64,000 bases of DNA from positions 1,116,001 to 1,180,000 of the forward strand of contig NZ_FLKP01000002.1 of assembly GCF_900087015.1 (NCBI RefSeq), given 5' to 3'. This DNA is from Christensenella timonensis (GTDB taxonomy: Bacteria; Bacillota; Clostridia; Christensenellales; Christensenellaceae). Below, piece after piece: positions 1-64,000 of the stretch (the stretch's first letter is position 1; each line of letters opens with the position of its first letter). Both the position numbers and the translations under genes were made by a program. The notes beneath the pieces are model-generated. The model did no database searches. It was not told the origin of the DNA and saw nothing but the letters and a program-made list of their open reading frames with translations.

Positions 1-1
1 C

Positions 2-637
2 TTAGAAGCGGTCAAAGGTATCCTGAAGCGGTTAAAAACAGATTATCTGGATGTATTGCTGCTGCACAGGCCGGATACGATGATGCAGCCGGACGAGATC
101 GCGGAAGCGTTCGATTACCTGCATGCCAAGGGCATGGTGCGTTATTTCGGCGTTTCCAACCAGAACCCCATGCAGATGCAGTTGATCCAGGGATCGGTGA
201 AGCAGAAGCTTGCGTTCAACCAGCTTCAATTGAGCCTTGCCCATACGCCGCTCATCGATGCGGGCATGTCCGTCAATATGAAGCTTGACCAGAGCACGGA
301 CAGGGATGGCAGTATCCTTGAGTATTGCAGGCTGAATGAGGTGACGGTACAGGCATGGTCGCCGTTCCAGAAGGGATTCTTTGACGGGCCGTTTTTGGGC
401 GACAAGGAAAACTATGCGCAGCTTAACCGGGTGATCGACCGCCTGGCGGAAAAATACAGCGTACCGAATACGGCGATCGCCGTCGCGTGGATCACGCGCC
501 ATCCGGCGAAGATGCAGGTCGTCACGGGGACGACCAAGCGGGCGCGGCTTGCCGATTGCTGCGCAGGGTCGCAGGTACCGCTCACCAAGCAGGAATGGTA
601 CGAGCTGTATCGGGCGGCAGGGAATATGATCCCGTAA
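2..637 (+). CDS. Aldo/keto reductase, 5'-truncated by the window edge
   Basis: This is the C-terminal part (about 211 residues) of an NAD(P)H-dependent aldo/keto reductase, a cytoplasmic TIM-barrel oxidoreductase. The frame is open from the first bases and reads TDYLDVLLLHRPD, the family signature around the active-site barrel, so the real start lies upstream. Further family landmarks are GMVRYFGVSN, FNQLQLSL, VQAWSPFQKG and the late cofactor-binding part VVTGTTKRARL. The catalytic Tyr and Lys fall in the missing N-terminal part. It resembles the YdhF-like branch. The substrate cannot be told. A strong terminator follows, so this is the last gene of its transcript. Confidence 0.9.
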   Translation, partial: LEAVKGILKRLKTDYLDVLLLHRPDTMMQPDEIAEAFDYLHAKGMVRYFGVSNQNPMQMQLIQGSVKQKLAFNQLQLSLAHTPLIDAGMSVNMKLDQSTDRDGSILEYCRLNEVTVQAWSPFQKGFFDGPFLGDKENYAQLNRVIDRLAEKYSVPNTAIAVAWITRHPAKMQVVTGTTKRARLADCCAGSQVPLTKQEWYELYRAAGNMIP

Positions 638-651
638 ACAAAGACTTGTAA

Positions 652-686
652 AACGGTTCCGCAGTGAAATGCGGAACCGTTTTTTG
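652..686 (+). terminator. Intrinsic terminator after the aldo/keto reductase
   Basis: A perfect 12-bp stem (AACGGTTCCGCA / TGCGGAACCGTT) with a 6-nt loop is followed directly by a run of T. Confidence 0.9.
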
Positions 687-733
687 TCCGACTTTTACGT
701 GCGGTTTTAAGATGTAAAAAATGTATGTACAAA

Positions 734-762
734 TTGCGCTTTTGGCTTATATGGGATATAAT
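734..762 (+). promoter_or_regulatory. Sigma-A promoter of the GGDEF gene
   Basis: TTGCGC and a perfect TATAAT are separated by 17 bp, about 30 bp upstream of the start codon at 794. It lies just after the preceding terminator, so the gene is probably monocistronic. Confidence 0.7.
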
Positions 763-793
763 GGGAGGCAGTACAGGAAAGCAAGGATAACCA

Positions 794-3292
794 ATGTATA
801 CTGGAATTCCCAAAAAATTACATATGGTATGTGCATGTATGGTTGCGCTGCTCTTTTTGGCAGGTGCATTTTTTCCGGTTATAGGGCATGCTCAGGAAAA
901 AAAGAATACCATTCGTGTCGCGTATCCGATCCAGCACGGCCTGACCGAGCTTGACGAAAATGGGAATTACAGCGGATATACCTATGAATATTTGCAGGAG
1001 ATCGCGCAGTATACCGGCTGGGATCTCGAATTCGTGCAGTTCGCAGGGGAAGTCGACGAGCAGCTCAACAGTGCCCTGGAAACGGTACAAAGCGGTGAAG
1101 TGGATGTGATGGGCGGTATCGTCTACAATGAGGAACTGGCGAAGATGTACGATTATCCGAGCTATAATTATGGGACGGGATATTCGACACTGAATGTGCT
1201 GGAAGATAACACGAAGATCAATGAGACCAACCTGAAAACACTGGATAATATAAGGATTGCAATCTATGAGAAAGCGGTCACGCGCAATGCCGAGCTGCAG
1301 CAATTTTGCGAGGCCAATGGACTTTCTCCCGAGATTATTTCCTTTGATTCGCTCAAAGGGGCGGAAGACGCGGTCCGCGATGGGCAGGCCGATGCGATGA
1401 TCGGGAATGACCTGACGCCGGTTGAGGGCATGCGCAGCGTCGCAAATTTTGCGCCTAAGCCATATTATTTTATTGCCACAAAAGGGGATACGGAAATCGT
1501 CAATGGCCTTAACGCGGCAATTTTGAAGATCAACGACGCCGATCCGTATTTTGCGACGACGCTTTATGAGAAATACTTCAAAAACGATACGGGTAAGCTG
1601 TATCTTTCAGATGAAGAACAGGAATATGTGCAAAATGCCGGAACCATTCGTGTGGGCGTCACGACGGGGAGGGCGCCTTTTCAATATGTGGACGAGCAAA
1701 GCGGTGAAGCAAAGGGGATTTCGATTGATTTGCTTGATTATATTTCAGAAAGCACGGGGCTTTCCTTTCAAATCGTGACCGCATCGGATTACGATGAACT
1801 GATGCAATTGGTGAATGACGGCGATGTGGAGATGATCGCAGGGATGAACTACGATTACGATACCGCCGCTGAATATGGAGCGGCGTTAACGCGGCCGTTC
1901 ATAACATCGCAGTCTGTGCTTGTCCTCAATAAGAAGGCGGAGAATAGTGATTTGACTGGCAAAAAAGTAGCGGTGGTCGAGGGCACGATCCTGCCGGAGG
2001 GATACGAAGAAGAGGTAGTAGTTTTATGGTATACCACTCCGGAAGCATGCATCTCAGCAGTCAATAAGGGAGAAGTGGATTATACCTATGGGGACGGTTA
2101 TGCCGTACAGTATTATGTCAATCAGTCGCGGTATGAAAATGTCGTGCTTATTCCGCAGTCCAGCCAGACGCAGAAGCTATGTTTCGGCATCGTAAAGCCA
2201 GCCGACGCAAACCTGCTTTCGACGATCAACAAAGCGATACGCAGTATTCCGACGGAAACGATGCAGTCGATCATGAACAGTAATACGATCCGGCCGCAGG
2301 ACAAAGTCACATGGACGGACTATGTGGAATCGAACCCGTGGGAAGTCCTTGCAGCGGTCATCGTTCTCGCAGCGGCCGTAATCGTATTGCTGGCGCTGTT
2401 TTCCAGGCGGCGGGCGCGCCTCAGCAGGAAGGTTGCGCTGGAAAACGAACGGTTCAGGCAGTTATACGACTTATCCAACGAATATATCTTTGAATACAAC
2501 TTCGAAAAGGATGAAATGATCTTCTCAGAGAGAAGCGCGCGTTTGTTTGATTCCGAACGGGTGGTCGGGAATTATTTTGCACACCTGCAGGAGGCATCGG
2601 GAGAAGGGAAAGATATCAGCGAAGCTTTCGGTAAGCTCAAAGAGGAGGGCGGTACCGTGGAAGATGTGCAGGTGAAGCTGCCCGACGGCAAGCTGCACTG
2701 GCTACGCATTACCGCAAAGGCCGTTTATGATTCGGAAGGTAAGCTGATTATGGCGATCGGTAAGATCGTGGACATACAGGAAGAGCGGGAGGAAAAAGAC
2801 CGACTGCTCGCCCAGGCGCAAAACGATAGCCTGACCAATATCTACAACGCCGCGTCCTGCCGAGAAAAGGTGGATGGATATTTAAGACAGGCGAAAGAGG
2901 GCCGTGCAGGCGCGCTTTTGATACTGGATATCGACCATTTCAAAAGCATCAACGACAGGTATGGCCATTATGTCGGGGATCAGGTGCTGATCAAGACGGC
3001 AGAAGTTTTGAAGAAAGTGTTCCGGGTGGACGACGTGGTCGGGCGTTTGGGCGGCGACGAATTTTGTATTTTTATGAAGGGGGCGCACGAAACGCGGCAG
3101 GTCAGAAAAAAGTACGAGGAGGTCAGGTCGGAGCTCCGCAAAAGGATTGAACTGCAGGGCGGCGAACTCACGGTCAGCGTAGGCGCGGCTTTTACAGAAA
3201 AAGGACAGGATTTTACAGAGGTATACAAGAAAGCGGATGCGGCGCTGTATGTTGTCAAGGAGCGCAGCAGGGACGGGATAGAAATAATCTGA
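794..3292 (+). CDS. Membrane diguanylate cyclase with two periplasmic-type solute-binding sensor domains, PAS and GGDEF
   Basis: The 832-residue protein has a signal peptide (about 1-34), two tandem SBP_bac_3 domains (about 38-270 and 285-500), one transmembrane segment (about 517-537), a PAS domain (about 555-660) and a C-terminal GGDEF domain (about 665-830). The active-site motif is intact (GGDEF at 753-757). An RVDD motif at 744-747, five residues upstream, matches the RxxD inhibitory site, so product inhibition by cyclic di-GMP is expected. The architecture suggests sensing of small ligands such as amino acids outside the cell and synthesis of c-di-GMP inside. No EAL or HD-GYP partner is nearby. 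The gene is flanked by its own promoter and a terminator. Confidence 0.9.
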   Translation: MYTGIPKKLHMVCACMVALLFLAGAFFPVIGHAQEKKNTIRVAYPIQHGLTELDENGNYSGYTYEYLQEIAQYTGWDLEFVQFAGEVDEQLNSALETVQSGEVDVMGGIVYNEELAKMYDYPSYNYGTGYSTLNVLEDNTKINETNLKTLDNIRIAIYEKAVTRNAELQQFCEANGLSPEIISFDSLKGAEDAVRDGQADAMIGNDLTPVEGMRSVANFAPKPYYFIATKGDTEIVNGLNAAILKINDADPYFATTLYEKYFKNDTGKLYLSDEEQEYVQNAGTIRVGVTTGRAPFQYVDEQSGEAKGISIDLLDYISESTGLSFQIVTASDYDELMQLVNDGDVEMIAGMNYDYDTAAEYGAALTRPFITSQSVLVLNKKAENSDLTGKKVAVVEGTILPEGYEEEVVVLWYTTPEACISAVNKGEVDYTYGDGYAVQYYVNQSRYENVVLIPQSSQTQKLCFGIVKPADANLLSTINKAIRSIPTETMQSIMNSNTIRPQDKVTWTDYVESNPWEVLAAVIVLAAAVIVLLALFSRRRARLSRKVALENERFRQLYDLSNEYIFEYNFEKDEMIFSERSARLFDSERVVGNYFAHLQEASGEGKDISEAFGKLKEEGGTVEDVQVKLPDGKLHWLRITAKAVYDSEGKLIMAIGKIVDIQEEREEKDRLLAQAQNDSLTNIYNAASCREKVDGYLRQAKEGRAGALLILDIDHFKSINDRYGHYVGDQVLIKTAEVLKKVFRVDDVVGRLGGDEFCIFMKGAHETRQVRKKYEEVRSELRKRIELQGGELTVSVGAAFTEKGQDFTEVYKKADAALYVVKERSRDGIEII

Positions 3293-3310
3293 CAATTTTT
3301 TCCAAAAGAA

Positions 3311-3344
3311 AAGGGCGTAAACATCAGTGTTTACGCCCTTTTTT
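3311..3344 (+). terminator. Intrinsic terminator after the GGDEF gene
   Basis: A 13-bp perfect stem (AAGGGCGTAAACA / TGTTTACGCCCTT) with a TCAG loop and a T run. The sequence is symmetric enough to work in both directions, but no convergent gene is present. Confidence 0.9.
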
Positions 3345-3451
3345 ACGAATGTCAAGCGATGGCGCGTATGTAAAGTTTATGAAAAGACCTATACTTTTAA
3401 CGGGGATAACTATATAATAATAGTAACCAATCAAGTGATGGAGAATGGCTT

Positions 3452-4924
3452 ATGAAAAGGGGAAGCGGGGTCTTACTGCATATCACATCCTTACCCTCTC
3501 CGTATGGGATCGGTACGCTTGGAAAGGCGGCGTACGACTTTGTCGACGCGCTTCATGAGGCGAAGCAGTCGTACTGGCAGATGCTGCCTACGCCGCCCAC
3601 CGGTTATGCCGACAGTCCATACCAGGGGCTTTCCGCCTTTGCCAACAATCCATATTTTATCGACCTTGACCTTCTGATCGAAGAAGGACTGCTGGAAAAA
3701 GAGGACGCCGCACCGCTCGTAACGGATGAGCATGGCAAGGCGCTTTTCGGAAACCAGCTGATGTACAAAGACGACATTCTGAAAAAAGCCTACCGCAATG
3801 GGATCAAGAGGTACAAAGACGAATTCACTGGGTATAAATATGCAAACGCGGATTGGCTGTTCGATTATTCGCTTTTCGCTGTGTTTCGCAGGCAATTCCG
3901 TTCACGGGGCTATTTTGACTGGGATGAGAAGGTAAAGCGGCGTGACCAGGCGGCGGTGATGGAGCTGGCACAGGAGCACGAGGAAGAGATCGAAGCAGTT
4001 CGTTTTGCGCAATTCCTGTTTGAAAAGCAGTGGCGTGCTTTAAAAGAATATGCGAACGGAAAAGGGATCAGTCTGATCGGCGATATCCCCATTTATGTCT
4101 CTTTTGATTCGGACGCGATGTGGGCGCACCCGGAGCTGTTCCTGCCAAACGGTATGGTGGCGGGAACGCCGCCCGATTGCTTCAGCAGACAGGGGCAAAT
4201 GTGGGAAAACCCGCTTTATGACTGGGATTATATGAAAGAGCACGGATTTTCGTGGTGGGTCGAGCGGGTCAAACGGTGTTTTGAATTCTTTGATATCATC
4301 CGCATCGACCATTTCCGTGGATTTGAATCATTTTACCAGATCCCGCGGGATAAAAAACCAAAGGACGGGCACTGGGTCAAGGGCCCGGGGCACGACCTGT
4401 TCGAAGCGATCAAGCGGGAGGTGCCGTATCCGGCGATCATCGCGGAGGATCTGGGCTTGATCACGCAGGAAGTACGGGATTTTTTAGGGCGGTGCGGGTT
4501 CCCCGGCAATAAGGTGCTCCAGTTTGCCTTTGAACAGCAAAACAGCGAATATTTGCCGCACAACTATCCGCATCATTGCGTCGCCTATACGGGGACGCAC
4601 GATAACGATACGACAAAAGGCTGGTTTACACATCTCGGCGAACAGGGCAGGGAACGGCTGTTTGCCTATCTTGGGCACGAGTGTGGAAAAAACGAGGCGG
4701 CGTGGGAATTGATCCGCTTGGCAATGATGAGTGTGGCGGATATTTGTATCATCCCGATGCAGGACATTTTGAACCTGGGGACATCGGCGCGCATGAACTA
4801 TCCGGGGCGCGCGCTCGGGTATTGGAAATGGCGCATGAAACCGGAGGCGTTCACAGATAAGGTGAAAAAGCGCCTGCGTGAAACGACAGAAATATATGGC
4901 CGTGCGTGCGAAACGGAAGCGTAA
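3452..4924 (+). CDS. malQ: 4-alpha-glucanotransferase (amylomaltase, GH77)
   Basis: A 490-residue cytoplasmic GH77 enzyme that transfers alpha-1,4-glucan chains and releases glucose, in glycogen and maltodextrin turnover. The three catalytic acids are visible: the nucleophile D286 in RIDHFRGF, the acid/base E332 in AEDLG and D384 in THDND. The N-terminal LHITSLPSPYGIGTLG and DIPIYVSFDSDAMW are family hallmarks. Length is typical. It opens a compact glycogen operon. A TATAAT at 3413-3418 is a candidate -10 box, but the matching -35 is poor. A GGAG ribosome site precedes the ATG. Confidence 0.96.
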   Translation: MKRGSGVLLHITSLPSPYGIGTLGKAAYDFVDALHEAKQSYWQMLPTPPTGYADSPYQGLSAFANNPYFIDLDLLIEEGLLEKEDAAPLVTDEHGKALFGNQLMYKDDILKKAYRNGIKRYKDEFTGYKYANADWLFDYSLFAVFRRQFRSRGYFDWDEKVKRRDQAAVMELAQEHEEEIEAVRFAQFLFEKQWRALKEYANGKGISLIGDIPIYVSFDSDAMWAHPELFLPNGMVAGTPPDCFSRQGQMWENPLYDWDYMKEHGFSWWVERVKRCFEFFDIIRIDHFRGFESFYQIPRDKKPKDGHWVKGPGHDLFEAIKREVPYPAIIAEDLGLITQEVRDFLGRCGFPGNKVLQFAFEQQNSEYLPHNYPHHCVAYTGTHDNDTTKGWFTHLGEQGRERLFAYLGHECGKNEAAWELIRLAMMSVADICIIPMQDILNLGTSARMNYPGRALGYWKWRMKPEAFTDKVKKRLRETTEIYGRACETEA

Positions 4925-4979
4925 AAAACAGCCCTTGCAGGCTGCGTAAATTCAAGAAAAAATGACGGAGGAATAAAAG

Positions 4980-6368
4980 ATGAAAATTGATTTTAACAAT
5001 ATGCTGGAAAAGAACGTGGGCAAGCATGGGCTTACGGAGGAACAGATCAACAAGATGAGCGAAAAGATCCCCATGGTGCACCGCAATATGAATGAAAAGA
5101 AGGCTTCCATGGCATGGCGCTCGCTGCCGTATAACCAAAAAGAGATCGTAGCGGATATGAAGGCACAGGCACAGCGCATCAATGCGGATTTTGAAAATTT
5201 TGTCGTGCTTGGGATCGGCGGTAGCGCGCTCGGTTCAAAGGCGCTGTTTACCGGGACGAAGCACCTGAAATACAATGAAATCCCGCGTGAAAAACGCGGC
5301 GGCGTACGGTTTTATGTGGTGGACAATGTGGATCCGGACGGGATCAACGCGCTGCTCGACGTGATCGACGTCAAAAAGACGTGCTTCCACGTGATCACCA
5401 AGAGCGGCAATACAGTCGAAACGATGTCGCAGTTTATGATCGTCCTCGCAAAATTGAAGGAAGAACTGGGTGACAATTACAAAGACAATATCGTGATCAC
5501 TACCGACAAGGAAAACGGGATCATGAAGAAAATATCCAACCAGTACGGGTTCAAGACATACACCGTGCCGGACGGCGTGGGCGGACGTTTTTCCGTACTG
5601 TGCCCGGTCGGCCTGCTTTCCGCGGCAGTCCTGAATATCGATATTGACGCCCTCCTCGGCGGCGCGGCGGCGATGGACGAAGCGTGCACGAGGGAGAACC
5701 TCTGGGAAAACCCGGCATACATGTATGCGCTGCTCTATTGCGCGGCCATGGAAAGCGGTGTGAATATTTCAGTTATGATGCCGTATGCGGACGGGCTTTT
5801 AAATATGGCGGAATGGTATGCGCAGCTTTGGGCGGAATCCCTCGGCAAGCATTACAGCAATGACGGCAGCGAGGTATATACGGGGCAGACGCCTGTACGC
5901 GCGCTGGGCGTTACGGATCAACATTCGCAGGTGCAGCTCTACACGGAAGGGCCGTTTGACAAGATCATCGCCTTTGTGGATGTGGAGGAGTTCAATACAC
6001 AGCTTAAAATCCCCATGGTTCCCATCGACGTGATGGATGCGGCGTATTTGCAGGGACAGACGTTAGGTAAGCTGATCGCGTCTGAAATGCGGGCAACGGA
6101 ATATGCGGTCACAAAATCCGGGAAAATGAATATGCGTATCACGCTTTCCAGGATGGATGCATACAATATCGGCGCCATGTTTTTCTTGCTGGAAATGGCG
6201 ACGGCGGCGGCGGGCGAGCTGCTTGAGATCAATGCGTTCGACCAGCCGGGCGTAGAGGAGGGTAAGATCGCGACTTTCGCCCTGATGGGACGTGAAGGGT
6301 ACGAAAAAAAGGCGGAGGAATTAAATCAGGCTTCCGATAAGGACGATCAGTTTATCTATAACGTGTAA
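4980..6368 (+). CDS. pgi: Glucose-6-phosphate isomerase
   Basis: A 462-residue phosphoglucose isomerase that interconverts glucose-6-P and fructose-6-P, linking glycogen metabolism to glycolysis. The SIS-fold phosphate-binding part is seen in VLGIGGSALGSKAL, and VGGRFSVLCPVGLL is the first PGI signature. The length fits the short Firmicutes form. The start ATG follows GGAGGAATAAAAG, a strong ribosome site. It lies 55 bp after malQ and ahead of glgB. Its place inside the glycogen operon suggests co-expression with storage genes rather than with the rest of glycolysis. Confidence 0.96.
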   Translation: MKIDFNNMLEKNVGKHGLTEEQINKMSEKIPMVHRNMNEKKASMAWRSLPYNQKEIVADMKAQAQRINADFENFVVLGIGGSALGSKALFTGTKHLKYNEIPREKRGGVRFYVVDNVDPDGINALLDVIDVKKTCFHVITKSGNTVETMSQFMIVLAKLKEELGDNYKDNIVITTDKENGIMKKISNQYGFKTYTVPDGVGGRFSVLCPVGLLSAAVLNIDIDALLGGAAAMDEACTRENLWENPAYMYALLYCAAMESGVNISVMMPYADGLLNMAEWYAQLWAESLGKHYSNDGSEVYTGQTPVRALGVTDQHSQVQLYTEGPFDKIIAFVDVEEFNTQLKIPMVPIDVMDAAYLQGQTLGKLIASEMRATEYAVTKSGKMNMRITLSRMDAYNIGAMFFLLEMATAAAGELLEINAFDQPGVEEGKIATFALMGREGYEKKAEELNQASDKDDQFIYNV

Positions 6369-6409
6369 AGACTGCAGCAGGCTGTATAAAAACGAAAAAG
6401 GTGGACATG

Positions 6410-8326
6410 ATGCGGGACGCATGGAAGAAGTATTTGCCGGAGCATGAAATATATTTGTTCAATACCGGAGAGGCGCAGCGCGCGTACGATTTCTTCGGCT
6501 GCCACTATGTGGAAGAAATCGGCATGCACCGCTTTTGCGTGTGGGCGCCAAATGCCCGTGCCCTAAGTGTCGTTGGGGATTTTAACGGCTGGGACGTGGC
6601 GGCAAGCCCGATGGAGCTTTATAAAAACGGCGTATGGGTCGCGTTCATCGAAGGGCTGAAGGACGGGGAAAATTACAAGTATGCGGTTCATGGCTACGAC
6701 GGCAGCCGGGTTCTCAAAAGCGACCCGTTCGCTTTCCATTGTGAGGTGCGCCCGCAGACCGCGTCCAAGGTATGGGACATCGGCGGATACGAGTGGCTGG
6801 ACGGCGCTTACATGAAAAGGCGCGTCAAGAAAAACCCGTTGAGCGATGCCGTTTCCATCTACGAGCTGCACATCGGTTCCTGGCGGACAAAAGAGGGATA
6901 CCGCTTCGTAAGCTTCCGCGAGGTAGCGGACGAGCTGGCGGATTATGTGTCGGAGATGGGCTATACGCACGTGGAGATCATGCCTGTGGCGGAATACCCC
7001 TACGACGGTTCCTGGGGGTACCAGATCACGGCGTTTTATGCGATCACCTCGCGTTACGGGACGCCGCAGGATTTCATGTATTTTGTGGACAAGCTCCATT
7101 CCCGCGGGATCGGCGTGATTATGGACTGGGTGCCGGGGCACTTTCCCAAGGACGAGCACGGCCTGGCTAAGTTCGACGGTACGCACCTTTTTGAGCACGA
7201 AAACGTGTTACAGCGCGAACACCCGCAGTGGGGAACGCTCATCTTCAATTACGGGCGGCCGGAGGTCGTGAGCTTCCTCGTTTCAAATGCGATGTTTTTT
7301 ATGGACAAATACCATGTTGACGGGCTGCGTGTGGATGCGGTAACTTCCATGCTGTATTTAAACTACGCGCGCGACGGGTATTATGTGCCCAATGAAGAGG
7401 GCGGCAATATCGACCTCAATGCCGTGAAATTTTTAAAGAAAGTCAACAGCGTCGTGCTGACGAATTACGCGGGAGCCATGACCATCGCTGAAGAAAGCAC
7501 GGCCTATCCGATGATCACTAAGCCGCCTTACGACGGCGGGCTGGGGTTCACTTTCAAATGGAACATGGGTTTTATGCACGATACGCTCGCGTATATGGAA
7601 ATGGATCACTACTTCCGGCAGTTTGAGCATACCAAAATGAGCTTTTCCATGTACTATGCGTTTACGGAAAATTATATTTTGGCCTATTCGCACGACGAGG
7701 TCGTACATGGCAAGAAATCCATGATCGATAAGATGTTCGGCGATTATTGGCAGAAGTTTGCCGCACTGCGGACGCTATATGCCTTCATGTTTGCCCATCC
7801 GGGCAAAAAGCTGATGTTCATGGGAGACGAATTCGCCCAATTCATCGAATGGGATTTTAAAAAGCAGCTCGACTGGTTTTTGCTGGATTACGATTCCCAC
7901 GCAGGGATGCAGCGGTATGTTAAAAAGCTGAATAAGATATATCGTAAAAAAAGCGCGCTGTATGAGATCGATGACAGCTGGGACGGCTTTACGTGGCTCA
8001 ACGTGGACGACCGCGACAGGAGCGTATATGCCTTTATGCGCAACGCAGGAGATAAGCATGTGGTGTGTATTGTGAATTTTACGCCTGTCGTGCGGGAGGA
8101 CTATTGGGTCGCGATGCCCGCGCAAGGGGAGCTCAAGCTGCTTTTGAACAGCGACGGGCAGGTATACGGCGGCTCGGGCGTGGAGAGCGCAAAAAAATGC
8201 TTTACACAGAAAAAAGGAATCAACGGTTTTGAATATAGCGCAGTCGTTACAGTGCCGCCGCTGGGGGCATTGTACTACGAATTTGCCGCAAATGAAGAGG
8301 AAAAGGGGATGACGCTCGATGATTAA
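6410..8326 (+). CDS. glgB: 1,4-alpha-glucan branching enzyme (GH13, CBM48)
   Basis: The enzyme adds alpha-1,6 branches to nascent glycogen. An N-terminal CBM48 domain (about 25-120, with [20 protein letters not shown]) precedes the GH13 barrel. The catalytic acids are in [12 protein letters not shown] (nucleophile D), TIAEES (acid/base E) and [10 protein letters not shown] (third D). GTG 6401, ATG 6407 and ATG 6410 are in frame; AAGGTG at 6398-6403 gives proper spacing only to 6410, so that start is chosen (638 residues). The 3' end overlaps glgC by 8 bp, which implies translational coupling. Confidence 0.95.
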
Positions 8327-9530
8327 AAAGAAAAAAGTAGTTGCCATGCTTCTTGCCGGGGGGCAGGGAAGCAGGTTGGGGGTGCTCACAAAGCACAGGG
8401 CCAAACCGGCCGTGACCTACGGAGGAAAGTATCGTATCATCGATTTCCCGCTCTCCAACTGCATCCATTCCGGTATCGATACGGTAGGGGTGCTGACACA
8501 GTACGAGCCGCTGGAATTAAATGCCTACATCGGCACGGGCGCGTCGTGGGATCTCGACAGTATGACGGGCGGAGCGTTCGTGCTGCCGCCCTATGTAAAG
8601 GGCGAGAGGGGCGAATGGTATTCGGGAACGGCGAATGCGATCTACCAGAACATTTATTTCATCGAGAGGTACGATCCGGAATATATCGTGGTGCTCTCAG
8701 GGGATCACATCTACAAGATGGATTACAGCCAGATGATTTCTTTCCATGAGGAAAACGGTGCGGATGCGACGATCGCGGTCATCGAAGTGCCGATGGAGGA
8801 AGCTTCGCGTTTCGGTATCATGAATACGGACGATGACCTGCGTATCATCGATTTTGAAGAAAAACCAAAAAAGCCGAAGAGCAACATGGCTTCGATGGGC
8901 GTCTATGTATTCAGCTGGAAAAAGGTCAAGGAATACCTGGTCGCGGATTCCAAGGACGAAAAATCGTCCAATGATTTTGGAAAAAATATCATTCCCAAAA
9001 TGCTGGCCGCAGGGGAAAAGCTGTATGCATACCCCTTTAAAGGGTACTGGAAGGACGTGGGGACGATCACTTCCCTCTGGGAAGCCAATATGGAGCTGCT
9101 GCACGACCATCCCGAACTCGATTTGTATGACGATCCGTGGCGTATTTTCTCGCATAACCCGAATAAACCGCCGCATTTTGTGGACAAGGGCGCGAAGATC
9201 AAGAATAGCCTGATCTCCGAAGGATGTTATATCTATGGGACAGTGGAAAACAGCATCCTCTCCGCGGGCGTCACGGTAGAAAAGGGAGCTGTGGTACGCG
9301 ACAGTATCATCATGCAGGAAACGTTGATCGGCGAAAAGAGTAAGATCATCATGAGCATCATAGACGAGGAAGTCAAGGTCGAGCGGTGCGCCGTGGTCGG
9401 CGGGGGCGGGGACATCGCCGTCGTGGGCAGCAAAGCGGTGATCCGCGAAGGCGCCGTCGTAGAAGCGGGGGAGAGCATATCCGCCAAGCGGATCGTCAAA
9501 AATACGGCTGGAGGTGAAGTCATATGTTAA
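8319..9530 (+). CDS. glgC: Glucose-1-phosphate adenylyltransferase, catalytic subunit
   Basis: A 403-residue enzyme making ADP-glucose from ATP and glucose-1-P, the committed step of glycogen synthesis. The nucleotidyltransferase signature [11 protein letters not shown] lies near the N-terminus, followed by [19 protein letters not shown] and the substrate loop [11 protein letters not shown]-terminal left-handed beta-helix begins at about residue 290 (hexapeptide-like repeats such as [18 protein letters not shown]). It overlaps glgB by 8 bp and glgD by 7 bp. In Firmicutes GlgC works with the GlgD subunit, which is encoded next. Confidence 0.96.
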
Positions 9531-10651
9531 GGGATACTTTCGGCCTCATTTATGCGGGCGAACAAAACATTAACCTGCGCGAACTCGTATACCTGCGTAC
9601 CGTAGGCGCATTGCCGGTAGGCGGGCGTTACCGCGCGATCGATTTTATCTTGTCCAACATGGTCAATTCAGGGATCCGCAACGTGGGCGTGATCGCCCAA
9701 CGCAGTTATCATTCGCTGATGGACCATCTGGGCTCGGGCAAGGAATGGGACTTGTCGCGTAAAAATGACGGCCTGTTTATCCTGCCGCCTTTTTCCAGCG
9801 CGGAAAACATGGGTTCTTACCGCGGCGTGGTTGACGCGATCAAAGGCGTGATGAGTTATATTTCGCGCTCCAAGCAGCAATATTGCGTGTTCTCCGGGTC
9901 GTTTACGATCTACAATATGGCGTTTGACGACATGGTGCACTACCATCTCGATACCGGGGCGGATATCACGATGTTGTACAACGAAGAGGAAGCGGAAGAC
10001 TTCAAAGGCGAGCGCTACAACGATGTGCGCCTGCACTTAAGCGACGACGGACGGGTGGTAGACCTGGAGATCAACGCCGCACTGAGCGATTCCAAAAAGG
10101 TGGGCATGGACACATATGTGATCCGCAAAGACCTGCTGGAATACTTGGTGGAGGACTGCATGTCGCGCGGGAAATATAATTTTGTGAGCGACCTGTTGAT
10201 GAACAACCTAAACCGCATCAAGATCATGGGCTACAAGCATGACGGCTATGTGGGGCGCCTGCATTCGGTTGCCTCCTACTACAAGCTGAACATGGATTTT
10301 TTGGATACGCGCATCCAAAAAAACCTTTTCTATGGCGACAACCAGATCTACACCAAGATCAAGGATGAGGTGCCTGCGAAATACGCCAAGACATCCAACG
10401 TAAAAAATTCGTTGGTCGCAAACGGCTGTATTATCGAGGGAGAGGTGGAGAACAGTATCCTGTTCCGCGGCGTTTACGTGGGAAAGGGCACGAAGATCAA
10501 AAACAGTATCATAATGCAAAACAGCGAAATATACAACAATTCCGACCTGGAATACGTGATTTTGGACAAGTCGGTCAATATCCGGCAGGGCCGCCGCCTG
10601 ATCGGCGACGAGGTATTCCCGGTCATTATCCGTAAGGGGGCGATCGTGTGA
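9524..10651 (+). CDS. glgD: Glucose-1-phosphate adenylyltransferase, GlgD subunit
   Basis: A 375-residue paralogue of GlgC that forms the hetero-oligomeric ADP-glucose pyrophosphorylase of Firmicutes. It keeps the fold ([19 protein letters not shown], then a C-terminal beta-helix with [15 protein letters not shown]). The canonical GGxGxRL nucleotide loop is replaced by [14 protein letters not shown], as expected of a subunit that modulates rather than catalyses. The start overlaps the glgC stop by 7 bp and the stop overlaps glgA by 4 bp. Confidence 0.95.
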
Positions 10652-12081
10652 GCAGCTTAAAAGTCCTGATCGCGGGCGCGGAGGCAACGCCGTTTGCCAA
10701 AACGGGAGGACTTGCGGACGTGATCGGCGCACTGCCGCGCAGTTTGGCAAAGCAAGGGGTCGACGTCCGGGTGATCATGCCCAAGCACGGCGCCGTCAAG
10801 CAGAATTACGGGGATCGGCTGAAGGTCATCGCCACAATGAACATCCAAATGGGCTGGCGCACGCTTTACATGGGTCTGGAAACGCTCGTCCAAGACGGCG
10901 TGACCTATTATTTCATCGACAATGAATATTATTTCGGCGACTGTATCTATAAAGGCGGGGAAGCGGAGGCGGAGCAGTACGCCTACTTTTGCCGCGCCGT
11001 GATCGAGGCGCTCCCATACCTTGATTTCCTGCCGGACGTGATCCACTGTAACGACTGGCACACGGCGATGATCCCCTTCCTTTTGAAAACGCAGTATTGC
11101 GATACGCCGCAGGGTAGGGCAAAGACGATCCTGACGATCCACAACCTGCAATACCAGGGACAGATATCCTTTGATCTGGCGCGCGATATCCTGCAGGTGG
11201 ACGACAGGTATTTCACGTCCGACTGCCTGGAAGCCTACGGCAGCGCCAACATGATGAAAGCGGGACTGCTGTTTTCCGATAAGATCACGACAGTCAGCCC
11301 GACGTATGCGCGGGAGATCCTCGACCCATATTACGGCCGCGGCATGGAGGGTATCCTCAATATGCGCAAGGACGACCTGGTGGGGATACTCAACGGTATC
11401 GACGCGGTGGAGTTTGACCCGTCGCGCGATTCGCACCTGGAAAAAACGTATTCGCAGGACGATATGTCCGGTAAATATGAAGACCGCAATGCATTGCTCG
11501 GCGAGCTTGACGTACATGTGAACCCGGGGACACCGGTGATCGGTATGGTTACGCGCTTGACGGAGCAAAAAGGCCTCGACCTCGTGCGCGCCGTTCTGGA
11601 GGAGGTGCTGTTTGAAAACGTGGCCTTTGTCCTGCTCGGGAGCGGGGAGGCGCAATATGAAAATTATTTCAAGTACATTGCGGGGCGTTATCCGGAGAAA
11701 ACGGCCATTTGCCTCGGCTACAGCGACCCGCTGGCGCACAGGATATACGCGGGAAGCGATTTCCTGCTCATGCCGTCCATGTTCGAGCCGTGCGGTATCT
11801 CGCAGATGATCGCGCAGCGTTACGGTACGCTGCCCATCGTGCGTGAAACGGGCGGCCTTGCGGATACGGTGCAGCCGTACAACATCTATTCGCAGGAGGG
11901 AAACGGCTTTTCCTTTACGAATTACAACGCCCATGACATGCTGAACGTGATCCGTTTCGCGCTCACGGTATTCGAGGATAAACCCGCCCTGGCAAAGCTT
12001 ATGAGGGGGGCAATGGATATCGACAACAGCTTCGATAAGTCTGCGGCCGAATACGCGAGCTTATATAAGAGTATTTTATAG
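10648..12081 (+). CDS. glgA: Glycogen synthase (GT5)
   Basis: A 477-residue ADP-glucose-dependent glycogen synthase. The N-terminal KTGGLADV contains the KxGGL sugar-nucleotide motif. The second Rossmann domain carries PSMFEPCGISQMIAQRYGTLPIVRETGGL, the GT-B motif with the conserved Glu and the C-terminal XTGGL repeat. GTG is the start codon, inside the glgD stop (GTGA overlap). The next small ORF starts 8 bp downstream. Confidence 0.96.
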   Translation: MSSLKVLIAGAEATPFAKTGGLADVIGALPRSLAKQGVDVRVIMPKHGAVKQNYGDRLKVIATMNIQMGWRTLYMGLETLVQDGVTYYFIDNEYYFGDCIYKGGEAEAEQYAYFCRAVIEALPYLDFLPDVIHCNDWHTAMIPFLLKTQYCDTPQGRAKTILTIHNLQYQGQISFDLARDILQVDDRYFTSDCLEAYGSANMMKAGLLFSDKITTVSPTYAREILDPYYGRGMEGILNMRKDDLVGILNGIDAVEFDPSRDSHLEKTYSQDDMSGKYEDRNALLGELDVHVNPGTPVIGMVTRLTEQKGLDLVRAVLEEVLFENVAFVLLGSGEAQYENYFKYIAGRYPEKTAICLGYSDPLAHRIYAGSDFLLMPSMFEPCGISQMIAQRYGTLPIVRETGGLADTVQPYNIYSQEGNGFSFTNYNAHDMLNVIRFALTVFEDKPALAKLMRGAMDIDNSFDKSAAEYASLYKSIL

Positions 12082-12088
12082 GATAAGT

Positions 12089-12382
12089 ATGGAGGAAGAA
12101 GATCGTTTGAAAAGGCAGGATACGCAAAAAGAGGCGATCCAGCAGATCGCTGAAGAGATCGACACGCGGGAAACGGACGGCAGCGAAGAAAAGATAGACG
12201 AAGCAAGCCACGTCGACGATTATACCGTGCCGGAACCGGATATTCGGCCCGAAGAAGCAGGCGAGGAGGAGCAGGACGTATTCGCAGTGCTCGACGTAGG
12301 CCTTGCGGAAACGGAGGAAGAACCGGAAGAGATGTTAAGCACGGAGCTTAAGCGGCCGTGCGGCAGGCGGGATGAAGAATGA
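12089..12382 (+). CDS. Small highly acidic protein inside the glycogen operon, function unknown
   Basis: I do not recognise this 97-residue protein. It is extremely rich in Glu and Asp, has no hydrophobic segment and is predicted to be soluble and largely disordered. It contains a repeated acidic pattern of the type EEAGEEEQD and EEEPEE. It sits 8 bp after glgA and 16 bp before glgP in an operon without other gaps, which supports it being translated. AGGAT just upstream of the ATG could act as ribosome site. It could be an adaptor or regulator of glycogen enzymes, or a spurious ORF; the tight spacing is the only functional hint. Confidence 0.55.
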   Translation: MEEEDRLKRQDTQKEAIQQIAEEIDTRETDGSEEKIDEASHVDDYTVPEPDIRPEEAGEEEQDVFAVLDVGLAETEEEPEEMLSTELKRPCGRRDEE

Positions 12383-12397
12383 TGGAGGGGCCGGTAT

Positions 12398-14836
12398 ATG
12401 GCGCATGAACGGTCAAAAGAGGAGATCAAAGAGGGAATACTGGGCAAACTGAAGCGGCATTTCGGCAAAACGCTGGAAGAGGCCACCAAAGACCAGATTT
12501 ACAAATCCTGCGCGCTTTCCATCCGCGATGTGATCGTAGAGCAGTGGACGGATGCAAACAAGCAAGTCCTGAACCAGGGACTCAAGCGCCTTTACTATCT
12601 GTCCGCCGAATTTTTGATGGGGCGTGCGCTCGTCAACAACATGGTCAACCTGCACCTGCTGAAGGAATATAACGATGTGCTCTGCGATATGGGGCTTAAG
12701 CCCGACGAGATCGAGGAGCAGGAACGCGACGCAGGGCTCGGAAACGGCGGATTGGGACGGCTTGCCGCCTGCTTTTTGGATTCACTGTCCACGCTTGACC
12801 TGCCCGTTACCGGGTGCAGCATCCGCTATGAATACGGCCTTTTCAAGCAGCGCATTTTGGACGGCGAACAGGTGGAGGTCAACGACAACTGGCTGGAAGC
12901 GGGCAACGTCTGGGAGATCCCGCGGCCCGAAGAACAGGTGGAAGTCCGCTTCGGCGGGGAGATCGAAGAAATCTGGACAGAAACAGGTTTAAAGATCCGT
13001 TATAAAAACAGCTACAGCGTACTGGCGATCCCGTACGACTACCCGGTGATCGGCTATATGAGTAAAATGCCCGCGACGCTGAGGCTGTGGAGCGCCAAAG
13101 CAAAGACCGGCCTCGATATGAACTATTTCAACAGGGGCGACTATGCACAGGCCATGCAGGAGCGGGAGCTCGCAGAGGTCATCTCCAAGGTGCTTTACCC
13201 GGAGGATAACCACGAGCAGGGCAGGCAGCTGCGTTTGAAGCAGTTTTATTTCTTTACCTCCGCGACGATGCAGCACATCGTGCGCAAGCACAAACAAAAT
13301 TACGGCGACCTGCACACGCTGCCTAACTATTTCACGGTGCAGATCAATGATACGCACCCGACATTGGCGATCCCCGAGCTGCTGCGTATCCTCATGGACG
13401 AAGAAGGCATGGGCTGGGACGAGGCGATGGATATCGTAGGGCGCATGTTTAACTATACGAACCACACGGTATTGGTGGAGGGGCTCGAGTGTTGGAACGA
13501 GGAACTGTTCCAGTCCCTGCTGCCGCGTATTTGCCAGATCATACAGGTATTGAACGAAAAGTTCTGCGACCGCCTGTGGCAGGCCTATCCGGGGCAGTGG
13601 GACAAGATCGGCAGTATGGCCATCGTCGCATACGGCGAGATACGCATGGCGAATTTGTGCATCGCGGTGTGCGGCAAAGTGAACGGCGTATCGCGGCTGC
13701 ACGGGGAGATCCTCAAAACGCGTACTTTCCGTGATTTTTACACGGTATTTCCGGATAAGTTTTTGGGCATCACCAACGGCGTAACGCACCGCAGGTGGCT
13801 GGCAAAAGCCAACCAGCCCTTAACAGAGCTGATCGCGGATCATATCGGTGACGGATTCTTAAAGGATTACCGCGAGATGGACCGTATCGGAGACCTGCTC
13901 TTAAAGGAATCGTTCCTCGACGATTTTATGTGTGTCAAGCGCAAAAACAAGGAGCGGCTCGCCGCACACCTGAAAAAAACGCAGGGGATCGAGATCGATC
14001 CGGGTACGGTTTTCGACGTACACGCAAAGCGGCTGCACGAATATAAGCGCCAGCTGTTAAAGGCGCTGCATATCCTGCACCTTTACCATCTCAGGAAAAC
14101 GAACCCGCAGGTACAGATCGAGCCGGCGACATTCCTGTTCGCGGCGAAAGCTTCGCCCGGGTATGCGCGCGCAAAAAATATTATCCGGCTGATTTTAGCG
14201 GTGGCAAAACTTGTGAACAACGACCCGGATACGAAGGATATCCTGCGCGTGGTGTTTATTGAGAATTACAGCGTTTCCGAAGCGGAGGTGCTCATCCCGG
14301 CGGCGGACATCAGCGAACAAATTTCGACGGCGGGCTTTGAAGCGTCGGGCACGGGGAACATGAAATTCATGATGAACGGCGCGGTCACCATCGGTACGAT
14401 GGATGGAGCAAATGTGGAGATATCGGAGGAAGTCGGCCTCGATAACATCTTCATCTTCGGGGCATCCGAACAGGATATTGAAAAGATGGAGCGTTACGGG
14501 ACGTATAAGCCCGGCGAATATTACGAACAGAACACAGACCTGCGCTATGCGCTGAACGCCATGATAGACGGCACGCTGCCGGTAGCAAGCGACAGGCAGT
14601 TTTCCGACCTGTACCACTCCCTGCTGTTCGGCGACATGGACAGGGCGGATCGCTACTACCTGCTTTACGATTTTGCACCGTATGCACAGGTATACGAAAC
14701 GATGATGTCCGTTTACCGCAACAAGGACGAATGGAAGCGTATGGCGGCTATGAACACGGCGAAATCCGGCCATTTTGCGGCAGACCGTACGATACACGAA
14801 TATAATGATAAAATCTGGCATTTGAAAGAAATGTGA
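12398..14836 (+). CDS. glgP: Glycogen/starch phosphorylase (GT35)
   Basis: An 812-residue PLP-dependent enzyme that releases glucose-1-P from alpha-1,4-glucan ends. The pyridoxal-phosphate lysine lies in EASGTGNMKF, followed by MNGAVTIGTMDGANVEI, the family signature. The N-terminal YYLSAEFLMGR and GNGGLGRLAACFLDS are also diagnostic. The length is full. GGAGGGG precedes the ATG. Together with glgB/C/D/A it gives both arms of glycogen turnover on one transcript. Confidence 0.97.
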   Translation: MAHERSKEEIKEGILGKLKRHFGKTLEEATKDQIYKSCALSIRDVIVEQWTDANKQVLNQGLKRLYYLSAEFLMGRALVNNMVNLHLLKEYNDVLCDMGLKPDEIEEQERDAGLGNGGLGRLAACFLDSLSTLDLPVTGCSIRYEYGLFKQRILDGEQVEVNDNWLEAGNVWEIPRPEEQVEVRFGGEIEEIWTETGLKIRYKNSYSVLAIPYDYPVIGYMSKMPATLRLWSAKAKTGLDMNYFNRGDYAQAMQERELAEVISKVLYPEDNHEQGRQLRLKQFYFFTSATMQHIVRKHKQNYGDLHTLPNYFTVQINDTHPTLAIPELLRILMDEEGMGWDEAMDIVGRMFNYTNHTVLVEGLECWNEELFQSLLPRICQIIQVLNEKFCDRLWQAYPGQWDKIGSMAIVAYGEIRMANLCIAVCGKVNGVSRLHGEILKTRTFRDFYTVFPDKFLGITNGVTHRRWLAKANQPLTELIADHIGDGFLKDYREMDRIGDLLLKESFLDDFMCVKRKNKERLAAHLKKTQGIEIDPGTVFDVHAKRLHEYKRQLLKALHILHLYHLRKTNPQVQIEPATFLFAAKASPGYARAKNIIRLILAVAKLVNNDPDTKDILRVVFIENYSVSEAEVLIPAADISEQISTAGFEASGTGNMKFMMNGAVTIGTMDGANVEISEEVGLDNIFIFGASEQDIEKMERYGTYKPGEYYEQNTDLRYALNAMIDGTLPVASDRQFSDLYHSLLFGDMDRADRYYLLYDFAPYAQVYETMMSVYRNKDEWKRMAAMNTAKSGHFAADRTIHEYNDKIWHLKEM

Positions 14837-14837
14837 T

Positions 14838-16847
14838 ATGATGAACATAGATTTCTCAAAACAGGTCCTCCACGATTCCGCTAAGGAAACCTTCAGGAGC
14901 CCAGGCGGCGCTGTTTCGTGCGGGACGACGGTGCGCCTTGGTATTGCCCTCCAAAACGTTTCGTTGGAAGCGGCTTACCTGATGGTAGCTTGCGGGCAGG
15001 AAACGCATACGGTAGAAATGCACCCGCAGGATGGGATGTGGCAAACGGAATATACGGTGCCGGGCGAGCCGGGGGTTCTTTGGTATTGGTTCTGCCTCAA
15101 GCTTGCGGACGGTGCGAAAATCTATTACGGCGCGCATACGGGGCAGGTCTGCGGCGTGGGGGAGGCTTATTGGGATATACCTCCCGCTTATCAGCTGACG
15201 GTATATGACGAAGCGTTCACAACCCCGCATTGGCTCAAGTGCGCCAATATGTACCAGATATTCCCCGACCGCTTCCGAAGGCGGGAAGACGGGACGTTTG
15301 AAAAAGGCATCGCTTTTCACCGGGACATGGGCAGGGACGTATATGTGCATGAAAGCTGGGACGAACCGCCGGTTTATGAGGCGCTTCCCGGCAAGGAATA
15401 TTACCAGCCTTGCGATTATTACGGGGGCAATTTCGGCGGAATCATAGATTCGCTCGACTACCTGCGGGATATGGGCATCACGGCGCTGTACATAAACCCT
15501 ATCGTGGAGGCTGCCTCCAACCACCGCTACAATACGGGCGATTATAAGAACGCCGACCCGATTCTCGGCACGAACGAAGAATTTGTGCAGCTTGCGCAGC
15601 AGGCGCGGCAGCGCGGCATCAGGGTCATATTGGACGGGGTGTTCTCGCATACGGGCGATGACAGCGTATACTTCAACAAATACGGCCATTATGATTCGCT
15701 GGGCGCCTACCAGAGCCAGGATTCCCCTTACTATAGCTGGTACCAGTTCGACGAATATCCGGATAAATACAAAAGCTGGTGGGGGTTTGAAACGCTCCCG
15801 GAGGTGCGCGAAACACAGGAAGACTGGGTGCGCGACATGATCGAGGGGGAGGACAGCGCGATGGACGTATGGCTTGCGCGCGGCGCCTCCGGCTATCGGC
15901 TGGACGTGGCGGACGAGCTGCCCGACGAGACCATTGAACGCATGCGGAGCGAGCTCAAGCACCTCTCGCAGGACAACGCGCTGATCGGCGAGGTGTGGGA
16001 GGACGCGACCACCAAGCAAAGCTACGGCGTGAACAGGCGCTACGCCCTCGGGCGGGGGCTTGACAGCGTGATGAATTACCCGCTCACAAACGCCGTGATC
16101 GATTTCCTGCTGGGGCGCACCAACGCACAAGGCTTTAAGCAATTCCTCGTTTCCCAGCATGAGAATTATCCCAAGGAAATGTATTATGCGCTGATGAACC
16201 TTTTATCCAGCCACGATGCGGCGCGTATCCGCACGGTGCTGGGTACGCGTATAGACCCACATTCCCTGACGCGCGAGCAGCAGGCGCATTTTGTGGTCAG
16301 CGACGAACAGGACAAGAAGGGCGCGCAGCTGCAGAGGATGGCGGCGGCAATCCAGTTTTCATTGCCGGGTATGCCGTGCATCTACTATGGCGATGAAACG
16401 GGCATGCACGGGTTGTTAGACCCGTTCAACCGGGAACCCTTCCACGAGCGCGACAAGCAGATGCAGGAATATTATAAATACCTTTCCAACCTGCGTGCCA
16501 AAACGGATGCGCTCAAAACGGGAAGCTGTGCCTTTTACAGGCAGGGGGAAGATACGATCGGCATCCTGCGCTATTGCGTGAACGGCAGGGATGCGTTTTC
16601 CAATGTGGTACGCGACGGCATGTATTTGACGGCGCTCAACCGCTCCACGGGGCCGCAGACCCTGGTCGTGGACTTGTTCGCACCGGAACAGCTGGTGCAG
16701 GCGGAAACACAGGAAACGTTCCGGCAGCTTGAATTTACGAGCGCCTGTTGCCTGCCGGATGGGGAAGAATGTGAAATCAACGCCGGGCTCATAAGCGTTT
16801 CGCTGGAGCCGGAGAGCGTTAAAATTTTGGAGATTAACTGGATATGA
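14838..16847 (+). CDS. GH13 neopullulanase/cyclomaltodextrinase-like alpha-glucosidase
   Basis: A 669-residue glycoside hydrolase without a signal peptide, so it acts in the cytoplasm on maltodextrins or branched limit dextrins. An N-terminal beta-sandwich (about 15-125) resembles CBM34. The GH13 barrel follows, with ALYINPIVEAASNHRYNTGDY, the nucleophile region GYRLDVADELP, the acid/base region LIGEVWEDA and the third acid in LLSSHDAAR. It starts 1 bp after the glgP stop and its stop overlaps the next gene by 4 bp. A debranching or dextrin-hydrolysing role next to glgP is likely; pullulanase and cyclodextrinase cannot be separated by eye. Confidence 0.88.
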   Translation: MMNIDFSKQVLHDSAKETFRSPGGAVSCGTTVRLGIALQNVSLEAAYLMVACGQETHTVEMHPQDGMWQTEYTVPGEPGVLWYWFCLKLADGAKIYYGAHTGQVCGVGEAYWDIPPAYQLTVYDEAFTTPHWLKCANMYQIFPDRFRRREDGTFEKGIAFHRDMGRDVYVHESWDEPPVYEALPGKEYYQPCDYYGGNFGGIIDSLDYLRDMGITALYINPIVEAASNHRYNTGDYKNADPILGTNEEFVQLAQQARQRGIRVILDGVFSHTGDDSVYFNKYGHYDSLGAYQSQDSPYYSWYQFDEYPDKYKSWWGFETLPEVRETQEDWVRDMIEGEDSAMDVWLARGASGYRLDVADELPDETIERMRSELKHLSQDNALIGEVWEDATTKQSYGVNRRYALGRGLDSVMNYPLTNAVIDFLLGRTNAQGFKQFLVSQHENYPKEMYYALMNLLSSHDAARIRTVLGTRIDPHSLTREQQAHFVVSDEQDKKGAQLQRMAAAIQFSLPGMPCIYYGDETGMHGLLDPFNREPFHERDKQMQEYYKYLSNLRAKTDALKTGSCAFYRQGEDTIGILRYCVNGRDAFSNVVRDGMYLTALNRSTGPQTLVVDLFAPEQLVQAETQETFRQLEFTSACCLPDGEECEINAGLISVSLEPESVKILEINWI

Positions 16848-17497
16848 AATACAAAACGGTACTATTTGATTTTGACGGCACGCTGGTGGATTCCAGCCGC
16901 GGTATCTTGCATTGCGCGCAAAAGACGCTCACCGATATGGGACAGGACGTACCGGGCAGGGAAATGATGAAAAAGTTCATCGGCCCGCCTTTGAAGCTGT
17001 CGTTCGTGAACGCGTGCGGCATGAGCGACGAGATGGCGACGGAAGCAGTACGTATCTATCGGGAAAGATATGCAGGGGAAGGCATGTTTGAGGTGGACGT
17101 ATACCCGGGCATGTGTGAGCTGCTGGATAAATTGAACGGCGCGGGCGTCGTATGTGCGGTCGCATCCGTGAAAAGGGAAGAAATCGTGCGCAAAACGCTG
17201 ACACACCTGGGGCTGGCGAACAAGTTTGCGGCGATCTGCGGTGCGTCGGGGGATATCAATATCACCACCAAAGGGCATATCGTGAGCGAGGCGGTGGCGC
17301 GTACCGATTCCAAAAAGGAAGACTGCATCCTGGTAGGAGACAGCGATTACGACGCGGTGGGCGCGCAGGAAGCAGGCATCGACTTTTGCGCAGTCCTGTG
17401 GGGCTTCGGCTTTGAAACGATGCAGGACCTTAAGGGCTTTACCTGCCGCTATGTCGCGCAGGATATCAAAGCGTTGGAAAAATTCCTGCTGCAATAA
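16844..17497 (+). CDS. HAD-family phosphatase, Gph/PGP-like
   Basis: A 217-residue haloacid-dehalogenase phosphatase. Motif I is FDFDGTLVDSS, motif II is VCAVASVKREE and the last motif is LVGDSDYDAVGA. The cap insertion places it in subclass I, close to phosphoglycolate phosphatase and beta-phosphoglucomutase relatives. Translational coupling to the GH13 gene (4-bp overlap) suggests a sugar phosphate as substrate, for example one derived from glycogen breakdown. The exact substrate cannot be inferred. It closes the glycogen operon. No good terminator is seen behind it. Confidence 0.85.
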   Translation: MKYKTVLFDFDGTLVDSSRGILHCAQKTLTDMGQDVPGREMMKKFIGPPLKLSFVNACGMSDEMATEAVRIYRERYAGEGMFEVDVYPGMCELLDKLNGAGVVCAVASVKREEIVRKTLTHLGLANKFAAICGASGDINITTKGHIVSEAVARTDSKKEDCILVGDSDYDAVGAQEAGIDFCAVLWGFGFETMQDLKGFTCRYVAQDIKALEKFLLQ

Positions 17498-17555
17498 ATA
17501 AAAAGCCCGCATAAGGCAACATAACGCTCGCGTCATGCAGCTTACCCCAAATGCA

Positions 17556-17584
17556 TTGACGCGTATTTTTTATTTCCCTATACT
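17556..17584 (+). promoter_or_regulatory. Promoter of the LytTR/DUF3021 operon
   Basis: TTGACG, a 17-bp spacer and TATACT lie about 40 bp upstream of the LytTR start codon. Confidence 0.75.
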
Positions 17585-17623
17585 GAAAACAGGCAAGGCC
17601 TTACCTGCAGGAAAGGAGCGCAG

Positions 17624-18067
17624 ATGAAAGTTATTTTGGATATCGATCCCAAATACGAACAGGATGAGATCGTCATCCGCTGTGCGCAGATGAACGACGA
17701 GCTTCTGAAAATCGTGTCGTTTGCAAACAGTACGCAGAGGAAAGTGATCGGCAGTATAGACCACCAGACTTTTGTATTCGAGCCGGGCGATGTTTATTAT
17801 TTTGAAAGCGTGGACGACAAGGTATTCATTTATACCAAAGATAAGGTGTTCGACTGCGCCCTGCGCTTATATGAAATTGAGGAGCGCTTTAAGAACACGA
17901 GCTTCCTGCGGGTCAACAAATCGACGATTATCAACCTGGCGAAGGTGAGGATATTAAATCCGATCCTGAACGGAAAGATCGAGGTGGAGCTTGAAAATGG
18001 CGAAAGGCAGGTCATATCAAGGCAATATGCACCGGCGCTTAAGGAAAAATTGGGGATTGGGAGGTGA
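17624..18067 (+). CDS. LytTR-type DNA-binding transcriptional regulator
   Basis: A 147-residue protein whose C-terminal two thirds form a LytTR beta-strand DNA-binding domain (about 45-145; DVYYFESVDDKVFIYT, FLRVNKSTIINLAKV). It has no CheY receiver; the N-terminal 45 residues are a short beta-rich part. AAAGGAG precedes the ATG. It is coupled by a 4-bp overlap to a four-helix membrane protein of the DUF3021 family. This two-gene arrangement is common in Firmicutes; the membrane partner is thought to control the regulator, and self-regulation is likely. Confidence 0.9.
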   Translation: MKVILDIDPKYEQDEIVIRCAQMNDELLKIVSFANSTQRKVIGSIDHQTFVFEPGDVYYFESVDDKVFIYTKDKVFDCALRLYEIEERFKNTSFLRVNKSTIINLAKVRILNPILNGKIEVELENGERQVISRQYAPALKEKLGIGR

Positions 18068-18510
18068 TCGGATTGAAAAAGGAAGGAATTAAAAGGCCGC
18101 TGTATTTGTTCTATACCGTGTTCAGCAGCGCATTGCTGGTCGCGCTGCTCATTTCAACGTGTATCACACTCGTGCTCGGTTATGACGCGCTGCCATTAAG
18201 CGAGCTGCGCAACGATGTGATCTTCGGGCTGTTTATCGGTCTCGTCCAGTTGATCTGGGTCGGTTCGGACAGGAACAACAAGACCTACCTCATCCGTACG
18301 ATCCTGCACTTCGTTGTCCTGCTTACGGGCTGTACGCTGCTCATGGTATGGTTTGGATGGCTGCCGCCCAGCGAGTGGCTTGCGTTTTACTATATTGGGT
18401 TCATCGCAGCTTATGTGCTTATTTGGGCAATCTGCTACCAAGTCAACAAAAAGCACTGGAGGAAGATGAATGAAAAACTGGAAGCTTATAAGAAGGCAAA
18501 CAGGGATTAG
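18064..18510 (+). CDS. DUF3021-family membrane protein, partner of LytTR regulator
   Basis: A 148-residue integral membrane protein with four predicted helices (about 15-37, 53-67, 80-100 and 108-130) and a basic C-terminal tail. It matches DUF3021 proteins, which are nearly always encoded next to a LytTR regulator. The GTG start overlaps the LytTR stop (GTGA). The role is probably signalling or sequestration of the regulator at the membrane; the signal is unknown. Confidence 0.85.
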   Translation: MIGLKKEGIKRPLYLFYTVFSSALLVALLISTCITLVLGYDALPLSELRNDVIFGLFIGLVQLIWVGSDRNNKTYLIRTILHFVVLLTGCTLLMVWFGWLPPSEWLAFYYIGFIAAYVLIWAICYQVNKKHWRKMNEKLEAYKKANRD

Positions 18511-18524
18511 TGCGTGAAAACCGC

Positions 18525-18551
18525 AAAAAGGGAGCGAAAGCTCCTTTTTTT
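18525..18551 (+). terminator. Intrinsic terminator after DUF3021 gene
   Basis: The stem AAAAAGGGAGC / GCTCCTTTTTTT with a GAAA tetraloop runs into T. Confidence 0.88.
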
Positions 18552-18596
18552 ATGGAAAATGTGAGACAGGCGATTTATGAATAATTTATGCAATGG

Positions 18597-18625
18597 TTGA
18601 AAACAAAGATGAAAATAATTATAAT
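18597..18625 (+). promoter_or_regulatory. Promoter of the cyclase-tsaD operon
   Basis: TTGAAA, a 17-bp spacer and a perfect TATAAT. It follows a terminator and precedes a densely packed operon that runs to sigH. Confidence 0.8.
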
Positions 18626-18660
18626 AATAGTACTATATATTCGGTATAGATTTTAGATGT

Positions 18661-19230
18661 ATGAGGTGTAGAAAAATTAAAATAATAGATATTACCCAGG
18701 AGCTGGGGAAAGACACAAAAATATATGAAGGAGATCCGCATATCCGTCTGGAGAAGTTTTTCACGGTGGATAACTATGGGTATGCAGTCTCTAAATTGAG
18801 CATGGGATCGCACAGCGGGACGCATATCGATGCGCCGGCGCACGTCATAAGCGGCGGCAAAACGGTGCGCGAGATACCGCTCAACGACCTGGTGGGCGAT
18901 TGTATCGTGGTGGAAAAATCAGAGATCAAGATCCCCCAGGGAACCAAGCGCCTGCTCATCAAAGGTTCGGAAAAGGGAGAGGCGCGGATATCCGAGCGCC
19001 ACGCGCGTATCCTGGTGGATGCGGGCATCCGTATCATCGGTACGGATGCGCTTTCCATCGGCAACGATGCGGTGCATAAGATCCTGCTTTCAGAGGAGAT
19101 CTGTGTGCTGGAATCTTTAAAGCTCAACCGCGTAAAGCCGGGATCGTATTTCCTGTGCGCGTTGCCTTTAAAAATCGATACAGACGGTTCGCCGATCCGT
19201 GCGTGCCTGATCGAAGGAATAGGAGAATAA
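18661..19230 (+). CDS. Cyclase family protein (kynurenine formamidase-like metal hydrolase)
   Basis: A hydrolase of the cyclase family with the metal-binding signature HSGTHIDAPAH in the N-terminal third; relatives cleave arylformamides or related amides. The ATG at 18661 has no ribosome site in front of it. GAGGTG at 18663-18668 lies 7 nt before an ATT codon at 18676, which would give the N-terminus MKIIDIT, where such proteins usually begin. An AUU start is therefore possible (184 instead of 189 residues). It heads an operon of unrelated housekeeping genes, so context does not show the substrate. Confidence 0.85.
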   Translation: MRCRKIKIIDITQELGKDTKIYEGDPHIRLEKFFTVDNYGYAVSKLSMGSHSGTHIDAPAHVISGGKTVREIPLNDLVGDCIVVEKSEIKIPQGTKRLLIKGSEKGEARISERHARILVDAGIRIIGTDALSIGNDAVHKILLSEEICVLESLKLNRVKPGSYFLCALPLKIDTDGSPIRACLIEGIGE

Positions 19231-19234
19231 ATAG

Positions 19235-19945
19235 ATGGAGGAATCGCAGGCGCCAAAAGGAAACGCTCTTATGCGTGTTTTTGCCGTCATTGCAACGATA
19301 CTGGTCGTATTTTCGGTCATTGTCGCATGTGTGCAGGGGATCGCGTTCGATTCCTCTTTTTATAAGCAGGAATATACAAAAATGGAAACGGCCGGATATG
19401 TCGGCGTTTCGGGCGCGGAGCTCGATGCGGCGACGGACGTGCTGCTTCATTACCTGCAGGATAAAACAGCTTCGCTCGACATGCCCGTAAGCAGCGGGGA
19501 ACAATATTATACGGACAGGGAAAAAGCCCATATGGTGGATGTAAAGGCGCTTTACCAGCATGCGGTCACGTTTATGGCAGTCGGGTTTTCCGTGGGCGGC
19601 GCATTGCTTTTGTATTGTCTCCTTCGGAAAAAGCGGGCGTATATGCGCCAGACATTGCAGGCATATTTTTGGACGACGGTGGGGATCCTCGTCTTTTTTG
19701 TGTGTATCGGCATTTGGGCTGCCGCTGATTTTTACAACTTCTGGATCAGCTTCCACCACGTATTTTTCACCAACGACCTCTGGATGCTGGATCCGGCCAG
19801 CTCACGCATGATACGAATGTTTGAGCAGGATTTCTTTGCGGATATGGTGGGACGTATCCTGGCCATATTCCTGGCGGTCGTGGTCGGTGCGGCAGCAGCG
19901 GCGGGAATCATCAACAAAAGGATGGCAAAGCATGAAGGACGTTAA
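19235..19945 (+). CDS. TIGR01906-family (DUF1461) integral membrane protein
   Basis: A 236-residue membrane protein with helices at about 13-35, 112-130, 146-168 and 205-226. The segment HHVFFTNDLWMLDP, followed by IRMFEQDFFADM, is typical of the TIGR01906 family, whose function is unknown. It starts 4 bp after the cyclase gene and overlaps tsaD by 14 bp, so it is translated from the same message. Confidence 0.85.
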   Translation: MEESQAPKGNALMRVFAVIATILVVFSVIVACVQGIAFDSSFYKQEYTKMETAGYVGVSGAELDAATDVLLHYLQDKTASLDMPVSSGEQYYTDREKAHMVDVKALYQHAVTFMAVGFSVGGALLLYCLLRKKRAYMRQTLQAYFWTTVGILVFFVCIGIWAAADFYNFWISFHHVFFTNDLWMLDPASSRMIRMFEQDFFADMVGRILAIFLAVVVGAAAAAGIINKRMAKHEGR

Positions 19946-20939
19946 TATACTGGCAATAGAGACCTCGTGCGACGAGACTGCGGCAGCCGTTGTGAAAAAC
20001 GGACGGCAGGTCGTTTCGCAGGCCCTGTATACACAGATCGCGATCCATAAGGAATTCGGGGGCGTGGTGCCGGAGATCGCTTCACGCAACCATGTCCTGA
20101 AGCTGCCGCAGGTGGTGGAGACAGCGATCCGCGGCGCGGGCGGCATGGAAAACATCGATGCGATCGCCGTGACAAACGGCCCGGGGCTCGTAGGCGCGCT
20201 TCTGACGGGCGTCTCCTATGCCAAAGGGCTTGCATACGCAGCAAAAAAACCGCTGATCCCGGTGCATCATATCGCCGGACATATCTGTGCAAACTATATC
20301 TCCCATCCGGATTTGAAGCCGCCGTTTTTGTGCCTTGTGGTATCGGGCGGACATACGCAGATCGTATGGGTAAAAGATGAGACGACCTATGAGACGCTGG
20401 GACGCACGCGCGACGACGCGGCGGGGGAAGCGATCGACAAGGTCGCGCGCGTGTTGGGGCTCGCCTATCCGGGCGGGCCGAATTTGCAGGAGCTAGCAAA
20501 GCAAGGCGACGAAAACAAATACCGTTTCCCGCACAGCTTCCGAGGGGAAGACCATCTGGATTTTTCATTCAGCGGCCTTAAAACAGCGGTGATCAACCTG
20601 CTGCACGGTTTTGAGCAAAAGGGCGAAGCGTACGACGGGGCGGATGTTGCCGCTTCGTTTTTAAAGAATGTGGCGGATACGCTGGTGAAAAATACTTTCG
20701 AGGCTGCGCGGCGCACGGATACGAAAATACTTGCGGTCGCGGGCGGCGTATCGGCAAACGAGCAGATACGCACGGCATTTGAAAAAAGAGCGCGGGAAGC
20801 GGGAATCGCCCTTTATTTTCCGGAGCTTAGATATTGTACGGACAACGCGGCGATGATCGCGTCATGTGCGTATTATGAATATGAAAAGGGGACGCGGGCC
20901 GGGCTCGATCTGAACGCACGGCCCGTCATGGAATTATAA
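19932..20939 (+). CDS. tsaD: tRNA threonylcarbamoyladenosine (t6A37) transferase TsaD
   Basis: A 335-residue Kae1/TsaD-family protein that transfers the threonylcarbamoyl group to A37 of ANN-decoding tRNAs, together with TsaB and TsaE. The start is taken at MKDVNILAIETSCDET, the conserved N-terminus; the frame stays open further upstream but that part is not family-like. The metal site is H113-x3-H117 in HHIAGH. VSGGHTQIV and the C-terminal CTDNAAMIA are diagnostic. TsaB and TsaE are not in this window. Confidence 0.97.
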   Translation: MKDVNILAIETSCDETAAAVVKNGRQVVSQALYTQIAIHKEFGGVVPEIASRNHVLKLPQVVETAIRGAGGMENIDAIAVTNGPGLVGALLTGVSYAKGLAYAAKKPLIPVHHIAGHICANYISHPDLKPPFLCLVVSGGHTQIVWVKDETTYETLGRTRDDAAGEAIDKVARVLGLAYPGGPNLQELAKQGDENKYRFPHSFRGEDHLDFSFSGLKTAVINLLHGFEQKGEAYDGADVAASFLKNVADTLVKNTFEAARRTDTKILAVAGGVSANEQIRTAFEKRAREAGIALYFPELRYCTDNAAMIASCAYYEYEKGTRAGLDLNARPVMEL

Positions 20940-20961
20940 CGTATCGGAAAGAGAGGCGAAA

Positions 20962-21690
20962 ATGCGGCTGAAAGGACTCATGCTGTTGCTCCTTGCGGGG
21001 GTGTTGTTGTTTGCGTCCGTTTCCTGCAGCGCGGATGACGCGGGGGAAACGCAGACAGGCTTGCCTGACCTTGCCGCGGTGAGTCTTGAAGGGCTCAGGA
21101 TTGTCGTCGACCCGGGGCACGGGGATACGGATGTGGGAACGATCGGCGTTTCGACGGGCAGATACGAAAAGGAAGTCAATTTAGAGATAGCCCTAAAGCT
21201 AAAGTCCGCCCTTGAAAAGGAAGGCGTCACGGTTGTGATGACGCGGGAAACGGACGACCCCATCGCGGCGGCGGAAGAAACGGATATCACAAAGCGCAAG
21301 GAAGCGGATATGCAAAAGCGCGAGCAGATCATCACGGATGCACAGGCGGATATGTACGTCGGCGTGCACCAGAATAGCTTTGAGGACGAAAATGCCTGCG
21401 GCCCGCAGATTTTTTACCATACGGATTCCAGTATGGGCGCGATGCTCGCACGGTGTATCCAGACGGTGATGAACGAACAGCTGCAGCCAAAAGAGCCGCG
21501 TAAGCCGAATTGCGGCAGGTACCGCCTATTAAAGCCGGGCAAACAGCCGAGCGTGACGGTGGAATGCGGCTTTTTCACCAATCCGGAAGAGGAGAAGAAG
21601 CTGCAGGATGCTTCTTATCAGGAACAAGTGGTAGCCGGGATCGTGGACGGGATCAAATATTTTGAGTGGAGTAAAGCGAATGCTGGGTAG
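20962..21690 (+). CDS. N-acetylmuramoyl-L-alanine amidase (Amidase_3), exported, possibly lipoprotein
   Basis: A 242-residue zinc amidase that cleaves the amide between MurNAc and L-Ala in peptidoglycan. The signal sequence ends in FASVSC; the lone Cys could be lipidated, though Ser at -3 is not ideal for a lipobox. The catalytic domain (about 45-235) shows the zinc ligands in VDPGHGD, in the Glu of KEVNLEIA and in GVHQNS, and the catalytic Glu in VECGFFTN. It is closest to the CwlD group used in spore cortex or general wall remodelling. mrnC overlaps its 3' end by 11 bp. Confidence 0.9.
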   Translation: MRLKGLMLLLLAGVLLFASVSCSADDAGETQTGLPDLAAVSLEGLRIVVDPGHGDTDVGTIGVSTGRYEKEVNLEIALKLKSALEKEGVTVVMTRETDDPIAAAEETDITKRKEADMQKREQIITDAQADMYVGVHQNSFEDENACGPQIFYHTDSSMGAMLARCIQTVMNEQLQPKEPRKPNCGRYRLLKPGKQPSVTVECGFFTNPEEEKKLQDASYQEQVVAGIVDGIKYFEWSKANAG

Positions 21691-22090
21691 TTTGCAGGAT
21701 GGATACCGATTGAGCGAAGATAAGGCGGCACAGGTCGCGCCGTTGACGCTTGCATACATCGGAGACAGTGTTTTTGATTTGTATGTGCGCACCAAATACG
21801 CCTTAAACAGCCAAAAAAATGCGGGGAAACTGCATTCCATGAGTATCCGGCTCGTCAATGCGCGTTCGCAGGCGGCGTTTGCGCACAGTTGGCTGGAGCG
21901 GTTTACGGAGGCGGAAAAAGAGGTGTTCATGCGCGGGCGCAATGCCAAAAGCCCGACCGTGCCCAAGAATATGAGCATTGCGGACTATAAATACGCGACA
22001 GCCATGGAGGCGGTGATCGGTTATTTGTACTTAAGCGGCCAGATGGCCCGTGTAAATGAAATACTGGGGACGCTGGAATTTGATTTATAG
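21680..22090 (+). CDS. mrnC: Mini-ribonuclease III
   Basis: A 136-residue RNase III domain without a double-strand-binding domain, used in Firmicutes to mature 23S rRNA. LAYIGDSVFDLYVR holds the RNase III signature, with the second acidic cluster in ATAMEAVIGYLYL. The ATG at 21680 is chosen over an in-frame TTG at 21662 because GGAG at 21667-21670 is well spaced for it. rlmB, another 23S rRNA gene, lies two genes downstream. Confidence 0.93.
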   Translation: MLGSLQDGYRLSEDKAAQVAPLTLAYIGDSVFDLYVRTKYALNSQKNAGKLHSMSIRLVNARSQAAFAHSWLERFTEAEKEVFMRGRNAKSPTVPKNMSIADYKYATAMEAVIGYLYLSGQMARVNEILGTLEFDL

Positions 22091-22114
22091 ATTTTGGGAA
22101 AAGAGGATGCAGAT

Positions 22115-22858
22115 ATGCCAAAAACGACGTTGAAGACAGTGCTTTTGATGGCCACGCCCGATCCGGAGCTGATCGTCTCCATGGGAGCGAAGCTTTGTTA
22201 TTCGCGCGCGGATATCGAGCAATTACAAAAAACAGCCAAAAGCGGGGAATTTATCGACAGGCTGACGCAGATGGGACACCTGTCGCCCATCGAGCATGCG
22301 TCTTTTTCGTTCGGGGTGGAAGGCGTTTCGCGCGCGTTGCTCGCGCAGATCACGCGCCACCGCATTGCGAGCTTTTCCGTACAGTCGCAGCGGTATGTAA
22401 ACCAAAGCGAGAAAAAGGAGGGATTCTCTTATATCATCCCGCCGAGTATCGAGGCTCTGGGAGAAGATGCGGTAGCAAGGTTTGAAAAGCAGATGGAGAC
22501 CATGCAGGAATGGTATGAGCAGTGGGTGCTGGCGCTCGGGGCAAACGGGGAAAAATCCAATGAGGATGCGCGTTTCGTACTGCCCAATGCATGCGAAACC
22601 AAGATGATCATTACCATGAACGCGCGCGAGCTGCTGCATTTTTTTGAGCTCCGCTGCTGCAACCGGGCACAGTGGGAGATACGCGAGCTTGCGTGGCAGA
22701 TGCTCGCGCTTGTGGCGCCGGTGGCGCCGGGGCTGTTCAAAAACGCGGGGCCGTCGTGCGTGGGCGGCAAATGCGCAGAAGGGCGTATGAGCTGCGGAAA
22801 GATGGAAGAAGTACGCGCAAAGCAAAAAAAGCTGTTGGAGGACGTAAGCAATGGATGA
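22115..22858 (+). CDS. thyX: Flavin-dependent thymidylate synthase
   Basis: A 247-residue ThyX that makes dTMP from dUMP with methylene-tetrahydrofolate and FAD/NADPH. The ThyX motif RHRIASFSVQSQR (RHRx7S) is present. The ATG at 22115 follows AAGAGG by 8 nt; an in-frame TTG at 22094 lacks support. It overlaps rlmB by 8 bp. No thyA is seen in the window. Confidence 0.96.
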   Translation: MPKTTLKTVLLMATPDPELIVSMGAKLCYSRADIEQLQKTAKSGEFIDRLTQMGHLSPIEHASFSFGVEGVSRALLAQITRHRIASFSVQSQRYVNQSEKKEGFSYIIPPSIEALGEDAVARFEKQMETMQEWYEQWVLALGANGEKSNEDARFVLPNACETKMIITMNARELLHFFELRCCNRAQWEIRELAWQMLALVAPVAPGLFKNAGPSCVGGKCAEGRMSCGKMEEVRAKQKKLLEDVSNG

Positions 22859-23618
22859 ACAAAGGGAATTTATCATTGGGCGCAACAGTGTACGCGAAGC
22901 GATCCGCTCGGGCGAACAGATCGATAAGATTTTTTTCCAGCAGGGACTCACGGACGGGAGTATCCGTGAGCTTTTGATGCTTGCACGCGGAAGTAAGCTG
23001 GTGATCGTGGAGGTTCCGCGCGCCAAGCTCGACGAGTTGTGTGCCGGAATGGGCGCGGAAGGGCATATGGGCAACCACCAGGGCGTGGTGGCGCAGGTTC
23101 CGGCGTTTGCATACAGCGAGATGGAAGACATCTTTGCGCTGGCGGAGGAACGCGGGGAACCGCCGTTTATCGTCATTCTTGACAGCATACAGGATCCGCA
23201 CAATTTAGGCGCGGTAATCAGGAGCGCGGAAGCGCTGGGCGCGCATGGCGTTGTTATCGGGAAACGGCGGGCGGCCTCCCTGACAACGGCGGCGTTCAAG
23301 GTATCGTGCGGCGCGGCACAATATATCCCGGTGGTCAAGGTAACGAATATCAACCATACCATCGAAGACCTGAAAAAGAAAAACGTATGGATGGCAGCGG
23401 CGGATATGGACGGCCAGCCGCTTGCAAAGACGGATCTTAAGGGCCCATATGCGCTGGTGATCGGCGGGGAATCCGAAGGGGTCGCACGGCTCACGAAGGA
23501 GTTATGCGACGTCGTCGTAAAAATCGAGATGCCGGGAAAGACCACGTCGCTCAATGCGGCTTGTGCGGCAAGCATCCTGATGTACGAAAAGCGCCGGCAG
23601 GATATGGCGGGAAAATAA
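22851..23618 (+). CDS. rlmB: 23S rRNA (guanosine-2'-O)-methyltransferase, RlmB/TrmH family
   Basis: A 255-residue SPOUT methyltransferase. The N-terminal part (IIGRNSVREAIRSG) is the RNA-binding region; the SPOUT knot shows ILDSIQDPHNLGAVIRSAEALG (motif 1), VIGGESEGVARL (motif 2) and SLNAACAASILMYE (motif 3). It starts within thyX. Its stop codon overlaps the ribosome site of sigH, so the two are coupled. Confidence 0.95.
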   Translation: MDEQREFIIGRNSVREAIRSGEQIDKIFFQQGLTDGSIRELLMLARGSKLVIVEVPRAKLDELCAGMGAEGHMGNHQGVVAQVPAFAYSEMEDIFALAEERGEPPFIVILDSIQDPHNLGAVIRSAEALGAHGVVIGKRRAASLTTAAFKVSCGAAQYIPVVKVTNINHTIEDLKKKNVWMAAADMDGQPLAKTDLKGPYALVIGGESEGVARLTKELCDVVVKIEMPGKTTSLNAACAASILMYEKRRQDMAGK

Positions 23619-23629
23619 GGAGAACTTTT

Positions 23630-24331
23630 TTGCGTAAAGACGAAGTGTTCGATGAAAATGAATTGCATGGCGGGGATACGCAGGGGGAGGAAATGGCGCT
23701 TGAACAGGGCTTCGGGAAGTACGCCCGTTTCAGCGATGAAGAAGCGGTCTTAAAGGCGGACGAAGACCCGGACGCCCTCGAATACATCCTGCATAAATAC
23801 AAGAATTTTGTGCGATCCAAAGCGCGTTCTTATTTTTTGATCGGCGCGGATCGGGAAGATATCGTCCAGGAAGGGATGATCGGCCTTTATAAGGCGGTAC
23901 GCGACTACGATGCGGAGAAAAAGGCATCGTTCCGGGCATTTGCGGAGCTGTGTATTACGCGGCAGATCATTACCGCGATCAAGACGGCGACGCGCCAGAA
24001 GCATAAGCCGCTCAATTCCTATGTATCGCTCAATAAACCGGTGTATGACGAGGAATCTGAGCGAACGCTTGTAGACCTGATCGCGGCGACAAAGATCACA
24101 AACCCGGAAGACATCATCATTGACAAAGAAGATTACGCAAACATAGAAGAAGAGATCACGAAAATGCTTTCGGAGCTGGAAAAACAGGTGCTGGGTTATT
24201 ATTTGCAGGGAAAGTCTTACCAGCAGATCGCCCGGATCATGGGCAGGCATGAGAAATCGATCGATAATGCGCTGCAGCGCGCGAAGGGAAAAATTGACAG
24301 GTTCCTGGCCGGGGCCAAGGCGAAAACTTGA
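23630..24331 (+). CDS. sigH: RNA polymerase sigma-H factor
   Basis: A 233-residue sigma factor of the Spo0H group, which directs transition-state and early sporulation genes. Region 2 reads ARSYFLIGADREDIVQEGMIGLYKA; ITAIKTATRQKHKPLNSYVS is characteristic of SigH. Region 4 is at the C-terminus (YYLQGKSYQQIARIMG). The start is a TTG at 23630 behind AAGGAG at 23618-23623. The N-terminal 40 acidic residues are longer than in the Bacillus protein. Its last codons overlap the -35 box of greA. Confidence 0.93.
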   Translation: MRKDEVFDENELHGGDTQGEEMALEQGFGKYARFSDEEAVLKADEDPDALEYILHKYKNFVRSKARSYFLIGADREDIVQEGMIGLYKAVRDYDAEKKASFRAFAELCITRQIITAIKTATRQKHKPLNSYVSLNKPVYDEESERTLVDLIAATKITNPEDIIIDKEDYANIEEEITKMLSELEKQVLGYYLQGKSYQQIARIMGRHEKSIDNALQRAKGKIDRFLAGAKAKT

Positions 24332-24355
24332 CAAAGCGCGGAATTTCTATATAAT
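24328..24355 (+). promoter_or_regulatory. Consensus promoter of greA-lysS
   Basis: Perfect TTGACA and TATAAT boxes are 16 bp apart; the -35 overlaps the sigH stop codon. This is among the best promoters in the window. Confidence 0.85.
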
Positions 24356-24418
24356 AGATGTCATGTAAAAAATGGAAAATTGTGCGCTTTTAAAGCGCTC
24401 AACAGGAGGATAGGACGA

Positions 24419-24895
24419 ATGGCAAATGACGATGTAGTCTTGACGCATCAAGGGGTAAAAGAACTCGAAGAAAAGCTGGAATATCTGAAAACAGTACGGC
24501 GCCTGGAGATCGCGGAAGAGATCAAGACAGCGCGTGCATTCGGCGACCTGTCGGAGAATGCGGAGTATGACGAAGCGAAAAACGAACAGGCCAAAATCGA
24601 AGGCGAGATCGTCATGCTGGAAAAGATGCTGCGTAACGCCACGGTCGTCGACCAGGACGATGTAGACGTACAGCGCGTCAATGTGGGTACGACGGTAAAG
24701 GTTTTTGACAAGGAGTTTGACGAAGAAGTCGAATATATGATCGTAGGCTCTGCGGAAGCGGATATGAGCCAGAATAAAATCTCCAATGAATCGCCCGTTG
24801 GACGTGCATTACTTGGTAAAAAAGTAGGCAACACGGTTAAAGTGGAAACGCCGGGGGGCATTGTAAGGCTTAAGATTCTCGATATCCACAGATAA
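24419..24895 (+). CDS. greA: Transcription elongation factor GreA
   Basis: A 158-residue factor that stimulates transcript cleavage by backtracked RNA polymerase. The N-terminal coiled coil carries [20 protein letters not shown] with the conserved acidic tip; the C-terminal FKBP-like domain ends in [15 protein letters not shown]. The ATG at 24419 follows AGGAGGA; the open frame upstream is not conserved. It has its own consensus promoter and is probably co-transcribed with lysS, 13 bp downstream. Confidence 0.96.
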
Positions 24896-24908
24896 GAAGG
24901 AGCAGGAA

Positions 24909-26402
24909 ATGGCAGAGCAGGAACAGAATACCCAGCAGGAGTTATCTGAAATATTGCGCGTGCGCCGCGAAAAGCTGCAGGCGTTAAAGGATGCGGGACG
25001 CGACCCATACGAGATCACGGTATTTGAAAAAACATATTCCTCGGAAGATATCTTAAGTAACTTTGAAACGCTCGAAGGGCAGGAAGTATCTGTCGCGGGC
25101 AGGATCATTTCCAAACGGGTCATGGGTAAAGCGAGCTTTTTCCATATCATGGACGGGCGCGGTAAAATACAGATTTACGCGCGGCGCGACGTGATGGGGG
25201 ATGATCCGTATGCGGAATATAAGAAATTCGATATCGGCGATATCGTAGGGATCACAGGCGAAGTATTCAAGACCAATGCCGGTGAGATTTCTGTCAAAGC
25301 CCACACGGTTCAGCTGCTTTCCAAATCGCTTTTGCCGCTGCCGGAAAAATGGCACGGGCTTAAGGACACAGACCTTCGGTACCGCCAGCGCTATGTCGAC
25401 CTGATCGTAAACCCGGAGGCTAAAAATGTATTTTACGCGCGTTCCAAGATCATCAAGGGCATCCGCGATTTTCTGGACGGCAAGGGATATATCGAGGTGG
25501 AAACGCCGGTGCTGCAAACGAGCGCGGGCGGCGCGGCGGCGCGGCCGTTTGTTACGCACCACAATACGCTCGACATCGACATGTATTTGCGCATCGCGAC
25601 GGAGCTGCATTTGAAGCGCCTTATCGTAGGCGGTTTTGAACGCGTATACGAAATCGGACGTATCTTCCGCAATGAAGGGATGGATCCCAAGCACAACCCG
25701 GAATTTACGACGGTGGAGCTTTACCAGGCATATACGGATTATGAGGGCATGATGAACCTGTGCGAGGAGCTGTTCCGTTACTGCTCGAAGCAGGTAAACG
25801 ATTCGGACGTTATCACTTACCAGGGCGTGGAAATAAACCTCGGAAGCGCGTGGAAGCGCATGAGCATGAACGAAGCGGTCAAAGAATATGCGGGGGTTGA
25901 TTTTGCCGCCTGCGGATCGGACGAACAAGCGCGCAGCCTGGCTAAGGAAGCGGGGATCGCGTTTGAGGGGACGCCTACGCGCGGGGTGCTTTTGAATGAA
26001 GCGTTTGAACAGAAAGTGGAAGAAAACCTCATCCAGCCGACCTTTATTTACGATTACCCGATCGAGGTATCGCCGCTCGCCAAGAAAAAACCGGGCAGCG
26101 ACTGGCTCACCGAGCGCTTTGAATTGTTTATCACGGGCCGCGAGCTCGCAAATGCGTTTTCGGAGCTCAACGACCCGGACGACCAGCGCGAACGTTTCAT
26201 GGAGCAGGCGAGAAAGCGCGCGGAAGGCGACGACGAGGCCAACATGATGGACGAGGATTTTGTCACCGCGCTTGCATATGCGATGCCGCCTACAGGCGGG
26301 ATGGGGATCGGCGTAGACCGTATGGTCATGCTGCTGACGGATTGCTTTTCTATCCGCGACGTGCTGCTGTTCCCAACGATGAAGCCAAAAGAGAGCAAAT
26401 AA
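24909..26402 (+). CDS. lysS: Lysyl-tRNA synthetase, class II
   Basis: A 497-residue class II synthetase. The N-terminal OB fold (about 60-170) binds the anticodon; motif 2 is [18 protein letters not shown] and motif 3 is [13 protein letters not shown]. The ATG follows AAGGAG. It is full length. Confidence 0.97.
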
Positions 26403-26491
26403 TATAAACTCTGGCATATTCAGGCCGTCAGGAATCAATCGGTTTTGCGAGGTGGAAGCCAAAGCAAAACAACTTTGAACAAAGGGGGAAT

Positions 26492-26533
26492 ACGGGCGAA
26501 CAGTATGTTCCGCCCGTAAAGCAGCAATGCTGC
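26492..26533 (+). other. Two hairpins in the lysS-to-26544 intergenic region
   Basis: ACGGGCG (26492-26498) pairs with CGCCCGT around a 10-12 nt loop, and GCAGC AAT GCTGC (26521-26533) forms a second hairpin that ends 10 nt before the next start codon. Neither has a T run. The 141-bp spacer has no clear promoter, so this may be a structured leader or processing site. Confidence 0.4.
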
Positions 26534-26543
26534 GTAAATATGT

Positions 26544-27209
26544 ATGGCAAAAGAAAGCGGAGTAAAAGCTGCAAAGGGAATCCTTTATGTATTGTCGCGG
26601 ATCGCCATTGTGGTGGTGATCATTGTGATTGCCGTCATTGCCTTTTATACCGCAATGCATACGATGAACGTGGAAATGGTCTTAAAGGACGCTTATACGG
26701 CGCGTGCGCAGGCGGTCTTGCTCCCTTCAAAGGACGGCAGCGAAGACGCTGTTTTGCAGCGCTTATTCACTGCCGATTTCCTTGCCAACGATACGGAGTT
26801 GAACGGAGACCGCTACAGCGAATTCGACATCTTGAATTATTACCAGCGGACGGAAGTGGATTCGTTTATCATATGGCCGTGGGAAGACGAGGCCACCGTT
26901 AAGGTGACGGATATCGTGACGGAAATCACGGGTACCCCGCTCGATATGATCGCGGAAGACGGGACGATCATTTCTTCGGAAGAGGCGTCCGAAAAGCCGC
27001 CGGAGTGGAAAAATGGGCAATACGAGGTCAAGCTTTTAAAGAGGGGGAACGCGTGGATGGTCACTTCCCAAAAGTTGTTAAAGGAAGTTGAGCCGGAACC
27101 CACCGGCGCGCTGCAGCCAAGTGCAAGTGCATCGCCGAAGGTTTCCGCTTCAGGTGAGCCGTCCGATATGGCGAGCCCGGCGGATACTGCGGAAGGTGCG
27201 GAAGAATAA
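26544..27209 (+). CDS. Single-pass membrane protein of unknown function
   Basis: I do not recognise a family. The 221-residue protein has a short basic N-terminus, one transmembrane helix (about 15-38, very Ile/Val-rich) and an outside domain of about 130 residues (40-175), which alternates beta-type segments and contains WPWEDEATVKVTDIVTEI. It ends in a low-complexity tail rich in Ser, Ala, Glu and Pro (about 180-221). No clear ribosome site precedes the ATG; a hairpin sits there instead. Position between lysS and dus gives no functional hint. Confidence 0.7.
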   Translation: MAKESGVKAAKGILYVLSRIAIVVVIIVIAVIAFYTAMHTMNVEMVLKDAYTARAQAVLLPSKDGSEDAVLQRLFTADFLANDTELNGDRYSEFDILNYYQRTEVDSFIIWPWEDEATVKVTDIVTEITGTPLDMIAEDGTIISSEEASEKPPEWKNGQYEVKLLKRGNAWMVTSQKLLKEVEPEPTGALQPSASASPKVSASGEPSDMASPADTAEGAEE

Positions 27210-27254
27210 TTTTGCGGGCGCAAAGGTATGCGCCTGTTTTTTTGAAAGGGATTT

Positions 27255-28202
27255 ATGTTACCAAAGGTTTATCTTGCGCCAATGGCGGGCGTGACGGATG
27301 CTGCGATGCGTGAAGTCTGCGTTTTGTGCGGCGCACAGATGACGGTCACGGAAATGGTCAGTGCCAAGGGGATCGCTTATCGTAATGCGCATACGCACGG
27401 GCTGCTGGGGTTGAGCGATGTGGAAAAGCAAGCGGTCGTCCAGCTTTTTGGAAGCGAGCCGGAGGTGATGGCCCAAACGGCCCAAACGGTGGAAGCGATG
27501 TTCGGGGAACGGCTTTTCGGCATCGATGTGAATATGGGCTGTCCTGCGCCTAAGATCGTCAAAAATGGCGAAGGCAGCGCGCTGATGAGAGAACCGCTTC
27601 TCGCGGGAAAGATCATTTCCGCACTGAAAAAAGCAGCCAGCGTCCCGGTGAGCGTCAAATTCCGTTCCGGGTTTTCGGAGCAGGATAAGAATGCCGTGGC
27701 TTTTGCCAAGATGGCGGAGGAAGCGGGCGCGGATATCATCACGATCCATGGACGTACGCGTGAACAGTATTACAGCGGGAAATCGGACTGGGACATGATC
27801 CGCAGGGTCAAGGAGGCAGTACAGATCCCCGTGATCGGCAACGGCGATATCTTCTGCGCACAGGATGCCGTGGACATGATGGAGCAGACGGGCTGCGATG
27901 CTGTCATGATAGGACGCGGTGCGCGCGGAAACCCGTTTTTGTTCAGGCAGGTCACCGAACTGCTGGAAACAGGGACAGCCGGCAGGAAGCCGACGGAGCA
28001 AGAGCGCATCGACATGTGCCTGCTGCAAGCGCGTATCGCTGTCAGGCACAAAGGCGAGGTACTGGCCTTGAAACAAATGCGTACGCATGCAGCGGATTAT
28101 ATCAAAGGGATACGCGGCGCTTCCCGGATCAGGGAACAGGTCGTGCGCGTAAGCACCTATGCGCAGCTTGAGGAGTTGCTGCGATGCGGATTAAAAAAGT
28201 AG
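27255..28202 (+). CDS. dus: tRNA-dihydrouridine synthase (DusB-like)
   Basis: A 315-residue FMN enzyme that reduces uridines in the tRNA D-loop. LAPMAGVTDAAMR is the FMN-binding start of the barrel; FGIDVNMGCPAPKIVKNGEGSAL contains the catalytic Cys; GADIITIHGRTREQ and PVIGNGDI, then DAVMIGRGARGNP, are family landmarks. It is closest to DusB. The start is 45 bp after the preceding gene. Confidence 0.94.
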   Translation: MLPKVYLAPMAGVTDAAMREVCVLCGAQMTVTEMVSAKGIAYRNAHTHGLLGLSDVEKQAVVQLFGSEPEVMAQTAQTVEAMFGERLFGIDVNMGCPAPKIVKNGEGSALMREPLLAGKIISALKKAASVPVSVKFRSGFSEQDKNAVAFAKMAEEAGADIITIHGRTREQYYSGKSDWDMIRRVKEAVQIPVIGNGDIFCAQDAVDMMEQTGCDAVMIGRGARGNPFLFRQVTELLETGTAGRKPTEQERIDMCLLQARIAVRHKGEVLALKQMRTHAADYIKGIRGASRIREQVVRVSTYAQLEELLRCGLKK

Positions 28203-28231
28203 TTGCTTTTATGCCCCCTATGTGCTAATAT
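28203..28231 (+). promoter_or_regulatory. Probable promoter of secG
   Basis: TTGCTT and TAATAT are 17 bp apart, directly behind the dus stop codon and 35 bp before secG. Confidence 0.5.
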
Positions 28232-28265
28232 ATTGCTGTTACGTATTCTATATGGAGGTATCGTT

Positions 28266-28517
28266 ATGGAGATTCTGTCTCTGATAATTAAAATAGTGTT
28301 GGTAGCTTTCTCGGTATTCCTGATCGTAGTCGTACTGCTCCAGTCGGGCGCAAAAACAGGCGTCCCGGGTGCGATCGGCGGCGGTGCGGAAGTAATGTGG
28401 GGGAAAAAGAAGGCGCGCGGTCTGGATGCGACGCTCAAGCGTCTGACAAAATTCGCGGCAGTCGGCTTTATGATCTTATCCGTATTTCTCTGCGTGATGC
28501 AGAAATACTGGATGTAA
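28266..28517 (+). CDS. secG: Preprotein translocase subunit SecG
   Basis: An 83-residue membrane protein with two helices (about 3-25 and 56-77) joined by a Gly-rich loop that contains LLQSGAKTG, a SecG hallmark. It joins SecYE in the translocon. The ATG at 28266 follows GGAGG at 28253-28257. secG-rnr-smpB-ssrA is a widespread Firmicutes order. Confidence 0.95.
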   Translation: MEILSLIIKIVLVAFSVFLIVVVLLQSGAKTGVPGAIGGGAEVMWGKKKARGLDATLKRLTKFAAVGFMILSVFLCVMQKYWM

Positions 28518-28534
28518 ACAAAGGGATAACTTGG

Positions 28535-28563
28535 AAAGCACCCGCATGTCCGGGTGCTTTTTT
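28535..28563 (+). terminator. Terminator between secG and rnr
   Basis: A 10-bp stem (AAAGCACCCG / CGGGTGCTTT) with a 6-nt loop and a T run. It ends 20 nt before the rnr start, so rnr expression depends on readthrough or on a promoter not seen here. Confidence 0.85.
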
Positions 28564-28582
28564 GATGAAGAAAGGAAAATAT

Positions 28583-30670
28583 TTGGATATACGCGAACGG
28601 GTCTTGGAGACCATAGAAAACAAAATATACAGTACGCCGGAGGATTTGGCGCACGCGCTGGATGTTCCAATAGAAACGCTCCTGCCTGTGCTTGGTGAGC
28701 TGGAAGCAGAATACCGGATCGCAAAAACAAAGCATGGGAAATATACGCTTGCGTCTACCGTGGGGCTTTTCCGCGGGCAGATCGATTGCAAACAGGGCGG
28801 CTTTGCCTTTTTGCGCACGCCGGATTGGATGGATGATATCTTTATTCCGCCGTCCAAAAAGAACGGTGCGATGAACGGCGAAGATGTCCTTGTAAAGCTC
28901 GCAAGACACCAGGAGGAAGGCAAAAGCCTGGAAGGCGCAGTTGTCAAGATATTCTCGCAGCTTCCCATCACCACGGTGGGTACGGTCGATAAGAAAAACG
29001 GTACGGTTTTTGTCGTAAGCGACGACCGCAATGTCGATGATATTTATATCCCGAAGGAGAAGGCCAAAGGGCTTAGGAGCGGGCAGAAGGTCGTTGCATT
29101 GATCACGCGCCGCGCAGGGCGCGGAAAGAGTGCGGAGGGGAAGGTAACGGAAGTATTGGGCCGCACAGGGGAAAAAGGTGTGGACATCCTTGCCTATGCG
29201 CGCCGGTTTGGACTGATCGCGGAATTCGATGACAAGTGCAAAAAACAAGCGCAGGAACTGACCCGCGAAAAGCAAGACACCGCAGGCCGGACAGACTTGC
29301 GGGACAGGTTGGTCTTTACCATCGACGGTGCGGACGCCAAGGATTTAGATGACGCGGTCTCCCTGCGGCTACTTGATAACGGAAACTATGAGCTGGGCGT
29401 GCACATTGCCGACGTAAGCCATTACGTGCGGGAATCTACGCCGCTGGACAAGGAAGCGCTAAAACGAGGTACGAGCGTCTACATGGTGGACAGGGTGGTG
29501 CCTATGCTCCCTAAGGAGCTGTCCAATGACCTTTGCTCGCTGAACGCGGGCGAGGATAAGCTGGCGCTTTCATGCATCATGGAGTTAAGCGGCAAAGGCG
29601 AGACGGTCTCGCATACGATCGAGAATACGCTGATCCGTTCGTCTTACCGCCTGACCTACGATGGTGTGAACCGTATCCTTGATGGGGATGAGGAGGAAAC
29701 GAGGAAGTATGCGGAGATCGTGGAAACGATCCGGCAGATGGATGTGCTGGCAAAACAGCTGCGCGTACGCCGCTTTGAGAAGGGGAGTATTGACTTCAAT
29801 ATCGACGAGGCGGACATTATTTTAAATGACAGGGGTATACCGGTAGACGTGCGCGTCCGTGAGCGCGGCGACGCGGAAAAGTTGATCGAGGAATTCATGC
29901 TGCGCGCAAATATCACGGTGGCGGAACAGTATTATTATATGGAACTGCCGTTTTTGTACCGCATCCACGAGCAGCCGGACAGCGACCGGATGAAGGAGTT
30001 GGCGGTATTCCTCGGCAACTTCGGTATCAAGCTCAAAGGCTTCCAGAATATCCACCCGCACGCCATTGAGGAGGTGCTCGAAAAGGTGGAAGGGACGGAT
30101 GAGGCGGCCATCGTAAACCGTGTGACGTTGCGCGCCCTGAAAAAGGCAAAGTATGCGACGGAGCCGGTCTCGCATTTTGGGCTGGCGGCGGACAGGTATT
30201 GCCACTTTACTTCGCCCATCAGGCGCTATCCGGATTTGCAGGTGCACCGTATCATAAAGGCGGTTTTGGACGGCAGGATGGACGATAATTATATCCGCCA
30301 TTTAAATAAAATACTGCCGGAAGTGGCTGCGCAGACGAGTGCGAGGGAACGCAACGCGATCGAGGCGGAACGCGCGGCAGCGGATCTCAAAATGACGGAG
30401 TACATGACGCAGTTTGTGGGGCAGAAATTCCCGGCGGTGGTGTCCGGCGTAACGCGCTTTGGTATTTTTGCGGAGCTTGAGAATACGATCGAAGGGATGA
30501 TCCCCCTCGGGAGTTTGAAAGACGATTATTACGTTTATTATGAAAAAGAGTACTGTGTAATCGGGCAGCGTACCAAAAAGCGTATCACACTAGGGGATAA
30601 GGTCATGATACGCGTGGTTTCGGCAGATGTCGCGACGGCAAAAATTGAATTTACGTTTGATCAAAGTTAA
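28583..30670 (+). CDS. rnr: Ribonuclease R
   Basis: A 695-residue 3'-5' exoribonuclease that degrades structured RNA and acts with tmRNA in trans-translation quality control. It has an N-terminal winged helix (about 1-65), cold-shock domains, the RNB catalytic domain ([15 protein letters not shown] with the metal-binding Asp residues; IADVSHYV) and a C-terminal S1 domain (about 610-690). An ATG at 28565 abuts the terminator T run without a ribosome site; TTG at 28583 has AAAGGAAA at proper distance and is preferred. smpB and ssrA follow directly. Confidence 0.94.
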
Positions 30671-30711
30671 GGTATAATAGGAAACGGTATCCTAAGGAAA
30701 AGGAAAGAGTT

Positions 30712-31155
30712 ATGAGCGGGGTAAAGCTGCTCGCGCAAAATAAAAAGGCGTGGCATGATTATTTCATAGACGATAAATACGAAGCGGGCATCGAGCTCGT
30801 GGGCACGGAGGTCAAATCCTGCCGCATGGCGAAGGTGAACCTGCGGGATTCGTATGTGCAAGTGAAAAACGGCGAAGCGTTTGTCAACAACATGCACATT
30901 AGCCCGTACGAAAAGGGAAATATCTTCAACCGCGATCCGCTGCGGGTGCGCAAGCTGCTGCTTCATAAGCGCGAGATCATGAAGCTGTTGGGCCTCACGT
31001 CGCAAAAGGGGCTCACGCTTATTCCGCTCAAGATGTATCTTAAGGCGGGAAAGGTCAAGCTGGAGGTCGGCGTATGCCGGGGCAAACACCTTTACGACAA
31101 GCGGCACGACCTTAAGGAAAAAGCGATTAAGAGGGATATGGAAAGAAGGATGTAA
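30712..31155 (+). CDS. smpB: SsrA-binding protein SmpB
   Basis: A 147-residue beta-barrel RNA-binding protein that brings tmRNA into stalled ribosomes. [27 protein letters not shown], split over the first strands, and the C-terminal [18 protein letters not shown] are typical; the last part becomes a helix in the mRNA channel. The ATG follows AAAGGAAAGAG. ssrA starts 28 bp behind its stop codon. Confidence 0.97.
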
Positions 31156-31182
31156 CAACATCCTTTCTATACAACTGAATAT

Positions 31183-31567
31183 GGGGGCGTAAATGGTTTC
31201 GACGGGGGCATTTGTGAGGCCGATAAGCAAGCCGCAGTTTCAGAAGTTCTGCGTTAAAAAATCTGACTTAAATACAAATGCTAAAACAAACAAAACTGCA
31301 GAGGTGGGTTCTCCCGCTCTGCTCGCTGCTTAATTAAATAGCAGCCTTCCGACCTCTCTTTTCCTGTTTGGGAGAGAATCGGGAGCAAATTTAAAACAGG
31401 GTACTATATTGCCAAAGCTTTGCGGCAATACGGATTTTATGAAGCTACCTCTTACGGTTTTTGTGGCTGGGGGCCTAAAAGAGGGAATTTAACAAAAGCC
31501 AATAAGCTTGTAGAAAGTCGGTCGGGCAGGCTTTCGGACGCGGGTTCGACTCCCGCCGCCTCCACCA
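31183..31567 (+). ncRNA. ssrA: tmRNA (ssrA)
   Basis: The 385-nt transfer-messenger RNA that rescues stalled ribosomes. The 5' end GGGGGCGTAAATGGTTTCGA is the universal tmRNA start. The 3' tRNA-like end contains GGTTCGACTCC (T arm) and CGCCTCC-A-CCA; the 7-bp acceptor stem closes with one G-U pair. The reading frame ends at the TAA of 31331-31333; read back from it, with the resume codon taken as GCT at 31280, the tag is AKTNKTAEVGSPALLAA. The CCA is encoded. It ends exactly at the junction with a mobile element. Confidence 0.95.
31560..31567 (+). repeat. Putative attachment core, left copy (CTCCACCA)
   Basis: The last 8 bases of ssrA, CTCCACCA, recur at 39921-39928, close to the stop codon of the serine recombinase. 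The two copies bracket all mobile-element genes. The bases two to four further on (AAT) also match. An 8-bp match is short, so this is an inference from position. Confidence 0.5.
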
Positions 31568-31625
31568 GAATACGAAGCGTTGAACTCGGTTTCATCAGAA
31601 ACATGTTCGCGCTTGCAATAGAAAT

Positions 31626-31656
31626 AGAGGTCAACCGATAAGGCTGGCCTCTTTTC
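31626..31656 (+). terminator. Hairpin with T run downstream of ssrA
   Basis: AGAGGTC pairs with GGCCTCT (7 bp, one G-U) and is followed by TTTT. It now terminates ssrA, although it would belong to the element if the junction at 31567 is right. Confidence 0.6.
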
Positions 31657-31810
31657 TTATGCCTTTTTGGGGTCTCTCATTTAACAGAAGCGGGTTTTCA
31701 TGCTTTCTACGGGGTTTATACAGGGGGAAGTCGTTCTGATGAAAATATCGAGCGTTAATGACTGTATGCTTCTGACAGTTTTCGTAGATTCCCGCTTCTG
31801 GCGAGAATTA

Positions 31811-32023
31811 TACACAGAAAACTATTATGCTGTGTAAACTGTGTACAACTGTGTATAAAACAATACCGAACCGAAAAGTTTCCGCTCCTACACTACACGC
31901 GCCCCCGCTTTTGGGCTTGTGGGGGGCGCCGACATCTAACTGTGCAAACTGTGTACAACTGTGTATATTTCGTAAAAATACACAGTTAATATTGATTTTT
32001 TAACTGTGTATGTGTATACTACG
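31811..32023 (+). other. Probable rolling-circle double-strand origin with iterons and nick-like site
   Basis: The heptamer CTGTGTA occurs as two sets of three (31830, 31839, 31849 and 31940 as CTGTGCA, 31949, 31959), 9-10 bp apart within a set; the sets are 110 bp apart. Another copy lies at 32004 and inverted copies at 31811 and 31979. The inverted copy at 31979-31989 and 32000-32010 form an 11-bp inverted repeat. A GC-rich inverted repeat (GCGCCCCC / GGGGGCGC) lies between the sets. TACTACG at 32017-32023 equals the core of the pMV158 RepB nick sequence. All of this precedes rep. Confidence 0.7.
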
Positions 32024-32043
32024 GAGTGAAAGGTGGTGATTCC

Positions 32044-33747
32044 ATGGCAGACGATACAGTTGCAATTCAGGCATCAGGTGATAAGACCCCGCGCGGGCGA
32101 ATCTTTAATTGCCTGCAATATGAGTATAATCCGAAGACGGGTGCTTGCCTGAACTTTACAGAAGCAAATATTCTTGCCTGCATGAAGCATAAGACAATCA
32201 CCAGATATGCCTATATTAAGCATGATAAAGACGTCGTGACTGAGTCTGATATTGAGACTGGGCGTGGGACATACACAGACGCTGATCTGAATAAGCCGAA
32301 GGGCGTTCATTGGCACGTTGTGATAGAGACGGCGAATAATGCTTATCCTGCCAGCACGATAGCAAAGTGGTTGAATATACCTGAGAACATGGTTGAAATT
32401 CCGAAGGGGCGCGGGGCTTTTATTGATTGCGTCGAGTACCTTCGTCATTCAGATATTCATCAAGCTCTCAAAGGAAAGTACGAGTACGGCGTGGATGAGG
32501 TAAAGGCAAATTTCGACTGGCAGACCGAGGTCGAGGCTCTTATTCTCCGTAAGACGGAATACGAACGTCCGCTCTCCGAGAAGGAATACGTAAAGAACTC
32601 TGTTCTTTACAAAGGTATGACCATTCGAGAGGTTATCGACCGCTATCCTACTCTCTATCAAGAAGAACTGACCACGTTACAGAAATTGCGTCTTGAGTAT
32701 CTTAACCGTAACGCTCCGATGCCACCGTTCCGTGTGAACTATTACATCTACGGTAATAGCGGAACGGGTAAGGACACAATGGCTCATTCATTGGCAAAAG
32801 CCCTGTTCTCGAACATGGAATATGACGATGATGTTTACTTTGAGATAGGCTCAAAGAAGGTCACGTTTAGCGGATATGATGGACAACCCGTCATCATCTG
32901 GTCAGAGTTCCGCGCGGACACATTTGTTGATGCGCTGGGCGGTTATGAAAGTGTTCTGGGAACGATTGATATAATCCCGAAGAACAAGCGCGAGCATAAG
33001 AAGTACGGGGATATAAGGCTTGTGAATGCGGTCAATATTGTGACCAGCACACAGGACTATCGGGACTTTCTGCGTGGACTTGTTCAAGAAGGTGACCCAG
33101 ACCCGACACAGGCAAACAGACGCTTCCCGATTATTATACCCATCCATGCGGACTACTTTGACATCATGTTGAACGAGGGGTATCTCGGCGGGGATGCCTT
33201 TTCCGAGTACAGGGCATGGCGTCAGGTCAGAGGGTCGTTTGGTGAACTGGCAAGGAAGTTGAATAGTCGTCCTGACCTCTTCCAGAGGGCAGAACGTTTG
33301 CTCTCCACTCATGCGGTCAATGCACACAATTTGATAGTCGAGAACATCAAGTCGGATCCGTTCGCTGACAAATCTGATGACGAGGTTCTTGCCATACTGA
33401 AAGCCGACGGCTACGGTGAATATAAGACCGCTGACGAGATTAAAGCAGATGCAGAAGAACGGTTCCTTAATGAGATGGTTAAGGACGAGCAAGCCTGCTT
33501 TGACAAGTTGGTGGATTTCGCTCACTGGTTCTGGGATGAGTTCGTTTCACATTTGAACCGTGAGAAGTTTTACAAGTATCTGGACACTGATGATAAGACT
33601 GCTTATCAGAAGGGCTTTCTGGATGATATGGATTTCTCTGATATCGAGAGGGCTATCCATAATTACGGTTATGAGAACATGATTCTTCGCTATAATGAGA
33701 AGGTCATTCGCGGAGCGCTTGAACTTGTCTGGCTGGGAGATTTATAA
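32044..33747 (+). CDS. Rep: HUH endonuclease (Rep_2/RepB-like) fused to a P-loop helicase domain
   Basis: A 567-residue replication initiator. The N-terminal nuclease (about 15-155) resembles pMV158 RepB: YAYIKHDKD (56-63), the metal-binding H89-W-H91 in VHWHVVIE and the likely nucleophile Y132 in VEYLRHSD. From about 225 on there is an ATPase with Walker A GNSGTGKD (237-244) and a Walker B-like PVIIWSEF (282-289), as in superfamily 3-type Rep helicases. RepB itself lacks such a domain. The ATG at 32044 follows AAAGGTGG; an upstream GTG (32026) is less likely. The candidate origin lies just upstream, so nicking in cis is expected. Confidence 0.85.
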   Translation: MADDTVAIQASGDKTPRGRIFNCLQYEYNPKTGACLNFTEANILACMKHKTITRYAYIKHDKDVVTESDIETGRGTYTDADLNKPKGVHWHVVIETANNAYPASTIAKWLNIPENMVEIPKGRGAFIDCVEYLRHSDIHQALKGKYEYGVDEVKANFDWQTEVEALILRKTEYERPLSEKEYVKNSVLYKGMTIREVIDRYPTLYQEELTTLQKLRLEYLNRNAPMPPFRVNYYIYGNSGTGKDTMAHSLAKALFSNMEYDDDVYFEIGSKKVTFSGYDGQPVIIWSEFRADTFVDALGGYESVLGTIDIIPKNKREHKKYGDIRLVNAVNIVTSTQDYRDFLRGLVQEGDPDPTQANRRFPIIIPIHADYFDIMLNEGYLGGDAFSEYRAWRQVRGSFGELARKLNSRPDLFQRAERLLSTHAVNAHNLIVENIKSDPFADKSDDEVLAILKADGYGEYKTADEIKADAEERFLNEMVKDEQACFDKLVDFAHWFWDEFVSHLNREKFYKYLDTDDKTAYQKGFLDDMDFSDIERAIHNYGYENMILRYNEKVIRGALELVWLGDL

Positions 33748-33871
33748 TCCACCCTCTTGCCTTCTAAGACATCTCGATTATACTCATAGTGATAACTGAA
33801 TAACGGGTCTGACATACCCAGACAAAACTGTTGGTCGATTTACCGAAAGGTATCTGAGTGCTGAAAAGCGT

Positions 33872-33921
33872 CGCCCTGATAGGATTTACGGAAATTCCGT
33901 ATCTTATCGGGGCGTTCTTTA
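33872..33921 (+). terminator. Long imperfect hairpin after rep
   Basis: CGCCCTGATAGGATTTACGG pairs imperfectly with CCGTATCTTATCGGGGCG, followed by TTCTTTATTT. It can stop transcription of rep; a single-strand origin role is also possible for a rolling-circle element. Confidence 0.6.
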
Positions 33922-33942
33922 TTTCGAAAGGAGATTTTAAAT

Positions 33943-34278
33943 ATGTCGAGCAGAATTAAATCGAGTGAAGAAATTACTGCTGAGGCCGATGAGCTTCAGA
34001 AGAAACTTGCTGGGCTTCGAAAGGAAGCACGCAAGCTGAAGAAGTTGGAGGAGCAGGCAGAAGCTGATGCAAGGAGACAGAAGGACATTGCGTATGCTTT
34101 GGAGTTCATCGAGTTTGCGAAGCGATTGCGTTTCCAGAACGGTAATGACAGCTACTTCGATTACATCGCAAGGAAGCTGGCTGAGAGCAAAGCGACATCT
34201 GGAAACGTAGCGTCAGTTGCCGTTCCGGCAACGACGCTTAGACAGGGTGAGCCGTCTGGCAAGGGGCAGCGCCCATAA
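33943..34278 (+). CDS. Small coiled-coil protein of the mobile element
   Basis: A 111-residue charged protein. Residues about 8-60 form a predicted coiled coil (EADELQKKLAGLRKEARKLK), followed by a helix with FIEFAKRLRFQNGNDSYFDYIARKL and a Ser/Gly/Pro-rich tail. I do not recognise a family. It has a good ribosome site (AAAGGAG) and sits between rep and the relaxase, directly before the oriT-like repeats. A relaxosome accessory or a replication cofactor is a reasonable guess from position only. Confidence 0.65.
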   Translation: MSSRIKSSEEITAEADELQKKLAGLRKEARKLKKLEEQAEADARRQKDIAYALEFIEFAKRLRFQNGNDSYFDYIARKLAESKATSGNVASVAVPATTLRQGEPSGKGQRP

Positions 34279-34304
34279 GAAGACGCTGACGGCAGGAGGA
34301 CGGA

Positions 34305-34352
34305 GGGTCTGTTTACAGACCCAGAGGACATTATACTGGGACTGTAAACAGT
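34305..34352 (+). other. Inverted repeats before the relaxase gene, candidate oriT or operator
   Basis: A perfect 8-bp inverted repeat GGGTCTGT-TT-ACAGACCC (34305-34322) is followed 18 bp later by ACTGT-AA-ACAGT (34341-34352). The two share the half-site CTGT/ACAG. Location 32 bp before the relaxase start fits an origin of transfer or an autoregulatory operator. Confidence 0.45.
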
Positions 34353-34383
34353 CTTCGGACGATACGAGGAAGGAGTGATGTGA

Positions 34384-35736
34384 ATGGGCTGGAAATGTGC
34401 GCCTCAGGTGATGGGTCTTGTCCGAGGGGAACCGAAAGCAGGACAGAAGCACCGAGCAAACGGTCGCAAGATTGCGATGGAAGCAGGATATGAACGAGCG
34501 TCTCTCAGCGACACACTGGACAGAACTCGCTCCAACCAGAATGAATATGAAGGTTATAGGAGCGGAAAAGAGTTCTGGGATGTGATGGAGCAAGAGGCTT
34601 CTGAGTATCGTGTTCAGGTGAAAGGCAAGACAAAGACGGGCGAAGAGATCATCCGAGAAAAGGGATTGCAACACAATGCCGTTATCGGATGGGCTGTGAT
34701 TTATAATCCGCCTGCTGAAGTTTGCCGAGACTGGACACAGGCACAGTATAAGAAATTCCATGAGGACTGCCAGGAATGCATGGGGCTCATCTCTCCGATT
34801 TTCCGAAAGGAAAATATCAGGATGACCGCATTCCATAAGGACGAAGGTGTTCCTGCCGATGATGGTGAAGAGCCTGATGGACATTTTCATGACTTAGGTA
34901 TTTCGCTGGACGAAAATGGTCATTATTGCGGAACCACGATTGACGCGAAGTTGCTGGTGACAATTAACAAGAAGTTCCCTGCTCTTATGCGTGAGCGTGG
35001 CTGGGATATGGATGATCTGGATGTCACCGATTTCGACCGTGCGAAGGTGGATTCCGATTACAAGGCTGAACGCGATTTCAAGCGTGGGCAGTCTGGAAAA
35101 TCAGTCAATCAGCATATCAGACGGACGGCTGAAAAGTTGATGGATGATGCAGAAGCGATACACGCGGAAGCAAATAATGAGAAACAGGAAGTTATTAAAC
35201 TCGCGAAGCGAAGCAGAAAGGCAGATCAAGAACGACTTGATATACTCAATCATAATCGTGATGTTCTGAATAAGCAGGAAAAAAGGATTGATGAGTCAAG
35301 GCGAATTATCGAAGAGTCTTTCCGTGCTATGGTGAGAATAATGCGTGGTGAAGGTCACGAAGATGATGAAATCGAAGTGCCTGAAAAGAATGTTTCAATA
35401 GCAGATGCGTTACGTAATGAAATGAATGCATGGCAGGAACGGCTTGTCAAGGAAGAGCAAGAGCGTGAACGCCTTGCTCATGAGAGATGGGAAAAAGAAC
35501 GTCAGGCTCTTCTTGATAATATGCGCTCGATGGTGGAGCGAATTGAGAAGTCTGCTGATAGAGATGAAAGCCGTAAACATTTCATGGAAACTCATTGGAT
35601 CAAGAGTACGGGTGAATCATTCGAAGACGTTTATCAGCGTGATATTGCTAAGATGCATAAATATGATGCGGGACTTGCAAGACAGGTCGAAGAGATGGCT
35701 GGAAGTAAGTCTGAGGATGAAACGCAGAAGCAGTAG
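34384..35736 (+). CDS. MobV-like relaxase (Mob_Pre family) with long coiled-coil tail
   Basis: A 450-residue mobilization protein that would nick at oriT and lead the strand in conjugation. The family metal-binding motif HxDE...HxH is present as H151-KDE and H167-F-H169, but with a longer acidic spacer than the usual HxDExxPHxH. The N-terminal LDRTRSNQNEYEG also fits. From about 235 to 400 the protein is a charged coiled coil typical of this family. AAGGAG precedes the ATG by 8 nt. With no conjugation pore genes present, it implies mobilization by a helper element. Confidence 0.8.
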   Translation: MGWKCAPQVMGLVRGEPKAGQKHRANGRKIAMEAGYERASLSDTLDRTRSNQNEYEGYRSGKEFWDVMEQEASEYRVQVKGKTKTGEEIIREKGLQHNAVIGWAVIYNPPAEVCRDWTQAQYKKFHEDCQECMGLISPIFRKENIRMTAFHKDEGVPADDGEEPDGHFHDLGISLDENGHYCGTTIDAKLLVTINKKFPALMRERGWDMDDLDVTDFDRAKVDSDYKAERDFKRGQSGKSVNQHIRRTAEKLMDDAEAIHAEANNEKQEVIKLAKRSRKADQERLDILNHNRDVLNKQEKRIDESRRIIEESFRAMVRIMRGEGHEDDEIEVPEKNVSIADALRNEMNAWQERLVKEEQERERLAHERWEKERQALLDNMRSMVERIEKSADRDESRKHFMETHWIKSTGESFEDVYQRDIAKMHKYDAGLARQVEEMAGSKSEDETQKQ

Positions 35737-35755
35737 TAGTCTGTGTGCGTAATGT

Positions 35756-35785
35756 GGGCAACTTCATAAAGTTGTCCATATTTTC
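35756..35785 (+). terminator. Terminator after the relaxase gene
   Basis: A 9-bp stem GGGCAACTT / AAGTTGTCC with a CATA loop, then ATATTTT. Confidence 0.7.
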
Positions 35786-35810
35786 ACACAGATTGTTTTA
35801 TTATAGCGTC

Positions 35811-35839
35811 TTGAAAAACCACGGTTTTTGTGTTACACT
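35811..35839 (+). promoter_or_regulatory. Promoter and possible operator of the RHH/restriction-modification operon
   Basis: TTGAAA, 17 bp, TACACT. The spacer contains the short palindrome AAAAACC-AC-GGTTTTT, a likely binding site for the ribbon-helix-helix protein encoded first in the operon. Confidence 0.6.
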
Positions 35840-35878
35840 ACTACACGAACACACAGAGAGTTCACGGAGGGTCATATT

Positions 35879-36037
35879 ATGGCAGAACGTAATCTTGAAA
35901 ATATCACCGTCACGATGACGAAGGAAGAAAAGAAAGCCTTGAAGCAGGCTGCGCTGGACAACGACTGTTCGGTGTCTGAGCTTATCCGTCGCTGGCTGGA
36001 AGAATACAGGGCGAAGGAGGCTGATAAGCGTGGCTAA
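35879..36037 (+). CDS. Ribbon-helix-helix (CopG/Arc-type) regulator
   Basis: A 52-residue protein with a short beta strand (NITVTMTKEE) and two helices (KALKQAALDN and SVSELIRRWLEEY), the CopG-type DNA-binding fold. The ATG at 35879 follows GGAGGG. It overlaps the modification-nuclease gene by 8 bp, so it probably controls timing of the restriction-modification genes, as C proteins do in other systems; it could also be a plasmid copy-number repressor. Confidence 0.75.
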   Translation: MAERNLENITVTMTKEEKKALKQAALDNDCSVSELIRRWLEEYRAKEADKRG

Positions 36038-37859
36038 ACGTATGACAGAAGACGAAGTCCGCGACTTAGCGCGTGGAATTCTCGGCTTTGAAGATAAAGA
36101 TAGTGCCCGTTCTGGTGTAGGACAGCTTACAACATTTAATCAGCTTGGATTTACAGGTGTAGCAGACAAGCCTGATGGCTGGTATCTGCCGAACAATCAT
36201 GCTGATGTAGCTATGGTGCTCGAAACGAAAGCATCATATATTCCGCTTGGTGATAAACAAGTTGAAGAAGTCTTGAAAAATGTCAAGATTATCGAGAGCC
36301 AGTATGAAAAAGTTGTTGGTATCCTCTACAACGGCGAGGATATCCGTGTTTTCATGAACCATGAGGAAGTTGATACAGTAAAGCAACTGCAACGCCTTGA
36401 GTATTATGCTGCTCTTTTCACAGTGGACACGATTGACAAAGAACACATCTACGAGTTGACAGCTAAGATCAACAACTGCCTGCATTTTGACTTTGGCATT
36501 AAGAACCTGTATCACCGCATGATTTTTACAGCATGTGCGTTAGTTGCGAAGAGGTACAATGCACTGATGGTCAGCGGAATGGACTATTCCGAATTCCATA
36601 ATGCTATTCTGAACTGCTTGAACAAAGAGCTTATTCGTGATAAGCAGCAGAACCGCAAACTTGGTATTCTGACAGATGTTTTCGCAAGGATTGAGATGAA
36701 CCTTGATGTCAGTTCCGAAGATGCAAAGCAACAGCAGCATGTAAAGGATCTGATAACAGAGTTCATTGATTGGGTCACAGAAATTTCTGACTGCCTCAAC
36801 TCCGATGCTTGGCGCGGTGAAGATGTTATGGGTATCTTCTTCAATGAATTCAACCGCTATAAGAAGAAGTCTGAGGCTGGACAGGTGTTTACGCCTGAAC
36901 ATATTACAGATTTCATGTATAAGATTCTGGAAGTAAATAAGGATGATCGTGTTCTGGACGGCTGCTGTGGCTCTGGTGGGTTCCTTGTGAAGTCCATGGC
37001 AAACATGATACAGGAAGCAGGCGGCGTACAGACGGAAAAGGCTACAGAGATAAAGCGTGAACAGCTTTACGGTATAGAGTTCGATAAAGAAATCTATGCC
37101 CTTGCCTGTGCGAATATGCTGATCCATAAGGACGGAAAGACTAATCTGGAACAGATGGATGCCAGGACGGAAGAGGCGGGTAAATGGATTGCCAAGAAGA
37201 GCATCACAAAGGTGCTGATGAATCCGCCCTATGAGAATAAATACGGCTGTATGACCATCGTAGAGAACATGCTTGATAGCGTTCCAGCACATACGATGTG
37301 CGGGTTTATCCTTCCCGATAAGAAGCTGGAAAAAGCAAGCAAGACGCAGATTAAACGTATCTTGAAGAATCACAGGCTCATAAAGATTATTAAGATGCCC
37401 GAAGACCTGTTCTTCGGCGTAGGTGTGACAACTTCTATCTTTGTGTTTGAGACTGGTGTTCCGCAAGGTGAAAATGAAATTTTCGGCTGTTATATCGAGA
37501 CGGATGGTCTGGAAACAGTCAAGAACAAAGGTCGTCATGATGTACGACATCGCTGGCCTGCTATAGAGCGGTACTGGGTGGATAGTATCAAGAAGCTCCG
37601 CGACGATACGCACGGAACGGCGCAGTGGATTAAGCCGAGTGAACACCTTTCCTATCAGATGCCTGAAAAGCCTTTTGAAGTTTTCAAAGAGGACTTCAGG
37701 AAGACGGCTATGGATTATCTGATGTTCCAGCAGGGAATTGACGCAAAAGAGTTCGGAGACAAGCTGCTTACAGCGGCTATGTACTCCAGCGAGATAAGTA
37801 TGTCAGACGGTAATATTAGCATTTCTATAAAGGCAGGTGATGCAGATGGAACGGATTGA
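36030..37859 (+). CDS. Type I/IIB-like nuclease-methyltransferase fusion (HsdM-like with PD-(D/E)XK domain)
   Basis: A 609-residue protein combining an N-terminal restriction-type nuclease with an N6-adenine methyltransferase. The nuclease motif is D59...E65-T-K67 in ADVAMVLETKA. The helical HsdM N-domain follows (about 150-280), then GQVFTP (284-289), AdoMet motif I LDGCCGSGGF (309-318) and the catalytic NPPY (398-401). No Walker motifs or translocase exist, so it is not HsdR. With the small S-type subunit next door it resembles BcgI-type (IIB) systems, in which one polypeptide cuts and methylates. Confidence 0.8.
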   Translation: MAKRMTEDEVRDLARGILGFEDKDSARSGVGQLTTFNQLGFTGVADKPDGWYLPNNHADVAMVLETKASYIPLGDKQVEEVLKNVKIIESQYEKVVGILYNGEDIRVFMNHEEVDTVKQLQRLEYYAALFTVDTIDKEHIYELTAKINNCLHFDFGIKNLYHRMIFTACALVAKRYNALMVSGMDYSEFHNAILNCLNKELIRDKQQNRKLGILTDVFARIEMNLDVSSEDAKQQQHVKDLITEFIDWVTEISDCLNSDAWRGEDVMGIFFNEFNRYKKKSEAGQVFTPEHITDFMYKILEVNKDDRVLDGCCGSGGFLVKSMANMIQEAGGVQTEKATEIKREQLYGIEFDKEIYALACANMLIHKDGKTNLEQMDARTEEAGKWIAKKSITKVLMNPPYENKYGCMTIVENMLDSVPAHTMCGFILPDKKLEKASKTQIKRILKNHRLIKIIKMPEDLFFGVGVTTSIFVFETGVPQGENEIFGCYIETDGLETVKNKGRHDVRHRWPAIERYWVDSIKKLRDDTHGTAQWIKPSEHLSYQMPEKPFEVFKEDFRKTAMDYLMFQQGIDAKEFGDKLLTAAMYSSEISMSDGNISISIKAGDADGTD

Positions 37860-38367
37860 TACAAGCACATGGAAAGAGTTTAAGATTGGTGATTTGTTTA
37901 GTGTTAGTCGCCCTGTGGCTCGTTCTCAAGCTCACTATGAAGACGGTGATGTTCCTTTTGTTGCTTCGGGCAATTATAATAACGGGGTTGTAAAGTGGTG
38001 TGAGCCAAAAGAAGGAGAAATCCTTGATCCAAAGGGGTGTATTTCTGTTAGTCCTTTAGATGGTTCGGCTTTTTATCAACCTATGGATTTTCTCGGTCGC
38101 GGCGGTGCTGGCTCTGCTATTCTATTGCTTCACAATGAGCATTTGTCAGAGATGAACGGTTTATTCATTGCAACTGTTTTGAGAGCTGCCTTGACAAAGT
38201 TTTCATATAATGACCAAATCAATTCGCAAACAATTCTGGTTCAAACTGTAAAGCTCCCTGCTTTGTCAGATGGAGATCCAAATTGGGAGTATATGGATGT
38301 ATACATGCGTGAAGTTATGGAAGATGCATCTGATAACATGGAAAAGCTTTTTGCTATTTCTGGTTAA
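37846..38367 (+). CDS. HsdS-like specificity subunit with a single target-recognition domain
   Basis: A 173-residue DNA specificity protein beginning MERIDTSTWKEFKIGDLF, the usual start of S subunits, then one target-recognition domain (VPFVASGNYNNGVV, then ISVSPLDGSAFYQ) and one C-terminal helix (MDVYMREVMEDASDNMEKLF). Normal HsdS proteins have two such halves; this one is complete but half length and would have to dimerize, predicting a symmetric recognition site. The ATG at 37846 overlaps the methyltransferase gene by 14 bp. Confidence 0.8.
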   Translation: MERIDTSTWKEFKIGDLFSVSRPVARSQAHYEDGDVPFVASGNYNNGVVKWCEPKEGEILDPKGCISVSPLDGSAFYQPMDFLGRGGAGSAILLLHNEHLSEMNGLFIATVLRAALTKFSYNDQINSQTILVQTVKLPALSDGDPNWEYMDVYMREVMEDASDNMEKLFAISG

Positions 38368-38382
38368 TAAGGCGGTGACATA

Positions 38383-39939
38383 GTGGCAAAACAAAAGAAG
38401 TTCGTACAGAACAATAATAACCTTGCTATCGCCTATTACAGATACAGTTCCCATGCACAGAATGAGGCCAGTATTGATCAGCAGCGTGAGGCGGCTGAGA
38501 AGTACGCAGAAGCTCACGGCTTTACGATCATGAAGGAGTACGCCGACGCTGCTCTTTCGGGCACTTCCGATGACCGTCCGCAGTTCCAGCTGATGTTATC
38601 AGAGGTGGGGCATATCCGCCCCGCCGCTCTGATCGTCTGGAAGACGGACAGAATAGCCAGGGACCGTAATACATCGGCTTTTGCAAAGAAAATTGTTCGA
38701 GATGCAGGCTGTGTAATACATTATGTCGCTGAGCCAATTCCGTCTGAAACACCAGAAGGCGCCTTGTTTGAAGGACTGTTGGAGTCGATGGCAGAGTTTT
38801 ACTCACAGCAACTCAAGCAGAATATCAGGCGCGGCATGATATATAATGCCGAGAACTGCTTCTATAACGGGCATCCGACGCTTGGCTATAAGCCCGAAGA
38901 GGGCAAGAAAGCCAGCAAGAAAATTCTTATAGACCCTGATACAGCGCCAGTTGTTCAGCGCATCTTCGCTGATTACGCTGGGGGCAAGCCGTTACAGGTC
39001 ATCATGAATGAACTGAACGATGACGGTTTGCGGTCTGTGAAGGGCAAAAAATTTACCATAAACAGCCTGAGGCATATCCTCCATAATGTGGCTTATATCG
39101 GAACGTACAAGTACGGTGATATCGTCATCCCGAACGGCATTCCTGCTCTGGTCTCACAAGAGACGTTCGATAAAGTCCAGGCTCGTTTTGTTCAGAATAA
39201 GCGCAAGGGCGCTCAGAGGGCTGCTGGTCTTGATGAAGACGAAGCTCCCCGCTACTGGCTGACAGGAAAACTTTTCTGTGGCTATTGCGGTGAGTCAATG
39301 CAAGGAGTATCAGGCACAAGTCATACACTCGCAAAGCATTACTATTATTATTGTGCTGGTCAGCGTCAGCATCAATGCAGTAAGAAACCTGTCAGGAAGG
39401 ACGTGATTGAAAAAGCCGTCCTGAATGTGCTGTACGGCATTCTTGCAGACTCCGAGAATTCTTTCCGCTTGGCGACAGCTGCGGTTGAATACTATGAGGA
39501 ACACTACAAGAAGACGGATTACATCGGAAGTATGGAAGCCGAGCTGAAAGACACACAAAAGGCGCTTGATAACCTTGTCAAGGCCATTGAGATGGGTATC
39601 TTCTCAGAGACTACGCAGAAGCGATTGACCGAACTGGAAGCGAGGAAAAGAGGCTTGCAGGATTCTATCGAGGCTGAACGGGCACGAAGTGAACTGATGC
39701 AGGATGCACACAGCATCGAGGCATATTTCAAGAGATACAGTGACCCTGATATGTTCGATGATGATATCCGTGATAAAGTTCTGGAATACTTTGTAGACAA
39801 GATCTTCGTCTACGATGACAGGATCATCGTCACGGGGCCATATTTCGAGGGAATTGCTGAACAAGTATCATTTGAGGAGCTGGCTGACGATACTATCGAG
39901 TTCGACAGCTTCGCGGTCGGCTCCACCATAATGTGCTGA
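38383..39939 (+). CDS. Large serine recombinase (integrase of the element)
   Basis: A 518-residue site-specific recombinase. The resolvase domain (about 14-160) has the nucleophile S22 in YYRYSSHAQN and the arginine-rich WKTDRIARDR. The recombinase domain (about 170-275) is followed by a zinc ribbon (CGYCGE ... YYYYCAGQRQHQCSKK) and a coiled coil (about 395-450). The GTG start follows AAGGCGGTGA. The final codons contain CTCCACCA, the same 8 bases as the ssrA 3' end, so the C-terminal few residues may be supplied by the host junction. It catalyses integration and excision; no excision factor is seen. Confidence 0.93.
   Translation: MAKQKKFVQNNNNLAIAYYRYSSHAQNEASIDQQREAAEKYAEAHGFTIMKEYADAALSGTSDDRPQFQLMLSEVGHIRPAALIVWKTDRIARDRNTSAFAKKIVRDAGCVIHYVAEPIPSETPEGALFEGLLESMAEFYSQQLKQNIRRGMIYNAENCFYNGHPTLGYKPEEGKKASKKILIDPDTAPVVQRIFADYAGGKPLQVIMNELNDDGLRSVKGKKFTINSLRHILHNVAYIGTYKYGDIVIPNGIPALVSQETFDKVQARFVQNKRKGAQRAAGLDEDEAPRYWLTGKLFCGYCGESMQGVSGTSHTLAKHYYYYCAGQRQHQCSKKPVRKDVIEKAVLNVLYGILADSENSFRLATAAVEYYEEHYKKTDYIGSMEAELKDTQKALDNLVKAIEMGIFSETTQKRLTELEARKRGLQDSIEAERARSELMQDAHSIEAYFKRYSDPDMFDDDIRDKVLEYFVDKIFVYDDRIIVTGPYFEGIAEQVSFEELADDTIEFDSFAVGSTIMC
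39921..39928 (+). repeat. Putative attachment core, right copy (CTCCACCA)
   Basis: Second copy of the ssrA terminal octamer, inside the recombinase gene 11 bp before its last base. It is followed by a terminator that may have been the original ssrA terminator. Confidence 0.5.
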
Positions 39940-39955
39940 CGAAATAGATGCGCAG

Positions 39956-39988
39956 CCATAAAACCCGCTATCAGAGCGGGTTTTATGG
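39956..39988 (+). terminator. Strong symmetric terminator after the recombinase gene
   Basis: A 14-bp perfect stem CCATAAAACCCGCT / AGCGGGTTTTATGG with loop ATCAG. The core AAAACCCGCT/AGCGGGTTTT is identical to that of the terminator at 41918. Confidence 0.88.
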
Positions 39989-40116
39989 TGTATTTTTACT
40001 TCGGGACTTTTTCTTTGTTGAGACAGCCCCTTTGTTTTGTGAATTGCAAAATGGGGTATTAAGTAAGTTATATAGTCTTCCATAAGAAAGCAAAACAGAA
40101 AAGGAGCAGCTTTTTT

Positions 40117-40158
40117 ATGAAAAACATGACATTTCCGTCTGATTCCAAACAATTTTAG
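40117..40158 (+). CDS. 13-codon open frame with strong ribosome site, possible leader peptide or gene remnant
   Basis: ATG at 40117 follows AAAAGGAGCAG and reads MKNMTFPSDSKQF, then stop. It ends 29 bp before the next start codon. It could be a leader peptide for the surface-protein gene or the 5' stub of a lost gene; nothing else supports expression. Confidence 0.3.
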   Translation: MKNMTFPSDSKQF

Positions 40159-40187
40159 TTTCAATCAGCTAAATAGGAGGTCAAAAA

Positions 40188-41225
40188 ATGAAAAGAAAGC
40201 CATATATGCCTGCGCTGACGATGATTTTATTGTTGGCATTTTTTGCCGTGCCGATTCACGCAATGGCGGTTCCTGACTCCAGCCCGGATAATGACAGTTA
40301 TTATTCATTGATTCCGCGTACGGCAGCGGGAGATGTGCTGTTTAGTGATGCAGAGGCCGCTGGCGGGACATCTGCTGGCGGGGCGGCAACAGTGTCGAAG
40401 AATGGTGATGATTATGTCATCGACTACAATGCGACCTCTGTGGTAGCGGCTGTTCTAGTGCCGAATGATATCTATTTGTCTACTGCAACAATAACAAATG
40501 ATACGGATAAAACTTTTGTACTGGATCCTTCCGAACAACCTTTTTGGGTATTTTCGTATGCGCACCTCACTCAGACTCCGCAAGACACGTATGTAAATTA
40601 TGTAGCAGTGATGAGTCGTTGGCTTATGTTTCAATTGCAAATCACTGAGCCGGATGGGACGGTTCAAACGCTTTGCCCTTACTCGACAATAACTGATTTT
40701 GAGAATAACAACGGATATTCATTCCCGGACGCATCCAGCTATAATGTCTTTCCGCCATCGTCTATAGAGGATGATTGTTTTGCCAAAGCGCCAATACCGC
40801 CTAGCGATACGGTCGTTTTAGCGCCCGGTGAAAGTATGAGCGTCCAGTGGGCTTACGGTATGGGGTGGGAAGCGTCAAGTGAAACAGCAAACATGGGTAC
40901 GAGTTTTGTTTTCCGTTTGGACTTTACCATGAAACACGAAGAGCCAGAGCCTACTCCCAGCGTGACATCGGAACCCACGTCCAGTTCTACTCCTAGCGCG
41001 ACGCCGGAACCCACGCCCAGCGTGACGCCAGAACCCACATCCAGCGCTACTACCAGTATGACGCCGGGACCCACTCTCAGTGTGACGCCGGGGCCTACTT
41101 CTAGTACGCCGCCGAGCGCTGTACCTAAGACCGGTGATGATGTTAATTTGACGCCGTGGGTCTTATTGATGGCTGGTACGGCAGCGGTGATTATAATTAT
41201 ATTTGTTTTCAAAAAGAGAAAATAA
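40188..41225 (+). CDS. Sortase-anchored surface protein with Pro/Thr/Ser repeat stalk
   Basis: A 345-residue exported protein: signal peptide (about 1-27), an unrecognised outside domain (about 30-250; strands typical of a beta-sandwich), a Pro/Thr/Ser/Glu repeat stalk (about 252-305) and a C-terminal sorting signal VPKTGDD, followed by a hydrophobic helix and KKRK. The sorting motif is an LPXTG variant with Val in first position. AGGAGG precedes the ATG. It lies between two terminators with the same core in a more AT-rich region, so it is probably acquired. No sortase gene is in the window. Confidence 0.85.
   Translation: MKRKPYMPALTMILLLAFFAVPIHAMAVPDSSPDNDSYYSLIPRTAAGDVLFSDAEAAGGTSAGGAATVSKNGDDYVIDYNATSVVAAVLVPNDIYLSTATITNDTDKTFVLDPSEQPFWVFSYAHLTQTPQDTYVNYVAVMSRWLMFQLQITEPDGTVQTLCPYSTITDFENNNGYSFPDASSYNVFPPSSIEDDCFAKAPIPPSDTVVLAPGESMSVQWAYGMGWEASSETANMGTSFVFRLDFTMKHEEPEPTPSVTSEPTSSSTPSATPEPTPSVTPEPTSSATTSMTPGPTLSVTPGPTSSTPPSAVPKTGDDVNLTPWVLLMAGTAAVIIIIFVFKKRK
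40945..41117 (+). repeat. Degenerate tandem repeats coding for the P/T/S stalk
   Basis: About 30-bp units around GAACCCACGCCCAGCGTGACGCC-like sequence recur four to six times with drift, giving PTPSVTPEPTSS-type protein repeats. Such stalks span the cell wall, and the repeats may change in number. Confidence 0.7.
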
Positions 41226-41516
41226 GGCGGAGGACTGAAAGATTGTCCTACCATGATTCGCAGGAGGGACTCGCTACATCTAAGATTTTTTCAATTGATG
41301 GGCGTTGACTTATTGTGTATTCGCCGTCCTCCGCGCCGTATACAATATTCTTGCGCAAATGTATATCGTTTGACGGTGGTCTGTACAAAACAGCTTAAGA
41401 GTGTTCCTTGAAGAATACTCTTAAGTCAATATCATAAAATACTACTCCGCGCTGATGCAACCGTCGCTGATGGTCACGATTTGTTTGCTTGCTTGTGCAA
41501 CGTTAATGAGATCTAA
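41226..41516. other. Non-coding accessory stretch with inverted repeats
   Basis: No gene is supported here. GCGGAGGAC (41227-41235) has its inverse GTCCTCCGC at 41326-41334. A 13-bp hairpin (one G-T pair) lies at 41394-41425 (CTTAAGAGTGTTC / GAATACTCTTAAG, loop CTTGAA) without a T run. The meaning is unknown; remnants of an excised small element or a structured RNA are possible. Confidence 0.4.
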
Positions 41517-41872
41517 TTACAATCTTGCCAGCTTGATAGTCAGATACAGATGCCTCAACAGACTACTCTTTATGATATGTCTTCGCAGACGCGTGCCAAA
41601 CATAGCGTGAATCTAGAATCACAGATAACTAAACTCCGGCAACGGAGTGCCATTATTCAAAACAGCCGTGGCAACTTGTACTGACTTCTATGGCAATAGC
41701 TGATTTGCTTGGTAATCCAAAATTCAAGACCAATATTATTACCGTTGGGAAAGTGCTGAAAACTATTAAGAGCTTGATAGATGGCAAAAGGACGAATATA
41801 GCTATTGCAAAACAGTTTAATGTTGAGCAGTCAGTTGTCGACCAAATAAGCAACTATGTAATAGGTATTTAG
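41517..41872 (+). pseudogene. Decayed gene fragment with a frameshift near 41680
   Basis: Two abutting frames look like one protein. The first (open from 41517; MPQQTTLYDMSSQTRAKHSV from 41550) stops at 41684. The second (41690-41872) gives 60 residues with LLGNPKFKTNIITVGKVLKTI and an HTH-like NIAIAKQFNVEQSVVDQISN. No full start or upstream part is visible. The source family is not recognised. It lies in the accessory stretch between the mobile element and the conserved helicase gene. Confidence 0.35.
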
Positions 41873-41917
41873 CAAAAAAATTGCGGCATTTATTTAGTCA
41901 ATGCAATACATGAATAA

Positions 41918-41950
41918 ACAAAACCCGCTCTTTTAGCGGGTTTTGTTTTG
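41918..41950. terminator. Bidirectional terminator between accessory region and DEAD-box helicase
   Basis: A 12-bp stem ACAAAACCCGCT / AGCGGGTTTTGT, with T-rich flanks on both strands. It ends the helicase transcript on the - strand and any transcript from the left. Confidence 0.88.
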
Positions 41951-41979
41951 CACATACGCATTTTTTCTGGGTAAACCTA

Positions 41980-43206
41980 TCATCTGCGTCCGCGCCCCCT
42001 GCGGCGCGGATTGATGCTATGGAACGATTGGCCGCTTACCCGGCCATACGATACATGCTTGACGGGTTCGGGAAGGACAGGCGAATCTGCAGTTGGGGAT
42101 ATATCGATCTTGAGATTCTTAATCATCTTCCGCAGCCGGTCAATTTCGTCCTCATCCTGGTTAATAAACGTATAGGCGACGCCTTCCTGTTCGGCGCGGC
42201 CGGTGCGTCCGATACGGTGTACATAACTTTCGTCATCCAGGGGCGCGTCATAATTGATGACGGCGTCGATATTCTTGACATCAATACCCCGGGCGGCGAT
42301 GTCTGTGGCAACGAGGGTATCAAGTTTGCCCAAACGGTATTCTTTCATCACCCGGTCACGCTGATTCTGGCTCATATCTCCATGCAGTGCGGCAGCCTTA
42401 AATCCCTTTTTCCGTAACTGGGCTGCCAGTCTGTCCGCCTTGTGTTTCATGTTTACAAAGATCAGCGTCAAAGGGAGATCATTGTTTTTTAAGAGTGTAA
42501 TCAGGATATCATTTTTGTAGCCGACAGGAATGATCGTATAGTATTGTTTTACCGTTTCCACCGCCAGGGATTCCTGTTCAACCCGGATTTCACGTGCATC
42601 TTTTTTTAAGAACTGGTTTGCGATTAGGTAGATTTCCTGGGGGATGGTTGCGGAAAAAAAGACGGTCTGCCTGTCTTTCGGCGTAGCGCGCAATATTTTT
42701 TCCATATCCCGGCGAAAGCCCATATCCAGCATGCGGTCGGCTTCATCCAGAACGACGGTACGGATATTCTTGAGCTGAACGGTTTGACGGTGCATATGAT
42801 CCATCAGGCGGCCGGGCGTAGCCACAATGATATGCGGCGTTTTATGCAACATGTCAAGCTGCTTCCTGATGTTTTCGCCGCCATATAGGGTGACGATACG
42901 TATACCGGGTTTGTTTTTTGCAAGATTACGAAGTACACCTGCAACCTGCACCGCCAGTTCCCTGGTCGGGCACAGGATAAGCGCCTGTGAAATTCGCTGC
43001 GTCCGGTCGATCTGCTGAACGATAGGGACGCCGAACGCGCCCGTTTTGCCTGTTCCGGTCGGCGCCTGTACCAACAGGTCGGCTCCTTCCAGAAAGCCCC
43101 CAATGGTCAGCTCCTGCACCGGCGTGGGTTTTTCAAAATTCATGTTACGAAGGCTTGCTTGGATATCATCTGAGATACCGAGGTCTTTAAAAGGTGTTTC
43201 TTGCAT
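41980..43206 (-). CDS. DEAD-box ATP-dependent RNA helicase (RhlE/CshA-like)
   Basis: A 408-residue RNA helicase. It has the Q motif region (FEKPTPVQELTI), Walker A APTGTGKT, the DEAD box in VLDEADRMLDMGF, SAT (FFSATIP), and the second-domain motifs VATDIAARGIDV and HRIGRTGRAE. The tail is short and basic (NPRRRGRGRR) and probably binds RNA. This type unwinds RNA in ribosome assembly, RNA decay and cold adaptation. AGGAG precedes the ATG. The gene has a leader of about 158 nt that contains a terminator-like hairpin. Confidence 0.94.
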   Translation of the reverse strand: MQETPFKDLGISDDIQASLRNMNFEKPTPVQELTIGGFLEGADLLVQAPTGTGKTGAFGVPIVQQIDRTQRISQALILCPTRELAVQVAGVLRNLAKNKPGIRIVTLYGGENIRKQLDMLHKTPHIIVATPGRLMDHMHRQTVQLKNIRTVVLDEADRMLDMGFRRDMEKILRATPKDRQTVFFSATIPQEIYLIANQFLKKDAREIRVEQESLAVETVKQYYTIIPVGYKNDILITLLKNNDLPLTLIFVNMKHKADRLAAQLRKKGFKAAALHGDMSQNQRDRVMKEYRLGKLDTLVATDIAARGIDVKNIDAVINYDAPLDDESYVHRIGRTGRAEQEGVAYTFINQDEDEIDRLRKMIKNLKIDISPTADSPVLPEPVKHVSYGRVSGQSFHSINPRRRGRGRR

Positions 43207-43292
43207 TTATTGTCTCCTAAAAAATAATCTTTAAGCCGTAGAGAGAACAATAAAATAGAATGTTTCCCAAACAGCCCGCTGTATCTTTCCAT

Positions 43293-43342
43293 AAAAAAAC
43301 GCATATTTCTGTAAAACCATACTGGGCTTACATGAATATGCG
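43293..43342 (-). promoter_or_regulatory. Attenuator-like terminator in the helicase leader
   Basis: On the - strand CGCATATT pairs with AATATGCG, with TGTAA/TTACA inside, and seven T follow. It lies between the promoter (43371-43399) and the start codon (43206), so transcription could be stopped before the gene. A second small hairpin (ACAGC-GG-GCTGT on the - strand) lies further downstream at 43271-43282. Confidence 0.65.
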
Positions 43343-43370
43343 CGACAGTGCGGAATTTGATACTATGACT

Positions 43371-43399
43371 ATGATAACACAATAAGGCGCTTTTGTAAA
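43371..43399 (-). promoter_or_regulatory. Promoter of the DEAD-box helicase gene
   Basis: On the - strand TTTACA and TATCAT are 17 bp apart. Start of transcription would be near 43364. Confidence 0.7.
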
Positions 43400-43465
43400 A
43401 AAAATTTCGTATATGAAGCAGTGTTAAGGCATAAGGATAATTGATAGTATGATTACAAGGACGCC

Positions 43466-43493
43466 AAAAAGGAGCGGCATAACCGTTCCTTTT
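43466..43493 (-). terminator. Terminator of the Amt-PII gene
   Basis: An 11-bp stem (AAAAGGAGCGG with CCGTTCCTTTT, one G-T pair), loop CATAA, and a T run on the - strand. Confidence 0.8.
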
Positions 43494-43524
43494 CAGCGTC
43501 TTGCGTATGGATGGAGTTTTATGC

Positions 43525-45249
43525 TTACGCTTCGTCCTGCAAAGCGTCATAGCCTTCTTCGCCGGTACGGACTTTGATAACGTTTTCGACGTCGTATACG
43601 AAGATTTTGCCATCGCCGATGTGTCCTGTATACAAGGCTTCCTTGATGGCATCGATCACAGTATTGACAGGGATCCTGCATACCACGACCTCGACCTTGA
43701 CCTTGGGGAGCAGGTTGATATTCACAGGGATGCCGCGGTAATATTCGGAATGCCCTTTCTGCATGCCTGCACCCATGACCTGCGTTACCGTAATGCCGGT
43801 GATACCAATATTTTCCAGAGCGGTTTTCAGAGCGCCAAACCGGCTCTGGTTAGCGACGACGGCCAGCTTGGTCATCTTGACATCGGAAGCCGCCGTTTCC
43901 GATGCAGCGGACGGCATATGGCTGACAGGAACCGCCTGCGACGGCGTAACGTGCGCGGCGTCCGTATAGCCGATGGCCGCATGACCGTCCACCACGTCGT
44001 TGGTCACGATAAAGTCGGTGCTTACGGCGGGCATGAAATCCGCATAACCGCTGGCAAGGCCATGTTCTTCGATATCAAGCCCCACAAGCTCTTCCGCTTT
44101 GGAAACACGCAGGCCGTTCGTATGTTTTAGGATCTGGAATACGACCGCCATGGTGACGGCGACCCAGGCGGCGACACACACGACACCCAGCGCCTGTACA
44201 CCGAGGAAGGATGCATCGCCTGTGTAAAGGAGGCCGCCTTCCGTGGCAAAAATACCGACCAGTATGGTTCCCACTGCGCCGCAGAAGCCATGTACGGCCA
44301 CCGCGCCGACAGGGTCGTCGACCTTCATCTTTTTGTCCACGAATTCCACGCCGAACACAACGACGAAAGCGGCAATCAGCCCGATTATGGCGGCAGCCCA
44401 CGGCTCGACCATATCGCATCCGGCGGTGATCGCCACCAGACCGGCGAGCGCGCCGTTCAGTGTCATGGAGACATCCGGCTTCTTATAGCGCAGCCATGTG
44501 ATCAGCATAGCGCCGATGGACGCCGCGGCAGCAGAAATACTGGTAGTTGTGAAGATTTTGCCCATCAGGGGCGTCGCGTCGCCCGAAGCGGAGAGGGTGG
44601 AGCAGCCGTTAAAGCCGAACCATGCGAACCAGAGGATAAAGACCCCCAGCGCGGCCAGCGTGATGCTGTGCCCGAGGATGGCTTTGGGTTTTCCGTCCTT
44701 GTCGTATTTGCCAATGCGCGCGCCGAGGATTTTTGCGCCTACGAGCGCCGCCACACCGCCGACCATATGTACCGCGGTCGAACCTGCGAAATCGTGGAAG
44801 CCCAGGCCGGCAAGCCAGCCGCCGCCCCAAATCCAGTGACCGGAAACCGGGTAGATGACGGCGCTGATGATAATGCTATAAATACAATAGGAAGAGAATT
44901 TTGTGCGCTCCGCCATGGCGCCCGAAACGATAGTTGCCGCCGTCGCGCAGAACATCGTCTGGAAGATGAAGAAGGCATAAGAAGGGATGTCTCCCGTCGC
45001 GTAGTCTCCCTGCACGAAGAAATCCGGCGTACCGATGAGGCCGGATGCTGAAACGCCGAACATCAGTCCGAACCCGACGATCCAGAAAACGATAGAACCA
45101 AGAGAGAAATCCATGAGATTTTTCATGACGATATTGCCGGCGTTTTTTGCACGGGTCAAACCCGTCTCTACCATGGCAAACCCAGCCTGCATAAAGAATA
45201 CCATGGCTGCGCCCAGAAGAACCCATACTGTGTCAACTGCTGAAAACAT
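43525..45249 (-). CDS. Ammonium transporter fused to a C-terminal PII (GlnK/GlnB) domain
   Basis: A 574-residue protein. Residues about 1-400 form the 11-helix Amt channel (WVLLGAAMVFFMQAGFAMVETG; the twin-His region HDFAGSTAVHMVGG; second His in AVHGFCGAVG). A linker of about 55 residues leads to a full PII domain (about 462-570) with T-loop MQKGHSEYYRG, including the Tyr position used for modification in PII proteins, and LPKVKVEVVV. Normally GlnK is a separate protein that plugs Amt; here the sensor of 2-oxoglutarate and ATP/ADP is tethered to the channel. It lies downstream of glnA. Confidence 0.93.
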   Translation of the reverse strand: MFSAVDTVWVLLGAAMVFFMQAGFAMVETGLTRAKNAGNIVMKNLMDFSLGSIVFWIVGFGLMFGVSASGLIGTPDFFVQGDYATGDIPSYAFFIFQTMFCATAATIVSGAMAERTKFSSYCIYSIIISAVIYPVSGHWIWGGGWLAGLGFHDFAGSTAVHMVGGVAALVGAKILGARIGKYDKDGKPKAILGHSITLAALGVFILWFAWFGFNGCSTLSASGDATPLMGKIFTTTSISAAAASIGAMLITWLRYKKPDVSMTLNGALAGLVAITAGCDMVEPWAAAIIGLIAAFVVVFGVEFVDKKMKVDDPVGAVAVHGFCGAVGTILVGIFATEGGLLYTGDASFLGVQALGVVCVAAWVAVTMAVVFQILKHTNGLRVSKAEELVGLDIEEHGLASGYADFMPAVSTDFIVTNDVVDGHAAIGYTDAAHVTPSQAVPVSHMPSAASETAASDVKMTKLAVVANQSRFGALKTALENIGITGITVTQVMGAGMQKGHSEYYRGIPVNINLLPKVKVEVVVCRIPVNTVIDAIKEALYTGHIGDGKIFVYDVENVIKVRTGEEGYDALQDEA

Positions 45250-45274
45250 AATGTAACCCCCTCATAAAAATTTA

Positions 45275-45324
45275 AAAGGCGCGTATCCTGTCAGTTTAAT
45301 CAGATCGGATACACGCCTTTGTGT
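45275..45324 (-). promoter_or_regulatory. Terminator/antiterminator in the glnA-amt spacer with ANTAR-like hexaloop
   Basis: On the - strand a 14-bp stem with one mismatch (AAAGGCGTGTATCC / GGATACGCGCCTTT) and a T-rich tail forms a terminator between glnA and amt. Its 5' arm overlaps a small hairpin ACAC-AAAGGC-GTGT (45311-45324) whose hexaloop has A at position 1 and G at position 4, as in targets of ANTAR proteins. The two structures exclude each other. A second upstream hexaloop, usual for ANTAR targets, is not evident. Confidence 0.5.
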
Positions 45325-45340
45325 TACGGTATGAAATTTG

Positions 45341-47425
45341 TTATACGCTGAAAAGCAGGTCGCCGTATGTCGGCCAGGGCCAGTATTTTTTACTGACGAT
45401 GGTTTCCATCCTGTCGGAAACGCCGCGCACCTCCTGCATAGCGGCAAATACATACTCACGGTAATCGCCGGCCTGCTGCGCGATATCACCGGTATCCTTC
45501 ACATTGATCATCGCCTGGTCGAGCCGGTCGATGGCGCTGATAAAGCACGACAGCAGGGATGAAAGCTCGGATGAAAGCCGCTTTTCCGTATCCGCGTTTA
45601 CGCCAAGCTGCTCTTTGGCGAGCGCCGTTTCCGTCAGCTCGCGCGTATAGCCGATCACGGCAGGCATAATACTCTTTTTGGCCATTTGCAGCATGGTCAC
45701 CGCTTCGATATTGATCGTCTTGCAATATGAATCCAGGAGGATCTCATAACGGGAATGCATCTCCCTTTCCGTAAAGATGTGATGGCTGGTGAAAAGCTCC
45801 ACATTTTTCGGATGGATGAAATACGGCAGGCAGTCCGCAGTCGATTTCAGGTTCAGCAGTCCGCGTTTTTCCGCCTCCGTTACCCACTCGCCAGAATAGT
45901 TGTTTCCATTGAAGATGATGCGCTTATGTTCCTTGAGCGTCTTTTTGATCAAGGCGAGCACATCCTTTTCAAAGTCCGCACCGTTTTCCAGGGCATCGGC
46001 AAACTGCCGCAGCTCTTCTGCCACGATCGTATTGAGCACGATGTTCGGCCCGGCAATGGAGAGCGCGGAGCCAAGCATGCGGAATTCAAACTTATTGCCG
46101 GTGAAGGCAAACGGCGACGTGCGGTTGCGGTCTGTGGTATCCTTTTTGAAATTGGGCAGCACATGTACGCCCATCTCCATATCGCATTTCACACGATCAA
46201 TATAGTCGCTGTCCGTTTCGATACACGTGAGTACGTCCGTGAGCTCGTCTCCTAAGAACATGGAAATGATCGCTGGCGGCGCTTCGTTTGCGCCTAATCG
46301 GTGGTCGTTTCCCGCGCTGGCGACAGACACGCGCAGCAAGTCCTGGTATTCGTCCACCGCCTTGATAACCGCACATAGGAACAAGAGGAATTGCAGGTTG
46401 CCGTGCGGATCGCTGGTCGGTTCCAATAAGTTTTCCCCCGTGTTGGTGGAGATCGACCAGTTGTTGTGCTTGCCGCTTCCGTTCACGCCGGCAAACGGCT
46501 TTTCATGCAGCAGGCAGGCAAGTCCGTGCTTGTAGGCGATGCGCCGCATCAGCTCCATCGTGATCTGGTTATGATCCGTTGCGATGTTCGTCGTCGTAAA
46601 AATAGGCGCAAGCTCGTGCTGTGCGGGTGCGACCTCATTGTGCTTGGTCTTTGCGAGCACCCCCAGCTTCCATAATTCCTCGTCCAACTCTTTCATGAAC
46701 GCGGAAACACGTGGACGGATCGCGCCGAAGTAATGGTCGTCGAGCTGCTGTCCCTTGGGCGGCCGGGCGCCAAAGAGCGTACGGTTGCAGTATTTCAAAT
46801 CCTTGCGTTGTTCATACAGCTTGCGGTCAATGAGGAAATACTCCTGTTCCGGGCCGACTGTGGAAAGTACGCGCGTGGCCTGCGTATTGCCAAAAAGCCG
46901 CAAAATGCGCAGGGCCTGGCCGGAAAGGGTTTCCATGGAACGCAGCAGGGGCGTTTTTTTGTCCAGCGCTTCGCCGCCATACGAACAGAAGGCGGTGGGG
47001 ATGCACAGGATACCATCCTTGATGAATGCGTAAGAGGTAGGATCCCAGGCAGTATATCCACGCGCTTCAAAGGTCGCGCGCAATCCGCCGGACGGAAAGC
47101 TCGATGCGTCGGGTTCCCCCTTGATGAGTTCCTTGCCGGAAAATTCCATAATGACCTGTCCGTCAGGCGTGGGCGAAATAAAACTGTCGTGTTTTTCCGC
47201 CGTGGTTCCGGTCATGGGCTGAAACCAGTGGGTAAAGTGTGTGACGCCATGCTCTACGGCCCAATCCTTCATGGCATTGGCCACGACGTTGGCTACGCCG
47301 ATATCAAGATCCTTGCCATCCTCGATGGTCTTTTTCAGCGCACGGTACGTTTCCTTTGGGAGCCGCTGCTTCATGACGGTATCGCCGAACACCATACTGC
47401 CGAACAGTTCCGTTGTTTTTGTCAT
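45341..47425 (-). CDS. glnA: Glutamine synthetase type III (GlnN)
   Basis: A 694-residue GSIII, the large form found in Bacteroidetes, cyanobacteria and some Clostridia, which makes glutamine from glutamate and ammonia. [27 protein letters not shown] and [15 protein letters not shown] are catalytic-core motifs. The start ATG at 47425 follows GGAAGGATGG; the open frame upstream is not family-like. Length is normal for GSIII. It is divergent from the glutamate synthase operon, with a perfect-consensus promoter and a structured leader of about 120 nt. Confidence 0.96.
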
Positions 47426-47489
47426 TTTGATCCATCCTTCCCCGGCATTGCTTTTTCGCATATATCCGTTGCGCGGCAATGCCTTGATA

Positions 47490-47542
47490 AAATAGAAAGG
47501 ACACTGCGGGAAAGGTTTTTTATTTCCGCAGCGCCCTTGCTG
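47490..47542 (-). promoter_or_regulatory. Attenuator-like structure in the glnA leader with ANTAR-like hexaloop
   Basis: On the - strand CAGC-AAGGGC-GCTG (47529-47542) has a hexaloop with A1 and G4. Its 3' arm overlaps the 5' arm of a longer hairpin (GCGCTGCGGAAA with TTTCCCGCAGTGT, one bulge and G-T pairs), followed by TTTCTATTTT. A further hairpin GGCATTGC / GCAATGCC lies just before the ribosome site. Confidence 0.5.
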
Positions 47543-47554
47543 TCCACGTCCTTC

Positions 47555-47583
47555 ATTATAAAATCACGGACAAATATTGTCAA
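47555..47583 (-). promoter_or_regulatory. Consensus promoter of glnA
   Basis: On the - strand perfect TTGACA and TATAAT are 17 bp apart. The 13-bp palindrome-like GACAA-TAT-TTGTC overlaps the -35 box and may be an operator. Confidence 0.85.
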
Positions 47584-47707
47584 GCCTTTTTAACAAAAAA
47601 ATGAAATGTTTTATAAAACTAATTGCAATAAAAGGAATAAATAAGCATGAATAGCGTTTAAAACAATTATAAAATGCAAGAAATGTTTTAAATATTTCAT
47701 TTTGTGC

Positions 47708-47737
47708 TTGACATGCAATAGCAAGGGGGCGTATGAT
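47708..47737 (+). promoter_or_regulatory. Promoter of the split glutamate synthase operon
   Basis: TTGACA, 18 bp, TATGAT. Upstream, GAAATGTTTTA occurs twice (47603 and 47680) in the AT-rich region shared with the divergent glnA promoter, which suggests common nitrogen control. Confidence 0.75.
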
Positions 47738-47775
47738 AAACCATGTTAAAAAGATGCGGAAAGGGAGAACACAGG

Positions 47776-48891
47776 ATGCAAAGAGAAGGACAAATCAGGA
47801 TACCGTCCGGGTGCGCGATCTCGGGTATGTTTTCAAAAAGCGGGCAAAGGATGGACGGCAGCGCAATCATTCGGTCGATCGCGGTCATGCACGACCGTTC
47901 CAACGGCCTGGGCGGCGGTTTTGCAGGATATGGGATCTATCCGGAGTATAAGGATCATTACGCATTCCATGTATTTTACGATGATAAGGAAGCAAAACGG
48001 GAATGTGAGGAATTCCTGGAAAATCATTTTGACATCATCAACCTTTCCAAGATCCCCACGCGCAAGCATCCGCGTATTAAGGACGAGCCGCTGATCTGGC
48101 GTTACTTCCTAAGCCCGCTGCACGTAAGGCTTGCGGACAGCCAGCTCGATGAAAGGGAGTATACCGTCCGCTGCGTGATCAGGATCAATACGCAAATCAG
48201 GGGCGCTTATGTTTTTTCCAGCGGAAAAAATATGGGCGTGTTCAAGGCGGCGGGCTTTCCGGAGGATGTGGGGGAGTTTTACAGGCTGGAGGAATACCAG
48301 GGCTACTGCTGGACGGCGCACGGAAGGTATCCGACAAATACGCCGGGCTGGTGGGGCGGCGCGCATCCCTTTGCGATGCTGGACTATTCCGTCGTGCACA
48401 ATGGGGAGATATCGTCTTACGATGCAAACAGGCGGTATATCGAGATGTTCGGTTATAAATGTACGCTGCTGACGGATACGGAGGTCATAACCTATATGAT
48501 CGACTATTTGAACAGGCGGCAGGGCCTCGGCTTTGAGGAGGTCGCGCAGGTGATCGCGGCGCCGTTCTGGAGCACGATCGAGCACATGCCAGCGGATAAA
48601 AAAGCGCAATTCAGCTATTTGCGCAATATGTTCGCCAGTATGCTGGTGACGGGGCCTTTTTCGATATTGCTTGGCTTTGAGGGCGGGATGATGGCCTTAA
48701 ACGACAGGCTGAAGCTGCGTTCGATGGTGGCCGCGGAAAAAGACGATATGCTGTTTGTGGCGAGCGAGGAATGCGCGATACGCGCCGTGCAGGGAGACCT
48801 GCAAAGGGTATGGTCACCGAGGGGCGGCGAACCGGTCATCGCTACGCTTTACGGCAAGGAACAGGGAAAAAGCCCAAAGGAGAGTGCGTGA
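47776..48891 (+). CDS. Glutamate synthase amidotransferase subunit (class II glutaminase, archaeal-type GltB domain 1)
   Basis: A 371-residue class II glutamine amidotransferase that splits glutamine and supplies ammonia to the synthase subunit. The catalytic Cys is at position 13 in GCAISGMF, so a 12-residue propeptide has to be removed; GRYPTNTPGWWGGAHPF and VVHNGEISSYDANR are the typical N-terminal-nucleophile motifs. The ATG at 47776 follows AAGGGAGA. In most bacteria this domain is fused into GltB; here each domain is a separate gene, as in Archaea and some anaerobes. Confidence 0.9.
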   Translation: MQREGQIRIPSGCAISGMFSKSGQRMDGSAIIRSIAVMHDRSNGLGGGFAGYGIYPEYKDHYAFHVFYDDKEAKRECEEFLENHFDIINLSKIPTRKHPRIKDEPLIWRYFLSPLHVRLADSQLDEREYTVRCVIRINTQIRGAYVFSSGKNMGVFKAAGFPEDVGEFYRLEEYQGYCWTAHGRYPTNTPGWWGGAHPFAMLDYSVVHNGEISSYDANRRYIEMFGYKCTLLTDTEVITYMIDYLNRRQGLGFEEVAQVIAAPFWSTIEHMPADKKAQFSYLRNMFASMLVTGPFSILLGFEGGMMALNDRLKLRSMVAAEKDDMLFVASEECAIRAVQGDLQRVWSPRGGEPVIATLYGKEQGKSPKESA

Positions 48892-48892
48892 T

Positions 48893-50398
48893 ATGCCTAT
48901 CAATTTTATATATCCGGATCATGAGGTGGTGCGCGATACCGACAAATGCATCGCATGCCGTGTGTGTGAACGCCAATGCGCAAACGAGGTACATAGCTAC
49001 GATAGGGAACTGAACCTGATGAAAAGCGACGACAGCAAATGCGTCAACTGCCACAGGTGTGTTTCGCTTTGCCCGACACGCGCACTGAAGATCGTGAAGA
49101 CGGATCACACTTTTAAGGAAAATGCGAACTGGACGGGGGAAAATATCAAGGAGCTTTACCGGCAGGCAGGCACGGGCGGCGTGCTGCTCTCCTCTATGGG
49201 CAATCCCAAGCCTTATCCCGTATATTGGGACAGGCTGCTGATCAATGCGTCCCAGGTCACGAACCCCTCCATCGACCCTTTGCGCGAGCCGATGGAGACG
49301 CGAACTTATTTGGGAAAAAAACCTGAATGTGTGGAGCGGGACAGGAATGGCAATATAAAAAATAACCTGCCGCCGCAGCTGGAACTGGATGTTCCCATAC
49401 TGTTTTCGGCAATGTCGTACGGCTCTATCAGCTATAACGCGCATGCGAGCCTTGCGCGTGCGGCGCGTAAGCTCAATACGCTTTATAACACTGGCGAGGG
49501 CGGCCTGCACGAGGACTTTTACGAATACAGCGCAAATACGATCGTGCAGGTAGCTTCGGGCAGGTTCGGCGTACACAAGGACTATTTAAGCGCGGGCGCG
49601 GCGATCGAGATTAAAATGGGACAGGGTGCAAAACCGGGGATCGGCGGACATTTGCCGGGCAAGAAAATTGTGGGAGACGTTTCGCGTACGCGTATGATTC
49701 CCGAGGGGAGCGACGCGATTTCGCCCGCGCCGCACCATGATATTTATTCCATCGAAGATTTGCGACAGCTTGTCTATTCGCTCAAGGAAGCGACGCGTTA
49801 CAAAAAGCCGGTGATCGTTAAAATTGCGGCGGTACACAATGTGGCGGCGATCGCTTCGGGGATTGCGCGCAGCGGGGCGGATATCATTGCGATCGACGGC
49901 TTTCGCGGCGGAACGGGCGCAGCGCCCACACGGATCCGCGACAATGTCGGTATCCCGATCGAGCTTGCGCTCGCGAGCGTGGATCAACGGCTGCGTGAAG
50001 AGGGGATCCGTAACAGCGTTTCCATCATCGCCGGCGGCAGCATCCGTAACAGCGCCGACGTTGTCAAGGCGATTGCCCTAGGCGCGGACGCGGTCTATAT
50101 CGCCACAGGCGCGCTATTGGCCCTCGGCTGCCACCTGTGCAGAAGCTGCCAGGCGGGCAAGTGTAACTGGGGCATTGCGACGCAGGAGCCGGCGCTTGTA
50201 AAGCGCCTGAATCCGGATATCGGAAGCGAGCGGCTTGTAAATCTTGTGCACGCGTGGGGACACGAGATCAAGGAAATGATGGGCGGCATGGGGATCAACT
50301 CCATCGAAGCGCTACGGGGCAACCGGCTCATGCTGCGCGGTATCGGGCTTAACGACAGGGAACTCAGTATATTAGGCGTGAAATACGCGGGAGAATAG
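48893..50398 (+). CDS. Glutamate synthase, FMN/Fe-S central subunit with N-terminal ferredoxin domain
   Basis: A 501-residue protein in which 2-oxoglutarate and ammonia become glutamate on FMN. N-terminal 2x[4Fe-4S] motifs (CIACRVCERQC and CVNCHRCVSLCP, about 18-65) precede the glutamate synthase barrel (IKMGQGAKPGIGGHLPG; GADIIAIDGFRGGTGAAP). CHLCRSCQAGKC matches the 3Fe-4S site. The start at 48893 follows AAAGGAG. It corresponds to archaeal GltB domain 2. Confidence 0.93.
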   Translation: MPINFIYPDHEVVRDTDKCIACRVCERQCANEVHSYDRELNLMKSDDSKCVNCHRCVSLCPTRALKIVKTDHTFKENANWTGENIKELYRQAGTGGVLLSSMGNPKPYPVYWDRLLINASQVTNPSIDPLREPMETRTYLGKKPECVERDRNGNIKNNLPPQLELDVPILFSAMSYGSISYNAHASLARAARKLNTLYNTGEGGLHEDFYEYSANTIVQVASGRFGVHKDYLSAGAAIEIKMGQGAKPGIGGHLPGKKIVGDVSRTRMIPEGSDAISPAPHHDIYSIEDLRQLVYSLKEATRYKKPVIVKIAAVHNVAAIASGIARSGADIIAIDGFRGGTGAAPTRIRDNVGIPIELALASVDQRLREEGIRNSVSIIAGGSIRNSADVVKAIALGADAVYIATGALLALGCHLCRSCQAGKCNWGIATQEPALVKRLNPDIGSERLVNLVHAWGHEIKEMMGGMGINSIEALRGNRLMLRGIGLNDRELSILGVKYAGE

Positions 50399-50402
50399 GG
50401 AC

Positions 50403-50837
50403 ATGAAACGGATCTATGCAGACGAAAAATGGTGCCTTGGATGCCACTTGTGCGAATATAACTGTGCGTTTTCTAATTCGGATGAAACGGACATGGTAAA
50501 AGCGTTGAAAGACGTGCACATCAATCCGCGTATCCGCATTGAAGAGGCGGGGGACATATGCTTTGCGGTATCGTGCAGACATTGCGCCGAACCATTGTGC
50601 GCCCGTGGCTGTATTATGGGCGCGATCAGCATAACGAACGGCGTGATCGTCATCGACCAGGATAAATGCGTCGGCTGCTGCACGTGCATCCTGATGTGTC
50701 CTTACGGGGCGGTTATGCCGGCGGGGACAGGCGTGATGCAAAAATGCGAATTGTGTATGGAAAACGCGGCAGGAGAACCCGCGTGCGTAAAAGGCTGCCC
50801 CAATCGGGCAATTGTGTTTGAGGAGAGGGAAGCATGA
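50403..50837 (+). CDS. 4Fe-4S ferredoxin-type electron transfer subunit
   Basis: A 144-residue iron-sulfur protein with four Cys clusters: CLGCHLCEYNC, CRHCAEPLCARGC, CVGCCTCILMCP and CELCMENAAGEPACVKGCP. This HycB/DmsB-like spacing suggests several [4Fe-4S] centres. It lies 4 bp after the synthase gene and overlaps the flavoprotein gene by 4 bp; it probably passes electrons from the flavoprotein to the synthase. Confidence 0.9.
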   Translation: MKRIYADEKWCLGCHLCEYNCAFSNSDETDMVKALKDVHINPRIRIEEAGDICFAVSCRHCAEPLCARGCIMGAISITNGVIVIDQDKCVGCCTCILMCPYGAVMPAGTGVMQKCELCMENAAGEPACVKGCPNRAIVFEEREA

Positions 50838-52066
50838 AATATGTAATCATCGGAAATTCGGCTGCCGCGGTAGGCTGCATCGAGGGAATCCGGCAGCAGG
50901 ACACAAGCGGGACAATCACAGTTATTTCAAAAGAACCGTACCACACCTATTCGCGTCCTGCAATTTCCTATTTGTTATGCGGAAAGACAACGGAGCAGCA
51001 GATGAAATACCGGCCGGATGATTTTTATAAAAAAATGCGCTGCCAAACGATACTTGGCAGAAGCGTCACCAAAATCGAAAAAAGCGAAAAGTGGCTGTTC
51101 CTCGATGACGGGACGGTCGTGGATTACGACAGGCTGCTGGTCGCAACAGGGTCGCGCCCGTTTGTGCCAAAGATCGAGGGCCTTGAAAATGTAGAGAAAC
51201 AATATACCTTTATGTCGCTTGGCGACGCGAAAGAACTGGATGAGGCGCTGCATGCAAACAGCAGAGTGCTGATCATGGGCGCAGGGCTGATCGGTTTAAA
51301 GTGCGCGGAGGGAATTGCGCATAAGGTAAAGTCCATAGAGGTCGTAGACCTTGCAGACAGGATACTGCCCAGCATTCTCGACGAGGCTGCGGCCGAAATC
51401 GTGCAGGAACATATCGAGGATCAGGGGATCGTATTGTACTTGCGCAATGGAGTGAAATGCTTTGAAGGAAATACGGCGATACTGGAAAGCGGCGGGCGCA
51501 TTGGGTTTGACATATTGGTCATTGCGGTAGGCGTACAGCCGAACGCCGAGCTTGCGCAGGAAGCGGGGATCGCGGTGCAAAAAGGGATCGAAACGGATGA
51601 GTGGTGCGCCACCTCTGCGCCGGACATCTTCGCGGCGGGGGATTGCAGCGAAAGCCTTGATATTACGACAGGGACAAAGCGTCCGCTGGCATTGCTACCC
51701 AACGCATATATGCAGGGAGAATGCGCAGGCATCAATATGGCGGGCGGGACTAAGCCGTATGGCAAGGCCATTCCCATGAACGCCATCGGTTTCTTCGGAC
51801 TGCATATGGTCACGGCGGGAAGCTATGAAGGCGAGGCGTTTACAGCGCAAAGCGGTAAGGATTATAAAAAGCTGGTTTCAAAAGACGGAAAGCTCACAGG
51901 ATTCATTCTTGTCGGGGATGTAGCCCGCGCAGGGATTTATACCGCGCTGATCAGGGAACAAACGCCGCTTAGTACCATCGATTATGAACTGATCAGGCAA
52001 AAACCGCAATTGATGGCGCTTTCAAGGACGCAGCGGAAGCAAAAGCTGGGAGGAACAGAGACATGA
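50834..52066 (+). CDS. FAD/NAD(P)-dependent oxidoreductase of the glutamate synthase operon
   Basis: A 410-residue pyridine nucleotide-disulphide oxidoreductase-type flavoprotein. The FAD-binding start is YVIIGNSAAAVGCIEGI, the NAD(P) site is VLIMGAGLIGLKCAEGI and the second FAD motif is DIFAAGDCSES. It lacks the CxxxxC redox pair, so it is closer to rubredoxin or ferredoxin reductases. It probably replaces GltD as electron input. It is coupled on both sides by 4-bp overlaps. Confidence 0.9.
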   Translation: MKYVIIGNSAAAVGCIEGIRQQDTSGTITVISKEPYHTYSRPAISYLLCGKTTEQQMKYRPDDFYKKMRCQTILGRSVTKIEKSEKWLFLDDGTVVDYDRLLVATGSRPFVPKIEGLENVEKQYTFMSLGDAKELDEALHANSRVLIMGAGLIGLKCAEGIAHKVKSIEVVDLADRILPSILDEAAAEIVQEHIEDQGIVLYLRNGVKCFEGNTAILESGGRIGFDILVIAVGVQPNAELAQEAGIAVQKGIETDEWCATSAPDIFAAGDCSESLDITTGTKRPLALLPNAYMQGECAGINMAGGTKPYGKAIPMNAIGFFGLHMVTAGSYEGEAFTAQSGKDYKKLVSKDGKLTGFILVGDVARAGIYTALIREQTPLSTIDYELIRQKPQLMALSRTQRKQKLGGTET

Positions 52067-52776
52067 GAATAGATGCAAGGGATATGCACTTCAGGGTATT
52101 GAACGACAGGATCCGGGAGGCGAAAAAAGAGGTTGTAATCGACAACTGCATGGGGCAACGCTATATCGGCAGCGGGCTTTCCGGCAAGCGTATCGTGATC
52201 AACGGCACGCCCGGGAATGCGCTGGGGGCTTACCTTGACGGAAGTACGATCCTGGTAAACGGGAACGCGCAGGATCAGGCGGGCGACACCATGAACGACG
52301 GCGCGATCTATATCGCGGGCACCTCCGGGGACGCAACAGGATACGCCATGCGCGGCGGCAGGATCTTTGTAAACGGAGATGTGGGATACCGCGCGGGCAT
52401 CCATATGAAGGAATACGAAGAAAAAAGCCCGCTGCTCGTGGTCGGCGGCTCGGCGGGAAGCTTTCTTGGAGAATACCAGGCGGGGGGAACGATCCTGGTG
52501 CTTAGCCTTTACCAGACGCAGCCCATAGGGAATTTTTGCGGCGTGGGCATGCATGGCGGCAGGATCTACTTAAGGTGCGAGAAAGCGCCTAAAAACCTTG
52601 CGCCGCAGGTCACTATTCAAAGGGCTGGGGAAAAGGACTTAGCGGATATCCGTTCTTATGTAAAGGAATTTTGCAAAATGTTCGGGCACACCGAAGCCAA
52701 TGTTATGGACAGTAATTTTTATGTGCTGCGGCCGGACAGCAAAAATCCATACAGGTTGTTATATACGCAGAATTAG
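52063..52776 (+). CDS. Glutamate synthase GXGXG (domain 3) subunit
   Basis: A 237-residue right-handed beta-helix, the C-terminal domain of GltB as a separate protein. Repeats such as GSGLSGKRIVINGTPGNALG, AGDTMNDGAIYIAGTSGD and GYAMRGGRIFVNGDVGYRAG define the GXGXG fold. In the fused enzyme this domain holds the glutaminase and synthase parts together. It ends the enzyme part of the operon. Confidence 0.92.
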   Translation: MRIDARDMHFRVLNDRIREAKKEVVIDNCMGQRYIGSGLSGKRIVINGTPGNALGAYLDGSTILVNGNAQDQAGDTMNDGAIYIAGTSGDATGYAMRGGRIFVNGDVGYRAGIHMKEYEEKSPLLVVGGSAGSFLGEYQAGGTILVLSLYQTQPIGNFCGVGMHGGRIYLRCEKAPKNLAPQVTIQRAGEKDLADIRSYVKEFCKMFGHTEANVMDSNFYVLRPDSKNPYRLLYTQN

Positions 52777-52789
52777 AAAGGGAAACGTC

Positions 52790-53356
52790 ATGAACCGCAT
52801 CTTGATCGTATCGGAGTCGGCAAAGGGCAGGGACTTTTTTGAGTCCCTGATCCTGAAATATGGCGAGCATGAAATCTTCACGGCAGAAAACAGCGCGCGG
52901 GCAGGGGAGATCCTGCAACGATACGATCCGGAGCTTGCAATCATCAACGCACCGCATCTGGACGGGCAAATCGAACGGCTTACAGAGAGGGCGGCACAGG
53001 GGTTTTCCTGTGGTATCGTGATGGTGATGGGGAACGAAACGGATGAGCGCGACGTGATCCGCATGGAAAAACTGGGCGCGCTGGTGATGCGCACGCCGGT
53101 CAGCCAGAAGTTTTTCTACCGTGCTTTCCGTCTGGCGCTTGCGTGCAGGAGGCGCATTGCACAGTTCCAGGAGGAAAAAGCGGAATTGGAGCGCAAGATC
53201 GAGGATATCCGTGTGGTAGGCCGTGCAAAATGTATTTTGATCGAGGTTCTCGGTATGACGGAAGCGCAGGCGCACCGCTATATTGAAAGGCAGGCGATGG
53301 ACCTACGGATGACGAGCCGGCAGGTAGCGGAGAAGCTGTTGGAAACGTATGAATAA
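52790..53356 (+). CDS. ANTAR-domain antiterminator with pseudo-receiver
   Basis: A 188-residue NasT/AmiR-like protein. The N-terminal receiver fold (about 1-118) has N53 where the phosphate-accepting Asp normally sits (LAIINAPHLDG), so control by phosphorylation is unlikely. A coiled coil leads to the ANTAR domain (about 135-188; AKCILIEVLGMTEAQAHRYI and RQAMDLRMTSRQVAEKLL). ANTAR proteins bind paired hexaloop hairpins and prevent transcription termination. It is the last gene of the glutamate synthase operon, 13 bp behind it, so nitrogen genes are the expected targets. Confidence 0.9.
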   Translation: MNRILIVSESAKGRDFFESLILKYGEHEIFTAENSARAGEILQRYDPELAIINAPHLDGQIERLTERAAQGFSCGIVMVMGNETDERDVIRMEKLGALVMRTPVSQKFFYRAFRLALACRRRIAQFQEEKAELERKIEDIRVVGRAKCILIEVLGMTEAQAHRYIERQAMDLRMTSRQVAEKLLETYE

Positions 53357-54973
<1,617 letters not shown>

Positions 54974-55156
54974 CGAATCGTGCCTGTACCGGCGGCTTTG
55001 GAGAAGTTGGGGATGGAAGAGGTTTTCCGTCCGCTGTTATGATATAATCAGAGAAACGGGAAAAGAGGGCGGAACAATAGATTTTTTTTATTTCCTGAAT
55101 GGATTTCCAAACTTCAATCGTATTAGTAGTGAAAATAAGTTTGGGAGGCAACAAAG

Positions 55157-55705
55157 ATGAAAAAAAGATGGATCGTATTGATTGTGGCGGCAGCGGTGAC
55201 TACAGCCGTTATGGCAGCGGGAACGGCAATGGCGGCAGGGCCGCTGCATGCAGGACACAGGCAGCCGGTGGAGCAGCAGGGCATTTCCCAAAGCGTAACG
55301 CAGGAGCCGCTAAAAGCGTCGGATGCAACCTCCGTCCCCAGCCCGGCACCGCAGCCGACGCCAGAGGCTACACCGCAGCCAACGCAGGATATTCCTGTAC
55401 AAGCCTACGAAGGGTGTCCGCAGCACGGAGCGGATTGTCCCGACGATTGTATGTGGTATGACGGCGGAGCCGGATGCGGTTTTTATGACGAAAGCACGGG
55501 AACGTGTACAGAACATGACGGATATTGCCGTACCGGGGGCGAACACAGCGCGGGGGCAGCAGGAAGCGGACATCACATCGAGGACGGAGAGCACCATGAA
55601 AGTGAAAGCCATGCTGTTGAAGAACACCATGACGAAAGTGAGCAGCATGATAATGGCGGACACCACGATGAAGGCGAGCGGCATCACGGTGGAAGGCATC
55701 ACTAA
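55157..55705 (+). CDS. Secreted His-rich protein with Cys-rich core
   Basis: A 182-residue exported protein: signal peptide (about 1-27), a Pro/Thr/Gln linker (about 45-78), a Cys-rich block with eight Cys (CPQHGADCPDDCMWY ... CGFYDESTGTCTEHDGYC, about 87-125) and a tail of about 55 residues dominated by His, Glu, Asp and Gly. The composition suggests binding of Zn, Ni or Cu outside the cell. I do not recognise a named family. GGGAGG precedes the ATG. A TATAAT at 55043-55048 may belong to its promoter, but no good -35 is seen. The sigma/anti-sigma pair follows 18 bp behind. Confidence 0.75.
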   Translation: MKKRWIVLIVAAAVTTAVMAAGTAMAAGPLHAGHRQPVEQQGISQSVTQEPLKASDATSVPSPAPQPTPEATPQPTQDIPVQAYEGCPQHGADCPDDCMWYDGGAGCGFYDESTGTCTEHDGYCRTGGEHSAGAAGSGHHIEDGEHHESESHAVEEHHDESEQHDNGGHHDEGERHHGGRHH

Positions 55706-55723
55706 ACCAGACTGGGGCGGGGA

Positions 55724-56206
55724 ATGAAAAGCGAGGATGAAATACGGAATACGGTGGAAACCTATTCGGATATGGTGCGCAGGGTCTGCTTTGTGTATTT
55801 GAAAAACTATGAGGATTGTGAGGATATCTTCCAGGACGTCTTTATCAAATATGCGACTTGCAGCAAACGGTTCGATGACAGCGGGCATTTGAAAGCGTGG
55901 ATCCTGCGCGTGAGTATCAACCGGTGCAAAGACTGGTTAAAGCGTTCTGCGAGGCACGACAAGCCCTTAGAAGAGGTCAGCGGGCTCGCGCTGGCAGAAG
56001 AGGACGACAGGCGGGAGGTGCTCGAAGCGGTCACCTGCCTGCCGGAGGAATACAGGACAGTTACATACCTGCACTATTACGAAGGATACACAGCCCCCGA
56101 AATTGGAAAGCTGATACACAAAAATACGAATACGGTATATACATGGCTTGGACGTGCGCGGGATATGTTGAAAGAGAAGCTGGAGGATGAAGCGGATGCG
56201 CGATAA
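55724..56206 (+). CDS. ECF-type RNA polymerase sigma factor
   Basis: A 160-residue sigma-70-family factor of the extracytoplasmic-function type. Region 2 is YSDMVRRVCFVYLKNYEDCEDIFQDVFIKY; region 4 is LPEEYRTVTYLHYYEGYTAPEIGKLI, followed by NTVYTWLGRARDMLKEKL. It overlaps the anti-sigma gene by 20 bp. The first gene of the set, the His-rich protein, is the obvious candidate target. Confidence 0.92.
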   Translation: MKSEDEIRNTVETYSDMVRRVCFVYLKNYEDCEDIFQDVFIKYATCSKRFDDSGHLKAWILRVSINRCKDWLKRSARHDKPLEEVSGLALAEEDDRREVLEAVTCLPEEYRTVTYLHYYEGYTAPEIGKLIHKNTNTVYTWLGRARDMLKEKLEDEADAR

Positions 56207-56954
56207 GGATATAAGAGACGCGTTTGAAGCGGTTACGGCTTCGGACGAATTGAAGCAAAAAGCGGTATCGGCCGCGCTGGGGGCGACGAGACCGGCGAAA
56301 CGGAAACCCCGCCTGATCCTCGCGATGGCAGCGGTCGCAGCAGTGTTTGTCCTTGCGATCAGCGGTTATGGCATGTATATGCAGCCGTCGGCTTATATCA
56401 GTGTGGATCTGAATCCCAGTATAGAGCTCACCCTGAACAAAGCAAACAATGTCGTTGGGGTATGGGCGCACAACCGCGACGGTGAAAATATCCTTGAGAA
56501 CCTCGATCTGAAGGGGCGTTACTATGAGGACGCCATCGATGCGATATTGGAACAGGAAGGCAAGGCAGGATATTTGGGGGAGAACGCTTATGTCGTGTTT
56601 GCCGTACAAAGCAACGACCCTGTGCAGGAGCAGGAACTGCTGAAGGGGACGCAGGAGTGCGCCCAGATACACCATGGCAGCGCCCAGACGGAATGTATAT
56701 CGGTCAGTGAGGAAACAAGGGAACAGGCGCACGAACACGGGATGTCGCCCGGCAAATACCAGACTTACCTGGAATTGCAGGAGCTTGACCCTACGGTGAC
56801 GATCGAGGAAAGCCGGCATATGAGCATGCACGATATGAAAAATAAAATAGACGCATGTTCGGAGGCGCATGCGTCGGGAGGACATGAGTCCGGGAGCCAT
56901 GAGACGGAAAACCATGATGCGGGGGACGGCGGCCAGCATCACGGCAGTGAATGA
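56187..56954 (+). CDS. RsgI-like anti-sigma factor with His-rich extracellular tail
   Basis: A 255-residue single-pass membrane protein. The cytoplasmic part (about 1-42) would bind the sigma factor; the helix is at about 43-66; outside lies the conserved RsgI-type segment (YISVDLNPSIELTLNKANNVVGV). The C-terminus (about 225-255) is again rich in His and Glu (HESGSHETENHDAG). Other RsgI proteins carry carbohydrate-binding domains there; here a metal-binding tail is likely. Start is ATG 56187 or 56196. A terminator follows. Confidence 0.85.
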   Translation: MKRMRDKDIRDAFEAVTASDELKQKAVSAALGATRPAKRKPRLILAMAAVAAVFVLAISGYGMYMQPSAYISVDLNPSIELTLNKANNVVGVWAHNRDGENILENLDLKGRYYEDAIDAILEQEGKAGYLGENAYVVFAVQSNDPVQEQELLKGTQECAQIHHGSAQTECISVSEETREQAHEHGMSPGKYQTYLELQELDPTVTIEESRHMSMHDMKNKIDACSEAHASGGHESGSHETENHDAGDGGQHHGSE

Positions 56955-56966
56955 ACAAACTTTACG

Positions 56967-57013
56967 AAGCCCCGAACCTTTTATAGTTTGGTTAAAGGTT
57001 CGGGGCTTTTTAT
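56967..57013 (+). terminator. Terminator after the anti-sigma gene
   Basis: A 15-bp stem (AAGCCCCGAACCTTT / AAAGGTTCGGGGCTT) with a 12-nt loop and TTTT. It also faces the convergent lgt gene. Confidence 0.88.
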
Positions 57014-57050
57014 TGTTAAAATGGAAAAATAAACCCGGAACCATACCTTC

Positions 57051-57812
57051 TTAAGAACCGGAAGCTTTGCGGGAAGGCAATGCCTTGGGCAAGAAAAGCG
57101 CCAGGCCTGCAATGACAATAAATATGGAGATGAACTGGGATGTGGAAAGGATACCGACGGTGCCGCGGAAATCCGCGCGGAAAATCTCGATGATCGACCG
57201 GCCGATGCCGTATAAAATCAGGTACAATGCCCCTACGCGCCCATCACGCCGGTCTTTACGGGCATATAAAATGAGTACGAGCGCCAGCAGAAAATCGCCT
57301 GCGGCAGAAAACAATTGTGTGGGGAGCAGGCTCACGCCGCTGGGCGCGAGCGAACCGGCGGGGAAGACGACGCCGATCGCACAGGTGGTTGGCGCACCGT
57401 AGCAGCACCCGGCCAAAAAACAGCCGATACGCCCAAACCCCTGCGCCACTGCGACGGAGGGCATGAAAAGGTCAAAGTACTGCATGAAGCTATACTTCTT
57501 TTTATGGCAATAGAGGATGGCGGCAATGACAGCCAAAATAATCCCGCCATATACGACAAAGCCGCTGCCTGAAAGTATTTCCAACGGGTTGGAAAGGAAA
57601 TTCTGAAAATCCTGGATGACGTACAGCAGTTTTCCGCCCAGAAAACCAAACACGACGGCAAAGATGCACAGGGTGATGATGGCATCCGTATCCATATTCC
57701 GCTTTTTACCCCGGTACATCGCTATGAGAAGCGCACAGATGATGCCGATCGCTATCATGAGCCCATATCCGTGTATGGTAATGGGGCCTATGGTCAATAA
57801 ATTATTATACAC
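57051..57812 (-). CDS. lgt: Prolipoprotein diacylglyceryl transferase
   Basis: A 253-residue, seven-helix membrane enzyme that transfers diacylglycerol to the lipobox Cys of prolipoproteins. The N-terminal ITIHGYGLMIAIG and the lipid-binding loop GFGRIGCFLAGCCYG define the Lgt family; the latter is the GRIGCFLAGCCYG variant rather than GRxxNFxNGE. IGRSIIEIFRADFRG contains the late conserved Arg. The start is GTG, behind GAGGTAG. Confidence 0.88.
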   Translation of the reverse strand: MYNNLLTIGPITIHGYGLMIAIGIICALLIAMYRGKKRNMDTDAIITLCIFAVVFGFLGGKLLYVIQDFQNFLSNPLEILSGSGFVVYGGIILAVIAAILYCHKKKYSFMQYFDLFMPSVAVAQGFGRIGCFLAGCCYGAPTTCAIGVVFPAGSLAPSGVSLLPTQLFSAAGDFLLALVLILYARKDRRDGRVGALYLILYGIGRSIIEIFRADFRGTVGILSTSQFISIFIVIAGLALFLPKALPSRKASGS

Positions 57813-57989
57813 AAGCTACCTCACAAACATTGATGATCTTTTTTACCAATCATACCATATTTCATCTTTATTGTCATTTGCCGTCCCGGCCCTAAACGGG
57901 CGGGAATTCCCCATATCATTCAAAAACCAGCGGAAAAGATTAGATGCCCGACAAAATGGGTATGAATTACATACGTTTTTAGCGCAGTC
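57813..57989. other. Spacer upstream of lgt without a supported gene
   Basis: Part of a 530-bp divergent region between lgt and the next surface-protein gene. I see no convincing promoter pair; AT-rich stretches near 57840-57880 could hold the lgt promoter. Confidence 0.3.
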
Positions 57990-58178
57990 ATGCGAAGGGG
58001 GATAAACAGAAACTGCATCGCCAAAGCGACGCGCGACGAGGATGGCGGTACGCTGGTCATATATCCCAATGAAACGTATGAGAAAGAATATTGCACGGGA
58101 GGGAAAACACCAATAGAAGGAGCATTTATGCTACAGATGCTTGCCTTCCATAAAAATTTGTCGAGACAGGGAATATGA
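57990..58178 (+). CDS. Hypothetical 62-residue protein
   Basis: A short frame with ordinary codon use and a protein-like sequence (CIAKATRDEDGGTLVIYPNE, then GAFMLQMLAFHKNL). No family is recognised. The ATG at 57990 lacks a ribosome site in front of it; the purine-rich GAAGGGGG lies just inside the frame. It may be a real small gene or a fragment of one. Confidence 0.3.
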   Translation: MRRGINRNCIAKATRDEDGGTLVIYPNETYEKEYCTGGKTPIEGAFMLQMLAFHKNLSRQGI

Positions 58179-58306
58179 GAAGTGTGCACGTCCAGGTAAA
58201 TCTTTGGATGTGATTTTTTTACGTTCCTGTAAAACCGATCCGGCCGATAGATTATAGTAATAGAAAGATGTAACTATGCCAGAACCAATACCTTATTAGG
58301 AGGGTT

Positions 58307-58333
58307 ATGGTTCAGGCCGGAACGGAAGGATAG
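58307..58333 (+). CDS. Eight-codon upstream frame with strong ribosome site
   Basis: ATG at 58307 follows AGGAGGGTT and reads MVQAGTEG, then stop, 12 bp before the start of the surface-protein gene. GAACCAATACC (58282 on) and GGTTATGGTTC around this site form an imperfect hairpin. Translation of this short frame could control the gene that follows. Confidence 0.3.
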   Translation: MVQAGTEG

Positions 58334-58345
58334 TAAAACAGAGGA

Positions 58346-60719
58346 ATGAAGAAAAACAGAAAGAATTTCTATCAATTATTTACCACATTACTTGTGATTT
58401 GTATGACGATTTTGGCCATATCACCGGCCACAGCTTTGGCGGAAGAAAGCGAAACAGGCAGCTTATGCACACATATACACGATGAAGCATGCGGATACGC
58501 AGCGGCCTCGGACGGGATCGCGTGTGATATGGGATGTATGGAAACGGAGGAGGGACAAATCGTCCATGAACCGGATTGCGCATATCGGGAGGCGGCGGAA
58601 GAAGCTGCATGCAGCCATGTACACGACGATACCTGCGGTTTTATGGGAACAACACAGCCGAATGCGGAGGCGGACAGTTTTGCATTAATCACGCCGCTTG
58701 ATGGCGGATTACAGACGATGCTTGATATCAGCAAGGGAGAGATTACCGTTTCAGATACTTCTGTTTCGGGATTTGAGAGTGACGGAACACCGGCCAGCAC
58801 AGCAAACACCGACGGCTATATCATCATGCAGTCCGACCCTTCCCCGACGGCGAATAAGATCACAGTAACGGGGGGAACGGTCGACCTGACGCTGCAGGAT
58901 GTAAATATCACTTCCACAGGCGCACCGGTCACGGTCAATGCAGGAGCGGCCCTGAGGCTTACCGTCAGGGGGGATAATACGCTTGCAGGCGCGGGCGCTT
59001 ACGCCGGGATTGCAGTGGAAAAAAGTGCACAGCTCACGGTTTCGGGTGCTGGAAACCTTACCGCAACAGGCGGAAACGCCTCCTCGGGCAAAGGCGGCGG
59101 TGCGGGGATTGGCGGCAATGGACAGGGCTTTGGAGGAAACCAAAGCGAAGGGGTGGATTTTGGAAGCATAACGGTATCGCCTGCTTTTACCGGTAGCATA
59201 TCGGCAACCGGCGGGGATTGCCGAAACACTTACGGTGCGGGCGCGGGCATTGGCAGCGGCGGCATGTATACCGCCGGAGGTGCGAACGACTGGACGGAGG
59301 TATACGGCAGTATTTCCATCGAAGGCGGCACCATAGAGGCCAAAGGCGGAGAGGACTGCGCCGCAGGGATCGGCAGCGGCGGTGCGGAAGGCAGTTCGTA
59401 CGTAACGTCAAAGATCGTGGTCAATATATCCGGCGGCAATGTTACGGCAACCGGTGGAGAATACGGCGCGGGCATCGACAGCGGCAATATCGTGACAGAC
59501 GGGGAAGTGAATATCAGCAGCGGGACGGTCAAAGCTTATGGCGGAGAGTACGGCGCGGGCATTGGCGGCGGCTCGAGCAGCGATATGGGGCCGATTACAA
59601 TAAGCGGCGGAAGCATAACTGCCAAAGGCGGTATCAGCAGCGATTCCATGGGAGCTGCGGGGATTGGCGGAGGCGACAATGCCGCGGTACAGTCCGTTAC
59701 GATCACGGGCGGTACGGTCAACGCTTACGGAGGCAACGGTGCAGCCGGGATCGGCGGCGGCAGCAACACCAGTTACAGCATCTTTTTTATGGGAGACACA
59801 GACGGTGAGGTTCGATATGCCGCCCCCATCGCCATATCGGGTGCAGGCACGGTGGTCAATGCATACGGCGGAACGGGCACAGGGGCGAGCGGCATTTACG
59901 GCGGCGCAGGAATCGGCAGCGGATATCCCACAGCCAATGATGCGAGAAGCGTGGCATTTGCCGTTTCCATCACCGACGGGGCTACGGTCAATACACACGG
60001 CGGTTACCGCTCACAGGCGATCGGCTATGGCGTCCGCGACTTCGGATGTCGCAGCAGGGCACTTGGATGCGTCGAGCAGTGACAAAGTCGATGTGAACTG
60101 GCTGTTCACGGCGCCGGACATGGTGCTCACACATGCGGGAACAACGCACACAGTTACCACGGTTTCCTCCGCGGTAGCGGGTAACTGGGCGACTCTCATG
60201 CCATTTGACGAACCGCTTATAGAAAAGGTCGGCGTAAGCTACCATTGGGTGGGGCCGGACAGGCCCACCGATGTAACGCCGCCTGCAGGAGAGACGGTCA
60301 ACAAAGGCACGGCGTATACAGCGGCACAGCAGGAGGCGACAGCACAGGAGTATACCTTTGAGGGCTGGTATACGGATGAAGCGTGTAAGCAAAAGTATGC
60401 AGACGGCACGGCCCTTAATGCGGACACGATGCTCTACGGGAAGTGGACGAAGGCGGGAGGCACGGCCGATCCGGGTAATCCCGCCGACATAGAAGACCCG
60501 GAGACACCGGCAGATAATACATCGGAGACGGGGAGCGCCACGGGCAATACGGATACCAACACCAGTTCGTCTACGACCACGGATACCAAAACCGCGTCGG
60601 CAGCCTCTCCGGGTACAGGCGACGATACGAGCCTTTGGATGTGGATCACAGCAGCAGGTGCCGCGGCCCTTGTGGCCGTCCGGGTTTTGGTCGCGCGGCA
60701 CAAGGCGAAGGAAGAATAA
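58346..60719 (+). pseudogene. Repeat-rich sortase-anchored surface protein interrupted by a frameshift near 60030
   Basis: Frame one (58346-60082) encodes a signal peptide, two Cys/His motifs (CTHIHDEACGY and CSHVHDDTCGF) and a long Gly-rich domain in which GGTVxAYGGxxxAGIGGG-like units recur about ten times. It ends after an unrelated 20-residue tail. The +1 frame carries on from about 60030 to 60719 with SDVAAGHLDASSSDKVDVNW, an InlB/Flg_new-type repeat (EYTFEGWYTDEACKQKYADG), a Ser/Thr-rich stalk, the sorting-like SPGTGDD, a membrane helix and a basic tail. One extra base explains the break; no homopolymer is there. It is a disrupted gene, a sequencing error or a rare frameshift. Confidence 0.75.
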
Positions 60720-60732
60720 CGGAAGATATATC

Positions 60733-60769
60733 AAAAGGCCGGCCCGCAGATATCGGACCGGCCTTTTTT
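60733..60769 (+). terminator. Terminator after the surface-protein gene
   Basis: A 10-bp stem AAAAGGCCGG / CCGGCCTTTT with a T run. Confidence 0.88.
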
Positions 60770-60840
60770 CGTGAAAACGTTTGGTGCACTGTGTTTTTGG
60801 TTATTACTAATGCAAATTCGATTGGAAAGGAATCATGACC

Positions 60841-61245
60841 ATGAAAAAGATTTATTCTGTAAAAATGACGAATACCGGCGGACGTGCGGGAGAGGTGTTT
60901 TCAGACGACCATTCGCTCGATTTGAAGATCGCCGCGCCTGGCAGCGGACAGGAGGGGGCGACCAACCCGGAACAACTGTTTGCGGCAGGCTACAGCGCAT
61001 GCTTCAACAGTGCGCTTGAGCTTGTTATGCAACGGGCTGGCATCAAGGCGAAAAGCACGGTCGCGATCGTCGTTTCATTGTATGAAAGAGAACCTTTTGA
61101 TTACCTGATCGGCGCAGATATCGAAGGACACGTGGAAGGACAGTCCGCAGAAAAGACGCAGGAGCTGCTGGAAAAGGCGCACGAGGTTTGCCCATATTCC
61201 AAGGCGACGCGCGGCAACATTGAAGTGACGTTGAAAGCAGTCTGA
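60841..61245 (+). CDS. Organic hydroperoxide resistance protein, Ohr/OsmC family
   Basis: A 134-residue thiol peroxidase that reduces organic peroxides. The two reactive Cys are in GYSACFNSAL and HEVCPYSKAT, the order seen in Ohr. ATG at 60835 and 60841 are in frame; GGAAAGGA at 60824-60831 is better spaced for 60841. It ends 2 bp before the next gene, so both are probably one transcript. Ohr fits an anaerobe exposed to lipid or bile-derived peroxides. Confidence 0.9.
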   Translation: MKKIYSVKMTNTGGRAGEVFSDDHSLDLKIAAPGSGQEGATNPEQLFAAGYSACFNSALELVMQRAGIKAKSTVAIVVSLYEREPFDYLIGADIEGHVEGQSAEKTQELLEKAHEVCPYSKATRGNIEVTLKAV

Positions 61246-61247
61246 GG

Positions 61248-62240
61248 ATGTGTACGGCATTGACGCTGCAAACAGCGCAGAAAGAAAATTTCTTTGGACG
61301 CAGTATGGATTTTTCTTATGCCATCGATCCATCCATGTATGCGCTTTGCGCCGGTTACCGGTGGAGCAACATGCTGGGGAACGTACAGTTTACAAACGAT
61401 TACAGCTTTTTGGGCATCGGACAGGAGTTGGATGGAAAGATCACCTTTGCAGACGGCGTAAATGAAAAGGGGTTTGCGGCAGCGACGTTGTATTTTCCAG
61501 GATATGCGCACTATGGAACGGTTACAAAGGAAGCCCCCAAAGCGCAGATCGCGGCGCTCGAAGTGGCCAGCTATCTCCTTGGGAAATGCAGCTGCGTCGG
61601 CGACGTGCGCGAAGCGCTTTCCCGGGTGGAGATCGTGAGCGTGCCCGACCCCTTGACCAAAACGGTCGCGCCGCTGCATTGGATCATGACCGACAGGAGC
61701 GGAAAATGCCTGGTGGCGGAACAAACGGAAAAAGGGCTTGATTTATGGGACAATACGATCGGCGTATTGACCAACAGTCCGGATTTTAAGTGGCATATGG
61801 CCAATTTGCGTAACTATATGAACGCTGCGCCGCAGCAGCGTGAAGAGGTGTTATGGGGGCAGACCCCATTGAGGCCGTTTGGAAACGCCTCGGGGACGGA
61901 CAGCCTGCCCGGCGGATATACGCCGCCTGCCCGGTTTGTGCGCACTGCTTACCAGAAAAGTTTCGTACCGGTGCCCGGCAGCAGGGAGGAAGCGATCCTC
62001 ACCTGTTTCCATATCATGGAAGGCGTGAGCATCCCCAAAGGAGTGGTGGTCACGAGCAGGGGTACCGTGGATTATACCCGCTATGTGGCATTCATGAATA
62101 CGGCGACGTGTGAATATTTTTTCAAAACATACGACAACAATGGGATATTGATGGCCCGGCTGCCGCAGGACATGAAAAAAGGCTCGGCACCTGTTTGCCT
62201 AGGTAAACTGAAACGTCCGCTTGTTTTCCAGCCAATGTAA
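61248..62240 (+). CDS. Choloylglycine hydrolase family protein (bile salt hydrolase / penicillin V acylase-like)
   Basis: A 330-residue N-terminal-nucleophile hydrolase of linear amides. Catalytic residues line up with the family: C2 (exposed after Met removal), R18 and D21 in FFGRSMDF, N176 in LTNSPDF and R229 in PPARFVR. NEKGFAAATLYFPGYA resembles bile salt hydrolases. No signal peptide, so it is cytoplasmic. Bile salt deconjugation is the likely role in a gut bacterium; penicillin V or N-acyl-homoserine lactone acylase activity cannot be excluded. It is coupled to the Ohr gene. Confidence 0.88.
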   Translation: MCTALTLQTAQKENFFGRSMDFSYAIDPSMYALCAGYRWSNMLGNVQFTNDYSFLGIGQELDGKITFADGVNEKGFAAATLYFPGYAHYGTVTKEAPKAQIAALEVASYLLGKCSCVGDVREALSRVEIVSVPDPLTKTVAPLHWIMTDRSGKCLVAEQTEKGLDLWDNTIGVLTNSPDFKWHMANLRNYMNAAPQQREEVLWGQTPLRPFGNASGTDSLPGGYTPPARFVRTAYQKSFVPVPGSREEAILTCFHIMEGVSIPKGVVVTSRGTVDYTRYVAFMNTATCEYFFKTYDNNGILMARLPQDMKKGSAPVCLGKLKRPLVFQPM

Positions 62241-62254
62241 TACATAGGAATTCC

Positions 62255-62291
62255 AAAAAGGCTGCATATTCAACGAATATGCAGCCTTTTT
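62255..62291 (+). terminator. Strong terminator after the choloylglycine hydrolase gene
   Basis: A 17-bp perfect stem AAAAAGGCTGCATATTC / GAATATGCAGCCTTTTT with a 3-nt loop. Confidence 0.92.
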
Positions 62292-62468
62292 GCGCAAAAT
62301 ATGCACGCTCATGTCACGCTTTTCGCGTGTCGATTCAGCCGTTCTGTTCGTTCCGGGACAGGAGAGGGGTATATTAGATGTATCATTACGCAAGTAGCGA
62401 GTGTTCATATTAGCACGGAAATAGCGTGTTTATATAAAAATATATAATACTGGAAAGGAACAGAAAGA

Positions 62469-63050
62469 ATGCAGAAAAAAGGAAAGGTTCTTATATCGGC
62501 AGTCCTCGCCGTAGTCATGGTTTTAGCGATGGGGGCGATCGCCTTTGCAGCCCCGGCGGACAGCGATATGTCGGAAGCAAAAATCGAATTTACGGCAGGT
62601 AACCTGGAGTTGAATGCAGTACCTGCTTTAAACTTTGGCTCGCATACCATCGATAATACGACGGTGGATTTTGAAACGCCGGCAGGCCCCAGCACCATGC
62701 AGGTCGCTGATGCACGGGGAAGCGGGTTGGGCTGGAAAGTGACGGCACAGCTGGGCACGTTCAGCGTAACAGGGGGGACAACGCCTATCGGAAGCGCGAC
62801 GATAACCCTTACGAACGGAACACCCTCCGGAATAGGCACGAATGACACGGCTCCGGTAGCCAAAACACCGGTGACCCTTGCAACGGGCGGCGCGGCAGAC
62901 ACGGTGGCGACAGCGGCGGCAGGCAGCGGACGAGGTACATGGAACGTTTCGTGGCCGGCAGACAACGCCTCGATCAATGTCCCCGTACAGCACCAGCAAA
63001 TCGGCACACATACGGCGACATTGTCGTGGACGCTGGAAGACGCTCCGTGA
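62469..63050 (+). CDS. WxL-domain surface protein
   Basis: A 193-residue exported protein with a signal peptide (about 1-27, ending AFA) and one WxL domain. The two typical motifs are SGLGWKVTAQL in the middle and SWTLEDAP at the C-terminus. WxL domains bind non-covalently to peptidoglycan and cooperate with DUF916/DUF3324 membrane proteins, one of which is encoded next. A TATAAT at 62443-62448 may be the -10 box. GGAAAGGA precedes the ATG. Small WxL proteins are often the most abundant part of such clusters. Confidence 0.88.
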   Translation: MQKKGKVLISAVLAVVMVLAMGAIAFAAPADSDMSEAKIEFTAGNLELNAVPALNFGSHTIDNTTVDFETPAGPSTMQVADARGSGLGWKVTAQLGTFSVTGGTTPIGSATITLTNGTPSGIGTNDTAPVAKTPVTLATGGAADTVATAAAGSGRGTWNVSWPADNASINVPVQHQQIGTHTATLSWTLEDAP

Positions 63051-63070
63051 TGGTACTGGAATGATGGAAA

Positions 63071-63104
63071 AGCATATCCGGGGAATCGTTTCCCCGGATA
63101 TGCT
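63071..63104 (+). other. Intercistronic 15-bp hairpin without T run
   Basis: AGCATATCCGGGGAA (63071-63085) and TTCCCCGGATATGCT (63090-63104) pair perfectly around a 4-nt loop. No T run follows, so it is more likely an RNA processing or stabilizing element than a terminator. It could let the WxL mRNA outlast the downstream part. Confidence 0.6.
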
Positions 63105-63128
63105 ACATGAAAAGGGATAGGAGATAAA

Positions 63129-64000
63129 TTGGGAAAGAAAAAACTCAAAATTTCAGTTTTACTGGTCGTGGCGGCTTTGCTGCTCGCTTTGATCCCGGCT
63201 ATGGCATTTGCCGCAGGCAAAAGCGAAACAGTCGGCTTTTCCGTGAGCGCAAACCTGCCGGACAACCAAAATGACAGCGGCGTTTCTTACTTTGACCTGC
63301 AAATGCGTCCGGAACAAAAGCAAAGCCTGGATATAACGGTATACAACGAAAACACGGAAGAAATCAAAGTAAAAGTAGGGGTAGTCAGCGCCTCCACAAA
63401 CGCAAACGGGATCATAGACTATAAGACGCCGGATATCAGGGACGAAACGCTGAAGACGCCGTTATCGGAAATCGCGGAAGTGAGGACGCCGGAGCTGGTT
63501 ATTCCCGGTGGAAAAACAGCTGCGGCAGTCGTAAGCATAGAAATGCCAAAAGAAGAATATGACGGCGTGATCCTTGGCGCGATCGTACTGACGCAGGTAA
63601 AAGAAGAAAGTCCGGAGGAAAGCGCGCAGGAAGCGCAGCAGGGCGTATATATCAACAATGAATACAGCTATGTAGTGGGCGTGAAGCTTACGGAAACAGA
63701 CGCAGGAATCTTCCCTGCATTTGAAGGGGTGCAGGCACGACCGGAGCTGCTCAACTACAGGGTCAATGTGATCCACTATATCAGGAACAGGGAAGCGGCG
63801 ATCGCGAAAAACGTACGGCTCGATATCGAGGTTTATTCGCAAAACGAACAAGCGGTCGTAAAAACGAGCCATGGGACGGTCGATATGGCGCCGAATTCGG
63901 TGATGCCGTACGCGCTCATGTGGGATGGGGAGATCGCCCCAGGTAAATATGTAAGCAATGTTTCGATGAAACTTGATGATAAAGAATGGAAATTTGAACT
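63129..64000 (+). CDS. WxL-interacting protein (DUF916/DUF3324), truncated by the window end
   Basis: The frame is open from TTG 63129 to the last base (290 codons). A signal peptide (about 1-31, ending AFA) leads into the DUF916 domain (YFDLQMRPEQKQSLDITVYN; the Pro-Gly turn in LVIPGGKTAAAVVSIEMP) and then the DUF3324 domain (INNEYSYVVGVKLTE; RPELLNYRVNVIHYIRNREA). The missing end should hold a membrane helix. AGGAG precedes the TTG. The protein anchors partner WxL proteins at the cell surface. Confidence 0.88.
   Translation, partial: MGKKKLKISVLLVVAALLLALIPAMAFAAGKSETVGFSVSANLPDNQNDSGVSYFDLQMRPEQKQSLDITVYNENTEEIKVKVGVVSASTNANGIIDYKTPDIRDETLKTPLSEIAEVRTPELVIPGGKTAAAVVSIEMPKEEYDGVILGAIVLTQVKEESPEESAQEAQQGVYINNEYSYVVGVKLTETDAGIFPAFEGVQARPELLNYRVNVIHYIRNREAAIAKNVRLDIEVYSQNEQAVVKTSHGTVDMAPNSVMPYALMWDGEIAPGKYVSNVSMKLDDKEWKFE

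What the first reader, a model, noticed from the sequence alone, without database searches (positions are those of the whole stretch)
55157..56954. A possible metal-sensing sigma circuit: His-rich secreted protein, ECF sigma factor and RsgI-like anti-sigma with a His-rich tail
RsgI-type anti-sigma factors usually sense polysaccharides through an outside domain. Here the outside end is His/Glu/Asp-rich, and the gene in front encodes a secreted Cys- and His-rich protein of similar tail composition. This suggests that the sigma factor responds to Zn, Ni, Cu or pH, and that the secreted protein is target, metal buffer or co-sensor.
Basis: partly seen in the sequence, partly recalled or inferred. 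Interest (0 to 1): 0.66.

Follow-up and report, generated by a model that had tools for sequence, protein, structure and literature searches.

The report
Secreted histidine-rich protein's private sigma circuit
Many Clostridia carry this three-gene switch, in which a sigma factor and its membrane-bound brake seem to serve mainly to make one small secreted protein, and the brake's outer tail and the secreted protein gain and lose histidine together, hinting that both meet the same metal or acid signal outside the cell.

Summary
Window 55157-56954 holds an operon of three genes: a secreted Cys/His-rich protein (P1), an ECF sigma factor, and an RsgI-type anti-sigma (P3) with a SEAL fold and an Asn-Pro autocleavage site. 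The set recurs across Clostridia: of the 80 best of 571 sigma relatives, P3 follows in 78 and P1 was parsed in 73. A strict promoter (TGAATGGATT-N8-TCAATCGTATT) precedes P1 in 84 of 91 loci. In 24 genomes no convincing second target appeared, so P1 seems to be the circuit's main product. P1 has DxDxDG-x-C loops in all 73 of these but in only 11 of 21 other loci; the window's P1 has none. Tails are not His-rich everywhere (9 of 92 have no His), but His of P1 and of the P3 tail rises and falls together (rho 0.67; contrasts r 0.55; of 14 independent pairs about 9 agree, none disagree, the rest tie). Sigma, flanking proteins and ten RsgI paralogues do not follow it. This supports a shared His-dependent extracellular ligand, metal or protons. 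Direct evidence for metal is absent. My searches found no paper describing the system.

The parts
55096..55133 (+). Promoter of the operon: TGAATGG (-35), 18 nt between TGAA and TCGTAT (-10), and a conserved TGAA 6 nt further on
   Evidence: Exact match in own genome; same motif, same spacing in 84 of 91 loci
55157..55705 (+). P1: secreted Cys/His-rich protein, 182 aa, first gene
   Evidence: signal-peptide-like start and position conserved in relatives; no Pfam family; no paralogue found in own genome
55523..55702 (+). His/Glu/Asp-rich last 60 residues of P1
   Evidence: 15 His, 15 Asp/Glu
55724..56206 (+). ECF sigma factor, 160 aa, regions 2 and 4 only
   Evidence: Pfam Sigma70_r2 4.1e-14, Sigma70_r4_2 1.5e-11; family alignment A2
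56187..56954 (+). P3: RsgI-type anti-sigma, 255 aa
   Evidence: RsgI_M 6.5e-33; AF2 model mean pLDDT 86; fold matches 8t9n, 8hep, 8hdj
56187..56312 (+). Cytoplasmic N-terminal segment of P3 (two predicted helices), presumed sigma-binding part; no RsgI_N domain
   Evidence: conserved columns A18, L22, K23; helices 6-14 and 20-32 in the model, block pLDDT 64-78; sigma binding inferred
56412..56417 (+). Codons of Asn76-Pro77, SEAL autocleavage site
   Evidence: Pro77 aligns with residue 1 of 8hep_B, 8u9o_B, 8her_B, 8hdj_B, 8heq_B; cleavage itself not tested
56853..56951 (+). Low-complexity His-containing extracellular tail of P3 (residues 223-255)
   Evidence: low pLDDT, about 60-63, for residues 231-255
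56968..57012 (+). Terminator-like hairpin followed by T run
   Evidence: read by eye; not scored

Best explanation
A self-contained, autoregulated switch for one secreted protein. P3 holds the ECF sigma factor at the membrane through its short N-terminal segment. Its extracellular SEAL domain cuts itself at Asn76-Pro77 but stays together. A change at the disordered His-bearing tail separates the two halves, a site-2 protease (M50) then cuts P3, and sigma is freed. Sigma reads one promoter, in front of P1, and so makes P1, itself and P3. P1 goes out and, with its His (and Cys/Asp) residues, binds the same extracellular ligand that the P3 tail feels, most likely a transition metal (or protons), and so acts as buffer and negative feedback. 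Shown here by sequence: operon, promoter, lack of a convincing second target, SEAL fold and cleavage site, linked His content. Inferred: sigma binding, that this sigma reads this promoter, cleavage order, direction of the signal, identity of the ligand, role of P1.
For: Gene set conserved in 80 named loci (P3 in 78, P1 parsed in 73). Promoter with one spacing (18, of 17-19 allowed) in 84 of 91 upstream regions against 13 of 273 mononucleotide shuffles. In 24 genomes 11 of 12 sites with 0-1 mismatch lie just upstream of the operon's P3, the twelfth at a contig end; 12 off-operon sites with 2 mismatches against 15 in the reversed-pattern control. SEAL fold and cleavage site. M50 proteases in the genome. 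No recurrent neighbour family, so the three genes stand alone. His covariation P1/P3 tail: rho 0.67, p 4e-13, n=92; contrasts r=0.55, p=0.0002; independent pairs 14: about 9 same, 0 opposite, 5 tied. Basic residues do not covary (rho 0.18) and acidic ones only weakly (0.25) against His 0.67. Negative controls: sigma, flanking proteins n=66, 10 RsgI paralogues with mean 0.8% His, no shared DNA stretch over 14 nt.
Against: No metal, pH or binding measurement exists. 9 of 92 tails have no His, so the ligand is not His-dependent everywhere or not the same everywhere. Asn, Gly, Thr and Gln also covary, less strongly; only 61 of 90 His contrasts agree in sign; the P3 core follows P1 weakly too (0.24). 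One of the ten RsgI paralogues (L223) also ends in a His-rich stretch. In 9 of 24 genomes the strict promoter pattern was not found at the operon within 2 mismatches. Two of 80 loci (L110, L143) have sigma and P3 but no P1; L091 has P1 and P3 but no sigma between. The only P1 model, of a relative (L157), is poor (pLDDT 59), so binding sites cannot be read from structure.
Confidence: 0.45

Rival explanations
1. Cell-wall or surface-polymer sensor. P3 works like SigI/RsgI: the tail threads into or touches the wall, and P1 is a wall or matrix protein that binds the same polymer. His content follows the chemistry of that polymer, not a free ligand.
For: P3 is an RsgI/SEAL protein. Some P1s carry surface-type domains over Pfam cut-off: LRR_5 in L151, Listeria-Bacteroides repeat (Flg_new) in L154 and L182, Big_2 in L128. 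Gly, Asn and Gln also covary.
Against: No carbohydrate-binding domain in P3. Binding to a charged polymer should tie Arg/Lys of the two proteins together; R+K rho is 0.18 and K, R contrasts are -0.01 and 0.11.
Confidence: 0.25
2. P1 itself is the ligand of P3: a secreted feedback inhibitor (or activator) that touches the P3 tail, like with like, perhaps through bridging metal, in the manner of CpxP or ZraP (recalled, not searched).
For: Same operon, P1 as the only evident target; tails similar in composition per locus, without DNA copying.
Against: P1 of most named loci has loop repeats that the tail lacks; Cys does not covary (rho -0.13); two loci lack P1.
Confidence: 0.2
3. No functional link. 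Low-complexity extracellular tails drift in composition, and both genes follow genome-wide or habitat-wide bias.
For: Tails are disordered in the model and vary fast; Asn in the tail follows GC content (rho -0.47).
Against: His does not follow GC (rho -0.09), flanking proteins (rho 0.14 and 0.11, n=66; secreted flanking proteins, n=31, not significant), or RsgI paralogues of the same genomes (n=10, small; 0.8% His against 8.8%); the link survives contrasts and independent pairs.
Confidence: 0.1

Closest known systems
SigI/RsgI (Bacillus subtilis; cellulosomal Clostridium thermocellum)
   Same: RsgI_M/SEAL ectodomain, Asn-Pro site; autoproteolysis and intramembrane proteolysis described for RsgI (titles in the reference list of PMC12203970; PMC10575876 passages)
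   Different: Partner is an ECF factor with regions 2 and 4, not SigI; no RsgI_N domain; no carbohydrate-binding domain; a secreted protein gene leads the operon
Other ECF sigma / RsgI_M pairs without P1, e.g. sigma24C-Rsi24C of C. thermocellum and loci L013, L014, L096
   Same: RsgI-like anti-sigma next to a non-SigI sigma: sigma24C-Rsi24C is listed in PMC3990059 (passages; that sigma24C is an ECF factor is recalled); L013, L014, L096 seen here (by eye)
   Different: Rsi24C carries a GH5-like module (same passages); L013, L014, L096 have longer P3s and no P1-like gene was noticed before the sigma gene
CnrYXH of Cupriavidus metallidurans
   Same: Metal-sensing ECF circuit with a three-part layout (PMC7689651 passages); CnrY inhibits through two helices (PMC7406223 passages), as P3's short segment is predicted to have
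   Different: CnrX is membrane-bound and releases sigma by conformational change; output is an efflux pump; no SEAL domain (recalled). Likeness of working only
Excalibur / thrombospondin type 3 / EF-hand calcium loops
   Same: P1 of most named relatives has DxDxDG-x-C loops; a profile of 26 relatives' P1 weakly hits OmpA-family 5wtl (E 2.6e-4) and FrpC 6sjx
   Different: Below curated cut-offs for Excalibur and EF-hand; the window's own P1 has no such loop

Membership tests
RsgI family anti-sigma factor | RsgI_M / SEAL ectodomain | tested here: met
   PF23750 114.6 bits, cut-off 25.3; the 10 fold matches with E up to 0.001 are all RsgI
RsgI family anti-sigma factor | Asn-Pro autocleavage site | tested here: met
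   Asn76-Pro77 aligns with the start of solved chains; NPS in 74 of 78 relatives, two of the other four keep Asn-Pro. Cleavage itself not testable
RsgI family anti-sigma factor | N-terminal RsgI_N domain that binds SigI | tested here: not met
   only RsgI_M found at E up to 1; as control a SigI-type RsgI (L010) matches RsgI_N PF12791 over cut-off in the same library
SigI sigma factor | region 2 plus SigI C-terminal domain, no region 4 | tested here: not met
   region 2 and region 4_2 both found; definition from PMC10575876 passages
ECF sigma factor | regions 2 and 4 only | tested here: met
   TIGR02937 3.8e-26
CnrYXH-type metal sensor | periplasmic CnrX-type membrane metal sensor | tested here: inconclusive
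   P1 matches no family over cut-off in Pfam or NCBIfam and looks secreted, not anchored; whether these libraries hold a CnrX model was not checked
CnrYXH-type metal sensor | response to metal | not testable with these tools
   needs reporter and binding assays
Excalibur / EF-hand calcium-binding repeat (P1) | profile match over cut-off | tested here: not met
   window P1 none; of 10 relatives, best Excalibur 19.7 bits against 22. L059 passes choline-binding PF19085 by 28.9 against 27 with no single stretch significant, taken as a repeat artefact

The most novel reading that the evidence does not exclude
A widespread and so far undescribed class of one-product sigma circuits in Clostridia, in which a secreted metal- or proton-binding protein and the disordered tail of its own anti-sigma factor read the same extracellular ion. 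The tail is the sensor, P1 is the buffer, and the two are kept matched by selection on histidine.
Probability: 0.4. Interest if true: 0.78.

Novelty: new variant of a known kind. Interest (0 to 1): 0.62.

Why it matters
As far as I know, the signals of most RsgI-type anti-sigma factors outside cellulosome bacteria are unknown. Here is a compact version with one evident target and one strict promoter, present in many Clostridia, so a single reporter can reveal the signal. If the histidine link reflects ion sensing, it would be a disordered-tail ion sensor matched to a secreted buffer, and a way for Gram-positive cells to control metals or acid outside the membrane. The promoter and sigma pair could also serve as an orthogonal expression tool.

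Tried and rejected
Regulon search: in the own genome TGAAN{17,19}TCGTAT gave 21 sites against 10 in the reversed control; only the operon's site has TGAAYGG with 18 spacing, but one 17-spaced site (L043) also begins TGAATGG and was not followed. L209 (G622) has a perfect promoter without P1; it lies about 120 nt from a contig end and was not joined to anything; left open. Gene conversion between the two tails: rejected, longest shared DNA 14 nt, own pairs mean 8.4 and mismatched pairs 7.8. Genome-wide His bias: not supported. P1 structure: model of relative L157 too weak to use; the window's own P1 was not modelled. Neighbouring genes: of 125 nearest neighbours of 66 loci, 116 were scanned (9 left out for length over 700 or unknown residues); the commonest Pfam family is in 3 of 116, Na/Ca exchanger in 2 (only the first 25 of 144 families are shown). 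Weaker ECF relatives L246-L261 were not resolved: my parser failed on all but one of them.

Rows dropped before the 92-locus counts, 12 of 104: no P1 parsed L110, L113, L130, L140, L143, L175, L187; no P3 L137; incomplete L005, L062, L091; duplicate L083. L130 and L140 do show loop-bearing P1 fragments and L187 a DGTG-type one. One of the 92 had under 100 nt upstream and is missing from the promoter count.

The promoter search pattern came from seven loci, which are among the 91 tested, so those seven are not independent; one of them (L006) fails the score. The 80 named loci are those nearest to one sigma sequence (L007), so their traits may not be those of the wider family: the P1 loop is in 73 of 73 of them but in 11 of 21 other loci. 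In one search twenty regions had been fetched but only 10 paralogues passed the motif filter. My early notes give the promoter gap as N12; the count is N8.

Literature: 10 searches. Combinations with RsgI, ECF, Rsi24C, Excalibur, histidine-rich, CnrX and the loop peptides listed no paper that I could recognise as describing this three-gene set; the library holds only open-licence PMC papers, and I saw listings and passages, no whole paper. The RsgI/SEAL autoproteolysis papers PMC10556640, PMC11222046 and PMC10328401 are not held; I know them from the reference list seen and from recall.

Full report
What is there. The window carries, after pyrG and before lgt on the other strand (named from sequence by recall), an operon of three genes at the stated coordinates. 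P1 is a 182-residue protein with a signal-peptide-like start, the second gene is an ECF sigma factor with regions 2 and 4, and P3 is an RsgI_M anti-sigma. P3 has a short cytoplasmic segment, one membrane helix, a folded ectodomain and a His/Glu/Asp-rich end. Its AF2 model has mean pLDDT 86, with the last 25 residues near 60, and its ten PDB matches with E up to 0.001 are all RsgI. Pro77 falls on residue 1 of five solved RsgI chains, so the Asn-Pro autocleavage site is in place. P3 has no RsgI_N domain, while a SigI-type RsgI does match it in the same library (L010). M50 proteases are encoded at two places in the genome.

How general it is. Profile searches with P3 found the close type in 11 of 396 genomes of the order, own included (E at or below 1e-60). 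In a sample of 391 genomes of the class 31 matched at 1e-35; of the loci I read, 13 (L082-L093, L095) are of this type, one of them (L091) without a sigma gene between, while L094 and L096 are other types; the rest were not read. A sigma profile gave 4 of 398 genomes of the phylum at E at or below 1e-70, own included; of the three others two show all three genes and the third has sigma and an RsgI-like gene. In these 80, P3 follows the sigma gene in 78 (one miss is a contig end, the other unresolved) and P1 was parsed in 73. Of the seven misses two are true absences (L110, L143). By a permissive pattern all 73 parsed P1s have one to ten DxDxDG-type loops and 72 have at least two Cys. These 80 are the nearest to one sigma sequence; of 21 other P1s only 11 have the loop, and those of the window, its two congeners and its family relative L004 do not. 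So the window shows a divergent member. In the same genus 3 of 6 genomes (own included) lack the operon by P3 search. A few P1s carry surface-type domains: LRR_5 (L151), Listeria-Bacteroides repeat (L154, L182), Big_2 (L128).

The promoter. Upstream of P1, 84 of 91 loci match TGAA and TCGTAT in at least 9 of 10 positions, all 84 with 18 nt between (17-19 allowed), against 13 of 273 mononucleotide shuffles. The consensus of 81 aligned sites is TGAATGGATT-N8-TCAATCGTATTA-N-AA-GTGAA. In 24 genomes with the operon, sought with a stricter pattern, 12 sites have 0-1 mismatch: 11 lie about 0.7-1.1 kb upstream of the operon's P3 on its strand, the twelfth (G622) near a contig end. Of 16 sites with two mismatches 4 lie at operons; the other 12 compare with 15 in the reversed-pattern control. 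In 9 of the 24 genomes no site within two mismatches lies at the operon; I did not find out why in each. The sigma factor thus seems dedicated to its own operon, and P1 is its product. A weaker or differently built second target cannot be excluded. No gene family recurs beside the operon: among 116 nearest neighbours the commonest Pfam family occurs in 3.

The histidine link. In 92 loci the P3 tail has a median 7.7% His, against 1.9% in the P3 core, 2.5% in sigma and 2.8% in mature P1; 60 of 92 tails have at least 5%, 32 at least 10%, 9 none. Across loci His of the tail and of mature P1 correlate with rho 0.67 (p 4e-13), the highest of 20 amino acids; GC does not explain it (rho -0.09). On a tree of sigma plus P3 core, independent contrasts give r 0.55 with p 0.0002, the floor of the test; 61 of 90 contrasts agree in sign. 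Asn (0.40), Gly (0.40), Thr (0.37) and Gln (0.32) also covary, Pro, Leu and Val more weakly; Lys, Arg, Asp, Glu and Cys do not. The P3 core follows P1 weakly (0.24) and the tail (0.36). A median split gives 39/8/7/38; of 14 pairs on supported branches about 9 go the same way, none the other and about 5 tie, sign test about 0.004 (with the traits swapped the range reaches 0.065). Leaving out the window's family gives rho 0.63 (n=88); a set thinned to 65% identity gives 0.73 (n=56). Controls: sigma His -0.07 and -0.03 by contrasts; flanking proteins 0.14 and 0.11 (n=66); ten RsgI paralogues in ten of the same genomes average 0.8% His against 8.8% and do not follow P1, though one of them (L223) also ends in a His-rich stretch; no DNA copying.

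What it means. Charge does not carry the link (R+K rho 0.18, D+E 0.25); histidine does. Histidine differs from Lys and Arg by metal coordination and by titration near neutral pH (established chemistry). The most economical reading is that P1 and the P3 tail meet the same ion. The sequence of events (tail change, separation of the SEAL halves, M50 cleavage, sigma release) follows what is known for RsgI (PMC10575876 passages; abstract start and reference titles of PMC12203970) and is not shown here. Whether the ion turns the circuit on or off is open. P1 as secreted buffer with negative feedback is inference.

Known context. ECF factors, RsgI/SEAL proteins and ECF metal sensors such as CnrYXH (PMC7689651 passages) are known. 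An RsgI-like anti-sigma with the non-SigI partner sigma24C is known from C. thermocellum (PMC3990059 passages), and other ECF/RsgI_M pairs without P1 turned up here (L013, L014, L096; by eye). The two-helix inhibitor CnrY (PMC7406223 passages) resembles the short segment predicted for P3. I found no paper that describes the three-gene set, the P1 repeats or the promoter in the searches made, in a library limited to open-licence PMC papers. I therefore rate it a new variant of a known kind.

Noticed in passing
window 58346-60082 and 59664-60719 (+): A surface repeat protein with CTHIHDEACGY-type motifs seems to continue in another frame towards an anchor-like C-terminus (PGTGD, membrane helix, basic end); possible frameshift near 60.03 kb.
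   Followed up: partly
L091 1167-2352: P1 and P3 adjacent with no sigma gene between.
   Followed up: no
L151, L154, L182, L128 (P1 genes): P1 versions fused to surface-type domains: LRR_5, Listeria-Bacteroides repeat (two loci), Big_2; L155 looks LRR-like by eye.
   Followed up: partly
L158 6354-7298, L183 3176-4147, L245 396-1094: Cation exchangers next to the operon in three loci: Na_Ca_ex twice, GDT1 once; 2 of 116 neighbours in the scanned set, so not a rule.
   Followed up: partly
L209 1501-1538: Perfect operon promoter about 120 nt from a contig end in G622, not joined to a P1 gene.
   Followed up: partly
L094 1369-2163: An RsgI behind a SigI-like gene (by eye) with a His-containing tail, unlike most RsgI paralogues measured.
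   Followed up: no
family promoter, TGAA 6 nt after TCGTAT: The start of the transcript is strongly conserved (T 95%, G 86%, A 93%, A 91% of 81 sites), unusual for ECF promoters as I recall them; cause unknown.
   Followed up: no
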